This document shows, piece by piece, positions 1 through 63,380 of a stretch of 63,380 nucleotides of DNA. Position numbers and translations under genes: made by a program. Under the pieces are notes generated by a model, which saw only the letters and a list, made by a program, of their open reading frames with translations, made no database searches and was not told where the DNA came from. Positions within the stretch are counted from its first letter, which is position 1, and each line of letters starts with the position of its first letter. This DNA is from Chlorobiaceae bacterium (lineage in GTDB: Bacteria > Bacteroidota > Chlorobiia > Chlorobiales > Chlorobiaceae): positions 1,860 to 65,239 of the forward strand of contig JAAXWX010000005.1 of the NCBI GenBank assembly GCA_013334755.1. The letters are read 5' to 3'.

Positions 1-925
1 CGGTAAAGAGTCCGCTCAGGAGGGTGAAGATGACCATGAAGAACCATGCAATAAACATGGCCTGCTGCTGCGTTTCCGTGACGGTTGAAATCAGGAGCCC
101 CATACCGAGCACGACAAGCAGATAGACGGCGGCAACAAGATAAACAAGCCAGTAGCTGCCGAGCATCGGCACATGAAAAATATGCCTTGCAATCAGAAGA
201 CCTGCGCTCAATTCCCCGAGACCGATAATCCAGAACGGCAGGAGCTTACCGGTAATGAACTGGTAGCGTTTGATCGGTGTGACATTGATCTGGTCGATGG
301 TACCGATCTCACGCTCACGAACAACGTTCATGCCGGAAAGAAAGAGTCCGATCAGGGTCACCAGAAGAACGATTATACCCGGCACCATGTAATGGGTGTA
401 TTCAAGTTCGGGGTTGTACCAGTTCGATGAGACCATACTGATCTCGGGCACCGGTTCAACCCCTGTTTGCGGCATCAGTTTCTTCAGCTCTTCACGGTTA
501 AAGGTTCCGACTATTTCGTTTGCGTAGGCCTGTATGACGCCGGCAGAAAAGCCGTCTTCAGCGTTGATCATGAGCTGCACCTGCGTGTAGCCGGCTACAG
601 TCAGGTCTCGTTCAAAGTTTTCCGGAATGACCAGAACCAGGTCGGCGTTGCGTGCAAGCAGTTCACTGACGCTTGATCGGTCTGAAAAAGAGTACCCGGT
701 GAGCCTGAAGTAGCCTGATGAGGTAAACCTTTCGGCCAGACGGTTCGACAGGGCTGAGCGGTCCCTGTCCTGCAGATGGAAAGGCACCTGTTTGATATCG
801 AACGTGGCAGCGTTGGAAAGTATCACAAGCTGGATGAACGGCATGACAAAGATGATCGGCAGCATCCCCCTGTTGCGGAATATCTGCAGAAACTCTTTCT
901 GCAGTATGAACCAGATCGTGCGCAT
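1..925 (-). CDS. ABC-2 type transporter permease, second subunit (3' end beyond window)
   Basis: Inner-membrane permease of a drug/lipid-type ABC exporter, read from an ATG at 925 and still open at the left edge (about 308 codons visible). The start MRTIWFILQKEF is followed by a hydrophobic segment, and the end of the visible part contains the family segment STVTETQQQAM and a run of membrane helices (WFFMVIF, LLSGLF) typical of ABC-2 permeases such as YbhR/YhhJ. Its ATG overlaps the TAA stop of the preceding permease by one base (TAATG), so the two are probably translationally coupled. It is the last visible gene of the five-gene exporter operon. The missing C-terminus should hold the last helix. 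Confidence 0.85.
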   Translation of the reverse strand, partial: MRTIWFILQKEFLQIFRNRGMLPIIFVMPFIQLVILSNAATFDIKQVPFHLQDRDRSALSNRLAERFTSSGYFRLTGYSFSDRSSVSELLARNADLVLVIPENFERDLTVAGYTQVQLMINAEDGFSAGVIQAYANEIVGTFNREELKKLMPQTGVEPVPEISMVSSNWYNPELEYTHYMVPGIIVLLVTLIGLFLSGMNVVREREIGTIDQINVTPIKRYQFITGKLLPFWIIGLGELSAGLLIARHIFHVPMLGSYWLVYLVAAVYLLVVLGMGLLISTVTETQQQAMFIAWFFMVIFTLLSGLFT

Positions 926-2031
926 TACTGAAGCCTTACTTTGAATTTTTTGACACTTGCCGTGATCAATATGATGGTCATCATCACCAGAACAAGCGTC
1001 TCCTTCCAGATATAGCTGAAACCGGCGCCTTTCAGCATGATGCTCCGGACAATGATCAGATACCATTTTGCCGGAATAACATTGCTGATCACCCTCAGGG
1101 GCAGGGGCATGCTTGAAACCGGAAAAATAAACCCGGAGAGCAATATGGTAGGAAGCAGCAGGCCGGCAAGCGAAATCATCATGGCAACCTGCTGCGAGCC
1201 AGTGATGCTTGAGATGAAAATACCGAGGGAGAGCGCCGTCACAATGAAGAGCAGTGATTCGAGAATAAGCAGAATCAGACTACCCTTGCATGGAACACCA
1301 AACACAAAGGAGGCAAGGACAAGAACTGTAAGCACGTTGATAAAGGAGAGGAGAAAATATGGCACTACTTTGCCAACAATGATCTCTACCGGCCTGAGCG
1401 ACGATACCAGCAGCACTTCCATGGTTCCGCTCTCCTTCTCCTTTGTAATGCTGATAGAGGTCATCAATGCGGAGACCAGCATGAGAATAAGCGCCATGAG
1501 CCCTGGAACAAAGAGATTGACGCTTTTAAGCTCAGGATTGAACATCATGAGCGGAACAGGCACAACGCCCGACCGGGTGCCTGTCCTGTTACCGTATGCG
1601 CTCCCGTAATCCTGCAGAACCGATGCCGTATAGCCGGCAACAATTTTTGAAAGATTGGGATTTGATCCGTCGGTTATCACCTGAACAGTGGCCTTCCCGT
1701 CCCGCTGAAGTCGATCGGCAAAGCCGGGTTCAAACACAATTGCTTCGGTAATACTACCCGATTTAAATGCCTCTTCAATGTCCTCAGACGTATGCAGTTC
1801 ACGGGTTATGACAAAGGTTCCGGATGAGACAAATTTATCGATAATTTCTTTTGTAACAACATCATGAGAGCGATCATATAAACCAATTTTAATATCACTG
1901 ATTTCGTTGCGTATGGCAAAACCAAAGAGCAGAAGCTGAACAAGCGGCATGCCGAAAAGAATTGCTGCCGTTCTCCGGTCGCGAAATATGTGATAGAACT
2001 CCTTGAGCAGAAATCCCCTGAAACTTCGCAT
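925..2031 (-). CDS. ABC-2 type transporter permease, first subunit
   Basis: Permease of about 368 residues. One helix near residues 20-40 is followed by a long periplasmic region, then five or so helices from about residue 175 (LMALILMLVSALMTS, then LLLPTILLSGFIFP near the C-terminus). This is the layout of YbhS/YhhJ-type ABC-2 subunits, and ITKEKESGTMEVLL after the second helix is a family hallmark. I place the start at the ATG at 2031, because GGAG lies 7 bases upstream. A longer frame would need a TTG at 2061 inside the ATPase gene. With this start the gene begins 4 bases after the upstream ATPase stop. It forms a heteromeric pair with the next permease. Confidence 0.88.
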   Translation of the reverse strand: MRSFRGFLLKEFYHIFRDRRTAAILFGMPLVQLLLFGFAIRNEISDIKIGLYDRSHDVVTKEIIDKFVSSGTFVITRELHTSEDIEEAFKSGSITEAIVFEPGFADRLQRDGKATVQVITDGSNPNLSKIVAGYTASVLQDYGSAYGNRTGTRSGVVPVPLMMFNPELKSVNLFVPGLMALILMLVSALMTSISITKEKESGTMEVLLVSSLRPVEIIVGKVVPYFLLSFINVLTVLVLASFVFGVPCKGSLILLILESLLFIVTALSLGIFISSITGSQQVAMMISLAGLLLPTILLSGFIFPVSSMPLPLRVISNVIPAKWYLIIVRSIMLKGAGFSYIWKETLVLVMMTIILITASVKKFKVRLQ

Positions 2032-2035
2032 GGGC

Positions 2036-2773
2036 TCACTCCGTGGGGTTAGATCTGGCAAGCTGGAGAAAAACGTCGTTCATGCTCTCGGCGCCGTAAT
2101 GATGTTTCATCGCTTCAGGGCTGTCGAGTGCCGCCACCCTGCCATCCACCATGATGGAGAGACGGTCGCAATATTCGGCTTCATCCATGTAGTGCGTTGT
2201 CACAAAGATAGTTACTCCCCTTTCCGATGCCTCGTATATCATATCCCAGAACCGCCTGCGTGTCACCGGATCGACCCCTCCTGTTGGTTCGTCAAGAAAA
2301 ACGATTTTCGGTTCATGCAGAATGGCTACTGAAAATGCAAGCTTTTGTTTCCAGCCGAGCGGCAGTCTTGCAAGTCGGGCATCAGCGGCATCAACCAGAT
2401 CGAGGCTCTCAAGCAGCCGTGCCGTTTTTTCTTTGATAACCGGGCTTGAAAGACCATAGATCCCGGCAAAAAACCTGATGTTCTCCTTCACGGTCAGATC
2501 GTCGTAGAGCGAGAAGCGCTGGCTCATATAGCCGATGTTCATTTTTATTTTTTCCGACCCGGTATACAGGTCGAATCCGGCAACAGTGGCAATTCCGGAA
2601 GTCGGAGTCAGAAGACCGGTAAGCATCCTTATTGCCGTTGTCTTGCCCGCACCGTTTGCACCGAGAAAACCAAAAATTTCACCGGGAAAGACACTGAATG
2701 AGAGTGCGTCCACGGCAGTGAAATCGCCGAACCGTTTTGTCAGGTTTTCTGTATGAATGACCGGTTCACCCAT
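2036..2773 (-). CDS. ABC exporter ATP-binding protein (YbhF C-terminal half type)
   Basis: Cytoplasmic ATPase of 245 residues powering the exporter encoded downstream. Walker A is GANGAGKT at residues 38-45 and Walker B is IVFLDEP followed by TGGVDP. The usual LSGGQ signature is replaced by LPLGWKQ. As I remember it, that form is typical of one half of the fused YbhF/RbbA-type ATPases, so it points to a specialised pair rather than decay. The ATG at 2773 overlaps the end of the preceding ATPase gene by 8 bases. The two ATPases probably form an asymmetric heterodimer. The substrate is unknown; YbhFSR-like systems export cationic drugs and sodium in E. coli. Confidence 0.9.
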   Translation of the reverse strand: MGEPVIHTENLTKRFGDFTAVDALSFSVFPGEIFGFLGANGAGKTTAIRMLTGLLTPTSGIATVAGFDLYTGSEKIKMNIGYMSQRFSLYDDLTVKENIRFFAGIYGLSSPVIKEKTARLLESLDLVDAADARLARLPLGWKQKLAFSVAILHEPKIVFLDEPTGGVDPVTRRRFWDMIYEASERGVTIFVTTHYMDEAEYCDRLSIMVDGRVAALDSPEAMKHHYGAESMNDVFLQLARSNPTE

Positions 2774-3698
2774 GAGCTTGAGCGTTGTTTGTTTCCATAA
2801 GCGCCATGAAGGTGTCTTCGATACCCGGTTCGATTTTCAGGACTTCGAGCCCGGTAAAACCTGCTCTCTGAAGATCGTCCATCAGTTCGTCTGTACGGAC
2901 TGACTGGCGGGTATCGGTATAATGAACGGCACTGCCGAATGCATAGACGGAATGGGCATTTGGACTTGCTCTGAGCGTACTGATCAGCCGGAATGTTTCA
3001 CTGGCGCGGATGGCAAACAGTTGCCTGTTAAAGAGGCTTGTGATACCGGCAGGCGTATCGATACCAAGTATCCTTCCCTCCTGCATGAATGCAATCCGGT
3101 CACATAAAACAGCTTCATCCATGTATGGAGTGGAAACAAGAATGGTAATTCCCTGCTCCTTGAGGCGCCCGAGCATCTGCCAGAACTCCCTGCGCGAAAC
3201 TGCATCGACGCCGGTTGTGGGTTCATCGAGAAAGAGCACTTCGGGACGATGCACCAGCGCGCACGAAAGCGCAAGCTTCTGCTTCATTCCACCCGAAAGC
3301 TTGCCTGCCCTGCGTTTTTTAAATGGCTCAAGCTGACTGTAAATGTCGCGAATAAGCTCATAATTCTCTTCGACGGTTGTACCGAACACCGTGGAAAAAA
3401 AACGGAGATTTTCTTCCACGCTCAGATCCGGATAAAGCGAAAAGCGGCCAGGCATGTAACCGATCCTGCTGCGGATTTCCCTGTAGGAGCGGATTGTGTC
3501 GAGCCCGAGCACCTCTGCCTTGCCAGTATCGGGAAGCAGAAGGGTCACCAGTATCCTGAAAAGCGTGCTCTTTCCCGCTCCGTCTGCTCCTATGAATCCG
3601 AAAAGCTCGCCTTCCTGTACGGAAAAGGAGATCTTTTCAAGTGCACTCACCTTGCCGAACTGTTTGCCGACAAGTTCGACCAGAACCACCTCTTTCAT
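2766..3698 (-). CDS. ABC exporter ATP-binding protein (YbhF N-terminal half type)
   Basis: ATPase of 310 residues. Walker A is GADGAGKS (residues 37-44), the signature is a canonical LSGGMKQ, and Walker B is VLFLDEP followed by TTGVDAVSRREFW, the wording seen in the N-terminal half of YbhF-like proteins. About 80 residues extend beyond the nucleotide-binding domain at the C-terminus. The ATG at 3698 overlaps the adaptor stop (ATGA), so the gene is coupled to the membrane-fusion protein upstream. In E. coli YbhF the two ATPases are one polypeptide; here they are two genes. Confidence 0.9.
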   Translation of the reverse strand: MKEVVLVELVGKQFGKVSALEKISFSVQEGELFGFIGADGAGKSTLFRILVTLLLPDTGKAEVLGLDTIRSYREIRSRIGYMPGRFSLYPDLSVEENLRFFSTVFGTTVEENYELIRDIYSQLEPFKKRRAGKLSGGMKQKLALSCALVHRPEVLFLDEPTTGVDAVSRREFWQMLGRLKEQGITILVSTPYMDEAVLCDRIAFMQEGRILGIDTPAGITSLFNRQLFAIRASETFRLISTLRASPNAHSVYAFGSAVHYTDTRQSVRTDELMDDLQRAGFTGLEVLKIEPGIEDTFMALMETNNAQAHG

Positions 3699-4612
3699 GA
3701 GCTCCGTTTCTTCAGCAGCCTCACTTCTCCGGGCATACCGATCTTGAGAAATCCGTCCCTGTTTTGAACAACGACTTTTACAGCATAAACCATACTGACC
3801 CGCTCCTCTCTGGTCTGAATGATTTTAGGTGTAAACTCTGCTTTTGAAGAGATCCAGACGACCGTCCCTTTCAGAGCATTTCCAGCCGGTTTATACCCGT
3901 CAACCAGCACCTCGACGTCCTGTCCGATCCTGATTCGGGGAATCTGTTCTCCGCTCAGGTAGATTCTCAGATACATGGTTTGGAGATCGGCAATCCTGTA
4001 TAATGGTTTTCCGTATGCTGTCACCTCCCCAGGCTCAGCATACTTTGTCAGTACCACGCCGCTGACCGGATTTCTAACAACGCTTTTGCGGATCTGATCG
4101 TTAACCTGCGCTATGCGGGCTTCTTTCGCACTGATCTCTCCAGTGATGCCTGGACTTTCCGTTTCAAGTGAACCAATCTGTTTGTCAAGGACACCGATCC
4201 CGTTCTGGATTGTTTCAAGCTGTTTTGACGGAACAGCCCCCTCGTTGACCAGCCTCTGATAACGGTCATAATCACGCATCATGTTCTTGCGCTCTTCAAT
4301 CAGCACCCCGATACGGGCGCCAAGGCCCGGGCGCTTTGAGGCAAGCGCACGTCGTTCAGCTTTAAGCTGGCTTCGAGTCAAGTGAAGTTGCGTGGTATCG
4401 ACAACGGCAGCAACACTTCCTGCCGCCAGACGTTTCCCCTCTTCTACGTTCAACAGCAGCAGTTTCCCGTTTGCTTCAGATGAAACAATGATCTCTGTTG
4501 CCTCAAAATTTCCATAGCCATCAGAACGGTCGTTTTTCTGACAACCTGACAGCGTAAGGATACAGAGGCAAAGCATGAATCCTATTTTTCCTGAAAATGT
4601 TGCCTGGCGCAT
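3695..4612 (-). CDS. HlyD/YbhG-family periplasmic adaptor lipoprotein
   Basis: Membrane-fusion protein of 305 residues that would link the inner-membrane ABC exporter to an outer-membrane channel. The N-terminus is a lipoprotein signal (LCLCILTLSGC, lipobox Cys at residue 24). It is followed by a biotinyl-lipoyl half (GNFEATEI, EEGKRLAAG), a long alpha-helical hairpin around residues 75-165, the second lipoyl half (VRNPVSGVVLTKYAEPGE) and a beta-barrel region. First gene of the exporter operon, in the order adaptor, ATPase, ATPase, permease, permease, the same as ybhGFSR. No TolC-like gene is visible in the window. Confidence 0.88.
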   Translation of the reverse strand: MRQATFSGKIGFMLCLCILTLSGCQKNDRSDGYGNFEATEIIVSSEANGKLLLLNVEEGKRLAAGSVAAVVDTTQLHLTRSQLKAERRALASKRPGLGARIGVLIEERKNMMRDYDRYQRLVNEGAVPSKQLETIQNGIGVLDKQIGSLETESPGITGEISAKEARIAQVNDQIRKSVVRNPVSGVVLTKYAEPGEVTAYGKPLYRIADLQTMYLRIYLSGEQIPRIRIGQDVEVLVDGYKPAGNALKGTVVWISSKAEFTPKIIQTREERVSMVYAVKVVVQNRDGFLKIGMPGEVRLLKKRSS

Positions 4613-4654
4613 AGGTTGACTGACTGTTTCAATGGATAAGCTTCACATGACGCT

Positions 4655-5728
4655 TCAGGCCAGAAGATGGAGACGGGAAAAAACATATTCAAGGGAGTCT
4701 TCGTTCAGTATAACCCTTGAAAAGCCTGTCGAGCCAAGTTCCTTTGGCCTGTTATCCCTGTCACTGGTAAATTTCCGGCTCTGCTTTCCATTGTACCAGT
4801 AGACAAGCCTGATTTTGTTACCCTCGATTTCAAGGGCTGTGATGCCGCGTTTTCCAATGGCACAACCGGAGTTGAAGATACTTGGAATGGTAATGTTGTT
4901 GTACAGGCCGCTCCGGAGACCTATTTTTTTGCCCTCTTTATAACAGGCATCAAGTTTACTTTTCAACGAAGTGATTTTTTGTTCGATAACGGCACGCTTT
5001 TCACTATCCGCTGCCGGATAAGCCCTGCAGAGCTCCTCGATTCTGTAGTTCAGAAAATCCACTTTTGAGAGTGATTCAAACAGCGGGCGGTGGGTATGGC
5101 CTATGATGGAAACAATTTTTGCCTGGTTTGAGAATTCATATATCGATTTTTCGATGGCAAATCGTCGTGTACTGTTATAGGCGATGGAAAAATTCCTTAT
5201 ACCGACCGGTTTTGCAATATAACGGATAAACAGGACAACAGCCCGGCTCACCATCGGGTAGGTTTCCCACAACAGCACGGAGGCCTGATGGCCGTGAAAA
5301 AGCAGGAGGGTTTCATTGCCGTAATGAAATTTCAGTGATTCAACCATTGATGGAGCAAGCCGGTACTCCCTCTCGTCAAGCAAAGCCGCATCATGGTTGC
5401 CGTATGTTTTCCAGAAAAAACCATTCTGTTCAAACCTGAGAAACAGATCGTACAGGTCATCCCACTCCGACACAATGGTGTCAAGAGAAAACTTGAACAG
5501 CTCTTCAACATCTCCATTAAGGACAAGGCTGTATTTTTCAGGCAGATAATAATACTCGAGCATGGTTTTTACCAGCTCGGCATTCCTCTTGAATTCATCG
5601 CGTCTGCCACCGTTACCCATGTGCAGATCACTGAGAATCAGTACTTTTGATGATTTATCAAGGTTGATCGGCCTTGCGTTTTTAAGCAGGCGCTCAAGGT
5701 GGGGATGTTTTTTATACCTAAGATTCAT
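4655..5728 (-). CDS. Calcineurin-like metallophosphoesterase
   Basis: Predicted cytoplasmic dinuclear-metal phosphoesterase, 357 residues. All metal-binding motifs are present in order: SDLHMGN (Asp34, His36), NGD (71-73), GNHD (110-113), HGH (145-147) and GHTH (210-213). A hydrophobic stretch near 160-175 may be an amphipathic insert. The C-terminal third is not assigned. The gene lies 42 bases upstream of the exporter adaptor in the same direction, so co-transcription is possible but unproven. The substrate cannot be told from sequence; LpxH-like enzymes and uncharacterised phosphodiesterases share these motifs. Confidence 0.85.
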   Translation of the reverse strand: MNLRYKKHPHLERLLKNARPINLDKSSKVLILSDLHMGNGGRRDEFKRNAELVKTMLEYYYLPEKYSLVLNGDVEELFKFSLDTIVSEWDDLYDLFLRFEQNGFFWKTYGNHDAALLDEREYRLAPSMVESLKFHYGNETLLLFHGHQASVLLWETYPMVSRAVVLFIRYIAKPVGIRNFSIAYNSTRRFAIEKSIYEFSNQAKIVSIIGHTHRPLFESLSKVDFLNYRIEELCRAYPAADSEKRAVIEQKITSLKSKLDACYKEGKKIGLRSGLYNNITIPSIFNSGCAIGKRGITALEIEGNKIRLVYWYNGKQSRKFTSDRDNRPKELGSTGFSRVILNEDSLEYVFSRLHLLA

Positions 5729-5884
5729 AGTAGTACAACCGTTCTTCTCTCTCCATAGTCTTTATCTTTCCGGAGAAGAGACTCACTATGATATAGTTAA
5801 AAAAAGTAACCTCCGCAAGGTTCAAGCCCTCTGATTACTGTTTATCACGCAAGTCACCATGCTGATGTACGAAAAAAACAACAT

Positions 5885-5917
5885 CCTCTTTTTTGATCCC
5901 TGTTGAAAAAAAAGAGG
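5885..5917. repeat. AT-rich inverted repeat upstream of trmH
   Basis: CCTCTTTTTT at 5885-5894 pairs with AAAAAAGAGG at 5908-5917 across an 11-base loop. It lies 38 bases upstream of the trmH ATG. The stem has only four G/C pairs and no following T-tract on the plus strand. A weak terminator for transcription entering from either side, or a leader hairpin, are both possible. Confidence 0.35.
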
Positions 5918-5954
5918 AAATTAGCTTTCTTATGCACTCGGGTCTCTATAAACT

Positions 5955-6653
5955 ATGGTTCATCATTCATCAGCCAACATCTTGATCGCTCCAGAACGGT
6001 TCCGGAAAATACAATACATGCTGAATCACCGTCAGCCTGACCTGACAGTGATCATGGATAATGTCAACAAGGCTCACAACCTTTCGGCTATTATTCGAAG
6101 CTGTGATGGTGTCGGCATCAACGAAATCCACGCTGTTTCATACCGTAAATACATCCATGCCGAACAGAATGCCGCGGCAGGTTCAAGCAAATGGCTGACC
6201 CTGAACCTCTATTCCGATATAGCAACGGCCTACGGAAAGGTATCGGAGTGCGGCATGCAGATCCTGGTTGCTACAAACAAGGAAGGCTCTCTGGATTTCA
6301 GGAGTGTTGACTATACCATTCCGACCGCGATTGTGGTGGGTGCCGAGTGGGATGGTATATCAGAAGAAGCCGTCAAGGGGTCAGACCATGCCATTACGGT
6401 GCCTATGCTTGGCATGGTAGAATCACTGAATGTCTCTGTAGCTACAGCAGTCATACTCTTTGAAGCACAGCGTCAGAGAGAAGAAAAAGGAATGTACAGC
6501 ACACCTCGTCTCGATCCGGAATGCTATGAACATATGCTCTTTGAATATACATACCCTCGTCTGAGCCGGGAACTCCGTAAAAAAGGATCGCCCTATCCGC
6601 CGCTTGATGCAGAAGGAGGACTATGCCTTCCAAAAAAATTTGCCGGACAGTAA
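5955..6653 (+). CDS. trmH: tRNA (guanosine-2'-O)-methyltransferase TrmH
   Basis: SpoU-family SAM-dependent enzyme that methylates the ribose of a guanosine in the tRNA D-loop (Gm18). Length is 232 residues, normal for TrmH. Motif 1 is NVNKAHNLSAIIRSCD (catalytic Arg near residue 48), motif 2 is VVGAEWDGIS near 127-136, and motif 3 is LNVSVATAVILFE with Asn159. Together these form the trefoil-knot SAM site. A C-terminal tail rich in Arg/Lys follows, as in TrmH. Monocistronic: the flanking genes are on the minus strand. Its last codons overlap the terminator of the opposite gene. Confidence 0.9.
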   Translation: MVHHSSANILIAPERFRKIQYMLNHRQPDLTVIMDNVNKAHNLSAIIRSCDGVGINEIHAVSYRKYIHAEQNAAAGSSKWLTLNLYSDIATAYGKVSECGMQILVATNKEGSLDFRSVDYTIPTAIVVGAEWDGISEEAVKGSDHAITVPMLGMVESLNVSVATAVILFEAQRQREEKGMYSTPRLDPECYEHMLFEYTYPRLSRELRKKGSPYPPLDAEGGLCLPKKFAGQ

Positions 6654-6674
6654 GGAGTTCACCTGCCCGGCAAA
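6632..6674 (-). terminator. Intrinsic terminator of the chlorosome ferredoxin gene
   Basis: Read on the minus strand, an inverted repeat (TTTGCCGG at 6639-6646 pairing with CCGGCAAA at 6667-6674, extended by CAG/CTG across one mismatch) is followed by seven T residues (6638-6632). It lies just downstream of the stop at 6682. It overlaps the last codons and stop of trmH, so the two convergent genes share this sequence. Confidence 0.7.
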
Positions 6675-6681
6675 TGCTTAA

Positions 6682-7752
6682 TCAGTAGATGAGGATGCGG
6701 GGCAATTTTTTAGCCTGATCGATCCATGATTTAACCTGGTCACTTGAAGGTAGCTGCTGAACCAGCTTTTTCTGTTTGTTGACCTCCTGCATTTTCACAT
6801 AGAGATTCGATGGATTCCGCTGTGCAAGTTCTGGAACAGTATCAACTCCGGATGCTTCAAGCAGTTCAGACCAGGAGAATCCTACCCCTTTAATCCGGGC
6901 CAGATCAGCACGGTTAAGGAGTGTAAGGATATCACTCTCACCGATTCCGGTTGCACCGGAAAGCTCCTTCCGACCGATTCTGTCCTTGCCTCGTTCAAGA
7001 AGGTTGTCAAAACTTTTCACGCCTGCTTTGATCAGTTTGAGAGCGTGCGCTTCTGCAATGCCTTCAAGAGCAGCAAGATCAACTGCTGCAGGTTGCTGAG
7101 TTTCTTTAACCTGAACAGGAATGACCGGCTGAATTGCAGGGGCAATCACTTTCAGTACCACCGGCTCAAGTTTCATTGACGTCTGCCCGGAGGTCAGCAA
7201 AGGGATGGGCAAGGGCAATGATCCAAGCACACCCATGAGCTGCTCCCTGAACGGAACCATTTGCGATGCTGAGGAGAGTGCGAGTTGTACAGCCGCGCCT
7301 AAAGATTCCAGAAGATCTCCCGGAAGATCTTTTCCGTTCATCTCCCCTCTGACTATTCTCCCTGCAAGGTTTTGAACGCCGGGAATAATCTGTGAAGCAA
7401 CATCCTTTCCCATGACTGCGCCATAGGCAAAGAGGGCGAAAGGATTGCTGAACAGCAGTCTTCGAACCTCTTCAGGACGCGAAAGCACCTTAAGGGTACC
7501 CTCTTTTTCAATGGTAGCCTGACAGGCAAGACGTCCGCCGCTCAGGATCTGACGTTCGGATAAAAATGCCCTTTCAACGTCCGAGAGCGGAGAAAGGCAT
7601 TCACTCCCTTCCTGAACCGTCACATAGCAGGCCTGGCAGACACCATGACCACCGCACACATAGCCGACATGGCTATGGTTATGACGTGCAGCCTTCCCGA
7701 GTGTCTGACCAGCAAAGGCCTCGCAGGAAAGATCATTAATAAGAAGATTCAT
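6682..7752 (-). CDS. Chlorosome envelope-type 2Fe-2S ferredoxin protein with C-terminal DUF4332-like domain
   Basis: 356-residue protein with an N-terminal adrenodoxin/plant-type 2Fe-2S domain: Cys33, Cys39, Cys42 and Cys77 in the C-x5-C-x2-C ... C pattern (VCGGHGVCQACYV, RLACQATI). The region around 95-150 (LLFSNPFALFAYGAVMGKD) is alanine-rich and hydrophobic, as in the chlorosome envelope proteins CsmI, CsmJ and CsmX. From about residue 225 to the end the sequence resembles DUF4332/helix-hairpin-helix repeats (LEGIAEAHALKLIKAGVKSF, IKGVGFSWSELLEASGV). As I remember them, CsmI/J/X are about 220-245 residues, so the tail is extra. Likely role: electron transfer at the chlorosome surface, with redox control of energy transfer. 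The exact Csm class is unsure, so no symbol is given. Confidence 0.75.
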   Translation of the reverse strand: MNLLINDLSCEAFAGQTLGKAARHNHSHVGYVCGGHGVCQACYVTVQEGSECLSPLSDVERAFLSERQILSGGRLACQATIEKEGTLKVLSRPEEVRRLLFSNPFALFAYGAVMGKDVASQIIPGVQNLAGRIVRGEMNGKDLPGDLLESLGAAVQLALSSASQMVPFREQLMGVLGSLPLPIPLLTSGQTSMKLEPVVLKVIAPAIQPVIPVQVKETQQPAAVDLAALEGIAEAHALKLIKAGVKSFDNLLERGKDRIGRKELSGATGIGESDILTLLNRADLARIKGVGFSWSELLEASGVDTVPELAQRNPSNLYVKMQEVNKQKKLVQQLPSSDQVKSWIDQAKKLPRILIY

Positions 7753-7857
7753 GATCGTGATATTATTTATGGATAGTTAAGTAAACAACAAAATCAATGC
7801 TTCTGAAAAAAGGGTCCGATAACACAGGAATCCCTCAGCTCTTCGGCAAACTGAACT

Positions 7858-8400
7858 TCACGGAATCGGAAGCTCCCGGTAGCTGTATATGAAAGCAATG
7901 GTTCCAATCTTTTCGTTCAGCCCCATTACCGGAACAACGAACATGCTTTTGCCTTCCGGTACAGCATAGGAAACAGGTACCTGAACTCCAAGTTTCATCC
8001 GGGGATATCGCGTGGAAAAAAAGCTCCCCTGCAGCTTTCGATCAGTCGATACCTTGATGATACCGGAAGGATCAACAAGCATAATCAAGCCAAACCCTTT
8101 TCTTTTGATCAGTTCGTTAAAATATTCGTCAATCTGATCATAATTGGCCCGCATCAACTCTTTGCGAACCGACCAGGCAAGAGGAAGTGCGAAGAGCTGG
8201 ATGTCCTGTCGCTGAATATCCACAGAACCGGACTCTGCACTTGCAGCAAGCTTTTGCAGCTCCTGCTCACCCTGATAGCGAGTAAAAAGAATACCACCTG
8301 CAAGCAGAGCAATAACGAGAATAATCGTGATCAGAAGAAATCGTTTCCAGAACGATGACTTTGGTCGCAGGGTTTCCTGAACATCATTGCTGCTATTCAT
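7858..8400 (-). CDS. Membrane-anchored protein with a PDC/Cache-like extracytoplasmic domain
   Basis: 180-residue protein I cannot assign to a named family. A cytoplasmic N-terminus of about 20 residues is followed by one strong membrane helix (FLLITIILVIALLAGGILF, residues 22-40) and then a soluble region. The soluble region reads like half of a PDC/Cache or PAS-type sensor fold: LIMLVDPSGIIKVSTD near 104-118 and MFVVPVMGLNEKIGTIAFIY near the end. There is no kinase, GGDEF or methyl-accepting output domain, so it would be a stand-alone sensor or a subunit. It lies between ybeY (13 bases away, same strand) and the chlorosome ferredoxin gene. Confidence 0.7.
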   Translation of the reverse strand: MNSSNDVQETLRPKSSFWKRFLLITIILVIALLAGGILFTRYQGEQELQKLAASAESGSVDIQRQDIQLFALPLAWSVRKELMRANYDQIDEYFNELIKRKGFGLIMLVDPSGIIKVSTDRKLQGSFFSTRYPRMKLGVQVPVSYAVPEGKSMFVVPVMGLNEKIGTIAFIYSYRELPIP

Positions 8401-8413
8401 TGGTCAAGAGTGA

Positions 8414-8836
8414 TTATGAGGTTCCCGCACTGAAGCGGTCGAGATAAAATGCCTCTTTTTCCTGCATCAAGTTATGATCATCGGGTGACTGATCGTCATA
8501 ACCGATAAGATGAAGTGCTGAATGTAAGGTAACACGCAGGAGCTCCTGCTGAAAATCAACCGAAAATCTGGCCGAGTTTTCCTTGACTACATCGAGCGAG
8601 ATATAAAACTCGCCATCAATGTCACTCCCCTTGTTGTACCGGAAGGTAATGGTATCGGTAGGATAGTCATGGCTGAGAAACTCACGGTTGATACGCTGTA
8701 TCAATTTGTTTCCGCAGTAGACACCAACGATGGAGTCAACAGTACAGCCCTCATTTTCCAGAACCAGAAGAACAGCTTTCTCAAGAATCTGTTCGGGAAT
8801 CTCCCTTTTGGTGGTGTTATGGATTTGCAACGTCAT
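8414..8836 (-). CDS. ybeY: Endoribonuclease YbeY (rRNA maturation factor)
   Basis: Single-strand endoribonuclease of 16S rRNA 3'-end maturation and ribosome quality control, 140 residues from the ATG at 8836. An in-frame ATG at 8869 is the longer alternative; neither has a good Shine-Dalgarno sequence. The family core is present: NREFLSHDYPTDTITF, then LHSALHLIGYDDQSPDDH. Two zinc-ligand histidines of the H-x3-H-x5-H motif are kept (residues 105 and 109), but the third position is Asp rather than His. The start lies inside the end of hflX (overlap about 20 bases), so translation is coupled. Confidence 0.85.
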   Translation of the reverse strand: MTLQIHNTTKREIPEQILEKAVLLVLENEGCTVDSIVGVYCGNKLIQRINREFLSHDYPTDTITFRYNKGSDIDGEFYISLDVVKENSARFSVDFQQELLRVTLHSALHLIGYDDQSPDDHNLMQEKEAFYLDRFSAGTS

Positions 8837-10121
8837 CGTGCATGATTTGTGATGAGTTGATAAGGGCATCGATATGTTTCAGCTGATTTTTACGCACCCT
8901 GAAGGTCAGCTCAACCTCTTCATCGACATAATTCTTGTCGATAACTTCAGTGTTCTCATACAGGTAAGTGATCAGTTTATAGTTGGAGACATGCACGCTG
9001 ATTTTGCGCTCGATGTAATCACGGGCAATCTGTTGACCGATTATCTCTTTGAGAAGGGAAATATTGATTCCCCGTCTGGCAGATATAAATACGGCATCAG
9101 GATACTTCTCACTGATTTCCCTCAGTAAAGAGGGATCTTCAAGAGCATCAATCTTGTTGAAAACTTCGATGATGTTGTCATGCTCAACGCCAATTTCCTT
9201 AAGCGTATCACGCACAACCACCATCTGCTCTTCAAAACCAGGGTGGCTGATGTCTATAACATGGATGAGAAAATCTGCCTGAAGCACCTCGTCAAGAGTC
9301 GATTTAAAACTCTCGACAAGCGTATGCGGGAGTTTTCGGATAAAACCAACAGTATCCGAGAGAAGAACCAGCTTGTTGATGTTAAGTTCCAGACGGCGGG
9401 TTTTGGTATCGAGCGTAGCAAAAAGCCTGTTTTCGGCAAAAGCTTCAGCCTCGGGGCATAGGGCATTCATGAGGGTGGACTTGCCCGCATTGGTATAACC
9501 AACAAGAGAGACCCTCGGCACTGTCTGCCGCCCGCGAGTCTGTGTATCATGCTGCAGCGACACATCACGAAGCTTTTTTTTCAGCAGGGATATCCTGTTG
9601 CGAACAAGCCGGCGATCGGTCTCGATCTGGGTTTCACCGGGACCCTTGTTGCCAATACCACCCTTCTGTTTTGAAAGGTGCGTCCACTGTCCGGAAAGAC
9701 GGGGAAGCATGTATTCAAGCTGGGCAAGCTCAACCTGCATCTTTGCCTGGGCAGATTGGGCTCTTATGGCAAAAATCTGCAGGATAAGACCTGTTCGATC
9801 TATCACCTTGCATTCAAGTGATTTCTCAAGGTTTCTTGCCTGGGCAGGTGAAAGATCGTCATCAAAAATGACGATATCGATCTCCTTCTCCTTGACAAAC
9901 AAAACAAGTTCATCAACTTTACCCTTTCCAATACAGTAGGCAGGATCACGCAGTTTTTTGTCCTGTATGAATGATTCAACAACATCAGCTCCGGCGGTAT
10001 CTGCAAGAAAAGTCAACTCATCGAGATATTCCTCAACGAGAGATCTGGGTGTTTCGGGGGGGGAACAGAGGCCGACAAGAATAGCCTTTTCCCTTCTATT
10101 TTCAGGGGTAACAGTATTCAA
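8817..10121 (-). CDS. hflX: GTPase HflX
   Basis: Ribosome-associated GTPase that splits stalled or heat-damaged 70S ribosomes; 434 residues. The N-terminal HflX domain (VDELVLFVKEKEIDIVIFDDDLSPAQARNLEK, described here by its key DDDLSPAQ) is followed by the linker signature GPGETQIETDRR. The G domain has G1 GYTNAGKST, G3 DTVGFIRKLPH and G4 NKID. The start at 10121 is a TTG, as no in-frame ATG gives the full N-terminal domain. The gene overlaps ybeY downstream. The pair hflX-ybeY is a plausible ribosome-quality unit. Confidence 0.92.
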   Translation of the reverse strand: MNTVTPENRREKAILVGLCSPPETPRSLVEEYLDELTFLADTAGADVVESFIQDKKLRDPAYCIGKGKVDELVLFVKEKEIDIVIFDDDLSPAQARNLEKSLECKVIDRTGLILQIFAIRAQSAQAKMQVELAQLEYMLPRLSGQWTHLSKQKGGIGNKGPGETQIETDRRLVRNRISLLKKKLRDVSLQHDTQTRGRQTVPRVSLVGYTNAGKSTLMNALCPEAEAFAENRLFATLDTKTRRLELNINKLVLLSDTVGFIRKLPHTLVESFKSTLDEVLQADFLIHVIDISHPGFEEQMVVVRDTLKEIGVEHDNIIEVFNKIDALEDPSLLREISEKYPDAVFISARRGINISLLKEIIGQQIARDYIERKISVHVSNYKLITYLYENTEVIDKNYVDEEVELTFRVRKNQLKHIDALINSSQIMHDDVANP

Positions 10122-10331
10122 AAGAGCAGTAGTAAATTACGTAAGTATTTGAATGATAAAGAGCTGCAACTTGGTATGTTGCTATATTACAACCATTGTT
10201 TTATCTTGCCAACTCTTTATTGTAAACATTTCCGGTCTTTAAAAAGTTACACATTTTTGCTTTCACCCCATACCGCTATGGGTAAAAAAACTGTGATGAC
10301 CAGAACAGGCTAATATAAGCGCCCATGGCAG

Positions 10332-11264
10332 ATGAATCACAACGATAACGAAAACAATGCGGGGCCTGAGACCGAAAAGCTGATAACGCTTGAAAATGCC
10401 TATACGTACTGTCGGCAGATTTCAAAAGTTCATGCAAAAACCTTCTACCTTGCAAGCATGTTTCTGCCCAGAAAGCAGCAGAAACCGATTTTCGCCATCT
10501 ACGCATTGCTGCGTACGGTTGATGATATCGTTGATCTCGCAGAAGTCAAACTGACAAACGGCCTTATTACCAGTGAAGAGATCCAGAGAATGCTTGCGGA
10601 CTGGAAATCCAAGCTTCAGGCATGCTACGCCGGAAAAGTTGACAACGATCCGATCATGATGGCCTGGCACGATACCCTGAAAAGCTATTCGATCCCGATA
10701 GCACTCCCGCTTGACCTGATGGACGGCGTTGCCATGGATATCGAGTTCAAGCCGTTCGAAACCTTCGATGAGCTCTATGTTTACTGCTACAAGGTCGCCG
10801 CGGTCGTCGGGCTGATGACATCCGAAATTTTCGGCTACAGTGACAAAAAAGCACTTGAACATGCCATAGAGCTTGGCATTGCCATGCAGTTGACCAACAT
10901 TCTTCGCGATGTCGGAGAAGATGTTGATCGTGGCAGAATCTATCTTCCGCTTGAGGATCTTAGGCGTTTCAACTATTCGAGTGAAGAGCTGATGCAGAAA
11001 ACGATAAACGATAACTTCATCAATCTCATGAAGTTTCAGATTGAGCGGGCAAGAAGCTACTACCGGTCGTCTGACAAAGGCATCCCGATGCTTGAAAAGC
11101 AAAGCCGGTTTGGTGTCGCTATCAGCAGCATCAACTACAGCAATATTTTAACAGCAATCGAAAAAAACAACTACGATGTTTTTTCAAAAAGAGCCTATCG
11201 CTCTTTTTTTCAAAAGATCAGCACCATTCCTTACATCTGGTATAAAACCCTTGGATCTTCCTGA
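10332..11264 (+). CDS. crtB: Phytoene synthase (squalene/phytoene synthase family)
   Basis: Condenses two geranylgeranyl diphosphates to phytoene, the first committed step of carotenoid synthesis (chlorobactene/isorenieratene type in green sulfur bacteria). 310 residues. Both Mg-diphosphate motifs are present: DDIVD at residues 64-68 and DVGED at 193-197 within [32 protein letters not shown] near 151-162 matches the family's YCYxVAG.VG helix. The ATG at 10332 gives normal length, though no strong Shine-Dalgarno sequence precedes it. A squalene synthase cannot be fully excluded, but phytoene synthase fits a phototroph better. lysS follows 65 bases downstream. Confidence 0.82.
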
Positions 11265-11329
11265 CGGACTGGAATATTCAAACTGATTATATTTTTTCAC
11301 ATACAGAATTCGAGAGGCAGACGACCATC

Positions 11330-12865
11330 ATGCATAAAGAAAACGATCCGAACAAGAATATCCCCGAACAGCCAGCACAGATTTCGCTGAACGACCAGAT
11401 GCAACGCCGTCTTGAGGAGCGTCAGCACATCATGGATGCCGGTGTCAATCCATATCCATCCCATTTCGACGTCAGCCACGCTTCCCTGGAAATTATCGGA
11501 AATTTTGAGGAAGAGGCAAAAACACCCGTTTCTGTTGCCGGAAGGATCATGACCATCAGAAAGATGGGAAAAGCCTCTTTTTTCCATCTGCAGGATTCAG
11601 CAGGCCGAATCCAGATTTACATGAAAAAGGACGATGTAGGCGAAACAACCTACAACACCTTCAAACTGCTCGACATCGGCGATATTGTCGGGGTCAGGGG
11701 TTATACCTTTAAAACCAGAACCGGAGAAATTTCAGTCCATGCTGAAACGCTTGAACTGCTTACCAAATCGCTGCGCCCGATACCTGTCGCCAAGGAAAAG
11801 GAGGTTGATGGGGAGAAGGTTGTGTTTGATGCTTTCAGCGACAAGGAGCTTCGCTACCGCCAGCGTTATGTGGATCTGATTGTCAATCCGGAAGTCAAGC
11901 AGACCTTTATCAAGCGGAGTGCCATCGTCTCGTTCATGCGGCAGTTCTTTTCAGGAAAAGGGTGGCTTGAGGTTGAAACACCAATCCTGCAACCTATTTA
12001 CGGTGGAGCTGCCGCCCGTCCGTTTACCACACATCACAACGCGCTCGATATGCAGCTCTACCTGCGTATCGCCAATGAACTCTACCTCAAACGGCTTATC
12101 GTCGGTGGCTTTGACGGGGTTTTCGAATTTGCCAAGGATTTCCGCAACGAGGGCATCGACCGTTTCCATAATCCGGAATTCACCCAGGTTGAGCTCTATG
12201 TCGCCTACAAGGATTACAACTGGATGATGAAAACCGTGGAGGAGCTTCTCTTCGAAACTGCGATACAGGTCAACAAGAGTGAAGTCACCCTCTTTCTCGG
12301 CAATGAGATCAGCCTTAAACCCCCGTTCCGGCGCCTGAGCATTATCGACGCGATTGCCGAATACACCGGACAGAATATCAGGGGGAAATCCGAAGAAGAA
12401 CTTCGCTTTACTGCAAAGGATCTCGGCCTTGAGCTTGATCCCAAAATCAGCAGCGGCAAGATTATTGATGAAATTTTCGGCGAATTTGTGGAGCCAAAAC
12501 TCATTCAGCCGACCTTTATCATCGACTACCCGACAGAGATGTCGCCCCTTGCCAAGGAGCACCCATCCCAGCCTGGTATCGTTGAACGTTTCGAGCTCAT
12601 CATCGGAGGTAAGGAGGTCTGCAACTCCTTCTCTGAACTGAACGACCCGGTCATACAGCGTGAACGGCTTGAATCGCAGGCAAAATTAAGGCAGCGTGGC
12701 GACGAAGAGGCTATGATTGTCGACGATGACTTCCTCCGCGCCATCGAATACGGTATGCCGCCCTGCGCTGGCATCGGCATCGGCATTGATCGGCTTGTTA
12801 TGATCCTCACCGGTCAGGACTCAATCAGGGACGTCATCTTCTTCCCTCATTTGAAACCGGAATAG
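11330..12865 (+). CDS. lysS: Lysyl-tRNA synthetase, class II
   Basis: Charges tRNA-Lys; 511 residues, the usual length. An N-terminal OB-fold ([21 protein letters not shown], key motif [12 protein letters not shown]) precedes the class II core. Motif 2 is [16 protein letters not shown] and motif 3 is [13 protein letters not shown], with [14 protein letters not shown] at the C-terminus, as in bacterial LysS. A hydrophilic leader of about 20 residues precedes the OB-fold. It is in the same orientation as crtB upstream and is probably independently expressed. Confidence 0.96.
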
Positions 12866-12980
12866 AGTACACCGGAGTGCAGCGAGAATAGGAAACCTCG
12901 GCTTTTAGGGGAACATCTCGTTATTCTGCCAATATGTCGTCCCCAGAAGACACGGTTTATCAAACTGAATTGGTACCCCT

Positions 12981-13658
12981 ATGACTCCGCTCTTGTCCCG
13001 TTTCCAGCAGCTTTCCCTGCCCGACCTTGTCGGGCAGGGTGAAAACGAGGAAACCGAGTTCAAAAGGCTCATAAACTCTCCTTCCAAAATAGCTAAACCC
13101 ATCACAGCCTTCGCCAACAGCCACGGAGGAATCATTCTGATCGGAGTTGACGACAACAAACGGATAGTCGGCATCCACAGTGAGAAAGAAACGCTTGAAA
13201 TCGTGTATCAAGCAGTGAAGCTCCATATCGATCCGGAACCGCGCATCGATAACTATGTCGATGAGTACAAGAACAGGCTTGTGCTTATCGTATGTATTCC
13301 TGAAAGTAATGACAAGCCGCACTATTATCTCGAACAAACGACAGATCCCAATACCCTGAAAGCCGTAACAAAAAAAAGGGCCTATACCCGTGAAGGCAAC
13401 CGCAACAGGGCGCTGTGCGACGACCGGATCACCCTGATGCAGTCAAAAAAATATCCGTTGAAGATGTCGTTCGGAGAAAAGGAAATAATGCTCCTGAGCT
13501 TCCTCCAGATTCACAAGGTGATCACTGCAGACGAATACGGAAAAATGACGGGGCTCCCTCTCGACAAAGCAAGAGAATCACTCATAGCGATGGTTCGCTC
13601 GGGAGCGGTAAAACTTCAGACAAACGGTGAAAAAAGCTATTACACGCTGCCTACCTGA
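12981..13658 (+). CDS. AlbA_2/divergent-AAA (Schlafen-type) domain protein with winged-helix tail
   Basis: 225-residue protein. The first 125 residues match the AlbA_2 (Slfn-type) putative nucleic-acid-binding domain: [32 protein letters not shown], then [12 protein letters not shown]. The last 65 residues ([24 protein letters not shown] and on) look like a winged helix. Such proteins are predicted transcription or RNA regulators; no target is known. It ends 8 bases inside the convergent epimerase gene. It sits 115 bases after lysS with no clear terminator between. Patchy distribution of this family suggests an accessory gene, but its codon use does not look alien by eye. Confidence 0.75.
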
Positions 13659-14661
13659 CTCCATAGTATTCGCGGTACCAGGCAACAAAACGCCGGATGC
13701 CTTCCTGCACGGTGGTTTCAGGCTTGTAATGGACATCCTGCATGAGCTGGTCAACGTCAGCATACGTATCCGGTACGTCGCCGGGCTGCAGCGGCAGCAG
13801 CTCTTTTGTCGCTGTACGGCCAAGCTGCTCTTCAAGAGCTTTGATGTAGTCCATGAGTTCGACCGGGTTACTGTTGCCGATATTGTATACTCTCCATGGA
13901 GCCCTGCTTGTGCCGGGATCGGGGTTGAGCCCTGACCAGTCAGGATTGGGCTCGGCAACATGATCAAGCGTCCTCAGAACGCCTTCGGCAATATCATCGA
14001 TATAGGTAAAATCCCTGCGATGCTTGCCGTAATTGAATACCTGAATTGGTTTGTTGTTCACGATGGCATCAGTAAAGAGGAAAAGAGCCATATCAGGCCG
14101 TCCCCAGGGACCGTAAACGGTAAAAAAGCGCAGACCGGTAGTCGGCAGATTGTAAAGGTTGCTGTAGGTATGCGCCATCAGCTCATTGGCCTTCTTGCTT
14201 GCCGCGTAAAGTGAGAGCGGATGATCAACATTGTCATGCACGGAAAAAGGCATGGTCTCATTAGAACCGTAAACCGAACTTGAAGAGGCGTAGACCAGAT
14301 GCTTCACTCCGTTATGACGGCACCCTTCAAGAATATTGAGAAAGCCCACGATATTGCTCTCAATATAGGAGTGCGGGTTTTGAATTGAATAGCGGACGCC
14401 CGCCTGAGCGGCAAGATTAATCACCCGTTCAAATCCTCCTGTCCGGAAAAGCTCCTCAATGGTTCCCCTGTCAGAAATATCAGCTTTAACAAAGGTGAAC
14501 CCTTCAAACGGCAGAAGCATGGAAAGCCGCGCCTCTTTAAGCGAGACATCGTAATAATCATTCATGTTATCAACACCGGTCACCCGCTCTCCGCGTTCAA
14601 GGAGGCGTTTGCAGACATGAAATCCTATAAATCCGGCTGCGCCGGTCACCAGTATATTCAT
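13651..14661 (-). CDS. NAD-dependent epimerase, UDP-glucuronate 4-epimerase type
   Basis: 336-residue extended SDR, probably converting UDP-glucuronate to UDP-galacturonate for capsule or LPS. Rossmann motif GAAGFIGF lies at residues 7-14. [15 protein letters not shown] and the catalytic YAASKK (Y-x3-K) follow, then [22 protein letters not shown] and [14 protein letters not shown]. Both are signatures of the GalE/CapI group that acts on UDP-glucuronate. Start ATG at 14661. The 3' end overlaps the convergent AlbA_2 gene by 8 bases. The exact sugar is inferred, not shown. Confidence 0.85.
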
Positions 14662-14980
14662 TGCTCTTGTTCAATAATGTGGTTTGCCGCCCTTGTTTGG
14701 CCGGCCATAAAAACTTCCGCCCCTTTTTCCGAATCCATAATAAAAACAATTTACCGCCCCAACAAGGCAAAAAGAGAAGCATAAAGAGGGACGTTGTTGA
14801 CTATGTGCACTTACAGCAAATAACGGATCAGACTGCTTATCACAAATAATCTGACAAAAACGCAAAAAACTTCTCGTTTTTTTTATTTTATTAGGTATAC
14901 TTAATAATATTCCGAAATTATTTAAGTACAACCCGTATATTTAAGCGTACTTTTCACTAACAACAAGAATCCTTACCTCT
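14662..14980. other. Divergent intergenic region, promoters for the epimerase and the ATP-grasp operon
   Basis: 319 bases separating divergently read genes, with strongly AT-rich sequence between about 14870 and 14960 (runs of T, then TTAGGTATACTTAATAATATT). It must hold promoters in both directions, but I cannot pick individual -35/-10 pairs with confidence. No RNA gene or convincing ORF is seen. Confidence 0.4.
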
Positions 14981-16429
14981 ATGAGTCGCTTCTTTGAGCG
15001 TTACGAAGCCGAAACCGCTCAGTTTTTTGACGAGGTTATATCAAAAGAGGGAGCCCCGCGGCCACACTACGACAAAATGCTTCACCGCTTCGGCCAGTTT
15101 TCGATTGATGATATCAAAGCCCGGAGAGAAATTGTCAATATTTTTTTCCGGAATCAGGGCATCACGTTTACGGTCTATGGTGAAGACGAGGGTGTTGAAC
15201 GTCTTTTTCCATTTGATCTGATTCCGAGAGTTTTGCCTGCCCACGAATGGCAAAGCATCGAAAAAGGACTTATACAGCGGATCACAGCACTCAATGCGTT
15301 TCTGAATGATATTTATCATGATCAGAAAATCCTTAAAGACAAGGTTATTCCTGCTGAACTGATTCTCGGAAGCCAGCACTTCAGGCGTGAATTTGTAGGT
15401 ATAAACCCACCGCTGGGCATCTACATTCATGTCACCGGAAGCGATATCATCCGGGATGGACAGGGTCACTACATGGTGCTTGAAGATAACCTGCGCACCC
15501 CAAGTGGGGTTTCCTATATGCTGCAGAACCGGCAGGCCATGAAACGCGCTTTCCCGGTACTGTTCGACAAATACAAGATCCGCCCGATCGAAAATTATCC
15601 GCAGGAGCTGCTCAGAACCCTGCAGGAAATCGGTCCAGGTTCCCGACGTGAACCTAACGTCGTAGTGCTGACTCCGGGGATATACAATTCCGCATACTTC
15701 GAGCACAGTTTTCTTGCCCGCCAGATGGGTGTTGAATTGACTGAAGGCAAAGACCTTGTCGTCAACAACAACAAGGTCTATACCAGAACAACCAGAGGAC
15801 TTGAGCTGGTTGACGTGATCTATCGCAGGGTTGACGATGCCTTTCTCGATCCGCTTGTTTTCCGTCCAGACTCAAAACTCGGTGTTGCAGGTCTTGTCAA
15901 CGCATACCGTAAAGGAAATGTAACCCTTGCCAACGCCATTGGTTGCGGTGTAGCTGATGATAAAGTGATCTACAGTTTCGTGCCGAAAATCATCAAATAT
16001 TACCTTGGTGAGGATCCAATTCTGCAAAATGTGCCAACCTGGCTTGCAAGCAATCCGGCTGATCTGAAATATATTCTTGCAAACCTCGGATCGCTGGTTG
16101 TAAAAGCCGCCAATGAATCAGGAGGTTACGGCATGCTGATCGGTCCGGAATCAACGATTGAGCAGCAGGAGAATTTTGCGGAGATGATTGTTGCCAATCC
16201 TCGGAACTATATTGCCCAGCCAACCATTTCGCTGTCGCGCCATCCCAGCTTTTTCAATGACACTGAGCTTTTGGGTTGTCATATCGACCTGCGCCCCTAT
16301 GTATTGTACGGTAAAACTATTACTATAGTGCCCGGAGGCCTGACAAGAGTAGCCCTCAAGCGTGGTTCACTGGTGGTCAACTCTTCTCAGGGCGGAGGCA
16401 GCAAAGACACCTGGGTTGTCGATGAATAA
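14981..16429 (+). CDS. Circularly permuted ATP-grasp type 2 protein
   Basis: 482-residue member of the circularly permuted ATP-grasp family (old DUF404/DUF407). Hallmarks are [19 protein letters not shown] near residue 165 (key NLRTPSG), [29 protein letters not shown] and [13 protein letters not shown], plus LDLR-type metal-binding HIDLRPYV near the C-terminus. These proteins are predicted ATP-dependent amide/peptide ligases that act with alpha-E and transglutaminase-like proteins (Iyer et al. proposal from genome context). First gene of a three-gene operon, 20 bases before the alpha-E gene. Substrate unknown. Confidence 0.88.
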
Positions 16430-16449
16430 ACATTAATTTCTTATTACTT

Positions 16450-17523
16450 ATGCTAAGCCGTGTTGCTGAATCGCTTTTCTGGATGAGTCGTTATTTCGAA
16501 CGGGCAGAAAACACTGCCCGGTTTCTCGACGTCAATTTCAACCTGCTGCTCGACCTCAATAAAATTACCCACATAGAGAATCCGAGCTACTGGGTTGCGC
16601 TGATTCTTGTCACCAGCGACAAGGAGCGCTTCAACAGCATCTATGATGAGTACACCGCCCGTACCGTTACCGATTATCTGGTGTTCAACAAGAACAATCC
16701 GAACTCTATCACCTCCTGTATCGGTCTGGCGAGAGAAAATGCGCGAAGCATCATCGAAAGCATTTCCAGCGAGATGTGGGAGCAGATTAACAACCTCTAC
16801 CACTACCTGCAGAGCGTTACTCCGCAATTCGTGCACAACGATCCATACGGTTTCTACAAGGAGATCAAGAATGCTTCCCATCTTTTCCAGGGCATTACCG
16901 ACAACACCTTTTCCCACAATGAGGGGTGGGACTTTATACAGATTGCCAAGTATCTTGAGCGCACCGACAACATCGCGCGGCTGATTGATGTGAAATACCA
17001 CATGCTGCTCTCTGAAGCACAAAGCCAGCCTGAACTTGTAGAAGGTTCTGAAGATATCATTCAATGGATGGCTGTGCTGAAAAGCTGCAGTGCTCTTGAG
17101 GCATTCCGCAAGGTTTATCTTTCAAAGATCGATCCTGACAACATCCTTCGTTTTCTCATTCTTGACAGAACATTCCCTCGCAGCATTAACTTTTCCGTCT
17201 GTGCAGCTGAAGATGCCCTGTGGCGCATTTCCGGCAGCTCTCGTCACCGGTACGTCAACAACGCCGACCGGCTTATCGGAAAACTTGAAGCGGAACTGAG
17301 TTATACCGCCATTGAGGATATCTTTGCAAAGGGGTTGCATAACTACCTGGAAGATCTGGAACAGCGGCTGGTAAAAGTTGGAGAACAGGTGCACCTGACC
17401 TATTTTGCCTATCACACTCCGGAAATCGAGTCATCAGACATAGAAGAAGCCCTTCCCTTTACCGGCATAGCCGGTGGACGGGCCAACTGGAGCCAGGCAC
17501 AACAGCATCAGCAGCAGCAATAA
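16450..17523 (+). CDS. Alpha-E domain protein (DUF403)
   Basis: 357-residue all-alpha protein with the family's opening MLSRVAESLFWMSRYFERAENTARFLDV (key ESLFWMSRYFERAEN) and the second repeat IQIAKYLERTDNIARLIDVKY. Late motifs are FLILDRTFPRSI and FSVCAAEDALWRISG. Alpha-E proteins are always found beside circularly permuted ATP-grasp and transglutaminase-like genes and are thought to be partners or modifying subunits of the same peptide-forming system. The C-terminus is longer than most relatives and ends in a glutamine/histidine-rich tail (QQHQQQQ). The next gene starts 21 bases on. Confidence 0.88.
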   Translation: MLSRVAESLFWMSRYFERAENTARFLDVNFNLLLDLNKITHIENPSYWVALILVTSDKERFNSIYDEYTARTVTDYLVFNKNNPNSITSCIGLARENARSIIESISSEMWEQINNLYHYLQSVTPQFVHNDPYGFYKEIKNASHLFQGITDNTFSHNEGWDFIQIAKYLERTDNIARLIDVKYHMLLSEAQSQPELVEGSEDIIQWMAVLKSCSALEAFRKVYLSKIDPDNILRFLILDRTFPRSINFSVCAAEDALWRISGSSRHRYVNNADRLIGKLEAELSYTAIEDIFAKGLHNYLEDLEQRLVKVGEQVHLTYFAYHTPEIESSDIEEALPFTGIAGGRANWSQAQQHQQQQ

Positions 17524-17544
17524 CCGGTCGTAAATCAAAAGAGC

Positions 17545-18363
17545 ATGATTCTGAAAGTTGAACACTCTACCCTGTTTGAATATGACAGTCCAATATATGA
17601 AACAGCTACGGAAGTAAGACTCCACCCTGACAACAACCCTGCAGCTCCGCAACGTTGCGCAAGCTTCAAACTTCATGTCGATCCCCCTGCCACTATTTTT
17701 GAATACACCGATTTTTATGGCAACAAAGTCAACCATTTCAATCTGCTGCAGAGTCATAAACAGGTTAAAATTGTTGCGACTTCGGTAGTCGAAACCGGCA
17801 TGGGTCATGCTGAAGCCACAGATAATGAGGATATTTATCTGATGGACTTTTCATGTCAGAGCCGCTATGTCCATTTCGACTCGGCAATTCGTGACTTTAC
17901 AACCCTTTTTACCAGCAATACCGACAGTTATCAGCTTGCTGAATCAATCTGCCGACACATCAATGACTCATTCATCTATGAACCCGGCGTAACCGATGTT
18001 CACAGTACAAGCGCAGTCGTCATGGCACTCGGACGTGGAGTCTGCCAGGATTTTGCCCATATCATGCTTGCCGCCTGCCGCTACCTCGGTGTCCCTGCAC
18101 GCTATGTGAGTGGTTACCTGTACGGAGGAAGTACACCCGATGGGCACGATGAAGCAAGTCACGCCTGGTGTGAAGTCTACTGCGGCAGGGAAAAAGGTTG
18201 GATCGGCATGGATCCTACACATAAAACCCTTTTTGTCGATCATCGCTATATCAAGATCGGTTCCGGCCGAGATTATGACGATGTACCTCCGGTGCGGGGC
18301 ACCTACAAAGGAAATGCGGCCGAAAAGCTGACCGTTGCGGTCAGGGTAAGCTCAATGGAATAG
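17545..18363 (+). CDS. Transglutaminase-like cysteine protease/ligase
   Basis: 272-residue protein with an N-terminal beta domain (Bact_transglu_N: HSTLFEYDSPIYETATEVRLHP) and a transglutaminase core. The catalytic triad is Cys167 (RGVCQDFAH), His206 (ASHAWCEVY) and Asp223 (GMDPTHK), all present. No signal peptide, so cytoplasmic. It is the third gene of the ATP-grasp/alpha-E/transglutaminase operon. Family members are predicted to hydrolyse or transfer peptide bonds on the product of the ATP-grasp partner. The true reaction is unknown. Confidence 0.9.
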   Translation: MILKVEHSTLFEYDSPIYETATEVRLHPDNNPAAPQRCASFKLHVDPPATIFEYTDFYGNKVNHFNLLQSHKQVKIVATSVVETGMGHAEATDNEDIYLMDFSCQSRYVHFDSAIRDFTTLFTSNTDSYQLAESICRHINDSFIYEPGVTDVHSTSAVVMALGRGVCQDFAHIMLAACRYLGVPARYVSGYLYGGSTPDGHDEASHAWCEVYCGREKGWIGMDPTHKTLFVDHRYIKIGSGRDYDDVPPVRGTYKGNAAEKLTVAVRVSSME

Positions 18364-18374
18364 TCGATTAAGGG

Positions 18375-18390
18375 CTTGACAGGTGTCAAG
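18375..18390. repeat. 16-base palindrome CTTGACAGGTGTCAAG
   Basis: CTTGACA and TGTCAAG are perfect inverted halves around GG, directly after the transglutaminase gene. It contains a TTGACA that could act as a -35 element and overlaps the start of the possible 34-residue ORF. No T-tract follows, so it is not a standard terminator. An operator is possible. Confidence 0.35.
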
Positions 18391-18487
18391 AGGTGCACCT
18401 TATGCCATACTTGCGCTTGTTCTCATGATTTTTCTGTCCAGTGCCGATAATACCGCACCGATAACTGCAGAAGAAGAATACTATTAA
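18383..18487 (+). CDS. Possible 34-residue hydrophobic peptide after the transglutaminase operon
   Basis: Short frame starting GTG at 18383, 20 bases after the transglutaminase stop, ending TAA at 18485-18487. An AAGGG lies 8 bases upstream of the GTG and could serve as ribosome binding site. The peptide starts MSRGAPYAILALVLMIFLSS (one hydrophobic helix or signal peptide) and ends with an acidic tail TAEEEYY. It overlaps a 16-base palindrome. It could be a secreted or membrane peptide of the operon, or chance; there is no homology evidence. Confidence 0.3.
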   Translation: MSRGAPYAILALVLMIFLSSADNTAPITAEEEYY

Positions 18488-18583
18488 AACGGCAAGGACA
18501 GGATTCATACAGGGACTATACCGTTTTCATTCCCGTTTCAGCTTTAACAATCTATAACGCACTTCACCGATAAGAGCAAATCT

Positions 18584-18991
18584 CTACAGTCTCGGACGCT
18601 TGCTCGCTGTAATTGCAACCGTAAAGCTGCATGCAAACAAAAGAATCGACACCGGCTGCCATATTACCTTTTCACCAGCGCTGGGTGTGATCGAATTCAG
18701 CACTACAGAAATCAAGCCCAAAAAGACAATTAGCCAGATGGCCCATTTCGATATACGAAACCAACTCCTGAGCAGGACTCCACTCCGGGACAACACAACA
18801 AGCACAGTGACAACCAGAAGAAATGCCTGAAAGAGTGCAGCATACCGCATGAAAGGCGGGAAAACTCCTGGAAAGGCGCCTCCCATCGCATAAGAACCCA
18901 GGGGCAAACCAACTGCAAGGGCGAATTGAAAGAAAACTACTCCTGCAGTAACAATGGTAAAGAGCATCGCTGCCGGTCGCGTCACTCTCAT
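18584..18991 (-). CDS. Small four-helix membrane protein, unknown function
   Basis: 135 residues from the ATG at 18991, which has AAGGAG 6 bases upstream. Four predicted membrane helices: about 9-27 (MLFTIVTAGVVFFQFALA), 50-70 (ALFQAFLLVVTVLVVLS), 80-100 (WAIWLIVFLGLISVVL) and 110-127 (VSILLFACSFTVAIT). Basic residues between helices suggest a plain integral membrane protein. I do not recognise the family. No operon partner is evident: a decayed gene lies upstream and the transglutaminase operon converges on it. Confidence 0.7.
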   Translation of the reverse strand: MRVTRPAAMLFTIVTAGVVFFQFALAVGLPLGSYAMGGAFPGVFPPFMRYAALFQAFLLVVTVLVVLSRSGVLLRSWFRISKWAIWLIVFLGLISVVLNSITPSAGEKVIWQPVSILLFACSFTVAITASKRPRL

Positions 18992-19771
18992 GAACAACTC
19001 CTTGTGTCGTTGTACTATTGATTTAGATTGTCCGCTCGATCTCCGGGTATTTCAATGACAAACAATATAATACGTTACTTTCAAATTATCCATTACGGAA
19101 CTGCGCGAGGATCATACTGAAATTACGCCATGTCGGTGAATTGATATGCCCTTGATGCCATTTATAGTCTACAGAACTTGTCCGGCTTGTCACTGCTGGC
19201 CATACTGAGATTGGGACTGACATCTGTTTGCGGACAAACGTCTTATTCTGCTTTGTTTCGTTCAAGCAGATTTTGCCAGTGATGCTTTTCAAGAAAGTTT
19301 CCGGTAACGTTAGCTTCCATCTCAAGAAACATCAAGTAAGGTATGGCAAAGAAGAGCAAATCCCTGGCGAATTTATTGCGGACGGTAATGTCTGTGAGCC
19401 CGATAACCGCTCTGAGGCTTTCAGAAGCAGCTTCCCTTAAAGGGATAATGCCGCTGCAAAGGGCACAATAACATTCTCACTGGTATTTCTGGCATAGTTG
19501 GCAAGAACTGCCAATGCTGACAGCTGATCCAGATTTACGAGAAAAATGGCAATGTTAAGTAAAGCCATGACACAACCGAACGCTCCTTCCTTTAAGCGCA
19601 GTGCATGCCCGGGCAAAGTATTGATCTGAATTATGGCAACTGGCGCATGTGTTGCAGATCAATCATGTCCCGGATAGCGCTTTTCAATGTCAGGGTCTCC
19701 TGTTTTCTTTGCATCGTCGGCGTTCTTCAAATTTCAATGCACATACTTCAGACGCATGAGACAAGCCTTAT
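18992..19771. other. 780-base region with no intact gene
   Basis: Between the small membrane protein and the CoA transferase. The middle (19243-19714) holds the decayed frame described separately. The stretch 18992-19242 shows only short frames, one of which (minus strand, ending near 19086 with VDYKWHQGHINSPTWRNF) has protein-like composition but no recognisable match. The whole region looks like gene decay. Confidence 0.45.
19243..19714 (-). pseudogene. Frameshifted relic of a small protein gene
   Basis: Three consecutive minus-strand frames together read like one protein of about 155 residues. Frame 1 starts at ATG 19714 (MQRKQETLTLKSAIRDM) and stops at a TAA just after LQHMRQLP. Frame 2 continues with LRLKEGAFGCVMALLNIAIF, LDQLSALAVLANYARNTSEN and VIVPFAAALSL, stopping at 19437. 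Frame 3 continues with LREAASESLRAVIGLTDITV and FARDLLFFAIPYLMFLEMEA, stopping at 19243. Two frameshifts are therefore needed. The family is not recognised. Sequencing error is an alternative to real decay. Confidence 0.45.
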
Positions 19772-21283
19772 TCACATGTGGTCGACGGTAAGGTATCGCT
19801 GATGCCAGCTTAATGCTTCATCGAGCAGATGGGGTGTGTGTTTACCAAACGAGTGATCAAGCGCACGCTTCTGATAGTCCTGAAGTGCCGGCCTGAAATC
19901 CGGATGGGCACAGTTTTCGATGATTACCCTTGCCCGCTGACTGGGGGAGAGACCCCGCAGGTCAGCCAGGCCCTGCTCGGTAACCAGTACCTGAACATCG
20001 TGTTCGGTATGATCGACGTGAGACACCATGGGCACAATGCAGGATATTTGACCGTTCTTTGCCTGAGATGGTGTCATGAATATGGAAATATAGGCATTGC
20101 GGGCAAAATCGCCTGAGCCGCCGATACCGTTCATGATAGCACTGCCCATAACATGCGTGGAATTAACATTGCCGTACATATCGGCCTCAATCATGCCGTT
20201 CATGGCAATAACACCGAGACGCCGGATGACTTCAGGGTGATTGCTGATTTCCTGAGGACGCAGAACAATCTTGTCCCGGTAAAGGTCGAAACTGGTGTAA
20301 AGTTCTTCAAGTGCCGTGTCGCTTAAAGAGAAAGCTGTGGCCGACGCGGAAATCAACTTGCCGGACCGAATCATCTCCAGCATACCGTCCTGAAGTACCT
20401 CGGTATAGGCTGTCAGGTTCTCGAACGGACCGTGGTTCAGACCTGCCATGACGGCATTGGCAATATTGCCAACACCCGACTGCAGAGGCAAAAGGTTCCT
20501 GGGAAGACGGCCTCTCTTTACTTCATGTTCAAAAAATTCGAGAATATGGCCGGCAATAAGGCGGGAATTTTCGTCAGGCGGCGAGAATGCCGAATTCCGG
20601 TCAGGGCTATTGGTTTCGACAATGGCAATTACTTTGCGAAGATCGCAATGCAAATATGGCTCGCCAATCCGGTCCTGTGGACTCACAAGAGGAATCGGCT
20701 GACGGTTCGGAGGCAGGTTGGTGCCATAATAAACATCGTGCATTCCTTCCAGACGCGAGTCCTGCCAGGAGTTGACTTCCAGGATGACCTTGTCCGCCTG
20801 ATCCAGCCATGTTTTATTGTTGCCAATCGAAGAAGAGGGAATCAGACGACCGTCTTCGAGAATACCGGCTACTTCAACCACCGCAATATCGAGCTTTCCA
20901 AGAAAACCAAACCAGACGAACTGGGCTACATGAGAGAGATGAATATCAAGATATTCCATTTCTCCAGCATTGATGCGTTTGCGGCAAACAGGGTCTGATT
21001 GGTAAGGAAGACGCATTTCCACGCCGTCTACTTTGGCCAGGGCTCCATCAAGTTCAGGGGCTGTTGACGCGCCAGTCCATACACCGATTCTGAATTTCTC
21101 TCCGGCGTTGTTGGCCTCCTCAATACGTTTGGCAAGTGCTGAGGGGACCGCCTTGGGATAGCCGGAACCGGTAAAACCGCTCATCCCGACATTGACTCCG
21201 GATGAAACAAGAGATGCGGCCTGTTCCGCACTCATGATTTTACCTTGCAAGGTCTTGTTAAGAATGCGGGAATGTGTGTTCAT
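19772..21283 (-). CDS. Acetyl-CoA hydrolase/transferase family protein (succinate/acetate CoA-transferase type)
   Basis: 503 residues from the ATG at 21283, chosen because AAAGGAG lies about 11 bases upstream; a longer frame to 21424 has an unlikely Cys/His-rich leader. Class I CoA-transferase of the Ach1/AarC/ScpC group. Key segments are GMSGFTGSGYPKAVP, the presumed catalytic Glu in IEADMYGNVNSTHVMGS, the glycine loop GIGGSGDFARNAY and VTEQGLADLRGLSP. It would move CoA between acetate, succinate or propionate and their CoA esters. In an rTCA phototroph it could assimilate acetate or equilibrate succinyl-CoA; this is inference. It is divergent from bciB. Confidence 0.9.
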   Translation of the reverse strand: MNTHSRILNKTLQGKIMSAEQAASLVSSGVNVGMSGFTGSGYPKAVPSALAKRIEEANNAGEKFRIGVWTGASTAPELDGALAKVDGVEMRLPYQSDPVCRKRINAGEMEYLDIHLSHVAQFVWFGFLGKLDIAVVEVAGILEDGRLIPSSSIGNNKTWLDQADKVILEVNSWQDSRLEGMHDVYYGTNLPPNRQPIPLVSPQDRIGEPYLHCDLRKVIAIVETNSPDRNSAFSPPDENSRLIAGHILEFFEHEVKRGRLPRNLLPLQSGVGNIANAVMAGLNHGPFENLTAYTEVLQDGMLEMIRSGKLISASATAFSLSDTALEELYTSFDLYRDKIVLRPQEISNHPEVIRRLGVIAMNGMIEADMYGNVNSTHVMGSAIMNGIGGSGDFARNAYISIFMTPSQAKNGQISCIVPMVSHVDHTEHDVQVLVTEQGLADLRGLSPSQRARVIIENCAHPDFRPALQDYQKRALDHSFGKHTPHLLDEALSWHQRYLTVDHM

Positions 21284-21609
21284 TTTCTGCATAACTCCTT
21301 TCAAGATTGACGAATGACAATGCGGCTGATCATCCCTGAAACAAATATGGTTGCATCGCTCATAGTGACTCAAACACCTTTCATGCAAAATACCGGGAGA
21401 GAACGTCCGGGCTTGATCCGGCACACGTTGACTGTCACAAGTTTTCAGGCGGTGTGAACTTACAATTATTCCTAATCAATAGGAAAACACTTTCTGTTCT
21501 ACCGGCAATCTCGGGAGTCATACCTGTCGTTTGAATTTCTTGTACAGAATGCTGATTTTCCCAACAAGTCCAGTTATCGAACAATGCATTATTCTTATCA
21601 CCTAACTCT
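21284..21609. promoter_or_regulatory. Divergent promoter region between the CoA transferase and bciB
   Basis: 326 bases between divergent genes, so it should hold both promoters. I see AT-rich stretches near 21460-21490 (ACAATTATTCCTAATCAATA) but no -35/-10 pair I would commit to. A long in-frame extension of the CoA transferase crosses 21284-21424 but is rich in Cys and His and is judged non-coding. Confidence 0.35.
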
Positions 21610-22818
21610 ATGCATCAGACAGACAAAAAAATCTGCAGCTCCTGCGGCCTTTGTTCTATTCAGGCTTGGCCGGTTGAGCAGAGCTTCGAAAGTTGTGTGT
21701 TTATGAACGGCTGGCTTGGAGAAAGAGAAAAAAAACTGTTCGGAAGGGAAAGAAGTCTTGATGATCCGGTAGAAATGCGTTTCGGAATTACTCTTGAGCG
21801 CTTTACAGCCCAACTGAAACAGCCGATCCCTGGCTCACAATGGAGCGGTATTATCACCCGAATGGCCCAGAGGGCATTTGAAGAGCAGCTTGTTGATGGT
21901 GTTATATCACTTGAACTCACTCCATCCCATCACTTTTTTTCTCAACCTCTATTGGCCCGGAACCTTGATGAGATCTATTCAACAAGGGGCAATAAGCCAG
22001 TGCTTTCTCCTGTACTTTACTCACTTGAGAGCGCGTACCGTCAGGGAATGAATAAAATCCTCGTCATAGGAGCAGCCTGTCACCTCCATACATTACGGGA
22101 TTTTCAGGAGCGGTTCGAATACCTGAGGAAAATGGAAATCCTGACGATAGGAATCCCCTGCATAGACAATGTCGCACGCTCAAAATGGCCATGGATTCTG
22201 GAACGAATGTCTAAATCGCCTGATACCGCATGCCATATGGAGTTCATGCAGGATTTCCGAATTCACATACGCCATGTTGATGGCCATGTTGAAAAAGTCC
22301 CTTTCTTCAGCCTTCCTGAAGAGCTCTCAAACCCAGCTATTTTCCCTGCAGCATGCATGAGCTGTTTTGACTACCTCAACAGCCTTGCCGACATTACCGT
22401 AGGTTATATAGGCGCTGAACTGCTGCCTGAACAGAAGAGGCAGTGGCTTCTGGTAAGAACGGAAACCGGGAAAAAACTTCTGGGACTTATCGAAGCCGAA
22501 CTTGAACGATTTCCTGAATCCGGCAACTGGGAATGCCGCTCATTTGTCCAGAACACGTCGAAACGCATTATTGAGAGCATGAAGGGAGAGAAAAAAGAGT
22601 ATTCGCCGAAAAGCAGGATTCCGATCTGGCTTGGGAACATACTTGCAGGAGTGCTTGGCATGATCGGGCCTAAAGGAATAGGATTTGCCCACTATTCAGT
22701 TGATTTTCATCTTATCAGGCATTACTACTACGTCAAATTCCGCCATCCGGAACAGCTCGAAAAGCTCGTTCCGCAGCATGTACGGGTTATTCTTGAAGAG
22801 TACGGGCTTCCCCTTTGA
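21610..22818 (+). CDS. bciB: Ferredoxin-dependent 3,8-divinyl (proto)chlorophyllide 8-vinyl reductase BciB
   Basis: FrhB/HCAR-superfamily flavin/iron-sulfur enzyme, 402 residues, that reduces the C8 vinyl group of (bacterio)chlorophyll precursors with reduced ferredoxin. N-terminal cysteines C9, C12, C15 and C29 (CSSCGLC) suggest an Fe-S cluster. Core motifs shared with BciB are [58 protein letters not shown] and a C-terminal [20 protein letters not shown]. The close relative 7-hydroxymethyl chlorophyll a reductase shares these motifs, so function is likely but not certain. It faces the SDR gene, with only 12 bases between the two stops. Confidence 0.82.
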
Positions 22819-22830
22819 AAAAAAGAGGTC

Positions 22831-22856
22831 TCAGGAAAAAAGATTCCTTTTCCTGA
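22831..22856 (-). terminator. Probable terminator at the end of the SDR gene
   Basis: Perfect 9-base stem TCAGGAAAA (22831-22839) and TTTTCCTGA (22848-22856) around an 8-base loop, overlapping the SDR stop codon. On the minus strand a run of T residues (CTCTTTTTTTC) follows about 5 bases beyond. On the plus strand no T-tract follows, so it chiefly serves the minus strand. Confidence 0.45.
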
Positions 22857-23616
22857 ATGGCGCCATCAGGATCCTTACAACCATCTTCGGTTTGGTCAGC
22901 CATTTGATTTTTGGTGATTGAGCCGTTGCATCAAGAATTTTTTCCGTGAGGTAGGGGGCAACAGTCTCAACGGTATCAGCCATGAGATTGAAAAACTTTT
23001 TTTTTCTCAGGATTTCCGCTGAACCGCCACTGACCGTACGGAGAAGCATATCGGTCACCACCATGCCCGGACTGATCGTTCCGATCTGCACTGAAGTTCC
23101 GCTTGCTTCATGGGCAAAAGAGCGGGTGAAGTAAGTAAGCGCACTTTTGGATGTGCCATATATGGTCATTCCGTCAAGCATTAACCCGTCGCTTCCAAGC
23201 CCTTCCATATTAAATATTTTCCCGCCGCCCTGCTCTTTCATCCGCAGGAAGGGGATAATCGTGCCTGACACAACCCCGTCAATATTGACCCGAAGCACCT
23301 TGCTTAGTTCACCATAATCGAGTTCCCATGCGTTAAGCATCTCATGGCCAATACCGGCATTGTTAATCCAGATATCAACATGACCAAAATGACTGACAGC
23401 TTCGTCATAGAGCAGGGTGATTCCTTCCCTGCCGCTGATATCTGCCGGAATACCAACAACATGCTCACGATAGCCCTGAAGCTTGGCCATTGCTTTGCTT
23501 GTACTTTCCGGAGAACTGCCATTTAACACCACATTGCAGCCTCTCTCAAGAAAGCAGCGTGCAAGACCAAATCCTATGCCGCGAGTACTACCGGTTATAA
23601 CAACTGTTTTTCCCAT
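22831..23616 (-). CDS. Short-chain dehydrogenase resembling chlorophyll(ide) b reductase (NOL/NYC1)
   Basis: 261-residue classical SDR: cofactor loop GSTRGIG (9-14), NNAG near 85-88 and the catalytic Y153-x3-K157 (YGTSK). In place of the usual NISS motif it has GGKIFNMEGLGSDGLMLDG, and it continues with ISPGMVVTDMLLR, a late FFNLMADTVETVAPYL and IKWLTKPKMVVRILMAPF. These last segments recall plant NOL/NYC1 chlorophyll b reductases as I remember them. Its position facing bciB fits a tetrapyrrole role, for example reducing a C7-formyl group, but a generic SDR with another substrate is possible. Start ATG at 23616. Confidence 0.72.
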   Translation of the reverse strand: MGKTVVITGSTRGIGFGLARCFLERGCNVVLNGSSPESTSKAMAKLQGYREHVVGIPADISGREGITLLYDEAVSHFGHVDIWINNAGIGHEMLNAWELDYGELSKVLRVNIDGVVSGTIIPFLRMKEQGGGKIFNMEGLGSDGLMLDGMTIYGTSKSALTYFTRSFAHEASGTSVQIGTISPGMVVTDMLLRTVSGGSAEILRKKKFFNLMADTVETVAPYLTEKILDATAQSPKIKWLTKPKMVVRILMAPFRKRNLFS

Positions 23617-23739
23617 TTTTTCTGTCGCTGCTTCTGGCTGTTTCTATGTCAAATGAGCGCTTTTTAAATCAAATCACGCAAGAGATCTGAATGGCTCTTT
23701 TTTATCATTATGCTGATTTAATAGGCATCTATAGCAATA

Positions 23740-24159
23740 TCAGATGCCTGGAAATTTCGGTTCCTCCCAGTCATCTATCAAATCCCAGTCTCGCCCTTTA
23801 ATCTCTCCCATCCCGGTTCCCTTAAGAAAAACTGTTCTGTTCACGGGATCCTCGGCCAACCAGTCACATGGCATGGGTGCATCCTCAAGAGTACCCCCAT
23901 AAACGCAGAGATCCTTCCAGTACTTTTTTCCATCTTTTTCTGCATAACATTCGAAGCCCAATTTCCACCATTGATTGAGCAACTGCTCCATTGCAATCGG
24001 ATTCATGGCACCATCACGGAAAAGATAGTCATCAAACCAGACACGCCCGCCAATGGCGACCTGATGGTCTTTAAGGCAACGCTCCCATCCACCGGGATAC
24101 TTTTCCTCAATAACGGTAATGGGAACTATCAAATTGAGAAATTCAGTCATAACAGCCAT
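23740..24159 (-). CDS. Conserved-looking hypothetical protein beside a flavin reductase
   Basis: 139 residues, start ATG at 24159 with AAGGAGG 5 bases upstream, a very good ribosome site. Soluble, Trp-rich (WERCL, QWWKLGFECYAE, KKYWKDLCVY, MPCDWLAEDP) and acidic at the C-terminus (DWDLIDDWEEPKFPG). No known domain recognised. It lies 10 bases after the flavin reductase on the same strand, so the two are almost certainly one transcript; it may be a partner or client of that flavoprotein. Confidence 0.75.
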   Translation of the reverse strand: MAVMTEFLNLIVPITVIEEKYPGGWERCLKDHQVAIGGRVWFDDYLFRDGAMNPIAMEQLLNQWWKLGFECYAEKDGKKYWKDLCVYGGTLEDAPMPCDWLAEDPVNRTVFLKGTGMGEIKGRDWDLIDDWEEPKFPGI

Positions 24160-24169
24160 GAAACCTCCT

Positions 24170-24742
24170 TCATACTTTTAAACCTTTCCCGACAGAAAAC
24201 GCATCTGCCAGAAGGGGGCCAACGCCATGGTATCCCCTTTTGGATGTGTCATAGATGAGAGGTTTTATTTTCATGATGTCGAGTTTACCATCATCACTGA
24301 AAAGATCTTTATCTGCCTTGACATCGATAATTTCTCCAATGAACTGCGTATGTAAACCGATCTCGATAACATGAAGCAGACGGCACTCCAGAACAACGGG
24401 AAATTCGGCCGCATAAGGGGCATCGACCACTTCACTTCGCACAGGAGTCAGTCGTGTAACAGCAAACTTGTCAACATCACGACCGGAAACGATCCCGACG
24501 TAATCAGCCTCAGCTATTCTCCCTTCGCAGGCAATCCCGACTGTAAAAGCACGACGTTCACCAATACAGGCATGAGAGTATGTCGCTTTTCGCAGAGAGA
24601 CGGCAACACAAGGTGGCTGTGAACAGCATATGCCGCCCCAGGCAACACTCATGAGATTTGGTTTGCCGGCCTGGTCATAAGTACCAACCATCAGCACCGG
24701 TGTTGGAAAGAGCAGTGTCTTTGCTCCGAGTGATTTCTTCAT
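24170..24742 (-). CDS. Flavin reductase-like FMN-binding protein
   Basis: 190 residues from the ATG at 24742, with GGGAG about 11 bases upstream; a longer frame would overlap the lipocalin gene. Member of the flavoredoxin/flavin-reductase-like split-barrel family: [24 protein letters not shown] (key [10 protein letters not shown]), [20 protein letters not shown] and [21 protein letters not shown], with [11 protein letters not shown] later. Binds FMN and is likely to transfer electrons or reduce flavins. Partner is possibly the downstream hypothetical protein (10 bases away). Confidence 0.85.
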
Positions 24743-24809
24743 ATTGTCTGCAGCTCCCTGTGATCCTTTCATAAATAATAGACTGATACGCGGTTTACCG
24801 GGCAGCAGT

Positions 24810-25331
24810 TCAAGGCTTATTGTGCAGGTAGCGAAGTTTGGCAGTATCAAAGCCGAGAGTTGTCGCTTTTGCCACAAGCGCATTCAACTGCCCCTGTTCC
24901 ATGACAGGATCCTTCGACAAAATCCAGAAATATGATTTGTCACGTCCGCACACCATTGCCCAGCGATATTCAGCCTTGTCAAGATCAATCACATTGTAGC
25001 TCGCATAAAAAGGGCCGAAAAAGGAGACCTTCAGCGCGCCTTTTGTGGTGTTTTTGTCATCAAGAAAAACTCCACGTCCCTGAATGGTTTTCCATTCCTG
25101 TTTTTTTGCATCATACCCCTTGTTCACCACCTTGACACTGCCATCCGGGGCAAGTGAATAAGTTGCCGATACCAGCTCAAGCTCCTTTTCAAAACGGTTA
25201 TCGAGACGAACAATTTCATACCAGGTGCCGAGATAACGATCAAGTGAAAAATCATCAACAACAGTTATTCCCTGAGGGATTCCGGTACATCCTGCAAACA
25301 GCAGAAAGAAGATCAAAAACAGTTTTTTCAT
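24810..25331 (-). CDS. Lipocalin (Blc-type outer-membrane lipoprotein)
   Basis: 173 residues from the ATG at 25331. Lipoprotein signal peptide [15 protein letters not shown] with lipobox Cys15. Lipocalin motifs are [17 protein letters not shown] (the conserved GxWY), then [32 protein letters not shown] and [21 protein letters not shown], matching bacterial Blc. It binds lysophospholipids or fatty acids at the outer membrane. Start chosen over upstream codons for its signal peptide and GGAGAG 10 bases upstream. Confidence 0.9.
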
Positions 25332-25680
25332 ATCAGCAGACTCTCCGATTATTTTGATTTCATAAACATTCAGTTCTCCCATAAACAAACCTGACTGATC
25401 TGGCAGTCATTGGAACCGGGACGGAAAAAATATACACAGATAGTTTCTCATTCACAGAGCGAAATAATGTTATCAAGCAGTATAGCCCACAGGAAATCCC
25501 CTGACTTAGAGCTGTTAACAAAGAGTGAATCCCGATTAACAAAATTCACCATTATCAAGTTAATGCTGTTGAGCATTCTTCCTCTGGAAGCATTTGTCAC
25601 AGATGAAAAATCAAGTCTTTATATGGTTGACAAACTGACTGTCATATTTGCCCTGCTTGCTGTATAGAATACTATAAACA

Positions 25681-26601
25681 CTATGCCGACAGAACATTAC
25701 GGCACGCTTCTCCGGGATATTCGATTTCAACGGTTGAATGATAGAGGCCATATCGCTCAACAAGTGCTCTGATCAGTTCCTTGAGTCTCATATAGGTTTC
25801 AGCGTCAAGAAGGGTATCAACTTCAAGGTGGGCAGTAAAAACAGTATGAACACCATCAAGTGACCAGATATGGGCGTGATGGACGGCATGAATATGGTCC
25901 AGTGCCTCAATTTCTCGTGTAATAAGAGAGATGTCAAGCTCATCGGGCACTGCCTGAAGAAAAACCGGCAGCATGGCTTTCAGATTTTTGACGACACCCG
26001 AAAGAATGTAAAGCGTGATGATAACGGCAAGAAGCGGGTCAAGCACCGGAATATCCCAGAAATACAAAACAACTGCAACAACGAGCACAGCAACCCATCC
26101 GAGCACATCTTCAAGCAGGTGCAGTGCAACAACTTTTGCATTCAGGCCGCTCTCTTTCGATAATCTTGCCATGGCAATGCCGTTGACCATGACACCGACA
26201 ACAGCCAGAAAAATCATGCCACCGGCATCGGGTTTTTGCGGTTCAAGAATGCGGGGTATAGCATGGGCAAGGACGATAAGCGAACTGGTGAGCAGTACCA
26301 CCGTACTGATCAGCGCACCGAGAAGGGAGAATCGCTTATAGCCGTAGGAGTAGCGCGTGCTGCTCTTTTCTCCTGATTTTTCCTCAAAATACCAGGCTTG
26401 GGCAAGAGCAAAGGAATCTCCAAGATCATGAACCGCATCTGCAAGGATTGCTGTACTGCCGGTTAAAATTCCACCGATAATTTCAACAAGGGTAAAACCC
26501 AGATTGAGAAAAAAAGCAACCTTGATGTTTCCCGATGCATGATGATGGTGATGGGCTGCATCATGCTTATGTGCACTTTCTTCTGTCGGTGTCCTGCCCA
26601 T
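25681..26601 (-). CDS. Cation diffusion facilitator, Zn/Co/Cd exporter
   Basis: 306-residue inner-membrane metal/proton antiporter. A His-rich N-terminus (HKHDAAHHHHHASG) is followed by six membrane helices and a cytoplasmic C-terminal domain with HAVHHAHIWSLDGVHTVFTAHLEV. Metal-site residues are visible in HDLGDS (helix 2) and HLLEDVLGW (helix 5), the H/D-x3-D pattern of the CzcD group. It lowers cytosolic zinc or related metals. No metal-sensing regulator is adjacent. PurU is 41 bases upstream on the same strand. Confidence 0.92.
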   Translation of the reverse strand: MGRTPTEESAHKHDAAHHHHHASGNIKVAFFLNLGFTLVEIIGGILTGSTAILADAVHDLGDSFALAQAWYFEEKSGEKSSTRYSYGYKRFSLLGALISTVVLLTSSLIVLAHAIPRILEPQKPDAGGMIFLAVVGVMVNGIAMARLSKESGLNAKVVALHLLEDVLGWVAVLVVAVVLYFWDIPVLDPLLAVIITLYILSGVVKNLKAMLPVFLQAVPDELDISLITREIEALDHIHAVHHAHIWSLDGVHTVFTAHLEVDTLLDAETYMRLKELIRALVERYGLYHSTVEIEYPGEACRNVLSA

Positions 26602-26642
26602 GAATTCATTCTTAAGGTTTTTTTCTGGAATCTCCCTGCCAT

Positions 26643-27509
26643 TCAGTCAAACACGACAGTTTTTTTGCCATTCACAAGAATACGATGTTCACAGTGAAGA
26701 CGAAGGGCCTGAGCAAGTACAAGCCGTTCAAGATCACGACCTTTTCTGACCAGATCGTCAAGCGTATTCTTGTGGCTCACCCTCACGATATCCTGCTCAA
26801 TGATTGGCCCCTGATCAAGTTCTTCGGTGACGTAGTGGCTTGTGGCACCAATGATTTTGACCCCCCGTTCATAAGCCTGCCGGTAGGGACTGCTGCCGAC
26901 AAACGCCGGCAGAAAGGAGTGATGAATATTGATAATCTGACCAGGATAGCGGTCAACAAACTGCGGCGAGAGTACCTGCATATATCGGGCAAGCACAACA
27001 GTATCGATTGAGTGCTTCTCAAGAAGTTCAATTTCCTGCAGTTCAACCTCGTGCTTGTTATCCCGGCTGACAGAGAAAAAATGAAAAGGTATCCCGTGGT
27101 GTGCGGCAAGCGGACCAAGATCGGTATGGTTTGAGACGATCAGCGCAATATCGATAGCGAACTCACCGATACTGTTCCGCCAGAGAATTTCCTGAAGACA
27201 ATGATCATAGCGGGAAACAAAAATTGCCACACGGGTCTTGCGACCGGTAAAACGGATTTTCCAGGAGGCGTTAAACTCTTTTGCCAAAGGCATGAATGCC
27301 TCTTCAAGTTCAGAAACAGGAATGGTAAATCTGTCAGTGCTCCATGAAACCCTTATAAAAAAAGTCTTTTCAACAGGATCCACATGCTCGTCCAGATCAA
27401 GAATATTACCACCGCGCTCATAGATAAAGTGAGATATTCGTGATACAAGACCTGAACGATCTTCACATGAAAGAAGAAGAATCGCCACTGTATCTGAGTT
27501 TGTCATCAT
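26643..27509 (-). CDS. purU: Formyltetrahydrofolate deformylase
   Basis: 288 residues. Hydrolyses 10-formyl-THF to formate and THF, balancing one-carbon pools. N-terminal ACT domain (SCEDRSGLVSRISHFIYERGGNILDLDEH; key CEDRSGLVSRIS) and C-terminal formyltransferase domain with NIHHSFLPAFVGSSPYRQAY and GATSHYVTEELDQGPIIEQD, which hold the catalytic Asn-His-Asp set. Start ATG at 27509. Upstream is divergent with the glycosyltransferase gene; CDF follows. Confidence 0.94.
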   Translation of the reverse strand: MMTNSDTVAILLLSCEDRSGLVSRISHFIYERGGNILDLDEHVDPVEKTFFIRVSWSTDRFTIPVSELEEAFMPLAKEFNASWKIRFTGRKTRVAIFVSRYDHCLQEILWRNSIGEFAIDIALIVSNHTDLGPLAAHHGIPFHFFSVSRDNKHEVELQEIELLEKHSIDTVVLARYMQVLSPQFVDRYPGQIINIHHSFLPAFVGSSPYRQAYERGVKIIGATSHYVTEELDQGPIIEQDIVRVSHKNTLDDLVRKGRDLERLVLAQALRLHCEHRILVNGKKTVVFD

Positions 27510-27618
27510 CGTTTTAATAATTGAAAGTAGCTTGTATTTGAAAAAACAAGAAGTTGCAAAGAGGAAAAAATTTAATGTATTTTTTCGACGAATCGGGAAT
27601 CAAGCAACCCCATGACTG

Positions 27619-29295
27619 ATGGCAGAAACTATGAAAGTTTTATTGAAAAAAGTACCGGTTTTCTGGATTGTACTCAGCCTCACCGCACTTCTCTATCTCA
27701 TAAACTTCAGTGTTAACGACATATGGACAGAAAACGAGAGCTTTTATGCTGAATCCGTACGTGAAATGACTGAAACAGGTAACTTTTTTGAAATCAACTA
27801 CAATTACCAGCCCCGCTTCAACAAACCTCCGCTGACCTACTGGCTGATTGCTGTGTCAACCAGGTTGTTCGGCATGAATGAATTTGCACTCCGTCTTCCG
27901 ATCGTTCTGCTTGCATTTGGTACAGCACTGCTTGTCTGGGCAATGGCCCGAATGCTTTACGGTGAGAAAACCGCTATGCTTGCGTTTGCCATGCAGGCCA
28001 TCAGCATACAGTTTCTTGCCGGTAAACAGTATGCTTCGCCTGAAATACCACTTGCCTTTTTCTTTACCCTGACCCTTTATTTTTTTCTAAAAGGCCATCT
28101 TTCAGCCAGGAGCCGGAATTATCAGTTTGCTGCTGTTGCCTTGGGACTGACCGTCCTGACCAAAGGATATCCCTATATCATTGTCATTGGAGGTGTCATT
28201 CTCCTCTATCTTTTTATTGAATCTGACTTTCAATGGCCACTGTTCTTTAAAAAGCTCAAGGAGCTGAAGCCAATCTCCTTCATGACTATCGTCACCGTTA
28301 TCGGATTAAGCTGGATAGGTCTGATGTATCTGCAGTATGGCAAAGATTTTCTCGTTGTACTCAATAAAGAAACAGTTGAACGAGCTCTGACAAGAGAATC
28401 AAACGGATTGAGAGAACTCTTTTTTTATCCGGAAGTTATTTTGTGGAGCTTTTTTCCCTACTCGCCACTCTTTGTTTTTGCCTGTTTCCACTATCTCTTC
28501 ACTATCCGGCAGAGAAAAGATATAGCTTTTGGTTTTTCTTGGGTTCTTGTAATGCTCATTATTTTTACTGCCGCAAAAGGGAAAATACCGACTTATTTCA
28601 TTCAGGCTCATCCCGCACTCGCACTTATCTCAGCTCATTTCATCACCCGCTACACCCCGCAAGGGAATGTATCGGCCATATTCTGGAACAGCCTCTTTCT
28701 GCTGCCAGCTGCAGCGGGAATTATTCTCAGTACGGCAATCATCATCATTTTCAAGCTTCCTGTGATCTGCCACCTGATCACCGTTGCTGCTCTACTGCTC
28801 ATAATTATTCCCTACTTTCCACAAAAAATCAGCAGGATTGACACATCAGCAAGATCTGATCTACGATATCTTCAGCCATTTATCGGTACCTTCAGCGCCC
28901 TCCTGATTTTCAGTGCCGCTGTTCTTCCGCAACTTGAAGAACACCGCCCGGTAGACCGCATAGGTCGTGTCATCAACCAGGTATATCATATTCCCAAAGA
29001 CATTCCAATCTATCTTCAGGATGGCCTTATTCATAATCTCCCTTTTTATGCTGAACGAAAAGTTATCCCTCAAGCAATCCCCGGGGAGATACTTAAACAG
29101 AAAGCACCAGTGCTTGCACTGATTCAATCACAAGATGTTCCAGCTTCTGCCAAACCATCAGTCATCTGGAAAGGAGAAATCTATAGAAGAAGAACCAGTG
29201 AATCACGCCTTCTGCTCTTTATTGAAAGCCACCTTAAGGCTAAAGAGGGGAACATGAGCGGATTTACTGATTACAGCCTGATCTACAAAAAATAA
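27619..29295 (+). CDS. ArnT-like glycosyltransferase (GT39/GT83 family), copy 1
   Basis: 558-residue polytopic membrane protein with about a dozen helices. The acidic first loop reads NDIWTENESFYAESVREM with PRFNKPPLTYWL just after, the catalytic-loop signature of ArnT/PMT-type enzymes that move a sugar from undecaprenyl phosphate to lipid A or another lipid. C-terminal periplasmic region of about 100 residues. It is the first gene of a five-gene cassette and paralogous to the ArnT-like gene at 29914. Donor sugar unknown. Confidence 0.87.
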   Translation: MAETMKVLLKKVPVFWIVLSLTALLYLINFSVNDIWTENESFYAESVREMTETGNFFEINYNYQPRFNKPPLTYWLIAVSTRLFGMNEFALRLPIVLLAFGTALLVWAMARMLYGEKTAMLAFAMQAISIQFLAGKQYASPEIPLAFFFTLTLYFFLKGHLSARSRNYQFAAVALGLTVLTKGYPYIIVIGGVILLYLFIESDFQWPLFFKKLKELKPISFMTIVTVIGLSWIGLMYLQYGKDFLVVLNKETVERALTRESNGLRELFFYPEVILWSFFPYSPLFVFACFHYLFTIRQRKDIAFGFSWVLVMLIIFTAAKGKIPTYFIQAHPALALISAHFITRYTPQGNVSAIFWNSLFLLPAAAGIILSTAIIIIFKLPVICHLITVAALLLIIIPYFPQKISRIDTSARSDLRYLQPFIGTFSALLIFSAAVLPQLEEHRPVDRIGRVINQVYHIPKDIPIYLQDGLIHNLPFYAERKVIPQAIPGEILKQKAPVLALIQSQDVPASAKPSVIWKGEIYRRRTSESRLLLFIESHLKAKEGNMSGFTDYSLIYKK

Positions 29296-29315
29296 TAAGG
29301 TCGCTATATTATATC

Positions 29316-29939
29316 ATGAACAAACCCCTTTCATGGAGTTTCACCACGGCGACAGTTATTCTGCTCTGCATTCTCTGCTATATCTTTGTGGATATTCAGG
29401 CGGCGTTGTGGTTTCATTCGATGAAAAACAACAGTTACTATAATTTCTTTGCCATAATAACGCAACTCGGCGATTCTCTTGTTTACCTTGTCGGAGGAGT
29501 TCTCCTCTTTGTTGTTTTTCGCAACAGAAAACCGTTCAGGTCTTATACCGGCCTTTTCCTTTTCTCTACAGTCGCTGTTTCGGGATTAACTGCTGACCTT
29601 GTCAAATATATTGTCGGAAGAGCAAGGCCAAAGCTTTATTTCAGTGAGCATCTTTATGGATTTGACTTTTTCCGTTGGGAACACGCATGGACATCATTTC
29701 CCTCCGGCCATTCTGCAACAGCATTCAGTGTAGCCATTCTTTTTGCCTCTCTTTACCCCCGCTGGCGATTTACAGCTCTCGCGGGAGGTCTCCTGATTGC
29801 CTTCAGTCGTCTTTTTCTTGCACAGCACTATATCAGCGATGTCATTGCCGGTACATATCTCGGAACTGTTTCAACGGCACTGCTCTATAACTTTTACTTC
29901 AAACCGAAATTTGATGCCCTTGAGCACAACAAAACCTGA
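29316..29939 (+). CDS. PAP2-family membrane phosphatase
   Basis: 207 residues, six helices. Complete PAP2 triad of motifs: KYIVGRARP (97-105), PSGH (129-132) and SRLFLAQHYISD (His171, Asp175). Such enzymes dephosphorylate undecaprenyl pyrophosphate, phosphatidylglycerophosphate or lipid A. In this cassette it may recycle the polyprenyl carrier released by the ArnT-like transferases. It lies 20 bases after the first ArnT-like gene, and its 3' end overlaps the start of the second. Confidence 0.9.
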   Translation: MNKPLSWSFTTATVILLCILCYIFVDIQAALWFHSMKNNSYYNFFAIITQLGDSLVYLVGGVLLFVVFRNRKPFRSYTGLFLFSTVAVSGLTADLVKYIVGRARPKLYFSEHLYGFDFFRWEHAWTSFPSGHSATAFSVAILFASLYPRWRFTALAGGLLIAFSRLFLAQHYISDVIAGTYLGTVSTALLYNFYFKPKFDALEHNKT

Positions 29940-31461
29940 AACCGGCTGGCTTCTGGCAGCATTGGCAATCCTTATCCTTGCAAGTTTTTTCCTTGGTCTT
30001 GGGTCTGCGCCCCTCTTTGATGTCGATGAAGGAGCCTTCAGCGAGGCAACGAGGGAAATGATGATCAGTAAAAATTATCTGACCACCTATCTGAACGGCA
30101 CGCCCCGTTTTGATAAACCGATACTGATATACTGGCTGCAACTTTCAAGCGTCAGACTGTTCGGACTGAGTGAGTTTGCCTTTCGTCTGCCATCGGCCCT
30201 TGCAGGAACCGCCTGGGCAACATCGGTTTTTCTTTTTGTGCGCAAAGAATCCGGTAACCGTCAGGCCTTTCTTGCAGCAGCAATGATGGTGCTTTCACTG
30301 CAGATAATGGTTATTGCAAAAGCCGCCATTGCCGATGGAGTGCTGAACTGCTTTCTTGCAATCACTATGCTGGGGTTGCTCCAGCATTATAAAACAGGGT
30401 CAAAACCGTTACTATATCTTGCCTTTGCTGCCGCGGGATTCGGTATGCTCACAAAAGGGCCGATAGCGATAATCATTCCGTTTGCCGTAACCTTTTTATT
30501 CTCCCTTCAGGAGAGGATGTTGAAAACATGGTTCAGAATGGTCTGTAATCCTGCAGGAATCATCCTTTTTCTCGGCATTGCCCTTCCCTGGTATCTGCTT
30601 GAATACCGTGATCAAGGAATGGCTTTTGTTGAAGGTTTTTTCTTTAAACACAACATCAACCGCTTCAACTCTTCATTTGAGGGTCACTCAGGCTCCACGC
30701 TCTATTATATTCCAGTTATCATGCTTGGCCTTATGCCCTTTACCGGCCTGTTTTTTACCCTGCTTTTCAACATAAAAGCCCTGCTTTCCGATCGAGTGAA
30801 CCGCTTTCTTTTGATCTGGTTCGGCTTTGTCTTTCTCTTTTTCTCCCTCTCGGGCACAAAACTGCCACACTACATGATTTACGGGTACACACCGCTTTTT
30901 ATACTCATGGCACGGGCACTGCCCATGAGCAGACATCCAAAAAGCTTTGCCGTCTGGCCGCTGCTGCTTCTTGCCGGACTTGCATGCCTTCCCTTGTTTC
31001 TGCCGACAGTAATGCAGCAGATCAATGACGGATATATCAAAGCAGTCGTCACCGGAGCAGTTGAACTTATCGGACTGACTCATATCATCATTATCATTGC
31101 TGCCATGATGGGAGTCTCAGCCATACAATTCCTGCCCCGCTTTCCGGCCGACTGGAAACTCATTGCTACAGGAGTTATATTTTCGCTGCTTGTCAATCTC
31201 CACCTGATGCCTCTTGCTGGAGCACTTCTTCAGGAGCCGGTGAAGGAAGCTGCCCTGATGGCTAAAAAAAAGGGATATAAAATTGTGATGTGGAAAATCT
31301 ATAACCCCTCTTTTTTAGTATATTCGGAATCTTTTGTTGAAAAACGTATCCCTGAACCGGGCGAGATTGTTCTGACATCGGTCAAACAGCTTGATAAACT
31401 TGAATCTCCTGCCATACTCTACAGCAAATACGGGATTGTGATGGTAAAACTAAGGCAATAA
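29914..31461 (+). CDS. ArnT-like glycosyltransferase (GT39/GT83 family), copy 2
   Basis: 515 residues from the ATG at 29914 (MPLSTTKPETGW), overlapping the PAP2 gene by 26 bases; the frame is open further upstream but only inside that gene. Same fold as copy 1: DVDEGAFSEATREMMIS, PRFDKPILIYWLQ, FAFRLPSALAGT, then LTKGPIAIIIPFAV and SGTKLPHYMIYGYTPL. Likely transfers a second or alternative sugar from a polyprenyl phosphate. The alternating order with PAP2 suggests duplication followed by insertion. Confidence 0.88.
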   Translation: MPLSTTKPETGWLLAALAILILASFFLGLGSAPLFDVDEGAFSEATREMMISKNYLTTYLNGTPRFDKPILIYWLQLSSVRLFGLSEFAFRLPSALAGTAWATSVFLFVRKESGNRQAFLAAAMMVLSLQIMVIAKAAIADGVLNCFLAITMLGLLQHYKTGSKPLLYLAFAAAGFGMLTKGPIAIIIPFAVTFLFSLQERMLKTWFRMVCNPAGIILFLGIALPWYLLEYRDQGMAFVEGFFFKHNINRFNSSFEGHSGSTLYYIPVIMLGLMPFTGLFFTLLFNIKALLSDRVNRFLLIWFGFVFLFFSLSGTKLPHYMIYGYTPLFILMARALPMSRHPKSFAVWPLLLLAGLACLPLFLPTVMQQINDGYIKAVVTGAVELIGLTHIIIIIAAMMGVSAIQFLPRFPADWKLIATGVIFSLLVNLHLMPLAGALLQEPVKEAALMAKKKGYKIVMWKIYNPSFLVYSESFVEKRIPEPGEIVLTSVKQLDKLESPAILYSKYGIVMVKLRQ

Positions 31462-31471
31462 ACCCTTTATC

Positions 31472-32404
31472 ATGAAACTTTCGGTCGTCATACCGGTTAT
31501 GAATGAGGCCGAGAATATCAAACCCCTGTTTGCTGCTCTCGCCCAGTCACTTTCAAATGTTGAACATGAGATCGTTCTGGTTGACGATGGTTCGACCGAT
31601 AATACCGTAGCCGAAATCCAGGCAAATGCCCCGTCCAATGCACAACTGGTTGTCCTGAACAAGAATTATGGACAAACAACCGCTATGGCTGCAGGTATTG
31701 ATCATGCGCGTGGAGAGCTGATAGCGACCATTGACGGTGATCTGCAGAACGATCCTTCGGATATTCCTATGATGATGCAATTCCTTCATGATAATGATCT
31801 TGATGTAGTCGCTGGCAGACGGGCAGGACGTCAGGACGGCATGATTTTGAGAAAAATCCCGAGCAAGATTGCCAATGCCCTCATCAGGAATCTGACCAAT
31901 GTGCACATCCACGACTATGGCTGTACCCTCAAGGTTTTCAAAATGGATGTAGCAAAAAATCTTGGCCTTTATGGAGAATTGCACCGTTTTATACCGGTAC
32001 TCGTCCAACTTTACGGGGCGAAAATGGAGGAGGTTGATGTAAAGCATCACCCCAGAAAGTTCGGGAAATCAAAATACGGTATCGGACGCACGTTCAAGGT
32101 GCTGAGTGACCTGCTCTTCATGCTTTTCTTCCAGAAATACAGCCAGAAACCGATGCATCTTTTCGGAACCCTCGGCTTTCTCTCCCTTTTTATAGGATTA
32201 GCCCTGAATCTCTATCTGCTGGCTCTGAAAATTTTCGGTGAGGAGATTGGAGGACGTCCATTGCTTTCTTTGGGTATCATCATGACCTTTATCGGTATTC
32301 AGCTGATTACAACGGGGTTCATTGCTGAATTCATCATGCGCACCTACTACGAATCACAGAACAAGAAACCCTATATCATAAAAAAAATCGTTGGGAAACA
32401 ATAG
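31472..32404 (+). CDS. Polyprenyl-phosphate glycosyltransferase (GT2, ArnC/GtrB type)
   Basis: 310 residues: a cytoplasmic GT-A domain with VVIPVMNEAENI, VDDGSTDNT and TIDGDLQNDPSDIP (the metal-binding Asp triad), followed by two C-terminal helices (LGFLSLFIGLALNLYLLAL and GIIMTFIGIQLITTGFI). This is the ArnC/dolichol-phosphate mannosyltransferase-like layout, which makes the undecaprenyl-phosphate-sugar donor used by ArnT-like enzymes. It lies 11 bases after the second ArnT-like gene and is therefore the probable donor-forming enzyme of the cassette. Confidence 0.92.
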   Translation: MKLSVVIPVMNEAENIKPLFAALAQSLSNVEHEIVLVDDGSTDNTVAEIQANAPSNAQLVVLNKNYGQTTAMAAGIDHARGELIATIDGDLQNDPSDIPMMMQFLHDNDLDVVAGRRAGRQDGMILRKIPSKIANALIRNLTNVHIHDYGCTLKVFKMDVAKNLGLYGELHRFIPVLVQLYGAKMEEVDVKHHPRKFGKSKYGIGRTFKVLSDLLFMLFFQKYSQKPMHLFGTLGFLSLFIGLALNLYLLALKIFGEEIGGRPLLSLGIIMTFIGIQLITTGFIAEFIMRTYYESQNKKPYIIKKIVGKQ

Positions 32405-33290
32405 CATCAACCTCAAAAAACTGCTCAAGCCGCTACTCCAGCTTCTTGTCACTGGTCTGGCCCTTTATCTGGTATTGAGAAAGAGTGATCTGCCAAAACT
32501 CTTCGATATCATCCGGAATGCCAACCCATGGTACCTGCTTCTCTCCCTCTTGTTTTTTAATATATCAAAGCTGTTCAATGCACTGCGCCTGAACCGCTTT
32601 TTCAAGGTAATCGGTATAGAACTTTCTCCCTTGTACAACCTTAAGTTGTACTATCTCGGGATGTTCTATAATCTTTTCCTTCCTGGCGGGATCGGTGGTG
32701 ACGGCTACAAAATTTATGTACTGCAGAAAAACCACGACATAAAAATGATCAATGTCTTTCATGCCGTATTGTGGGACAGGATTTGCGGCATCGTCGCCCT
32801 TGCCTTTCTCTCGCTTGTATTGCTGCTGCCCAGCACGTTTGCCCTGAAACTCCCCCAACTGCTTCCCTATGCGTGGGTGTTACTCGGCGCCATCTACCCT
32901 CTGGCGCTGCTGCTGAACAAATGGTTATACAATCAGTTCATCAAGGTGTTTGCCATCACGGCACTGGAATCGATGCTGGTGCAGATTGCTCAGGTCATAT
33001 CAGCATTTTTCATTCTCCAGGCCATCTCCCTGCACACCAACCATATCGACTATCTTGCAATTTTCCTGATGTCAACCGTGGCAACCATTTTACCAATTAC
33101 CATTGGAGGGGCTGGAGCCAGAGAAATAACCTTTTATTATCTTCTGAATTTTATCAAGCTTGAAACCAGCACGGGCGTTGCATTGTCGCTCATATTCTTC
33201 GCCATTTCTGCTTTTTCCTCACTTGCCGGAATTCTCACCAGAATCAGTCATGAAAAAAGCTTGCCCGACATTCAGGAACCTAACCATTAG
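32391..33290 (+). CDS. UPF0104/LPG-synthase-like membrane protein
   Basis: 299 residues, about eight helices, family of AglD/YbhN/LPG synthase transmembrane regions (LLSLLFFNISKLFNALRLNRF, FLPGGIGGDGYKIY, PITIGGAGAREITFYYLL). The last two glycine-rich motifs are family hallmarks. Members flip or modify lipids and often travel with GT2 enzymes. The start is a TTG at 32391, giving a 14-base overlap with the GT2 gene; no better codon exists. The gene ends 2 bases before the end of convergent recJ. Confidence 0.88.
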   Translation: MGNNSINLKKLLKPLLQLLVTGLALYLVLRKSDLPKLFDIIRNANPWYLLLSLLFFNISKLFNALRLNRFFKVIGIELSPLYNLKLYYLGMFYNLFLPGGIGGDGYKIYVLQKNHDIKMINVFHAVLWDRICGIVALAFLSLVLLLPSTFALKLPQLLPYAWVLLGAIYPLALLLNKWLYNQFIKVFAITALESMLVQIAQVISAFFILQAISLHTNHIDYLAIFLMSTVATILPITIGGAGAREITFYYLLNFIKLETSTGVALSLIFFAISAFSSLAGILTRISHEKSLPDIQEPNH

Positions 33291-33292
33291 CT

Positions 33293-35014
33293 TTATCCTG
33301 ATTGCTGAACTTTGCCGAGTTTAAGATCTTTAAGCTTGATCTGCAACTGTTCCCGGTTATTCCAGATCCTTTTTTCGACCGAATAGACCATGGTAAACAG
33401 CTCACGTGAGTGTGATTTGAGCTCTGTGTAGATATCCATACGATCAAACCCAATAACATCGAAGGTACGTCCATTTTTATCCCTGAGAGCAAACTTCACA
33501 TGCCTCTCCTTGAGAAGTTTCGGCTGCCCATACAGAACAAGTTCATCCGACAAAAAGAGCGGCTCACGGTTACCATGACCGTAAGGGGCAAACTGCTCCA
33601 GCACATTGATAAATTTAGGGGTGATGTCCTCAAGGGCAAGTCTTGAATCAACAACAAGCTCCTTCTGAAGTTGTCCGATTGAAAGAAGGCTGGAGCAGAC
33701 ATCGTTGAACTTTGTTCGGAATCCGGCAAAGTTCTCCGGCCGCAGGCTAATACCTGCTGCCTGATAATGCCCCCCGAACTGTTCGAGATAGTCGGCGCAC
33801 TCCTGCAGTGCCTCGTAAATATTGAGCCCGTCAACACTTCGTACAGACCCTTTGATAAGCCCGTTCATGTTGCCGAGGATGACCGTTGGCAGATAATGTT
33901 TTTCAATCATTTTTGAAGCTACAATACCAAGAACTCCAAGATGCCATGTTTCATCATAGAGCACAATTGAAGAGCAATAGGAGGCGAAATGGCTATCGAG
34001 CATCTTTTCAGCCTTCACCATGATATCTGCATCAATTTCCCTGCGCAGGGAGTTTATACGATCAAGTTCATTGGCATGGCGTCGGGAATCAACTGACGAA
34101 TCGCAAAGAAGCCACTCAACGGCCAAATGTGCGGAGTGCATTCTGCCTGCAGCATTGATACGGGGAGCAATTCCGAATGCAATATGAAACATGCCGATTT
34201 CTGCCGGAGCAACGTTCATGTGCGAAAACATCGCCATCAAATTTACCCTGGGCTTTGTGCGCATTCTTTGTAATCCCTCTCGAACCAGTGTCCTGTTTTC
34301 ATTTTCCAGCGAAACCATATCGGCCGCTGTGGCAATGGCAACAAAATCAAGATATTTCTGCCAGCTATCAGGATCGGCATTCAAATGTTCTGCTATTGCC
34401 TGAATTAACTTGAATGCCACACCACAGCCGCATAACTCTCTGAAGGGATAGGTGGAGCCGGGAACCTTTGGATTTAAAATTGCATAAGCCGGCGGAAGCT
34501 CATCGGACTCATGATGATCACAGACAATCACATCTATACCATGCCCGGCACAACGGCGTATCGCTTCATTCTCTCTTATACCGCAATCAACAGTAATAAG
34601 AAGTGAGATATTCTGCTCAACAGCAGAATCTATTCCTTCAGTTGACAACCCATATCCTTCCGAAAAGCGATCATTGATGTAATAGGAAAGCTCTGCCCCT
34701 TGTTCTTTTAGATAAAGCAGCAACAGCGCTGTTCCGGTTGTACCATCAACATCATAATCACCATAGAGCATTATTTTTTCATGATCCCTGATTGCACGCA
34801 ATACCCGTTCAACCGACTTGTACATGTCCTGTAACAGAAACGGAGATGGAAGATTGAGAATGGAAGAGCGAAAATAATGTTTTGCTTCATCAAAGGTCTT
34901 GATTCCGCGATTTAACAATGCTCTTGCAACGGGTAGACTGACATTGATTGCCTCTGAAAGAACAAGAACCGCCTGTTCATCAGGAGTGAGCAAATTCCAG
35001 CGGAATCGTTTCAT
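33293..35014 (-). CDS. recJ: Single-stranded-DNA exonuclease RecJ
   Basis: 573 residues; 5'-3' ssDNA exonuclease in recombination and mismatch repair. DHH phosphoesterase motifs include MLYGDYDVDGTTG (motif I), LLITVDCGIRENE, VIVCDHHESDELPPA (DHH) and the DHHA1 part GGHYQAAGISL. The C-terminal OB part (PYGHGNREPLF) is standard. Start ATG at 35014. Tail-to-tail with the UPF0104 gene with 2 bases between. Confidence 0.95.
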   Translation of the reverse strand: MKRFRWNLLTPDEQAVLVLSEAINVSLPVARALLNRGIKTFDEAKHYFRSSILNLPSPFLLQDMYKSVERVLRAIRDHEKIMLYGDYDVDGTTGTALLLLYLKEQGAELSYYINDRFSEGYGLSTEGIDSAVEQNISLLITVDCGIRENEAIRRCAGHGIDVIVCDHHESDELPPAYAILNPKVPGSTYPFRELCGCGVAFKLIQAIAEHLNADPDSWQKYLDFVAIATAADMVSLENENRTLVREGLQRMRTKPRVNLMAMFSHMNVAPAEIGMFHIAFGIAPRINAAGRMHSAHLAVEWLLCDSSVDSRRHANELDRINSLRREIDADIMVKAEKMLDSHFASYCSSIVLYDETWHLGVLGIVASKMIEKHYLPTVILGNMNGLIKGSVRSVDGLNIYEALQECADYLEQFGGHYQAAGISLRPENFAGFRTKFNDVCSSLLSIGQLQKELVVDSRLALEDITPKFINVLEQFAPYGHGNREPLFLSDELVLYGQPKLLKERHVKFALRDKNGRTFDVIGFDRMDIYTELKSHSRELFTMVYSVEKRIWNNREQLQIKLKDLKLGKVQQSG

Positions 35015-35209
35015 GAAAAATTAAAAAGAGGACTAATGAAAAAGCCTTAATTTAGAAAGAGTTCATCATTTCTTGACAAAAATCATTCATACAGAAATCA
35101 GACTGCATCTCTACTTGAAAGAAGAAGTGAATATTTCTACATTAAACTTTAAAGCACACGCGAAGTTTATCAGTTATTCAACGCACACAAACAATCAGGA
35201 ACACAGAGC

Positions 35210-36211
35210 ATGAGCAATCTGATCACTATTGAACGCCACATCCTCGAACAGCAGAAATTTTTCCCGGAAGCACACGGCGAACTTACCGACCTTCTCAACG
35301 ACGTGGCCTTTGCCGCAAAACTGGTAAGAAGAGAAGTTGTCCGTGCTGGACTGGTCGACATTCTCGGTTTTGCAGGCAGCACCAATGTTCAGGGTGAAGA
35401 AGTCAAGAAACTTGACCTCTTTGCCAATGAAAAAATCATCTCCGCCATCGGCCAGCATGGAAGGTTTGCCATTATGGGCTCTGAAGAAAACGAGGGGGTC
35501 ATAATTCCTCCGAAAAATGAGACTGGCAACTATGCTCTCCTGTTTGATCCGCTGGATGGCTCATCCAATATCGATGTCAATGTCAGCGTCGGCACCATCT
35601 TCTCCATTTATAAGCTCAAAGGTGAGGATCCCTGCAAGGCAAGCATCAGTGACTGCCTGCAGCATGGTTACGAACAGGTTGCAGCCGGTTATGTCATCTA
35701 TGGCTCATCGGTCGTCATGGTCTATACCACAGGTCACGGTGTGCACGGGTTCACCTACGACCCGACCATTGGAGAATTTCTGCTTTCCCATGAAAATATC
35801 ATCACTCCAAAAAGCGGAAAATACTACTCGATCAATGAGGGTTCTTACGCACAATTCAATGAGGGTACAAAAAAATATCTTGACTATATCAAGGAAGAAG
35901 ACCCGGCAACAAACCGCCCTTACAGCACCCGTTATATCGGCTCGCTGGTTGCCGACTTTCACCGCAACCTTTTGACCGGCGGAGTCTTCGTCTATCCACC
36001 GACCACTACGCATGTCAGTGGAAAGCTTCGACTTATGTACGAAGCAAACCCTCTTGCCTTTATCTGTGAACAGGCTGGTGGAAGAGCTACTAACGGCAGG
36101 GATCGCATACTCGATATTCAGCCGCTCGCACTCCATCAGCGTACCCCTCTTTATATAGGAAGCGTTGATGACGTTATCATTGCGGAAGAATTTGAGCAGG
36201 GACTAAGGTAA
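35210..36211 (+). CDS. fbp: Fructose-1,6-bisphosphatase, class I
   Basis: 333 residues; hydrolyses fructose-1,6-bisphosphate to fructose-6-phosphate in gluconeogenesis, needed in rTCA autotrophs to make hexose from pyruvate/PEP. Active-site signature [22 protein letters not shown] (key [11 protein letters not shown]) and MGSEENEG upstream are intact, with [20 protein letters not shown] near the C-terminus. ATG at 35210. The adjacent phosphodiesterase is convergent and separated by a 13-base inverted repeat. Confidence 0.96.
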
Positions 36212-36224
36212 AAGCCTTGATATC

Positions 36225-36263
36225 TGTCCGCGAATTCAGTCATGGGCATAGAATTCGCGGACA
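36225..36263. terminator. Perfect 13-base inverted repeat between fbp and the YmdB-like gene
   Basis: TGTCCGCGAATTC (36225-36237) and GAATTCGCGGACA (36251-36263) pair perfectly around a 13-base loop, between the two convergent genes. It is GC-rich at its base. Only short A/T stretches flank it (AAATTT on the plus side), so it may be a bidirectional terminator without a classic T-tract, or an mRNA-end stabiliser. Confidence 0.55.
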
Positions 36264-36280
36264 AATTTCCTTGCTTGCCC

Positions 36281-37111
36281 CTATATCACCTCTCCACGAT
36301 CAAACTGAGGGTAAAAAATTCTTTCTATACCGGTGGTTTTTCCGCTTGAAACATCAAGCGACAGAAGCACCCCTGAAAAATGGACATCATCTTCAGCGCA
36401 TTCATACTTGTGTGGGGTCTGATAAAGCATCCTGTCTGTTGCAGATTTAATCTGCATCCCGATAACCGAGTTATGTGGCCCGGTCATGCCGGCATCGGTG
36501 CAGTAACCTGTTCCTTTCGGCAGGATTCGTTCATCCGCTGTGGGCACATGTGTGTGAGTACCAATCACAGCTGAAACCCTGCCATCAAGGTACCAGCCAA
36601 GCGCAACCTTTTCGGCAGTAGCCTCTGCATGGATATCAACAAAAATATACCGTACCTTCTCCTTGACCTGTTCCTTAATCTGCTTGATCACCCAGTCTGC
36701 TGTTCTGAAAGGACAATCGATAGAGTACATAAAGGTTCTGCCCTGAAGATTGACCACAGCAATATCACCAAGACCTCCCGGCAGCTTGTAGATCCCATAA
36801 CCTTTTCCGTAAGTACCTTTAGGATAGTTCAGCGGACGCAAGACCTGGGGATGCGTTTTAAGGGTATCGAAAAAATTGAAATTGCTCCAGGTATGATTTC
36901 CCCCGGTCACCACATTAACACCTGCCTCAAGAAGCTGATTAAGTGCTTCAAGACTCATCCCCTTGCCATGATGGGCATTCTCGCCATTACAGATAACAAA
37001 ATCAACATTGTACTTGCTGATAAAACTTTTCAGCATCCGGCCGACAATCTGCAGGCCTGGAGTACCAACAACATCACCAATGAACATGACGTTCAGGGTT
37101 TTTTGAGCCAT
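36281..37111 (-). CDS. YmdB-type metallophosphoesterase (TIGR00282)
   Basis: 276 residues from the ATG at 37111, which has AAAGGAAAAGG upstream; a longer frame is unlikely. Motifs FIGDVVGTPG, NGENAHHGKGM, GGNHTWSN, DIHAEATAEKVALG and GTHTHVPTADERIL are those of the YmdB family, cyclic-nucleotide phosphodiesterases with a dinuclear metal site that act as global regulators in Bacillus. Soluble. Convergent with fbp. Function in phototrophs unknown. Confidence 0.9.
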   Translation of the reverse strand: MAQKTLNVMFIGDVVGTPGLQIVGRMLKSFISKYNVDFVICNGENAHHGKGMSLEALNQLLEAGVNVVTGGNHTWSNFNFFDTLKTHPQVLRPLNYPKGTYGKGYGIYKLPGGLGDIAVVNLQGRTFMYSIDCPFRTADWVIKQIKEQVKEKVRYIFVDIHAEATAEKVALGWYLDGRVSAVIGTHTHVPTADERILPKGTGYCTDAGMTGPHNSVIGMQIKSATDRMLYQTPHKYECAEDDVHFSGVLLSLDVSSGKTTGIERIFYPQFDRGEVI

Positions 37112-37277
37112 ACCTTTTCCTTTACATATTCTATTGCATAAAACTGACTGTGTTGAAGTTACGCATTGCACCGCACAATGAACAATCCTATTTCATTCTC
37201 AGTGCGGCAATGAACTTATAAACCTCCTGAACAGGTTCCTATCAAAAAGATTTTTATAATAACACAGCTTTTAATTC

Positions 37278-38192
37278 ATGACTGTCGGAAGAAAAATCCA
37301 CCGGGTTTTTAAAAGTAAACCAGTGATTGAAGGCGCCGGTGTTCACCTTAAACGCGGTTTTGGCTTCAGCGAGCTTCCGCTTTTCGACCCTTTTCTGCTC
37401 CTTGACGATTTCCGTTCAGACAATCCTGCTGAATACATCAGAGGTTTTCCATGGCATCCGCACCGCGGTATTGAAACCATTACCTATATGCTTCAGGGTA
37501 ATGTGGAACATGGCGACAGCATGGGAAACCAGGGCGTAATCACTGCCGGAGCAGTTCAGTGGATGACTGCCGGCAGCGGAATCATTCATCAGGAGATGCC
37601 GTTTGGCAATGACCATGGAGTCATGGAAGGGTTCCAGCTCTGGGCTAACCTTCCAGCTTCACAAAAGATGAATCCGCCCCGCTACCGCGACATCACCTCT
37701 GTACAAATTCCCAAGCTCCATCTTGAAAACGGCGTTGAAATCCGCATCATCTGCGGACGTATAGGGGATACAGAAGGCCCGGTAAACGACATTGCTATCG
37801 ATCCCGAGTATCTTGACATTACGGTACCGGCAGGCATCAGCTATACTCATCCCGTCACCAAAGGGCACACCGCATTGGCCTACATCATCGCCGGAAACGG
37901 GATGTTCTGCAATCAGGACAAACCGTTTTCCCATGAAATGAAAGCGGGCAATTATTTCGACATGGAAACCAGATCTTTTCTTAAAAATGAAACGCTTGTC
38001 CTGTTCGGAGACGGCGAAACCGTCACCGTAACGACCAAGGATGATCCCGTGCGCTATTTGCTCATTTCCGGAAAGCCCCTCAATGAACCGATTGCCTGGG
38101 GCGGTCCCATTGTCATGAACACACAGGCTGAACTGCGAACAGCGTTTGAGGAATACCAGAACGGCACGTTTATCCGTCACAGCAAAACATAA
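37278..38192 (+). CDS. Pirin-family protein
   Basis: 304 residues; bicupin protein. The N-terminal cupin keeps the metal ligands (His60 and His62 in WHPHRGIET, His104 and Glu106 in GIIHQEMPFG), as in Fe-binding pirins and YhhW quercetinases. RVFKSKPVIEGAGVHLKR opens it and the second cupin lacks metal ligands, as usual. Role uncertain: quercetin dioxygenase activity or a redox-linked cofactor protein. Monocistronic. Confidence 0.9.
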   Translation: MTVGRKIHRVFKSKPVIEGAGVHLKRGFGFSELPLFDPFLLLDDFRSDNPAEYIRGFPWHPHRGIETITYMLQGNVEHGDSMGNQGVITAGAVQWMTAGSGIIHQEMPFGNDHGVMEGFQLWANLPASQKMNPPRYRDITSVQIPKLHLENGVEIRIICGRIGDTEGPVNDIAIDPEYLDITVPAGISYTHPVTKGHTALAYIIAGNGMFCNQDKPFSHEMKAGNYFDMETRSFLKNETLVLFGDGETVTVTTKDDPVRYLLISGKPLNEPIAWGGPIVMNTQAELRTAFEEYQNGTFIRHSKT

Positions 38193-38470
38193 CACTGCAC
38201 CTGTAAAATTCTCTATAAAATGAATTCATTGAACTTGCTGTGCCACTTGAACACATCCGAGATAAACTGATAAATTGTTCACTACTTTTGTTTTATAGAT
38301 GTGAAAAAGAAAAGATTAATATGACTTGTTTCAATAATTTCGGAATGTCATACTTTCAATTATTGATAACAGCAAAACGGATATCCATTTAAAATGACTC
38401 TTGTTAATTCGTTTGAAACACTAACGATGCTTTTACCAGTCAGGAAAGTGTGAAGTGCAGGAAAAAAACA

Positions 38471-39079
38471 ATGATAAAAGCCTTGGGCTTCTCAATTTTT
38501 CTTCTGGTGCTCCTTACAGCAACCGCACTGCTTTATCTCCCCGAAAAAGTATCACCACAGGCATACAGTGGCGCATTTGCCTCTCTTGAAGCGTATCGTT
38601 CAACGCATCCGACAGAAAATCCCCGTTACCTTGCAGTCGTTGATTACTCGAAACCCTCCTATCTGAAACGAATGGCGGTGATTGATCTGAAAACCGGTAA
38701 ACAGTCGTATTACCGTGTGGCTCACGGGAAAAACTCCGGCGTACTCTATGCAAACCGATTTTCAAATACCCCTGAATCAAACATGAGCAGCCTTGGGCTT
38801 TACAAGGTTCTTGAAGCTTACTTTGGCGACCACGGAAAGGCAATGCGCCTTGAAGGTCTTGAACAGAGGCTGAATGGCAATGCATTCAGCCGGGATATTG
38901 TTCTTCATTCAGCAGATTATGTATCGCTGAGCTATATCCTGCTGAACACTCTAACCTTTGAAGGACCAAGAATTGGCAGAAGCAACGGCTGCTTCGTGGT
39001 TCATCCCGGTGATATCGATGAGATCATTGAAAAGCTCAGAGAGGGAGGGTTTCTTTTTGCCTGGTCAACGACGCAATGA
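38471..39079 (+). CDS. Murein L,D-transpeptidase catalytic domain family protein
   Basis: 202 residues from the ATG at 38471, with AGGA 9 bases upstream; an in-frame GTG at 38450 is an alternative. Signal peptide (KALGFSIFLLVLLTATALLYL) then the YkuD_2 fold: RYLAVVDYSKPS, YYRVAHGKNSG, DIVLHSADYVS and the catalytic GRSNGCFVVHP with Cys. Exported to the periplasm to cross-link or anchor peptidoglycan, though members of this family are less studied than classical YkuD. A terminator at 39125 follows. Confidence 0.85.
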   Translation: MIKALGFSIFLLVLLTATALLYLPEKVSPQAYSGAFASLEAYRSTHPTENPRYLAVVDYSKPSYLKRMAVIDLKTGKQSYYRVAHGKNSGVLYANRFSNTPESNMSSLGLYKVLEAYFGDHGKAMRLEGLEQRLNGNAFSRDIVLHSADYVSLSYILLNTLTFEGPRIGRSNGCFVVHPGDIDEIIEKLREGGFLFAWSTTQ

Positions 39080-39124
39080 GAAGAATAATAAGGACTTCCT
39101 CAAGTAAAAAACAATTGACAAGCA

Positions 39125-39150
39125 AAAAGCCCGGAAAAATCCGGGCTTTT
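39125..39150. terminator. Bidirectional terminator between the transpeptidase and icd
   Basis: AAAAGCCCGG (39125-39134) pairs with CCGGGCTTTT (39141-39150) around AAAAAT. A strong GC stem has A/T ends in both directions, placed between two convergent genes, 45 bases after the transpeptidase stop and 22 bases after the icd stop on the minus strand. Works for both. Confidence 0.85.
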
Positions 39151-39171
39151 ATGCTGATCTCACTTATTTGA

Positions 39172-41760
<2,589 letters not shown>

Positions 41761-42642
41761 TCACCTGGTAGAGGTGAAATCATCAAGTCCTACCCGTGCG
41801 GCAAGTTCCTTGTCGTTAAGTACCTCATGAGCAAGTTTGATCATGGGAATGGTTGCTCCCATCGAACTGTAACCACCATCATGGAATAGATTCTGCATCG
41901 TGACCTTGCGGGATAGATCGCTGAGAATCGTCATGCAATATTCGGCACACTCTTCAGCTGTGGCATTTCCGAGAGGAGACATGAGATCACTGTATTCATA
42001 CATTTTCTCAAACCCCGGTATACCGCTTCCAGCCTTGGTATAGGTTGGACTTTGTGATATTGTATTGATACGGATAGCCTGCCTTGCAAGTCTCGGTCCA
42101 TAGCTGCGGACAATGGATTCAAGCAGGGACTTTGCGTCTCCCATATCAGAATAGGTCCAGTAATTTCTCTGTGAAGCAATATAGGAAAGGGAGAGTATAC
42201 TGCCACCCGCATTGATAGCTTCATTCTTCAAGGCATAGGAGACAAGACGATGCAGCGACAAGGCCGAAACATCAAGCGTTCTGATAAACCACTCGTAGTT
42301 AAGCTCTTCATAAGGCAGCTGCTTGCGAATATTCTGTGACATTCCGATGGAATGAACGATAAAATCAACCGGACCAACTTTTTCCTTAAGTTCCTGAAAA
42401 CAGTTGTCGACATCCTCATTTTTCGATGCGTCGCAAACAATCATCGGAGCGTTACCGCACAATGTTGAGAGCTCTTCGATATTGCCGAAACGCAACGCGG
42501 CAGCGACATTTGAGATGGCGATCTCTGCACCCTCCCTGTAGGCATGAAGCGCAATCTGCCAGCCGATACTGCTCTCATCAAGCGGACCGAAAACGATTCC
42601 TTTCTTTCCTTTCAACAAACCATAGTGCGCTTTCTCGGACAT
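41761..42642 (-). CDS. fabI: Enoyl-[acyl-carrier-protein] reductase (NADH), FabI type
   Basis: 293 residues; last step of the fatty-acid elongation cycle. SDR fold with FGPLDESSIGWQIA at the cofactor site, VHSIGMS, and catalytic Tyr154, Tyr164 and Lys171 (YSDMGDAK, the Y-x6-K spacing of FabI). The C-terminus is longer than E. coli FabI (262 residues). ATG at 42642. The only fab gene in the window. Confidence 0.92.
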   Translation of the reverse strand: MSEKAHYGLLKGKKGIVFGPLDESSIGWQIALHAYREGAEIAISNVAAALRFGNIEELSTLCGNAPMIVCDASKNEDVDNCFQELKEKVGPVDFIVHSIGMSQNIRKQLPYEELNYEWFIRTLDVSALSLHRLVSYALKNEAINAGGSILSLSYIASQRNYWTYSDMGDAKSLLESIVRSYGPRLARQAIRINTISQSPTYTKAGSGIPGFEKMYEYSDLMSPLGNATAEECAEYCMTILSDLSRKVTMQNLFHDGGYSSMGATIPMIKLAHEVLNDKELAARVGLDDFTSTR

Positions 42643-42781
42643 GATATAAGCTGATTCTTTAACAAAGATTGGGGTAAATTCCCGTTAACTCAACATTTTA
42701 AACACTGAAGATACAAGATTCCCGTGAAAACTTAAACTCTTTCCCCTTAATTTTTCTTCATGGCAGCAATAGCCACTTCTG

Positions 42782-44083
42782 CTATAACTTCATTCGCCTC
42801 ATAGAGCGGAGTTTATCGAGCACATTCTTATTCACGCTCAACTCCATCTCCTCTTTTTCTACCTGAATCTCTCTGAACACGACCCTGAGAAGATTATCCT
42901 CCCTGATATACTCTTCCATTTCAAGACTGTACAGCGCTCTTGGAAGCGTAATGATCCTCTGAGCCCTGTCAACGGTAACGACGATGTCAGTACCCATTCG
43001 ATTGACAGTAACCTCTTCAGCATCCTTGAGAAAGGGTATCTTGATGCACAGAACTTCCCGATGGTCTTCCGTTCCTGCATTTTTTTTGCTTTCGATCCAG
43101 AAATTCTTTCCGGAATAAAAAATCTTGTCCGGAAGCTGTTCACCAAAGACCAGTTTACTGATATCGTGCAGGGCATCAGGTCCAATCGGTTCGGTTCTTT
43201 GCAGATGACAACGAAAAACCGGAGTTGGGTAAAAGGAACTGTCGATCTCCATCAGATATTTGCTGTGCAGATCTGCCCAGAATTCAAAATACTCTCCGAC
43301 CGTTTTTGATGTGGGAAGAATCTTGTTGATCACAATACCGTCAACATTGATCCCATAAAGATGCACAAACGTGTATGCCCGCTTTGTTTCAAGAATAGAG
43401 AGCTTTTCAGGATTCAACACCAGGCGGAAGGTAACCTCAGGACTGAGAATAAACTTGTTGATATCCTCCATCTGCTTTAGAAGCACATTGACCTCATTAA
43501 AAAAGTCATCATCCGGGATTGATTTCCCACTCAACGGACGGGCCAGCGAGGACATGTTTTTATAGAGTTTGAAAAACTGTTTGCCCATGTTTCCACCAAT
43601 AATAATTTCTGGATAGGCAAGCAGACGGAGAGTATTCCCTGTAGGAGAGGTATCGAGTACAACAGCATCCCACTTTCCTGACTGCGCCTCATCAAGCAGA
43701 CGACTTAAGGCAAAAATTTCGTCAAGACCAGGCTGCGTAGTCAGCTCGGTAGCCATGCCACTGTCAATACCCTTGTTTTTATAGGAGGTTGAGACAAACT
43801 TCTGAAAGCCTGACATATTCTTTTTAAGCTCATAAATCGTATCAACCTCAAGGCCGTACAGATTCTCCTCAATTTTCTGAGGATCATTCCGGCTTATCCG
43901 GAGATTAAAAACATCTGAAAGCGAATGGGCCGGATCGGAAGACATGATCAGCACTTTCTTGTTCTGCCTTGCAAGGGCCACCGCCGTTGATGATGAAATG
44001 GTTGTTTTTCCTGTCCCCCCTTTTCCTGAATAAATGATAACTCTGGTCTGCGACTGATTTTCCGTTAAGTCCCTCGACAACAT
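42782..44083 (-). CDS. ArsA/Get3-family ATPase with C-terminal HSP20-like domain
   Basis: 433 residues from the ATG at 44083, with GGGGAG 5 bases upstream; a longer frame to 44107 is unlikely. Deviant Walker A YSGKGGTGKTTIS, switch-like DPAHSLSDVF, DAVVLDTSPTGNTLRLL and KILPTS. The last 90 residues (HREVLCIKIPFLKDAEEVTV, TVDRAQRIITLPRAL) resemble the alpha-crystallin/HSP20-like domain found in some bacterial ArsA homologues. Single-domain form, so it would dimerise like Get3. Not an arsenite pump by itself: no arsB/arsR neighbours. Likely targeting or chaperone role. Confidence 0.87.
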   Translation of the reverse strand: MLSRDLTENQSQTRVIIYSGKGGTGKTTISSSTAVALARQNKKVLIMSSDPAHSLSDVFNLRISRNDPQKIEENLYGLEVDTIYELKKNMSGFQKFVSTSYKNKGIDSGMATELTTQPGLDEIFALSRLLDEAQSGKWDAVVLDTSPTGNTLRLLAYPEIIIGGNMGKQFFKLYKNMSSLARPLSGKSIPDDDFFNEVNVLLKQMEDINKFILSPEVTFRLVLNPEKLSILETKRAYTFVHLYGINVDGIVINKILPTSKTVGEYFEFWADLHSKYLMEIDSSFYPTPVFRCHLQRTEPIGPDALHDISKLVFGEQLPDKIFYSGKNFWIESKKNAGTEDHREVLCIKIPFLKDAEEVTVNRMGTDIVVTVDRAQRIITLPRALYSLEMEEYIREDNLLRVVFREIQVEKEEMELSVNKNVLDKLRSMRRMKL

Positions 44084-44176
44084 ATAAACTCCCCAGTTAA
44101 AGGTCAAAAATCCAAAAAGGTATCCCCTCCCGGGAGGGTAAAACGATAGTTGGTCAAAGTACCATTTTTCCCCTGC

Positions 44177-44761
44177 TTAGAGAAAAACAATCTTTTTCTT
44201 CAATGCATGAGCAAGAAGCAGCATATACTCATCATGCTCAATTTCAACAGCTCCCAGTTTCCCGAGATGGGGATTCATGATCTGGGCGTCAAGCAGCAGG
44301 TATCCTCTCTGTTTCATATGCAAGACCAGATGATCGAACGCTATACGGGATGCATACGAACGACGAGAAAACATTGACTCACCAAAAAAAGCAGCTCCCA
44401 TGGCTATTCCATATAAACCGCCGACGAGTTCACCTTGATACCAGCTTTCAATGCTGTGGGCAAAACCAAGCCGGTGCAGCTTGATATATGCTTCCATGAT
44501 CTCGCCAGAAATCCATGTTTCAGGATCATTTTTTCTTGGAGCAGCACACCCTTTGATCACACTCACGAACTCCTTGTTACATGTGACACTGAACTCTTTT
44601 TTTCTGTTCAGACGAAGAACATCTCGTGAAGGCTTGTAGGAATCAAGATAAACAACGGCCCTTTTGTATGGCTGACACCAGTATACTTTTTCGTCTTTGG
44701 GATCTGACATCGGGAAAAAACCCTGACGATAAGCTTTGAGAAGGTCATCGATTCGGATCAT
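44177..44761 (-). CDS. aat: Leucyl/phenylalanyl-tRNA-protein transferase
   Basis: 194 residues; adds Leu/Phe to N-terminal Arg/Lys of proteins, marking them for ClpAP. Family segments: LLKAYRQGFFPMSD, YWCQPYKRAVVYLD, AHSIESWYQGELVGGLYGIAMGAAFFGESMFS and LLLDAQIMNPHLGKLGAVEI. Start ATG at 44761 rather than the TTG six bases upstream. Follows the nitroreductase gene on the same strand (26 bases). Confidence 0.94.
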   Translation of the reverse strand: MIRIDDLLKAYRQGFFPMSDPKDEKVYWCQPYKRAVVYLDSYKPSRDVLRLNRKKEFSVTCNKEFVSVIKGCAAPRKNDPETWISGEIMEAYIKLHRLGFAHSIESWYQGELVGGLYGIAMGAAFFGESMFSRRSYASRIAFDHLVLHMKQRGYLLLDAQIMNPHLGKLGAVEIEHDEYMLLLAHALKKKIVFL

Positions 44762-44787
44762 CTGCAATGAATCGTAAACGAAACTGG

Positions 44788-45366
44788 TTAAAGAAACTTC
44801 ACAAGAACATCGTCAACAACTCTTTTTGGCACATGATGTATACCGTTCGAATCCCTGAAGTAGCGAACTGAATCCTCAGCATTTATCTGGTCAATGACGA
44901 CAGTCTCTGCAGGCTTTCCGAGCGCGATGACCATAAGAAGTGAAAAGCTCTCCGGAATTTTCAGCAATGCCCTTATTTTTTCATGATCAAGAGAACCAAG
45001 AATACATCCACCGAGACCCGAAGCTGTAGCACCAAGAAGAATGGTTTGAGCAGCGATACCACTGTCACAGCAGAATTCCCTGCTTATCAAGAGATCACCA
45101 AGCATGACAATATAGGCCTGGGGACGCTCGCCTTCAGCCGGACCTGACCAGTCAGCAAGATACCCTGCCCATGAGAGGAAGGGATAAAGGGCTTCAACAA
45201 CAGGAGGCTCACAAACTGCAATGTATTTCAGTGGCTGAAGATTTCTGGCAGAAGGAATATAGCAGGCAAGCTCAACAAGCTCCCGTACCATATCTTCGGT
45301 AACCGGACATGTACCGTTAAATCTCCGGTAACTCCGGCATTTCGTTACAAGCTCCCTGAAATGCAT
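44788..45366 (-). CDS. Nitroreductase-family FMN protein
   Basis: 192 residues from the ATG at 45366 (AGGA 7 bases upstream). N-terminal RSYRRF and ARNLQPLKYI (FMN contact), GIAAQTILLGATASGLGGCILGSLDHEKI and LMVIALGKPAET are nitroreductase signatures. FMN-dependent NAD(P)H oxidoreductase of unknown substrate. Starts 18 bases after the glycosyltransferase stop, so probably one transcript with it and with aat. Confidence 0.88.
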   Translation of the reverse strand: MHFRELVTKCRSYRRFNGTCPVTEDMVRELVELACYIPSARNLQPLKYIAVCEPPVVEALYPFLSWAGYLADWSGPAEGERPQAYIVMLGDLLISREFCCDSGIAAQTILLGATASGLGGCILGSLDHEKIRALLKIPESFSLLMVIALGKPAETVVIDQINAEDSVRYFRDSNGIHHVPKRVVDDVLVKFL

Positions 45367-45383
45367 ACTTATTCCTGTCAAGA

Positions 45384-46409
45384 CTATTTTGCCCAGGCGG
45401 CGTCAGTGTATTTGGAAAGTTCATTCCATTGGCCACTGCTTATCCATTCTGCGATATAATCAACCGTTCTGGCATAATGCAACGGCTCCCGGCATGGCTT
45501 CTGCAACCAGTCAGCAAGAACAGACCCGTCAAGAGTCTCCATCGCCATTCCGTATCGGAGCTCTACGAGACCAAGCGCATTACATTGTTGCTCAATCTGA
45601 CCGTCAAGAGGCCTCAGCAAAAGCTTTTTTCCAAGATGAAGCGCCTCACCAGGAAGCTCAAAACCAGCGTTACACACGACGCCATTACACTCCATGAGAT
45701 CTTCAAGAAAACCTTCGCGGGAATATCCTCTGAAATGTAAATGTCCATCATCACTATCCTCATGCACCTTCCCATACACGTAAAACTCATATGTACTAAA
45801 AGGAGCAAGAAAAAGCGCTATATCCTCTACCTCTTCAAATGGCAGATAGACAAGAATCTTGTTTTTAATAACCGTTACGGTACTTCTTTCGTAAAGCGTT
45901 GCAGGGATAACAGGAGGGAAAATAGGCTGATTGAAATGGCTCCAGTGAAGCCCTGCATTATAACGGGCAGGAGCAAAATTAAGGAGAGTAAATTTTTCAA
46001 TAAATGTTCCCTTCGTCATGGGAATATCAAATTTGAATGCATATTGATGACCAAAACCTATGGAAGGAATATTTCGTAGTCTTGCCGCCATTGAGGTAAT
46101 CGGATCGAAATCGGTAATAATCAGCTCCGTTCCCCTTGTATCAAGCATTACAATATCCGACATCAGTCGAACGAGGTCAAGTTGCAACATCGTTTCGACA
46201 TAATTCATTCTTCCCTTATAGGTTACCAGTGTCATCCCTTTCATGACCCGGTATGGCTCAAATATTTCCACCTCCTTCAACTCATCCTCTTTTCTCCCGC
46301 TTATTATGACGTCAACATCATGACCATCCTCCTTGAGTTTTCGAACAAGCTCTCGGCTGCGGCTTATATGACCATTTCCCGTTCCCTGAACACCGAAAAG
46401 GATCTTCAT
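45384..46409 (-). CDS. GT28-like (MJ1255-type) glycosyltransferase
   Basis: 341 residues, GT-B fold. The N-terminus KILFGVQGTGNGHISRSREL holds the GxGNGH motif of UDP-sugar-using GT28/MJ1255-type enzymes. C-terminal donor site: GVVCNAGFELPGEALHLGKKLLLRPLDGQIEQQCNA (key GFELPGEALHLGKK and QIEQQCNA). Substrate unknown; likely envelope glycoconjugate or glycolipid. ATG at 46409. Confidence 0.85.
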   Translation of the reverse strand: MKILFGVQGTGNGHISRSRELVRKLKEDGHDVDVIISGRKEDELKEVEIFEPYRVMKGMTLVTYKGRMNYVETMLQLDLVRLMSDIVMLDTRGTELIITDFDPITSMAARLRNIPSIGFGHQYAFKFDIPMTKGTFIEKFTLLNFAPARYNAGLHWSHFNQPIFPPVIPATLYERSTVTVIKNKILVYLPFEEVEDIALFLAPFSTYEFYVYGKVHEDSDDGHLHFRGYSREGFLEDLMECNGVVCNAGFELPGEALHLGKKLLLRPLDGQIEQQCNALGLVELRYGMAMETLDGSVLADWLQKPCREPLHYARTVDYIAEWISSGQWNELSKYTDAAWAK

Positions 46410-46453
46410 AATGCTATACGTTTAGACGTGAAGTACAGAAGCGTTGACACAGG

Positions 46454-48679
46454 TCACTGCTGAATTTTAAGATTGGCATACTGCACCATCAAGGTCTTCT
46501 CCCCTGCGTTGCGAAACATTATCCGTACTTTCTGCTTTGCTCCTTTTCCCTGAACATCAAGCACAACTCCAGGACCAAAAACAGCATGATGTACCATCGT
46601 CCCTTCCCGAAGTGCAGGCCTGGAGGGCTTAAGCTGACTTGCTGTTGCCTCAGCCGCAGAGGACGATGTTATCGTTTTGGGCTGATAACCTCTTGATGAG
46701 GATGACAAACCAAACGCAGATTTTTCCTTTTCCATGCGATCAGAAAGAAAACTGCCACCCTCCGTCTGCACTATTGAAGAGTCAATTTCACCAATAAACA
46801 TCGATTTAAGGCAATGATGCGGCTGCCCGTACAAATAACGACTCTGCGCCCATGAAAGAAATATCTTTTCCTGCGCTCTGGTCATCGCTACATAAAAAAG
46901 CCTGCGTTCCTCCTCAAGCTCTTCAGGTTCATAGCAGTGCAGGGGAAAAAGCCTCTCCTCAAGTCCGGTAATAAATACAACGGGAAACTCAAGACCTTTG
47001 GCGGCATGCACCGTCATCAGGGATACAAAATTATCAGACTCCTGTGTCTCTTCATAATCAGATGCAAGAGAGATATTCTCCAGAAAATCACCAAGTGAAC
47101 CAGTATCAGGATTATGGTCAGAAAAATCCCTTGCCATGGAAAGCAACTCCTGGAGGTTTTCATGACGCGCCAGAGATTCAGGGGTGTTTTCAGCCTGCAG
47201 GAGTAACGGAATTGATGTTAAACTGAATAATTCTGTGAGAACTTCATACACCGTCCCTTCAACAGCGATCTTCCTGAGTGACTCAATAACAGCGCTGAAA
47301 GAGCTGAGGGCATTGAGCAGTCGCGCCTGAAAACCACCCTCATCAGCCTGAAGGATGGCATCATAAAGACTTATTTCACGCTCTTCAGCAAATTCCCGAA
47401 GTCGGGCAATGCTGACATCACCGATTTTCCTGGGCGGAAAATTGATAATTCTCAAAAGCGATTCACTATCTCGATCATTAAGAATAAAACGAAGATAGGC
47501 AACTGCATCCTTGATCTCCTTGCGCTTGTAAAATGACACGCTCCCAAAAATCTTGTAGGAAATTTTATGCTGGCGCATGACATCCTCAAGAACCCTCGAC
47601 TGTGCATTGGTCCGGTAAAAAACAGCGAAGCTTCTGAACTCGTAACCTTGCCTCAAACGCAGGTTACGGATTTGCTCCCCAACCCTTTCAGCCTCATTCC
47701 GCTCATTATACGCCTCAATAAGAGTCAAGGGCTCCCCTTCATGCCGATGAGAAATCAGCTCTTTTTTAATCTGGCGCTGATTACAACTGATCACGTTATT
47801 TGCCGCTTTGAGAATATTACCGGTACTCCGGTAATTTTCAATGAGCTTGAAAGTCAAGGCATCATGATAATCGTCCTGAAAATTCAGAATGTTGGAAATA
47901 TCGGCACCACGCCATGAATAGATCGATTGTGCATCATCGCCCACAACAAAAATATTGCGATGCTTTGCTCCAAGCATTTTTGCGACAAGATACTGTGCCC
48001 GGTTGGTATCCTGATACTCATCAATCATGATATAGTGAAAAGTGTCCTGCAGCTCCCCGAGCACCTCGGGATGAGCATTGAAGAGTTCAAGCGGCTTGAT
48101 AAGCAGGTCGTCAAAATCAAGCGCATTGTTCTCTTTCAGCTTTCTGGTATACAATTCGTAAATCTGCGAAGCTTTCTGCTGATTGTAATCGCTGGCATTC
48201 CGATGAAACTCTCCAGGCAGAATAAAACTGTTTTTTGCTCTGCTGATGAGCCCCTGAATCGTATTAACCGGCACCGACTCGACAGATATATTCAGTTCAG
48301 CCATTGACTGCCGGATCAGGCTTTTGCTGTCGTCACTGTCAAAAATTGAAAAGTTTTTGTCGAAACCTATCAAGTCAATGTAATTGCGGAGAAGACGCGA
48401 AAAAACAGAATGAAACGTGCCTATCCACAGACCACTGGAGCTGCCGTTATGCAACAAGCTGTCAACACGGTGGCGCATCTCACCAGCAGCTTTATTGGTA
48501 AAGGTGAGAGCAAGAATATTACGAGGAGAGACCCCCTCGTTTCTTATAAGATATGCAATACGGTAGGTAATTACCCTTGTTTTGCCGGAACCAGCTCCTG
48601 CCAGTACCATAACAGGCCCGGTCGTAGAGATTACGGCATTGCGCTGCACTTCATTGAGATCGTTTAAAAAATCCGTCAA
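46454..48679 (-). CDS. UvrD/PcrA/Rep-type DNA helicase
   Basis: 741-residue superfamily 1A 3'-5' helicase. Motifs in order: Q (NEVQRNAV), I (AGAGSGKTRVITYRI), Ia (ALTFTNKAAGEMRHRV), II (IMIDEYQDTN), III (VVGDDAQSIYSWRGA), IV (ENYRST), V (LMTVHAAKGLEF) and VI (VAMTRAQEKI). The C-terminal tail with VHHAVFGPGVVLDVQGKG is the PcrA/UvrD-type Tudor-like domain. Start is a TTG at 48679. Needed for repair and removing RecA or RNA polymerase obstacles. Confidence 0.95.
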   Translation of the reverse strand: MTDFLNDLNEVQRNAVISTTGPVMVLAGAGSGKTRVITYRIAYLIRNEGVSPRNILALTFTNKAAGEMRHRVDSLLHNGSSSGLWIGTFHSVFSRLLRNYIDLIGFDKNFSIFDSDDSKSLIRQSMAELNISVESVPVNTIQGLISRAKNSFILPGEFHRNASDYNQQKASQIYELYTRKLKENNALDFDDLLIKPLELFNAHPEVLGELQDTFHYIMIDEYQDTNRAQYLVAKMLGAKHRNIFVVGDDAQSIYSWRGADISNILNFQDDYHDALTFKLIENYRSTGNILKAANNVISCNQRQIKKELISHRHEGEPLTLIEAYNERNEAERVGEQIRNLRLRQGYEFRSFAVFYRTNAQSRVLEDVMRQHKISYKIFGSVSFYKRKEIKDAVAYLRFILNDRDSESLLRIINFPPRKIGDVSIARLREFAEEREISLYDAILQADEGGFQARLLNALSSFSAVIESLRKIAVEGTVYEVLTELFSLTSIPLLLQAENTPESLARHENLQELLSMARDFSDHNPDTGSLGDFLENISLASDYEETQESDNFVSLMTVHAAKGLEFPVVFITGLEERLFPLHCYEPEELEEERRLFYVAMTRAQEKIFLSWAQSRYLYGQPHHCLKSMFIGEIDSSIVQTEGGSFLSDRMEKEKSAFGLSSSSRGYQPKTITSSSAAEATASQLKPSRPALREGTMVHHAVFGPGVVLDVQGKGAKQKVRIMFRNAGEKTLMVQYANLKIQQ

Positions 48680-49003
48680 TACTTCTCGGTACCTGTTAAC
48701 AGTTATAGCGCTTTCACCTCCCCGATATTACGGAGAACGCCAAAATCTCCAGTTGAATTTCGTACATCTTTACCCCTTTTACAAATCAGGGCTGAACAAA
48801 TCCGTTTGCCACACCATTATCAGATTCAATGGGGAATTTTTCTATCGATTCACCACCATACTCCCACGCTTGTAACTTTCCAAAAAAGATCCAGGCTGCC
48901 CATCCCGTTTTTTCTTGTTTTTTAATGCCCGCCTGATACTTTTAGCATTTAGAGTTACTATATTTGCAAGACAATCCATTGCCCACCTAAACAATCCCGT
49001 TCC
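48680..49003. promoter_or_regulatory. Divergent region between the helicase and the amylase
   Basis: 324 bases between divergent genes. AT-rich toward the amylase, with TTTAGCATTTAGAG then TTACTATATTTG near 48940-48970 that could include a -10. No ORF or RNA gene stands out; I cannot define promoters exactly. Confidence 0.35.
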
Positions 49004-50446
49004 ATGTTTCCTCTTGTATACGAAATCAATACCAGAATCTGGCTGAAGAAGCTGAGTAATGATCAAAACCATCAGGTTACGCTCATCAACATTCCTGATG
49101 AGGAATTCACCTTCTTTGCAAACTGCGGTTTTGACATCGTATGGCTTATGGGTGTATGGATGCCAAGTCAGTACAGCAAAGCAATTGCAACCGCGCATCC
49201 CGGCCTGCGCAGTTCATTCCTTGAGCATATTGCAATGGTTGAGCCTGTCGATATCGCTTCATCGCCATATTCCATTCCCTCATACACTGTCAATGAAGCA
49301 CTGGGCGGAAAAGAGGGACTTTTGGCTTTCCGCGAAAAGCTTAGTCGTTACGGCATCAAACTCATGCTCGACTTTGTACCGAACCACCTTGCCCTCGACA
49401 ACGAATACCTGCCGGAACATCCTGAGTTTTTTATTCCCGTGTCCAAAGCTGAACAGATGCAGGATCCAGGATCAGGCTTCGAGTATTCACGGGAAACATA
49501 CCTTGCATACGGCAAAGACCCATACTACGACCCATGGACTGATACCCTGCAGCTCAACTATGCAAGAAAAGAGACGCGCAACATGATGACTGAAAACCTT
49601 TGCAGGATCAGCGAACTCTGCGATGCCGTCAGATGCGATATGGCTATGCTGATTCTTAAAAGCGTTTTCAATACCACCTGGAGCAACCTTGGCGGTGCCA
49701 TGAAAGAAGAGTTCTGGCACAGCGCCATAACTGCAGTCAAGCGCCTTTATCCTGATTTTTTGTTCCTTGCCGAGTCTTACTGGAACAAAGAGTGGGAACT
49801 CCAGCAGCAGGGTTTTGACTTTACCTACGACAAACCCTTTTACGACTATATAAGCAGCTCCCCGGTCAATGTTGACAAGCTGGCAGGACACATGCAGGCC
49901 CAGTGGGAATATCAGAAACATCTCTGCAGGTTTCTCGAAAACCATGATGAACCAAGGGCAGCCGAAAAATTCGGCCTTAACAACAAAGCCGCAGCTCTGG
50001 TACTGCTGACTTCTCCCGGAATGCATCTTGTCCATCAGGACCAGATGGAGGGTTTCAGACAGAAAATTCCGGTACAGCTCGTACGGCAAGCACCTGAAGC
50101 ATGCAATATCGATTTGTCACGACTTTACAAAGAGCTCTTTTCGCTGCAGAAAAAAAAGGTCTTTCAGGAGGGTCAGATAGAACGACTTGAGCTGAATGCT
50201 GCAAACAACTCACACTGTTTCGGATTTCAACGGTTTACAGCAGAGGAGCATGCATTCGTTCTGGCTAATTTCAGTGCAACTGGTATTGCCATAGAATTCC
50301 AGCATCCTTCACTTGACCATATCTCCATTGAGAGACTGAATGTACTCAGTACAGCTTCTGAAAAGAAAACCAGCGATGTTCATTGTGCAGAAAACGTAAC
50401 GAGAGTGAACCTCTCTCCCCATGAAGGGATGGTCATAACCTGCTGA
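49004..50446 (+). CDS. GH13 alpha-amylase-family glycosidase
   Basis: 480 residues, no signal peptide, so cytoplasmic. TIM-barrel regions: VYEINTRIWL at the start, region I LMLDFVPNH, region II CDAVRCDMAML (nucleophile Asp), region III FLAESYW (acid/base Glu) and region IV FLENHDEPRA (transition-state Asp). All three catalytic acids are present. Acts on alpha-glucans or alpha-glucosides, for example glycogen turnover. The exact product is unclear. C-terminal beta domain with low similarity. Confidence 0.9.
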   Translation: MFPLVYEINTRIWLKKLSNDQNHQVTLINIPDEEFTFFANCGFDIVWLMGVWMPSQYSKAIATAHPGLRSSFLEHIAMVEPVDIASSPYSIPSYTVNEALGGKEGLLAFREKLSRYGIKLMLDFVPNHLALDNEYLPEHPEFFIPVSKAEQMQDPGSGFEYSRETYLAYGKDPYYDPWTDTLQLNYARKETRNMMTENLCRISELCDAVRCDMAMLILKSVFNTTWSNLGGAMKEEFWHSAITAVKRLYPDFLFLAESYWNKEWELQQQGFDFTYDKPFYDYISSSPVNVDKLAGHMQAQWEYQKHLCRFLENHDEPRAAEKFGLNNKAAALVLLTSPGMHLVHQDQMEGFRQKIPVQLVRQAPEACNIDLSRLYKELFSLQKKKVFQEGQIERLELNAANNSHCFGFQRFTAEEHAFVLANFSATGIAIEFQHPSLDHISIERLNVLSTASEKKTSDVHCAENVTRVNLSPHEGMVITC

Positions 50447-50536
50447 AGGGGAATAACCGCAACTCACAACTTGAAAAAGAGAGTCCCGCCAAGTCGGGAT
50501 AATCCTGCTTATGAACAATTATTGACTCATGATACC

Positions 50537-50962
50537 ATGCAAATCATTACACACACCATCAAAACAAAAACTTCAAGGCCAATTGAAATCATTGACATTA
50601 CCGCCGATGTCTCATCAGCGGTAATGTCATCAGGGCTTGACCGCGGGCAGATAACAGTTATAAGCCTTCATACAACAGCCTTTATCAACATCAATGAAAA
50701 AGAGGAGCGGCTCCTTGAAGATATGGAAATCTTTCTCAAGCGTTTTGCTCCGAAGGATGGCAACTACAGGCACAACCTCAACCCAATTGACGGGCGCGAC
50801 AACGCCCACTCCCATCTTCTCGGATTGTTTATGAACTCCTCTGAAACCATTCCTTTCGCGGGTGGAAAGATGCTGCTCGGACAATGGCAATCACTTTTTT
50901 TTATCGAACTTGATGGGCCACGCGAAGAGAGAAATATCCTCCTTCAGATTTCAGGTATGTAA
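50537..50962 (+). CDS. YjbQ/UPF0047 family protein (secondary thiamine-phosphate synthase-like)
   Basis: 141 residues from the ATG at 50537; an upstream TTG at 50471 would add 22 residues. Signature segments ISLHTTAFININEKEERLL, HNLNPIDGRDNAHSHLLGL and GQWQSLFFIELDGPREERN match UPF0047, whose bacterial members show weak thiamine-phosphate synthase activity. His residues in HTT and NAHSH are conserved. Biological role uncertain. dxs follows. Confidence 0.9.
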   Translation: MQIITHTIKTKTSRPIEIIDITADVSSAVMSSGLDRGQITVISLHTTAFININEKEERLLEDMEIFLKRFAPKDGNYRHNLNPIDGRDNAHSHLLGLFMNSSETIPFAGGKMLLGQWQSLFFIELDGPREERNILLQISGM

Positions 50963-51058
50963 AAGAAATACAAAAGCAAATTACATGCATGGAACCGGCA
51001 AGCTTCAAGCATGGTTAGAACTACAGAATATGCAAAGAAACAGAACTCGTTAAAAACT

Positions 51059-52990
51059 ATGCCTGAGTCCCTGCCAGTTACTATTACGCAGCAATCGACC
51101 CTGCTCTCTGCAATCCAATCACCTGACGATCTTAAAAAGCTCAGTATAGCTGAACTTCAGAACGTGGCAGATGAGTGCCGTAAAGAGGTCATAAAACTTG
51201 TATCCATTAATGGCGGTCATTTTGCCTCAAGCCTTGGTGTTGTGGAGTTGACTGTTGCATTGCACCACGTCTTCAGCACACCCGACGATACAATAATCTG
51301 GGATGTCGGACATCAGGCATATGTGCATAAAATCCTGACTGGAAGAAGGGAAAAGATGCAAACCAACCGGCAGTTCGGCGGACTCGCCGGTTTTCCAAAA
51401 AGAGCAGAAAGTGCCCATGATGCGTTCGGTGTCGGTCACGCCTCAACCTCCATATCCGCTGCAGCGGGAATCTCCGTGGCAAAAGAGCTTGCAGGAGGCA
51501 ATGAAAAGGTTATCGCCGTCATAGGGGATGGCAGCATGACCGGAGGCATGGCGTTCGAGGCCATGAACCATCTCGGTGATCTGAAAAGCGATGTTCTTGT
51601 CATCCTCAATGACAATCAGATGGCCATTTCGCCCAGTACCGGGGGGCTGAGACACCATCTTATCAACATATCCCTGAACAAAACCTATAACAAAGCCCGC
51701 AAATTGATATGGAAATCACTCTCGCTTTTCAACAATGAACTGGGTGACAAGGCAAAAAATGCCGTCAGAAAAATTGAAGATGGTGTCAAAGCCGCATTAA
51801 CACCAGGAGCATTTTTTGAAGCCCTTGGCTTGAGGTATTTTGGTCCGATTGATGGACACAACATGGAACAGCTTGTCAAGGCTCTTAAAGAGATGCAGGA
51901 ACTGCCTCACCCAAAACTGCTGCATGTTATCACAACAAAGGGAAAGGGATTCAAACCGGCTGAGGAGGATCAAAGCAAATGGCATGCACACAGCGGAGGT
52001 TTCGACACGACTACCGGAAAATTACTGAAAGCCGCAGAAAGCAAGGGTCCCCAAAAATATCAGGAGGTCTTTGGCGAGGCACTTGTTGAGCTTGCCCTTA
52101 AAGACACAAGAATCACAGCTATAACTGCCGCCATGCCAAGCGGAACTTCACTCGACCTTTTCCAGCACGCCCTGCCGAATCGTTTTTATGATGTCGGCAT
52201 AGCCGAACCTCACGCTGTCACGTTTGCTGCAGGTCTTGCAACTCAGGGATTCAAGCCTGTCTTTGCTGTTTATTCAACTTTTCTGCAGCGAGCTTACGAT
52301 CAGTTGATTCATGATGTGGCACTGCAGAACCTGCATGTTGTTTTTGCCATTGACCGGGCAGGACTTGTGGGTGAAGATGGTCCGACACACCACGGAGCAT
52401 TCGATCTTTCCTGGCTTCATGCCGTTCCCGGTCTTGTTATAATGGCTCCTGCTGATGAACAGGAACTTCGCGACATGCTCTATACTGCACTTTACGACCT
52501 GACTGGTCCGGTCGCAATCCGTTATCCGAGAGGCAATGGGAAGGGGATGGCCCTTCAGAAGAATTTCACTTCTCTACCCATCGGAAAAGCAAAGATTGTC
52601 AGAGAGGGCAACGGACTTGCACTGCTCTGTATGGGAACCATGACTGGAAAAGCTCTCGAAGTGGCGTCCATACTCGAAAAAGAGGGTATTGATGCCACCG
52701 TTGTCAACATGCGGTTCCTCAAACCGCTCGACACAAAAATTTTGGAAGAACTGGCCTCTCGTTCAACCCATTTTGCTGTTATTGAGGAAAACAGCACTAT
52801 CGGAGGACTTGGCAGCGCAGTTATCGACCACCTGAATACAAAAGGGCTGCACCGCCCTGTATTGAAAATCGCCCTTCCCGATGCATTCGTGACCCATGGA
52901 AACATGAATGACCTGTATAAAGAGATCGGTTTCGATACCCCGTCAATGGCTGAAAAAATAAGGAGGTTTTACAAGGAAGGCCACATGTGA
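51059..52990 (+). CDS. dxs: 1-deoxy-D-xylulose-5-phosphate synthase
   Basis: 643 residues from the ATG at 51059; an in-frame ATG at 51011 would add 16. First enzyme of the MEP pathway, feeding isoprenoids, quinones, carotenoids (crtB in this window) and the farnesyl/phytyl tails of bacteriochlorophyll. TPP site: VIGDGSMTGGMAFEAMNHLG. Pyrimidine domain: HAVTFAAGLATQG, and AIDRAGLVGEDGPTHHGAFD. ISLNKTYN and EENSTIGGLGSAV also fit. Its 3' end overlaps the convergent pgpA by 22 bases. Confidence 0.96.
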   Translation: MPESLPVTITQQSTLLSAIQSPDDLKKLSIAELQNVADECRKEVIKLVSINGGHFASSLGVVELTVALHHVFSTPDDTIIWDVGHQAYVHKILTGRREKMQTNRQFGGLAGFPKRAESAHDAFGVGHASTSISAAAGISVAKELAGGNEKVIAVIGDGSMTGGMAFEAMNHLGDLKSDVLVILNDNQMAISPSTGGLRHHLINISLNKTYNKARKLIWKSLSLFNNELGDKAKNAVRKIEDGVKAALTPGAFFEALGLRYFGPIDGHNMEQLVKALKEMQELPHPKLLHVITTKGKGFKPAEEDQSKWHAHSGGFDTTTGKLLKAAESKGPQKYQEVFGEALVELALKDTRITAITAAMPSGTSLDLFQHALPNRFYDVGIAEPHAVTFAAGLATQGFKPVFAVYSTFLQRAYDQLIHDVALQNLHVVFAIDRAGLVGEDGPTHHGAFDLSWLHAVPGLVIMAPADEQELRDMLYTALYDLTGPVAIRYPRGNGKGMALQKNFTSLPIGKAKIVREGNGLALLCMGTMTGKALEVASILEKEGIDATVVNMRFLKPLDTKILEELASRSTHFAVIEENSTIGGLGSAVIDHLNTKGLHRPVLKIALPDAFVTHGNMNDLYKEIGFDTPSMAEKIRRFYKEGHM

Positions 52991-53445
52991 AAAAGAGTAA
53001 GGATTACCAGTACAATCCTTGCGGAAAGATTGGCAAAAAAACCGGCAAGCAGATCGTCAATCATAATTCCCCAGCCTCCCGCCAAGCGCTGGGCCGCATC
53101 AACAGGTCCCGGTTTCGCTATATCAAAAAAGCGGAAAAAAGCCAGTGAGAGCAGCAGTGGCAGTATCCCTTCCGGCAGTGCGAGAAGAGCCAGCCACTGA
53201 CCCGCAAGCTCATCAATGGTGACAATTGAAGGATCATTGCCATAATGCTCCTCCATAAGCCCGCCAGCCCAGATACCGGCAGCACTGCAAAGCACAACAA
53301 GGGATAACAGCAGTAACGGATTGTGGAGAGCCGGAATAAAAAAATAGCACAGAACAGCGACAATACTCGTAAACGTTCCTGGTGCAAAAGGGAAATAACC
53401 GATTCCGAAGCAGGTTGAGATAATTTTGGCCGTAAGAAGCTTCAT
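52969..53445 (-). CDS. pgpA: Phosphatidylglycerophosphatase A
   Basis: 158 residues, membrane protein. ISTCFGIGYFPFAPGTFTSI and VTIDELAGQWLALLALP are PgpA hallmarks, with FFRFFDIAKPGPVDAAQRLAGGWGIMIDDLLAG (Asp-rich catalytic loop). Removes phosphate from phosphatidylglycerophosphate to make phosphatidylglycerol. It starts 4 bases after pgsA, giving the natural two-step pair. It overlaps the 3' end of dxs. Confidence 0.94.
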   Translation of the reverse strand: MKLLTAKIISTCFGIGYFPFAPGTFTSIVAVLCYFFIPALHNPLLLLSLVVLCSAAGIWAGGLMEEHYGNDPSIVTIDELAGQWLALLALPEGILPLLLSLAFFRFFDIAKPGPVDAAQRLAGGWGIMIDDLLAGFFANLSARIVLVILTLFHMWPSL

Positions 53446-53449
53446 GCTT

Positions 53450-54070
53450 TCAGCGGCCCTGAAGATTATTCTGAAAATAAATTTTCCAGTTACTCACCAG
53501 ATAGGATATACCAGTATAGACGGTAAAAACAGTTACCACGAGCATGATGGAGTTCAGATATCCTGACACAAGAAAACGGCTGATCATTTCCGCAACACTT
53601 TTTCCGGAAAACACAGCTTCTTTCATCAACATCAGCACCATGATGAGATAAACAAAAAGATTCTGTACCAGGGTTTTGTACTTCGCTTCAACACTTGTCA
53701 CGACCGGCCTGTTTTTGTATTCAGCATATACTCTCAACGCAGTAACAATAACATCCCTGACAACAACCAGAACCACCATCCAGAGAACAAGGTAACCCAT
53801 CCAGACATAGAGCAGAAAAGCTGCTGTAATCAGCAATTTATCGGCAAGAGGATCGAGAAAAGCGCCAAGACGAGTCTCAACCCCATATTTCCTTGCATGA
53901 TAACCGTCATAAATATCGGTAAGAGATGCCAAAGCAAAAACAAGAACGCCAAACAGCTTGAACCAGGGATCAGCCTGCAACAGCAGCCAGACAAAAACCG
54001 GAACGAGCAGAATCCTCAATGCGGTCAACTGGTTTGGTATTGTCAGATATTCCTGATACTCTTCTTTCAA
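53450..54070 (-). CDS. pgsA: CDP-diacylglycerol--glycerol-3-phosphate 3-phosphatidyltransferase
   Basis: 206 residues, multi-pass membrane enzyme. The CDP-alcohol phosphotransferase motif is exact: DGYHAR-x8-GAFLDPLAD (DG-x2-AR-x8-G-x3-D-x3-D). Makes phosphatidylglycerophosphate, which pgpA downstream dephosphorylates. The start is a TTG at 54070, since no ATG gives the N-terminal helix (IPNQLTALRILLVPVFVWLL). Confidence 0.92.
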   Translation of the reverse strand: MKEEYQEYLTIPNQLTALRILLVPVFVWLLLQADPWFKLFGVLVFALASLTDIYDGYHARKYGVETRLGAFLDPLADKLLITAAFLLYVWMGYLVLWMVVLVVVRDVIVTALRVYAEYKNRPVVTSVEAKYKTLVQNLFVYLIMVLMLMKEAVFSGKSVAEMISRFLVSGYLNSIMLVVTVFTVYTGISYLVSNWKIYFQNNLQGR

Positions 54071-54108
54071 ATCCTGCAGGATTATATGGTTTCATTATTA
54101 AAAGCCGG

Positions 54109-54140
54109 AAAAGGGCGCAAAAACATTTGCTCCCCCCTTT
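54109..54140 (-). terminator. Possible terminator downstream of mutS2
   Basis: On the minus strand an imperfect stem (GGG...GCAAA pairing with TTTGC...CCC across a short loop) is followed by TTTT. It lies 70 bases after the mutS2 stop and before pgsA. The stem has internal mismatches, so this is a moderate call. Confidence 0.35.
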
Positions 54141-54209
54141 CGGTGCAAGATACGGTATTGAAAACTGTTTTTCAATGCCTCCGACAGGTCAGAGATTGAA
54201 AAATTGCTT

Positions 54210-56591
54210 TTACTCCAACTCGACAATCGTCACTCCGGCTCCACCTTCACCCCACTCCCCCAGTCGAAAACTTTTGACAGCCTTGTGCTGCTGAAGAAAC
54301 TCAGCTGTTCTCTGCCGGAGTGACCCGGTACCTTTGCCATGAAGGATCATCGCTGAATGAATGCGGTTAAGGCTCATCGTATCAATAAACCGTTCTATTT
54401 TCATGATAGCCTCATCACCGCTCAGCCCCCGTAAATCAAGCTTTGTTGACTCAACGCCTGAGGCTATGGCCGACCAGTTGCTTTTTTGCTGCCGGGGTTC
54501 GGGTTCTTTGATAATTTTTTTAGCCTGGGTTTTTGAAGTTTTTTCAAGGTTTTTCAGTGATGTCGTCAACCGAAAATTTCCGCACCGTACAACCACACTC
54601 TCCATGTTGACACTCTCAACCTCTCCGGAGGTGCTGGTATCAAGTATCCTGACAAGATCGCCCTCTCGAATGGTTCGATCAACCAGATTCACTACTTCAG
54701 CTTTGGCCAGCAGAACGGACTCACTCTTTTCAGCATCCTGCTTTTTCAGTCCAAGTTTGTTGCGGGCATCCTGCACCTTTTTTGCATCAGCAGGTGCACT
54801 TTTAACCTCCTGAACAATCTCTTTGATCTCCTTTCGGGCATGTTCCAACTCTTTCTGAAGCTCTCTTGATGCGCCAAGTTTCAGTTCCCTGCGCTTCCGC
54901 TCCATCCCGGCCTCCTCACGACGAAGAGCAAGCTCCCGTGCCGCAAAATCCGCCTTTTCAGCTTCCAGCTGCTGCTTCAGCGTACGGTTCTCCTCAAACA
55001 GACGACTCAGATCATCAAGCATGCGATCAAGTCCGATGCGCTCATGCTGCATAAATCCCGAGGCCCGCTCAACCATTTTCACAGGGAAACCCATCCGCTT
55101 CATCATGGCAAAAGCAAAGCTGTTACCTGGCAGCCCCTTGGCAAAGCGGAAGGTCGGCACGAGACCAGCCCTGTCAAATTCCATAGCACCGTTGACCACT
55201 CCATCCCGTTCATGAGCATATGCTTTCAAATCACCAAGATGGGTAGTCACAATGGTTTTCGTCCCGCGATTGAGCAGTTCTTCCATCACCGCCCGGGCAA
55301 TCGCCCCACCCTCTTCAACATCAGTACCGGCACAAAGTTCATCAATGAGCACCAGATCGCGGCTCCCCGCAACATCAAGGATGGTTCTGATGGCACCGAG
55401 ATGGGAACTGAAGGTGGAGAGATCATTCTCAATAGACTGATCATCGCCAATCTCAATAAAGATATCGCTGAAAAGGGGAAAGACCGAGCTCTCACTGCAT
55501 GGCAGAAGATAACCATGAACCAGCATGCAGCAAAGCAGACCTGCCGTCTTCATCGCTACTGATTTACCTCCGGCATTTGGACCGGAAATCACCAGCACCC
55601 GCTCATGCTCATCAAGATCAAGATCAAGAGGCCTGACCTCCTTGTGATGATGCGAAATCAGCAGCCAGGGATGGAAGCCCTTGACAATGCGAAGCGACTG
55701 ACCTGCTGTAATTCCAGGGAGCACAGAACCGGTTTCAACTGCAAACCGTGCCCGTGCATACAAAGCATCAAACTCACCAAGAAGATTTTCATTATACCTC
55801 AGATTTTCAAGCTCAGGCCGTATTTCATCCGACATCTCTTTCAGAATACGCTCAATCTCCCTTCGTTCGCTGATTTCCAGATCCTGAATCCTGTTGCTGA
55901 TCTCAAGGGTCTCCGCCGGCTCGATAAAGACCGTCTGCCCGCTCCCGGAATAATCCTGAATATACCCGGCAATCTTGTATTTGTATTCCACCCTCAAACC
56001 AAGCGTCAGACGCCCGTTCTTGATGGCAATCGTATCCTCCATCAGCCAGCCGCTCTCCTGACATCGCCTGAGAAGACGCTCCATTTTCCGTCGAATCAGC
56101 TCACGGCTGGCGCCGAGCTCTCGCCGGAGCATCAAAAGCGCCTCGCTTGCTGTATCCCTCACCCTCGACTGCTCATCGATAATTCTGCGGATCGAGGTTT
56201 GAAGACTTTTTTCAAGCCAGAGTCTGATAGTAAACTCATTCAGCAGGGGATAAACCTCTCGGTTCAGAAACATGAATTTGCGCAACTGTACCGATGAAAA
56301 GAGGAGATGATGAATGTCCTGCAACTCTTCAGGCTCAAGATAACTTTCAAGAATCTCAAGTTTTTTCAGCAGCGGGCGCGTATCGGGTAAAAAAGAAAAC
56401 GGAAGGGCAATCCCCTCCTGAAGAAGATTCCTTAATTCAAGCACCGTTTCCAGTTCAGCCACAAGCGCTTCCCTCTCCACCTGAGGCATAGCCTCCAAAA
56501 GCCTGTCGTGCCCCATCGCTGAGAGGCAGAATTGCGCTGCATAGTTGGCAACTTTATCGAATTCGAGTTTTTTTAAACTGACAATGTTCAT
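54210..56591 (-). CDS. mutS2: MutS2 endonuclease/ribosome-rescue ATPase with Smr domain
   Basis: 793 residues from the ATG at 56591; a TTG two codons upstream is less likely. Core ATPase: Walker A VISGPNAGGKSVAMKTAGLL, ELCAGTD and VTTHLGDLKAYAH. Central coiled coil around residues 515-630, KOW-like segment IREGDLVRILDTST, then the C-terminal Smr nuclease domain with LDLRGLSGDEA and ILHGKGTGSLR. MutS2 suppresses recombination or splits collided ribosomes. Followed by pgsA after 139 bases. Confidence 0.94.
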   Translation of the reverse strand: MNIVSLKKLEFDKVANYAAQFCLSAMGHDRLLEAMPQVEREALVAELETVLELRNLLQEGIALPFSFLPDTRPLLKKLEILESYLEPEELQDIHHLLFSSVQLRKFMFLNREVYPLLNEFTIRLWLEKSLQTSIRRIIDEQSRVRDTASEALLMLRRELGASRELIRRKMERLLRRCQESGWLMEDTIAIKNGRLTLGLRVEYKYKIAGYIQDYSGSGQTVFIEPAETLEISNRIQDLEISERREIERILKEMSDEIRPELENLRYNENLLGEFDALYARARFAVETGSVLPGITAGQSLRIVKGFHPWLLISHHHKEVRPLDLDLDEHERVLVISGPNAGGKSVAMKTAGLLCCMLVHGYLLPCSESSVFPLFSDIFIEIGDDQSIENDLSTFSSHLGAIRTILDVAGSRDLVLIDELCAGTDVEEGGAIARAVMEELLNRGTKTIVTTHLGDLKAYAHERDGVVNGAMEFDRAGLVPTFRFAKGLPGNSFAFAMMKRMGFPVKMVERASGFMQHERIGLDRMLDDLSRLFEENRTLKQQLEAEKADFAARELALRREEAGMERKRRELKLGASRELQKELEHARKEIKEIVQEVKSAPADAKKVQDARNKLGLKKQDAEKSESVLLAKAEVVNLVDRTIREGDLVRILDTSTSGEVESVNMESVVVRCGNFRLTTSLKNLEKTSKTQAKKIIKEPEPRQQKSNWSAIASGVESTKLDLRGLSGDEAIMKIERFIDTMSLNRIHSAMILHGKGTGSLRQRTAEFLQQHKAVKSFRLGEWGEGGAGVTIVELE

Positions 56592-57348
56592 GAACAACTA
56601 TTTTTTATAAGCTATTACCGCACCGTCACATCACATATAAGAGAACAGCTTCTCTTCATCAGCATATGTTTCAAAGCCAACTTAGCAAAATTCCGAAAAG
56701 TTTGGCCAGTTTTGCTATAAAAAACCAGGGATGAACGTACCAGTATCATCCTTAAATAAATCCAGGTTCAAAGAGATATTGCTTGAAAAAAAGATAAAAC
56801 GATCAGTGGAGCAAATATTAATACAAGCGAATAAGTAATGCATAGCAGATCGCTATACTGTAGTATTAGGTGGCTGTGAGTCAAAAGTTGAAAAAAAGAA
56901 CAAAATGCCACGATCCGTTACACTTTACAGGTCCGTCATCAAAGCGAAAACCTGCCGCATTATTAATTATTACTTTGCCTGGATTTTCTAATGAGTTTAC
57001 CGTTCACCGCAGAGGAATTCGTATCGATCTCAGGCTCATGATTGTTAGCAATATTTTGACGACGATAGGCAACGTCCTTCACGAACAAGCAAGAAATTAA
57101 ATTTACTGGGGAATTGACAAGGCTGGAAATGAATCTCTACTGTTAATCCTGCTGTATATTTACAGTTTTATTCATTTTATCATTTTTTCATTACTTTCGT
57201 CCTGGAAACAAAATTTTCTCGGGCAAATCGAGAAATTGTCGTTGATCCCAAAAATATCAGACTGCAAGGCAAACTGAGCTTAATATATATCTGTTGAAAC
57301 GCCCTTGCATAACGTTGTAAAAAGCATTTTTTGATTATTTCCCATTTT
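56592..57348. other. 757-base divergent intergenic region without a clear gene
   Basis: The longest gap in the window, AT-rich, between divergent mutS2 and pdxJ. A 76-codon frame (GTG at 56870) and a short ATG frame near 56990 beginning MSLPFTAEEFVS are the only candidates; neither is convincing. A TTGACA at 57114 is a possible -35 box far upstream of pdxJ. No tRNA, IS end or large repeat seen. Confidence 0.45.
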
Positions 57349-58059
57349 ATGAGATTAGCTGTTAATATTGATCATATTGCCACCCTGCGGAACGCCAGGG
57401 GCGAAAAGGAACCTGATCCGGTTGTTGCTGCCCTGCTTGCTGAAAAAAGCGGTGCGGCAGGCATTGTCTGCCACCTTCGTGAAGACCGCCGTCATATAAA
57501 AGACCATGATCTTGCAAGACTCCGCCAGGCTGTTACTACCAAGCTGGATCTTGAAATGGCCATGACCGGGGAGTTGCAGCAGATTGCCCTGAAAACAAGG
57601 CCTGAGCTCATCACCCTTGTGCCGGAAAAAAGGGAGGAGCTAACCACCGAGGGAGGATTTGACATTGCCCGCCACTATTCGGTACTGACAGAATATCTGA
57701 AACCGTTCAACGCTGAAGGAATTGAAGTCAGCCTCTTTATAGAACCGGAAAAAAAGGCTATCGACCTCGCGGCACGGGCAGGTGCCGATCTTGTTGAGCT
57801 TCACACAGGAGTTTACTCGCAAAAAAAGCTTGATGATGATAAAGCACTGGAATTGAAAAGAATTCGTGAGGCCGCAGTTTACGCCAGAAGCCTTGGACTC
57901 AAGGTGGTCGCAGGACATGGACTCAACTACCTTAACATATCTCCATTTAAAAATATACCGGAGATTGAGGAAGTCAGCATCGGTCATGCCATTATTGCCC
58001 GTGCCGTTCTGACCGGGCTTGAAGAGGCGGTCAGGGAGATGCTCCGTATCATTCAATAG
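57349..58059 (+). CDS. pdxJ: Pyridoxine 5'-phosphate synthase
   Basis: 236 residues from the ATG at 57349 (the typical [18 protein letters not shown] start, given here as its key [14 protein letters not shown]). Condenses 1-deoxyxylulose-5-phosphate with 3-amino-1-hydroxyacetone phosphate. Its substrate is made by dxs in this window, though the genes are not linked. Other motifs: [48 protein letters not shown] and [11 protein letters not shown]. It is followed 6 bases later by the ITPase gene. Confidence 0.96.
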
Positions 58060-58065
58060 CACCCC

Positions 58066-58770
58066 ATGCCAGCAACTACCGACAACCGCCTTACCATCAT
58101 CCTTGCAACCTCCAACCGGGACAAGGTAAAAGAGCTCCGTCCGCTGCTTGAGAATATTTCTTCAGATATTACGGTGCATTCGCTCAATGAGATTGGTGTA
58201 AACGTCGAGATTGAAGAAACGGAAGCAACACTCGAGGGAAATGCCCTGCTCAAGGCAAGGGCTATTTTCAACCTTCTCTCTGAACGGTTCCCCTTCCTGA
58301 TTGCGCTGGCAGATGATACAGGTCTGGAGGTAGATGCGCTGAATGGAGCCCCTGGCGTATATTCAGCACGATTTGCCCCTATGCCTGATGGCCTTACTCC
58401 GGCTTATAAAGATAACGTTCTTCATCTGTTGCGCAGCATGAAAGGAATTGCCAACCGGGAGGCCCGCTTCAGAACCGTTGTAGCACTGAAAGGTGTTCTG
58501 CCTTCATCAGCAGGATGCTTCGAGTTTGAGCACACTGCGGAAGGAGTTGTTCCAGGCAGTATAACGCTTGAAGAACAGGGAAATGCCGGATTTGGTTATG
58601 ATCCGCTCTTTCTGGTGCACTCTACCGGAAAAACCTATGCTGAAATGAGCATGGAAGAAAAAAACAGACTCAGTCACCGCTCCCTTGCTGTTCAGCATGC
58701 CATAGACTACCTTAAGACTCTGCTTCAGCAGATAAGCACTTTATCCAACGATACCAAAACACATCCATGA
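58066..58770 (+). CDS. rdgB: dITP/XTP pyrophosphatase, RdgB/HAM1 family
   Basis: 234 residues; removes ITP, dITP and XTP from nucleotide pools. LATSNRDKVKELRPLL at the start, EGNALLKARA, ALADDTGLEVDALNGAPGVYSARFA and a C-terminal GFGYDPLFLV all match. It lies 6 bases after pdxJ and overlaps uppP by 4 bases (ATGA), forming a tight operon. Confidence 0.95.
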   Translation: MPATTDNRLTIILATSNRDKVKELRPLLENISSDITVHSLNEIGVNVEIEETEATLEGNALLKARAIFNLLSERFPFLIALADDTGLEVDALNGAPGVYSARFAPMPDGLTPAYKDNVLHLLRSMKGIANREARFRTVVALKGVLPSSAGCFEFEHTAEGVVPGSITLEEQGNAGFGYDPLFLVHSTGKTYAEMSMEEKNRLSHRSLAVQHAIDYLKTLLQQISTLSNDTKTHP

Positions 58771-59615
58771 CTCTCTTTGAAGCCATCGTTCTCGGTATCG
58801 TTCAGGGACTGACGGAATTCCTTCCGATCAGCAGTTCTGCGCATTTGAGAATTGTTCCTGCACTGGTCGGATGGGATGACCCTGGAGCTGCATTCAGTGC
58901 GATAATACAGATCGGAACCCTTGTTGCCGTCCTTATCTATTTCCGTAAAGATATTTTCATGATAGTCGGGGCCGTGATCAGAGGCATCGTCCAGGGAAAA
59001 CCCCTTGAAACCAGTGAAGCTAAAATGGGCTGGATGATCGCAGCCGGAACCATCCCGATAGTTATTCTGGGCCTTCTTTTTAAAAGCGAAATAGAAACAG
59101 CCCTTCGTTCACTATACTGGATCAGCGGAGCACTTATCGGATTGGCTCTTATCCTTTTTCTTGCTGAAAAAAAAATCAAGAGCAGGCTCGAAAAAAATCT
59201 GCCGCTGACATCAATGGAAAACATCGGATGGAAAGAAGCTATATTGATCGGGCTTGCTCAAAGTATCGCCCTCATTCCGGGATCTTCGCGTTCAGGCGTC
59301 ACGATTACCGGAGGACTTCTTCTGAATCTTGACCGAGCAACCGCCGCCCGTTTTTCATTTCTGCTTTCTTTGCCTTCAGTCTTTGCAGCAGGAATTTTCC
59401 AGCTCTATAAAACTTTAGGCAGCTATTCGAGTTCTCCTGACAACATAATCAACATCCTTGCTGCAACCCTTTCCGCAGGCATTGTGGGTTATGCTTCAAT
59501 CGCATTCCTTCTCAACTACCTCAAAAAACACACCACAACCATCTTCATTGCTTACAGGCTCATTGCCGGAGCAGCAGTTCTTTACCTTGTTGCTGCAGGA
59601 ATTTTAAAACCGTAA
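58767..59615 (+). CDS. uppP: Undecaprenyl-diphosphatase UppP
   Basis: 282 residues, about eight membrane helices. GLTEFLPISSSAHLRIVP and PGSSRSGVTITGGLLL are the two active-site loops of the BacA/UppP family. Recycles undecaprenyl pyrophosphate for peptidoglycan and O-antigen synthesis, and complements the PAP2 enzyme of the 29-kb cassette in role. Third gene of the pdxJ-rdgB-uppP operon, which ends in a hairpin at 59632. Confidence 0.96.
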   Translation: MTLFEAIVLGIVQGLTEFLPISSSAHLRIVPALVGWDDPGAAFSAIIQIGTLVAVLIYFRKDIFMIVGAVIRGIVQGKPLETSEAKMGWMIAAGTIPIVILGLLFKSEIETALRSLYWISGALIGLALILFLAEKKIKSRLEKNLPLTSMENIGWKEAILIGLAQSIALIPGSSRSGVTITGGLLLNLDRATAARFSFLLSLPSVFAAGIFQLYKTLGSYSSSPDNIINILAATLSAGIVGYASIAFLLNYLKKHTTTIFIAYRLIAGAAVLYLVAAGILKP

Positions 59616-59631
59616 TAACAACAGAAACAGC

Positions 59632-59667
59632 TATAAGAGCACAGGTATCACCGACCCGGCTCTTATA
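59632..59667 (+). terminator. Terminator of the pdxJ-rdgB-uppP operon
   Basis: TATAAGAGC (59632-59640) pairs perfectly with GCTCTTATA (59659-59667) around an 18-base loop; CTTTTC follows. It sits 16 bases after the uppP stop. Confidence 0.6.
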
Positions 59668-59821
59668 CTTTTCAGCCGTTTCCCCACCGTTTGCGTCATA
59701 AACCTCCCAAACTTTTCAAGGCAACTTTTTACCTTTAAAAATAATTCTCTTTTCTTCAGAAAGAGGCGGAAAATTTTTCTTATATATAGCTAATCTAAAT
59801 TAACAGTTTAATAATTCAACC

Positions 59822-60682
59822 GTGCCATACAGCTTGTCAAGCGTAGGGCATAATGGTTTTGAAAAAGCAGACTTACATATACATACGAAATGTTCAGACG
59901 GGATCTTTACACCGGCAGAGATTGTTGAAAAGGCAGCGCTTGTCGGGTTGAAGGCCATTAGTATTACTGACCATGATTCTGTTTTAGGTATTGACAAAGC
60001 AAAGCCATTAGCCTTACAGAAAGGCATTGAGCTTATTCCTGGTGTAGAAATGAGCTCGACCTACAAGGGATATGATATTCATATCCTTGGTTATTTTTTC
60101 AATTATCAGCATTCCGAGCTGAAAGAATATCTGGACCAATGCCGTCATCTGCGCACCGAAAGGGCTGAGCGCATGGTGAGTAAACTTGCCAAAATGGGGG
60201 TAAAGATCGGCATTGAACAAATTATTATCAAAGCTCAGAACGGAAGCGTTGGACGTCCTCATATTGCCGCAGTGCTGCAGGATGTAGGATATGTCAAAAG
60301 CTTCAGCGAGGCTTTCAGCAAATATCTCGGTTCACACAGCCCCGCATATGTCAAAAGCATAGAGACACATCCGGCAGATGTCATCAGGCTCATCAATAAA
60401 GCCTCAGGGCTCTCTTTTCTTGCGCATCCTGCGCAGAATGTGCCCGATGAGACGCTGAAACAGTTGATTACGTTCGGACTCGATGGCATTGAAATTGTTC
60501 ATCCCTCTCATGATACCTACCGGCAGAATTATTACCGTGAGATTGCCAATGAGTACTTCCTGCTTTTTTCAGGCGGATCCGATTATCATGGCATGAGAGA
60601 ACGCGATGATGACATCTTCGGCAAGGTAACCATACCATACGAATGGGTGTCGAAAATGAAAAGCCGGCTTTTACACGTATGA
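59822..60682 (+). CDS. PHP-domain phosphoesterase (RNase AM/YciV type)
   Basis: 286 residues. PHP metal motifs: KADLHIHTKCSDG, SITDHDSV, GVEMSS, FLAHPAQN and SGGSDYHGMRE. Members hydrolyse 3',5'-nucleoside bisphosphates or trim RNA 5' ends (YciV/RnaAM). The start is a GTG at 59822. It lies 99 bases before the Mla permease gene, same strand; functional link unclear. Confidence 0.88.
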   Translation: MPYSLSSVGHNGFEKADLHIHTKCSDGIFTPAEIVEKAALVGLKAISITDHDSVLGIDKAKPLALQKGIELIPGVEMSSTYKGYDIHILGYFFNYQHSELKEYLDQCRHLRTERAERMVSKLAKMGVKIGIEQIIIKAQNGSVGRPHIAAVLQDVGYVKSFSEAFSKYLGSHSPAYVKSIETHPADVIRLINKASGLSFLAHPAQNVPDETLKQLITFGLDGIEIVHPSHDTYRQNYYREIANEYFLLFSGGSDYHGMRERDDDIFGKVTIPYEWVSKMKSRLLHV

Positions 60683-60781
60683 AAACGCAAGGATTGCTCT
60701 ATTAATGAAGATTTGCTATTATTTGAACCTGTTTTTCAGGCGTGGTTGCTTACTGCCGGCTCACCTCACCACACTCTCTTT

Positions 60782-61576
60782 ATGCCTTTAACTTTCGTAC
60801 GAACCCTGGAAAAAAAGCTTGTCCTGCAACTGAAAGATTTTTTTCTCACCATGCAGGAATTTTTTCTCTTTTCCATGAGGGCATTTATGGCTTTCCCGAA
60901 AGTGATCCGGTATTGGAGGGATGTACTTGATCAGGCTACAATATGCGGTACAGACTCAATTCCCATTGTGCTTGTCAGCGCTATTTCCATAGGTGCACTT
61001 CTTGCCATTGAGGTAGGAAACCTGCTTGAAGACTTTGGAGCAAAAACAATGCTCGGACGCTCAACCGCGCTCACGGTGATCCGCGAACTCGGACCACTTC
61101 TCATGGGCCTCATGCTCTCCGCCAGATTCGGATCAAGAAATGGTGCTGAACTCGGTGCCATGCAGATATCGGAACAGATCGATGCACTTCGCGCTTTCGG
61201 CACTGATCCGATTGCCAAACTGGTCATGCCCCGCCTTGTTGCCGCGCTTATCATGTTTCTGCCACTGACTGCGCTCTCGGACTTTGCCGGCTTACAAAGC
61301 GCAGCATACATGGCTGAGCACTACCACCGGATTGACCCTGGAATATTCTGGAACGCTGTTTACCCCCGGCTGGTAGCAAAAGACTTTGTGGTTGGATTCC
61401 TGAAAGCTCCGGTTTTCGCAGTCATTATTACACTGGTCAGCAGTTTCAACGGCTTTTCTGCGAGAGGAGGAACTGCAGGTGTCGGGCGTTCGACCATCAA
61501 AGGCATTGTTGTGTCATCGGGACTGGTACTGGTTGCCAATTTCTACGTTTCAAAGTTAGTGCTTGAAAACATGTAA
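60782..61576 (+). CDS. mlaE: MlaE-type phospholipid ABC permease
   Basis: 264 residues from the ATG at 60782; a TTG at 60713 would add 23. Mla/YrbE permease: RYWRDVLDQATICGTDSIPIV, EVGNLLEDFGAKTM, RELGPLLMGLMLSARFGSRNGAELGAM (EQIDALRAFGTDP follows) and GLQSAAYMAE. Moves phospholipids across the inner membrane with MlaF and MlaD. Tight operon with the ATPase; its end nearly touches that start. Confidence 0.9.
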   Translation: MPLTFVRTLEKKLVLQLKDFFLTMQEFFLFSMRAFMAFPKVIRYWRDVLDQATICGTDSIPIVLVSAISIGALLAIEVGNLLEDFGAKTMLGRSTALTVIRELGPLLMGLMLSARFGSRNGAELGAMQISEQIDALRAFGTDPIAKLVMPRLVAALIMFLPLTALSDFAGLQSAAYMAEHYHRIDPGIFWNAVYPRLVAKDFVVGFLKAPVFAVIITLVSSFNGFSARGGTAGVGRSTIKGIVVSSGLVLVANFYVSKLVLENM

Positions 61577-61580
61577 GTGC

Positions 61581-62315
61581 ATGATTGAATTACGAAATGT
61601 CAGTTTGAAATACGGTGAAAAAGAGATCCTCAAAAAGGTTTCACTTACTGTCAAGGACAACACGATCAAGGCAATACTTGGCCCGAGCGGTGTCGGAAAA
61701 AGTACGATTCTTAAACTGATGCTCGGCCTTATCAAGCCGAACAGCGGTCAGGTTATTATTGACGGCACCGATATCACCGGCATGAAAGAGAGCAGCCTTT
61801 ATGATATCAGACGAAAGATGGGCATGGTTTTTCAGGGAAATGCACTCTTTGACTCTTTGACCATCAGTCAGAATCTGGGCTTCTTTCTCCGTGAAAACAT
61901 GAAACTCCCTGAGGATGAAATTAGCCGGAGAGTTACCGAACAGATCCAGTTTGCCGGACTGGAAGGTTATGAAGAACAGCTTCCTGAAAGTCTTAGCGGA
62001 GGAATGCGCAGAAGGGTTGCCATAGGAAGAGCACTGATCTTCAAACCTCACATGATCCTGTTTGATGAACCAACCGCAGGCCTTGATCCGGTCAGCTCAA
62101 AAAAAATTCTCTCGCTCATCAGTTCACTGCGCCATAACAACAACCTTGGAGCCGTGATTGTCACCCATATTATTGATGACGTTTTTAATGTTGCCGACTC
62201 AGTTGCTGTACTCTATCAGGGAGAAATTATTTTCGACGATGTAACTGATAAACTACACGAAGCAGAACATCCTTTTATACGATCGATCCTGTCAGACAAA
62301 ATTCTCGAATTATAA
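61581..62315 (+). CDS. mlaF: MlaF-type phospholipid ABC ATPase
   Basis: 244 residues from the ATG at 61581 (the upstream TTG frame is unlikely). Walker A LGPSGVGKSTIL, Q-loop MVFQGNALFDSLT, signature LSGGMRRRVAIGRAL, Walker B MILFDEPTAGLDPVSS and VIVTHIIDD. Drives the permease encoded just upstream; the MCE subunit follows 24 bases downstream. Confidence 0.93.
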   Translation: MIELRNVSLKYGEKEILKKVSLTVKDNTIKAILGPSGVGKSTILKLMLGLIKPNSGQVIIDGTDITGMKESSLYDIRRKMGMVFQGNALFDSLTISQNLGFFLRENMKLPEDEISRRVTEQIQFAGLEGYEEQLPESLSGGMRRRVAIGRALIFKPHMILFDEPTAGLDPVSSKKILSLISSLRHNNNLGAVIVTHIIDDVFNVADSVAVLYQGEIIFDDVTDKLHEAEHPFIRSILSDKILEL

Positions 62316-62339
62316 TCATCATTTAAGACTTTCACCTGT

Positions 62340-63218
62340 ATGAAAAACCCGAACGCTTTGAAATGGAGCGATCTGAGAACCGGTATTTTTTTTGTGTTCG
62401 GCATCTGTTTTGCCGCTTATATGGGACTGGTCATCGGCAAAAACAGCAACCTGTTTACCGGAGTCACAACCATAAAAATTCTTTCGTCAGATGTACAAAG
62501 CCTTGCTGAAAACAACTTTGTCTCTATATCAGGCAAAAAAATAGGAACGGTTTCAAAAATGGACTTTGAGAGAAGGAACGGTGTACTCTTCGTCGTTGCC
62601 ACTCTCAGGCTGAAAAACGAGTTCGCGCCGCTTGTTACAAAGGATGCCAAAGCGACAATTAAAGCCCTCGGTATACTTGGAGACAAGTATGTTGATATCA
62701 AAACAGGAAAAAGTGCCCCCATTGAAAATGGTGATTTTATCTCTCTTGAAACCGAGGATGGAATGGCAAGCCTCACAGGCAATGCAAACAACGCTTTCGT
62801 TAAAATCAATGAACTCCTTGATCACCTGAACAGTGGCAAAGGTATGGCTGGAAGGCTTATCTCTGACGAAAAAATGGGGACCGAGCTTGCCGAAACGATC
62901 AACAGCCTGAAAGCTACAACCGCAGAACTCTCACAACTGACACAAAAAGCATCCCATGGCGATGGGCTTCTTCCAAGGCTCCTCAATGACAAGGCAATGG
63001 CAAAAAACAGCGGAGAGACCATTGAACGACTGAACCAGGCTGCCTTGAAAACCGAATCACTGATAAGCAAGCTCAACAATGAAAACGGTACGCTGGGTCA
63101 GCTCTCCTCCAATCCGGCTCTTTACAACAACCTGTCCAGAACACTTTCATCACTTGATTCTGTCCTTGTTGACCTGAAAGCACACCCGAAGCGCTATGTA
63201 AAGTTTTCGCTTTTTTAA
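62340..63218 (+). CDS. mlaD: MCE-family (MlaD-like) phospholipid-binding protein
   Basis: 292 residues. One N-terminal membrane anchor (GIFFVFGICFAAYMGLVIG), then the MCE domain (VTTIKILSSDVQSLAENNFVSISGKKIGTVSKM; key LAENNFVSISGKKIG and ALGILGDKYVDIKTG). The C-terminal half is helical with GKGMAGRLI, DGLLPRLLND and NGTLGQLSSNPALYNNL, like MCE proteins that line the lipid channel. Forms the periplasmic subunit of the MlaEF complex. Confidence 0.92.
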   Translation: MKNPNALKWSDLRTGIFFVFGICFAAYMGLVIGKNSNLFTGVTTIKILSSDVQSLAENNFVSISGKKIGTVSKMDFERRNGVLFVVATLRLKNEFAPLVTKDAKATIKALGILGDKYVDIKTGKSAPIENGDFISLETEDGMASLTGNANNAFVKINELLDHLNSGKGMAGRLISDEKMGTELAETINSLKATTAELSQLTQKASHGDGLLPRLLNDKAMAKNSGETIERLNQAALKTESLISKLNNENGTLGQLSSNPALYNNLSRTLSSLDSVLVDLKAHPKRYVKFSLF

Positions 63219-63234
63219 AACTTCTATATCCCCC

Positions 63235-63380
63235 ATGCTCCGACTGCTCCGACTGCTCCGACTGCTCCGACTGACTTTAGCATCATGCATGCTCTTTACA
63301 GGGTTTAGCGGAGCGCTTCCGTCAAAGAGTATGGCCTATGATTTCAAGCCACTTGAAGCCGTTGTTCAAAAAGCAGTGAG
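63235..63380 (+). CDS. Truncated exported protein, possibly a beta-lactamase-like serine hydrolase
   Basis: Starts with ATG at 63235 and is still open at the right edge (48 codons seen). The signal-peptide region is Leu/Arg repeats (LRLLRLLRLLRL, from four 9-bp repeats), then TLASCMLFTGFSGALPS. The visible mature part, KPLEAVVQKAV, recalls the start of class C beta-lactamase-type hydrolases, but too little is seen to be sure. It follows the MCE gene by 16 bases and may belong to the same transcript. Confidence 0.5.
   Translation, partial: MLRLLRLLRLLRLTLASCMLFTGFSGALPSKSMAYDFKPLEAVVQKAV
63238..63273 (+). repeat. Four perfect 9-bp tandem repeats (CTCCGACTG)
   Basis: CTCCGACTG occurs four times in a row directly after the ATG at 63235, encoding Leu-Arg-Leu repeats in the signal peptide n-region of the truncated exported protein. 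Copy-number change by slippage would keep the frame and alter the length and charge of the signal peptide. Confidence 0.9.

Follow-up and report, generated by a model that had tools for sequence, protein, structure and literature searches.

Predicted fusion of a CsmI-type chlorosome ferredoxin to a DUF4332 domain in one clade of a Chlorobiaceae genus

In C. tepidum, CsmI takes part in the redox control of energy transfer by the chlorosome. It consists of a Fer2 domain, a helical middle and a Leu-Pro-rich C-terminus; CsmJ and CsmX follow the same plan of a Fer2 domain and a helical C-terminal part. The envelope proteins of the chlorosome are few – ten have been identified in C. tepidum – and the published mass of C. 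tepidum CsmI is 25.9 kDa (PMC3175400). In the literature covered on DUF4332 and on CsmI, CsmJ and the chlorosome, nothing bearing on a fusion of the two was found.

The 63,380-nucleotide stretch of Chlorobiaceae DNA analysed here (the window) carries a gene in which a protein of this plan continues into a DUF4332 domain. The open reading frame has 356 codons and an ATG start, and its coordinates include the stop codon:

6682–7752, minus strand: csmI-DUF4332 fusion gene, 356 amino acids, predicted 38.3 kDa (open reading frame, Pfam and mass)
7510–7725, minus strand: Fer2 [2Fe-2S] domain, residues 10–81 (Pfam, 38.9 bits)
7522–7656, minus strand: four predicted cluster ligand codons, Cys33 (7654–7656), Cys39 (7636–7638), Cys42 (7627–7629) and Cys77 (7522–7524) (residue positions)
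7219–7476, minus strand: helical middle, residues 93–178, CsmI-type envelope region (predicted structure)
7096–7203, minus strand: disordered Pro/Val-rich linker, residues 184–219 (pLDDT below 50)
6703–7065, minus strand: DUF4332 (PF14229), residues 230–350, tandem helix-hairpin-helix (Pfam, predicted fold)

The original prediction was of a chlorosome-type ferredoxin fused to a DUF4332/helix-hairpin-helix tail, and both domains were recovered by Pfam. The search of the C-terminus gave a match over the full DUF4332 model (1–122 of 122) at 144.8 bits, against a gathering cut-off of 23.2 (E 1.8e-42), and the profile scored 147.7 bits when run on the DNA; HHH_5 stayed under its cut-off on the full-length protein. 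Cysteines are found at residues 10, 33, 39, 42, 52 and 77. The four previously named as cluster ligands stand where they were placed, have the adrenodoxin-type spacing C33-x5-C39-x2-C42-x34-C77, and are invariant in an alignment of 19 fused proteins. The middle of the protein had been called alanine-rich and is only moderately so, with 14% alanine in residues 105–170. As to possible internal starts from which the tail might be translated separately, in-frame ATG and GTG codons occur up to residue 203, with none between 203 and 240. A promoter scan returned no promoter-like sites and one terminator-like site, no excess over shuffled sequences.

The full-length model has a ferredoxin fold, helices to residue 178 (92–102, 104–135, 143–165 and 169–178), a disordered linker and a well-folded tail. 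Its pLDDT is ca. 84–91 for residues 93–130 and ca. 55–74 for the subsequent helices. When modelled alone, the tail is all-helical with a mean pLDDT of 91.4; the prediction is of a tandem helix-hairpin-helix domain that folds independently. Compared with PDB folds, the whole model matches E. coli Fdx first, and also plant-type ferredoxins and adrenodoxin.

The ferredoxin part of the protein is that of a CsmI orthologue. In a tree of Fer2 domains, in which the outgroup branches are long, the window protein clusters with CsmI genes, separately from the remaining Csm ferredoxin genes. One relative genome (G014), which we take to be that of C. tepidum TLS, encodes an unfused orthologue of the ferredoxin part (244 amino acids, 25.9 kDa) with 59% identity to the window protein over residues 1–222. 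The two share the Fer2 domain, the cysteine spacing and the helical middle, and are orthologous by tree and locus. This orthologue has the mass published for CsmI. The proteins differ at the end: C. tepidum CsmI stops after its Leu-Pro-rich C-terminus, and the window protein runs through a short linker into 130 residues of DUF4332.

The gene order around csmI is also conserved, and the neighbouring genes in the window are:

5955–6653, plus strand: trmH, convergent downstream neighbour (256.7 bits, cut-off 227)
7858–8400, minus strand: upstream neighbour, a 180-amino-acid protein with no Pfam family and a single apparent membrane helix at its N-terminus
8414–8869, minus strand: ybeY (name from sequence reading)
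8817–10121, minus strand: hflX (name from sequence reading)
10332–11264, plus strand: phytoene/squalene-synthase-like (crtB-like) gene (name from sequence reading)
11330–12865, plus strand: lysS (name from sequence reading)

The conserved context spans 8414–12865, with the order taken from gene-order clustering: hflX, the crtB-like gene and lysS lie near csmI in both genera, whether it is fused or unfused. The gene for the 180-amino-acid protein is syntenic in eight fused genomes, an association by position. This gene occupies the interval between ybeY and the fused csmI in the window, and six other fused genomes (L110–L114 and L117) have a DUF4412 lipoprotein gene in that interval.

Assignment to the CsmI/J/X type stands with an amendment: the tree, the locus order and the size of the protein all identify a CsmI orthologue, not a CsmX. 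Identity with CsmX was ruled out by the tree, by the locus, and by a separate pair of Csm-type ferredoxin genes lying side by side on another contig of the same genome (G000:C2; 22.7 and 24.3 kDa). The proteins of this CsmJ/CsmX-like pair are ca. 45% identical to the window protein over the N-terminal part and lack DUF4332.

CsmI and DUF4332 are joined in a single open frame in 21 of the 65 species genomes sampled from the genus, about a third, and in none of the 21 sister-genus genomes sampled. Within one whole clade, CsmI normally carries the tail. The expectation that other Csm proteins lack it holds for unfused sister-genus CsmI, including that of the genome taken to be C. tepidum, and for the family at large, but not within this clade. 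The same uninterrupted frame recurs in 20 of the other genus genomes, which rules out an assembly or frame artefact. Contigs with named records supplied 52 loci. Fused genes make up 21 of these, all in records titled as metagenome-assembled genomes; three of the loci counted as fused (L073, L076 and L095) were so classed on length and C-terminus, though their automatic label was otherwise. Two distinct fused csmI genes were seen in one assembly (G366), which may be a mixed bin, as it is rated 7% contaminated, and also as a pair (L058/L066) in MAG JAAXXY.

In all, the DUF4332 tail is present in 24 of the 65 genomes: the 21 with the fusion and three more. In one of these (G005) the CsmI and tail halves lie at contig ends, and another (G350) has a free-standing copy only. 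The third (G271; L179, 5000–5230) keeps only a tail remnant of ca. 76 codons at the csmI locus, beside a DUF4412 lipoprotein gene, so that csmI appears to have been lost. No CsmI match at E 1e-45 was found in 32 of the 65 genomes, many of them 98–100% complete, and CsmI seems to be dispensable across many species of the genus.

The trees point to one origin of the fusion. Among 44 DUF4332 domains, 20 fused tails form one side of a branch with a support of 100/100, recovered in 200 of 200 bootstrap trees. The Fer2 clade that contains the window protein (96/85) has 24 rows and includes all 22 fused rows. Only two rows in it have no tail: L077, a gene cut by a contig end with its tail on another contig of that genome, and L107, where csmI is truncated and the tail lost. 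The monophyly of the fused tails and the placement of the fused Fer2 domains in a single clade show that the fusion took place once, in the common ancestor of one clade of the genus, with csmI at its ancestral locus; several independent fusions were ruled out by the grouping of the fused tails.

Across 22 fused genes, the median pairwise dN/dS was 0.12 for Fer2, 0.24 for the helices, 0.34 for the linker region (residues 166–221, the highest of the four) and 0.23 for the tail, which indicates that the tail is maintained under purifying selection. Every unfused CsmI examined has 4–16 LP or IP dipeptides, while 15 of 21 fused proteins have three or fewer (Mann-Whitney p 0.0009, from related sequences and hence not an independent test). 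The Leu-Pro segment is reduced in the window protein as well. Replacement of this segment by the tail is not general, because six fused proteins retain a long one.

Free-standing DUF4332 proteins (PF14229, ca. 134 amino acids) consist of the same domain as the window tail over its full length. They differ in being unfused, in belonging to another clade of the tree and in having an intact first hairpin more often. The GhG motif of hairpin 1 is present in 12 of 12 free-standing proteins from Bacteroidota and 7 of 12 from Chlorobiaceae, but in only 1 of the 23 fused tails with data; that of hairpin 2 is present in 19 of 24 fused tails. HHH_5 scores are also lower in fused tails (median 30.8 bits, against 36.8 in free-standing proteins; p 0.04, with overlapping ranges). 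A free-standing copy is found in 7 of 21 sister-genus genomes.

Helix-hairpin-helix repeats often bind DNA, and a link to DNA was one of the roles first proposed for the tail. That the tail binds DNA or RNA, connecting the redox state of the chlorosome with the nucleoid or with gene regulation, would fit its tandem repeats, the basic character of many fused tails (pI 9.2 for the window tail), and a weak, non-significant resemblance of its fold to segments of DNA polymerase iota, Hel308 and RadA. The last of these came from a PDB search with the tail alone in which nothing was significant (best E 0.09) and NusA was also among the weak matches. Helix-hairpin-helix domains such as the NusA C-terminal repeats, the RadA N-domain and HHH_5 resemble the tail as modules, by weak profile or fold similarity, but no PDB structure matches it significantly over the full domain, and a sequence search with the window tail for a solved DUF4332 structure gave no significant match. 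Nor do the features expected of DNA-binding repeats, GhG in both hairpins and a conserved positive charge, hold up. The window tail has GIA in hairpin 1 and GVG in hairpin 2, the first-hairpin glycine is lost in all fused tails but one, and the net charge runs from −4 to +7 (pI 5.4–9.9) within one orthologous clade. An envelope protein also has no evident route to DNA. Conserved DNA binding is disfavoured by the variable charge and the loss of the hairpin-1 motif; on the sequences it is poorly supported, and we consider this role very unlikely. The same evidence makes protein contact the likelier role. The first helix-hairpin-helix of the tail has weak profile similarity to the NusA C-terminal repeat, and the structures of that repeat include one protein-protein complex, with SuhB.

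Other explanations differ in whether the tail has a function at all, and where. It could be a passenger, a chance fusion that was tolerated and whose function is limited to folding stability. The frequent absence of CsmI itself from the genus is in keeping with this, as are the loss of the tail in L107 and of CsmI in G271, since these indicate that the tail or CsmI is dispensable in some lineages. Constraint on the tail is, however, like that on the middle helices and stronger than that on the linker, and the tail is full-length in 21 genomes; a passenger is an unlikely explanation. It is somewhat less probable still that the fused protein no longer sits on the chlorosome and works as a soluble or membrane ferredoxin of another pathway. 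One sub-clade lacks the later envelope helices and the Leu-Pro segment, but fused and unfused CsmI share strong conservation of the Fer2 domain and the long helix 104–135, and their genes occupy the same locus. Pairing of the tail with its own genome's free-standing DUF4332 protein, bringing the function of that protein to the chlorosome, would be suggested by the window genome and four others that carry both forms (53% identical in the window genome). Most fused genomes have no free-standing copy, ten of them being at least 97% complete, so pairing is not a general role, and we regard it as improbable.

The reading that we favour, with confidence about evenly balanced, is that the tail serves for protein contact or tethering, as a module acquired in one ancestral fusion by a CsmI of the chlorosome envelope that otherwise functions normally. 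In that fusion, the 3' end of the ancestral csmI gained a DUF4332 domain akin to the free-standing 134-amino-acid proteins. By analogy with C. tepidum CsmI, the product most likely still resides in the chlorosome envelope and carries a [2Fe-2S] cluster, and its ferredoxin domain would trade electrons with quinones of the chlorosome or with soluble carriers, helping to set redox-dependent quenching. The tail, on its flexible linker, most likely makes a CsmI-CsmI or CsmI-partner contact at the chlorosome surface, perhaps partly replacing the Leu-Pro-rich segment that is eroded in most fused forms. It is doubtful, to about the same degree as a departure from the chlorosome, that the tail goes further and makes CsmI a redox-responsive docking protein that joins the chlorosome to one particular partner – the reaction-centre membrane, a quinone-reducing enzyme or a second chlorosome – as a mode of attachment or control absent in C. 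tepidum.

A stable domain gain of single origin on a redox member of the Csm proteins offers a natural comparison of fused and unfused forms, one that bears on how the chlorosome holds CsmI and on the partners of CsmI. The fusion also gives DUF4332, a family of unknown function, a defined cellular setting. The neighbourhoods of free-standing DUF4332 genes in Chlorobiaceae and Bacteroidota gave no clear functional link. In Chlorobiaceae these genes are often near a YidB-family gene (L131, L134, L135, L137, L139 and L178; ca. 30 bases apart in L139), and in a few Bacteroidota BON-LysM genes are nearby.

The window genome also encodes CsmA/CsmE-type proteins. Three intact Bac_chlorC (CsmA/CsmE-like) copies are found in it, and elsewhere (G000:C39:10052-10518; L183, L184) there is a relic of such a gene, with the two halves of the domain in different frames ca. 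230 bases apart and a stray ORF between them.
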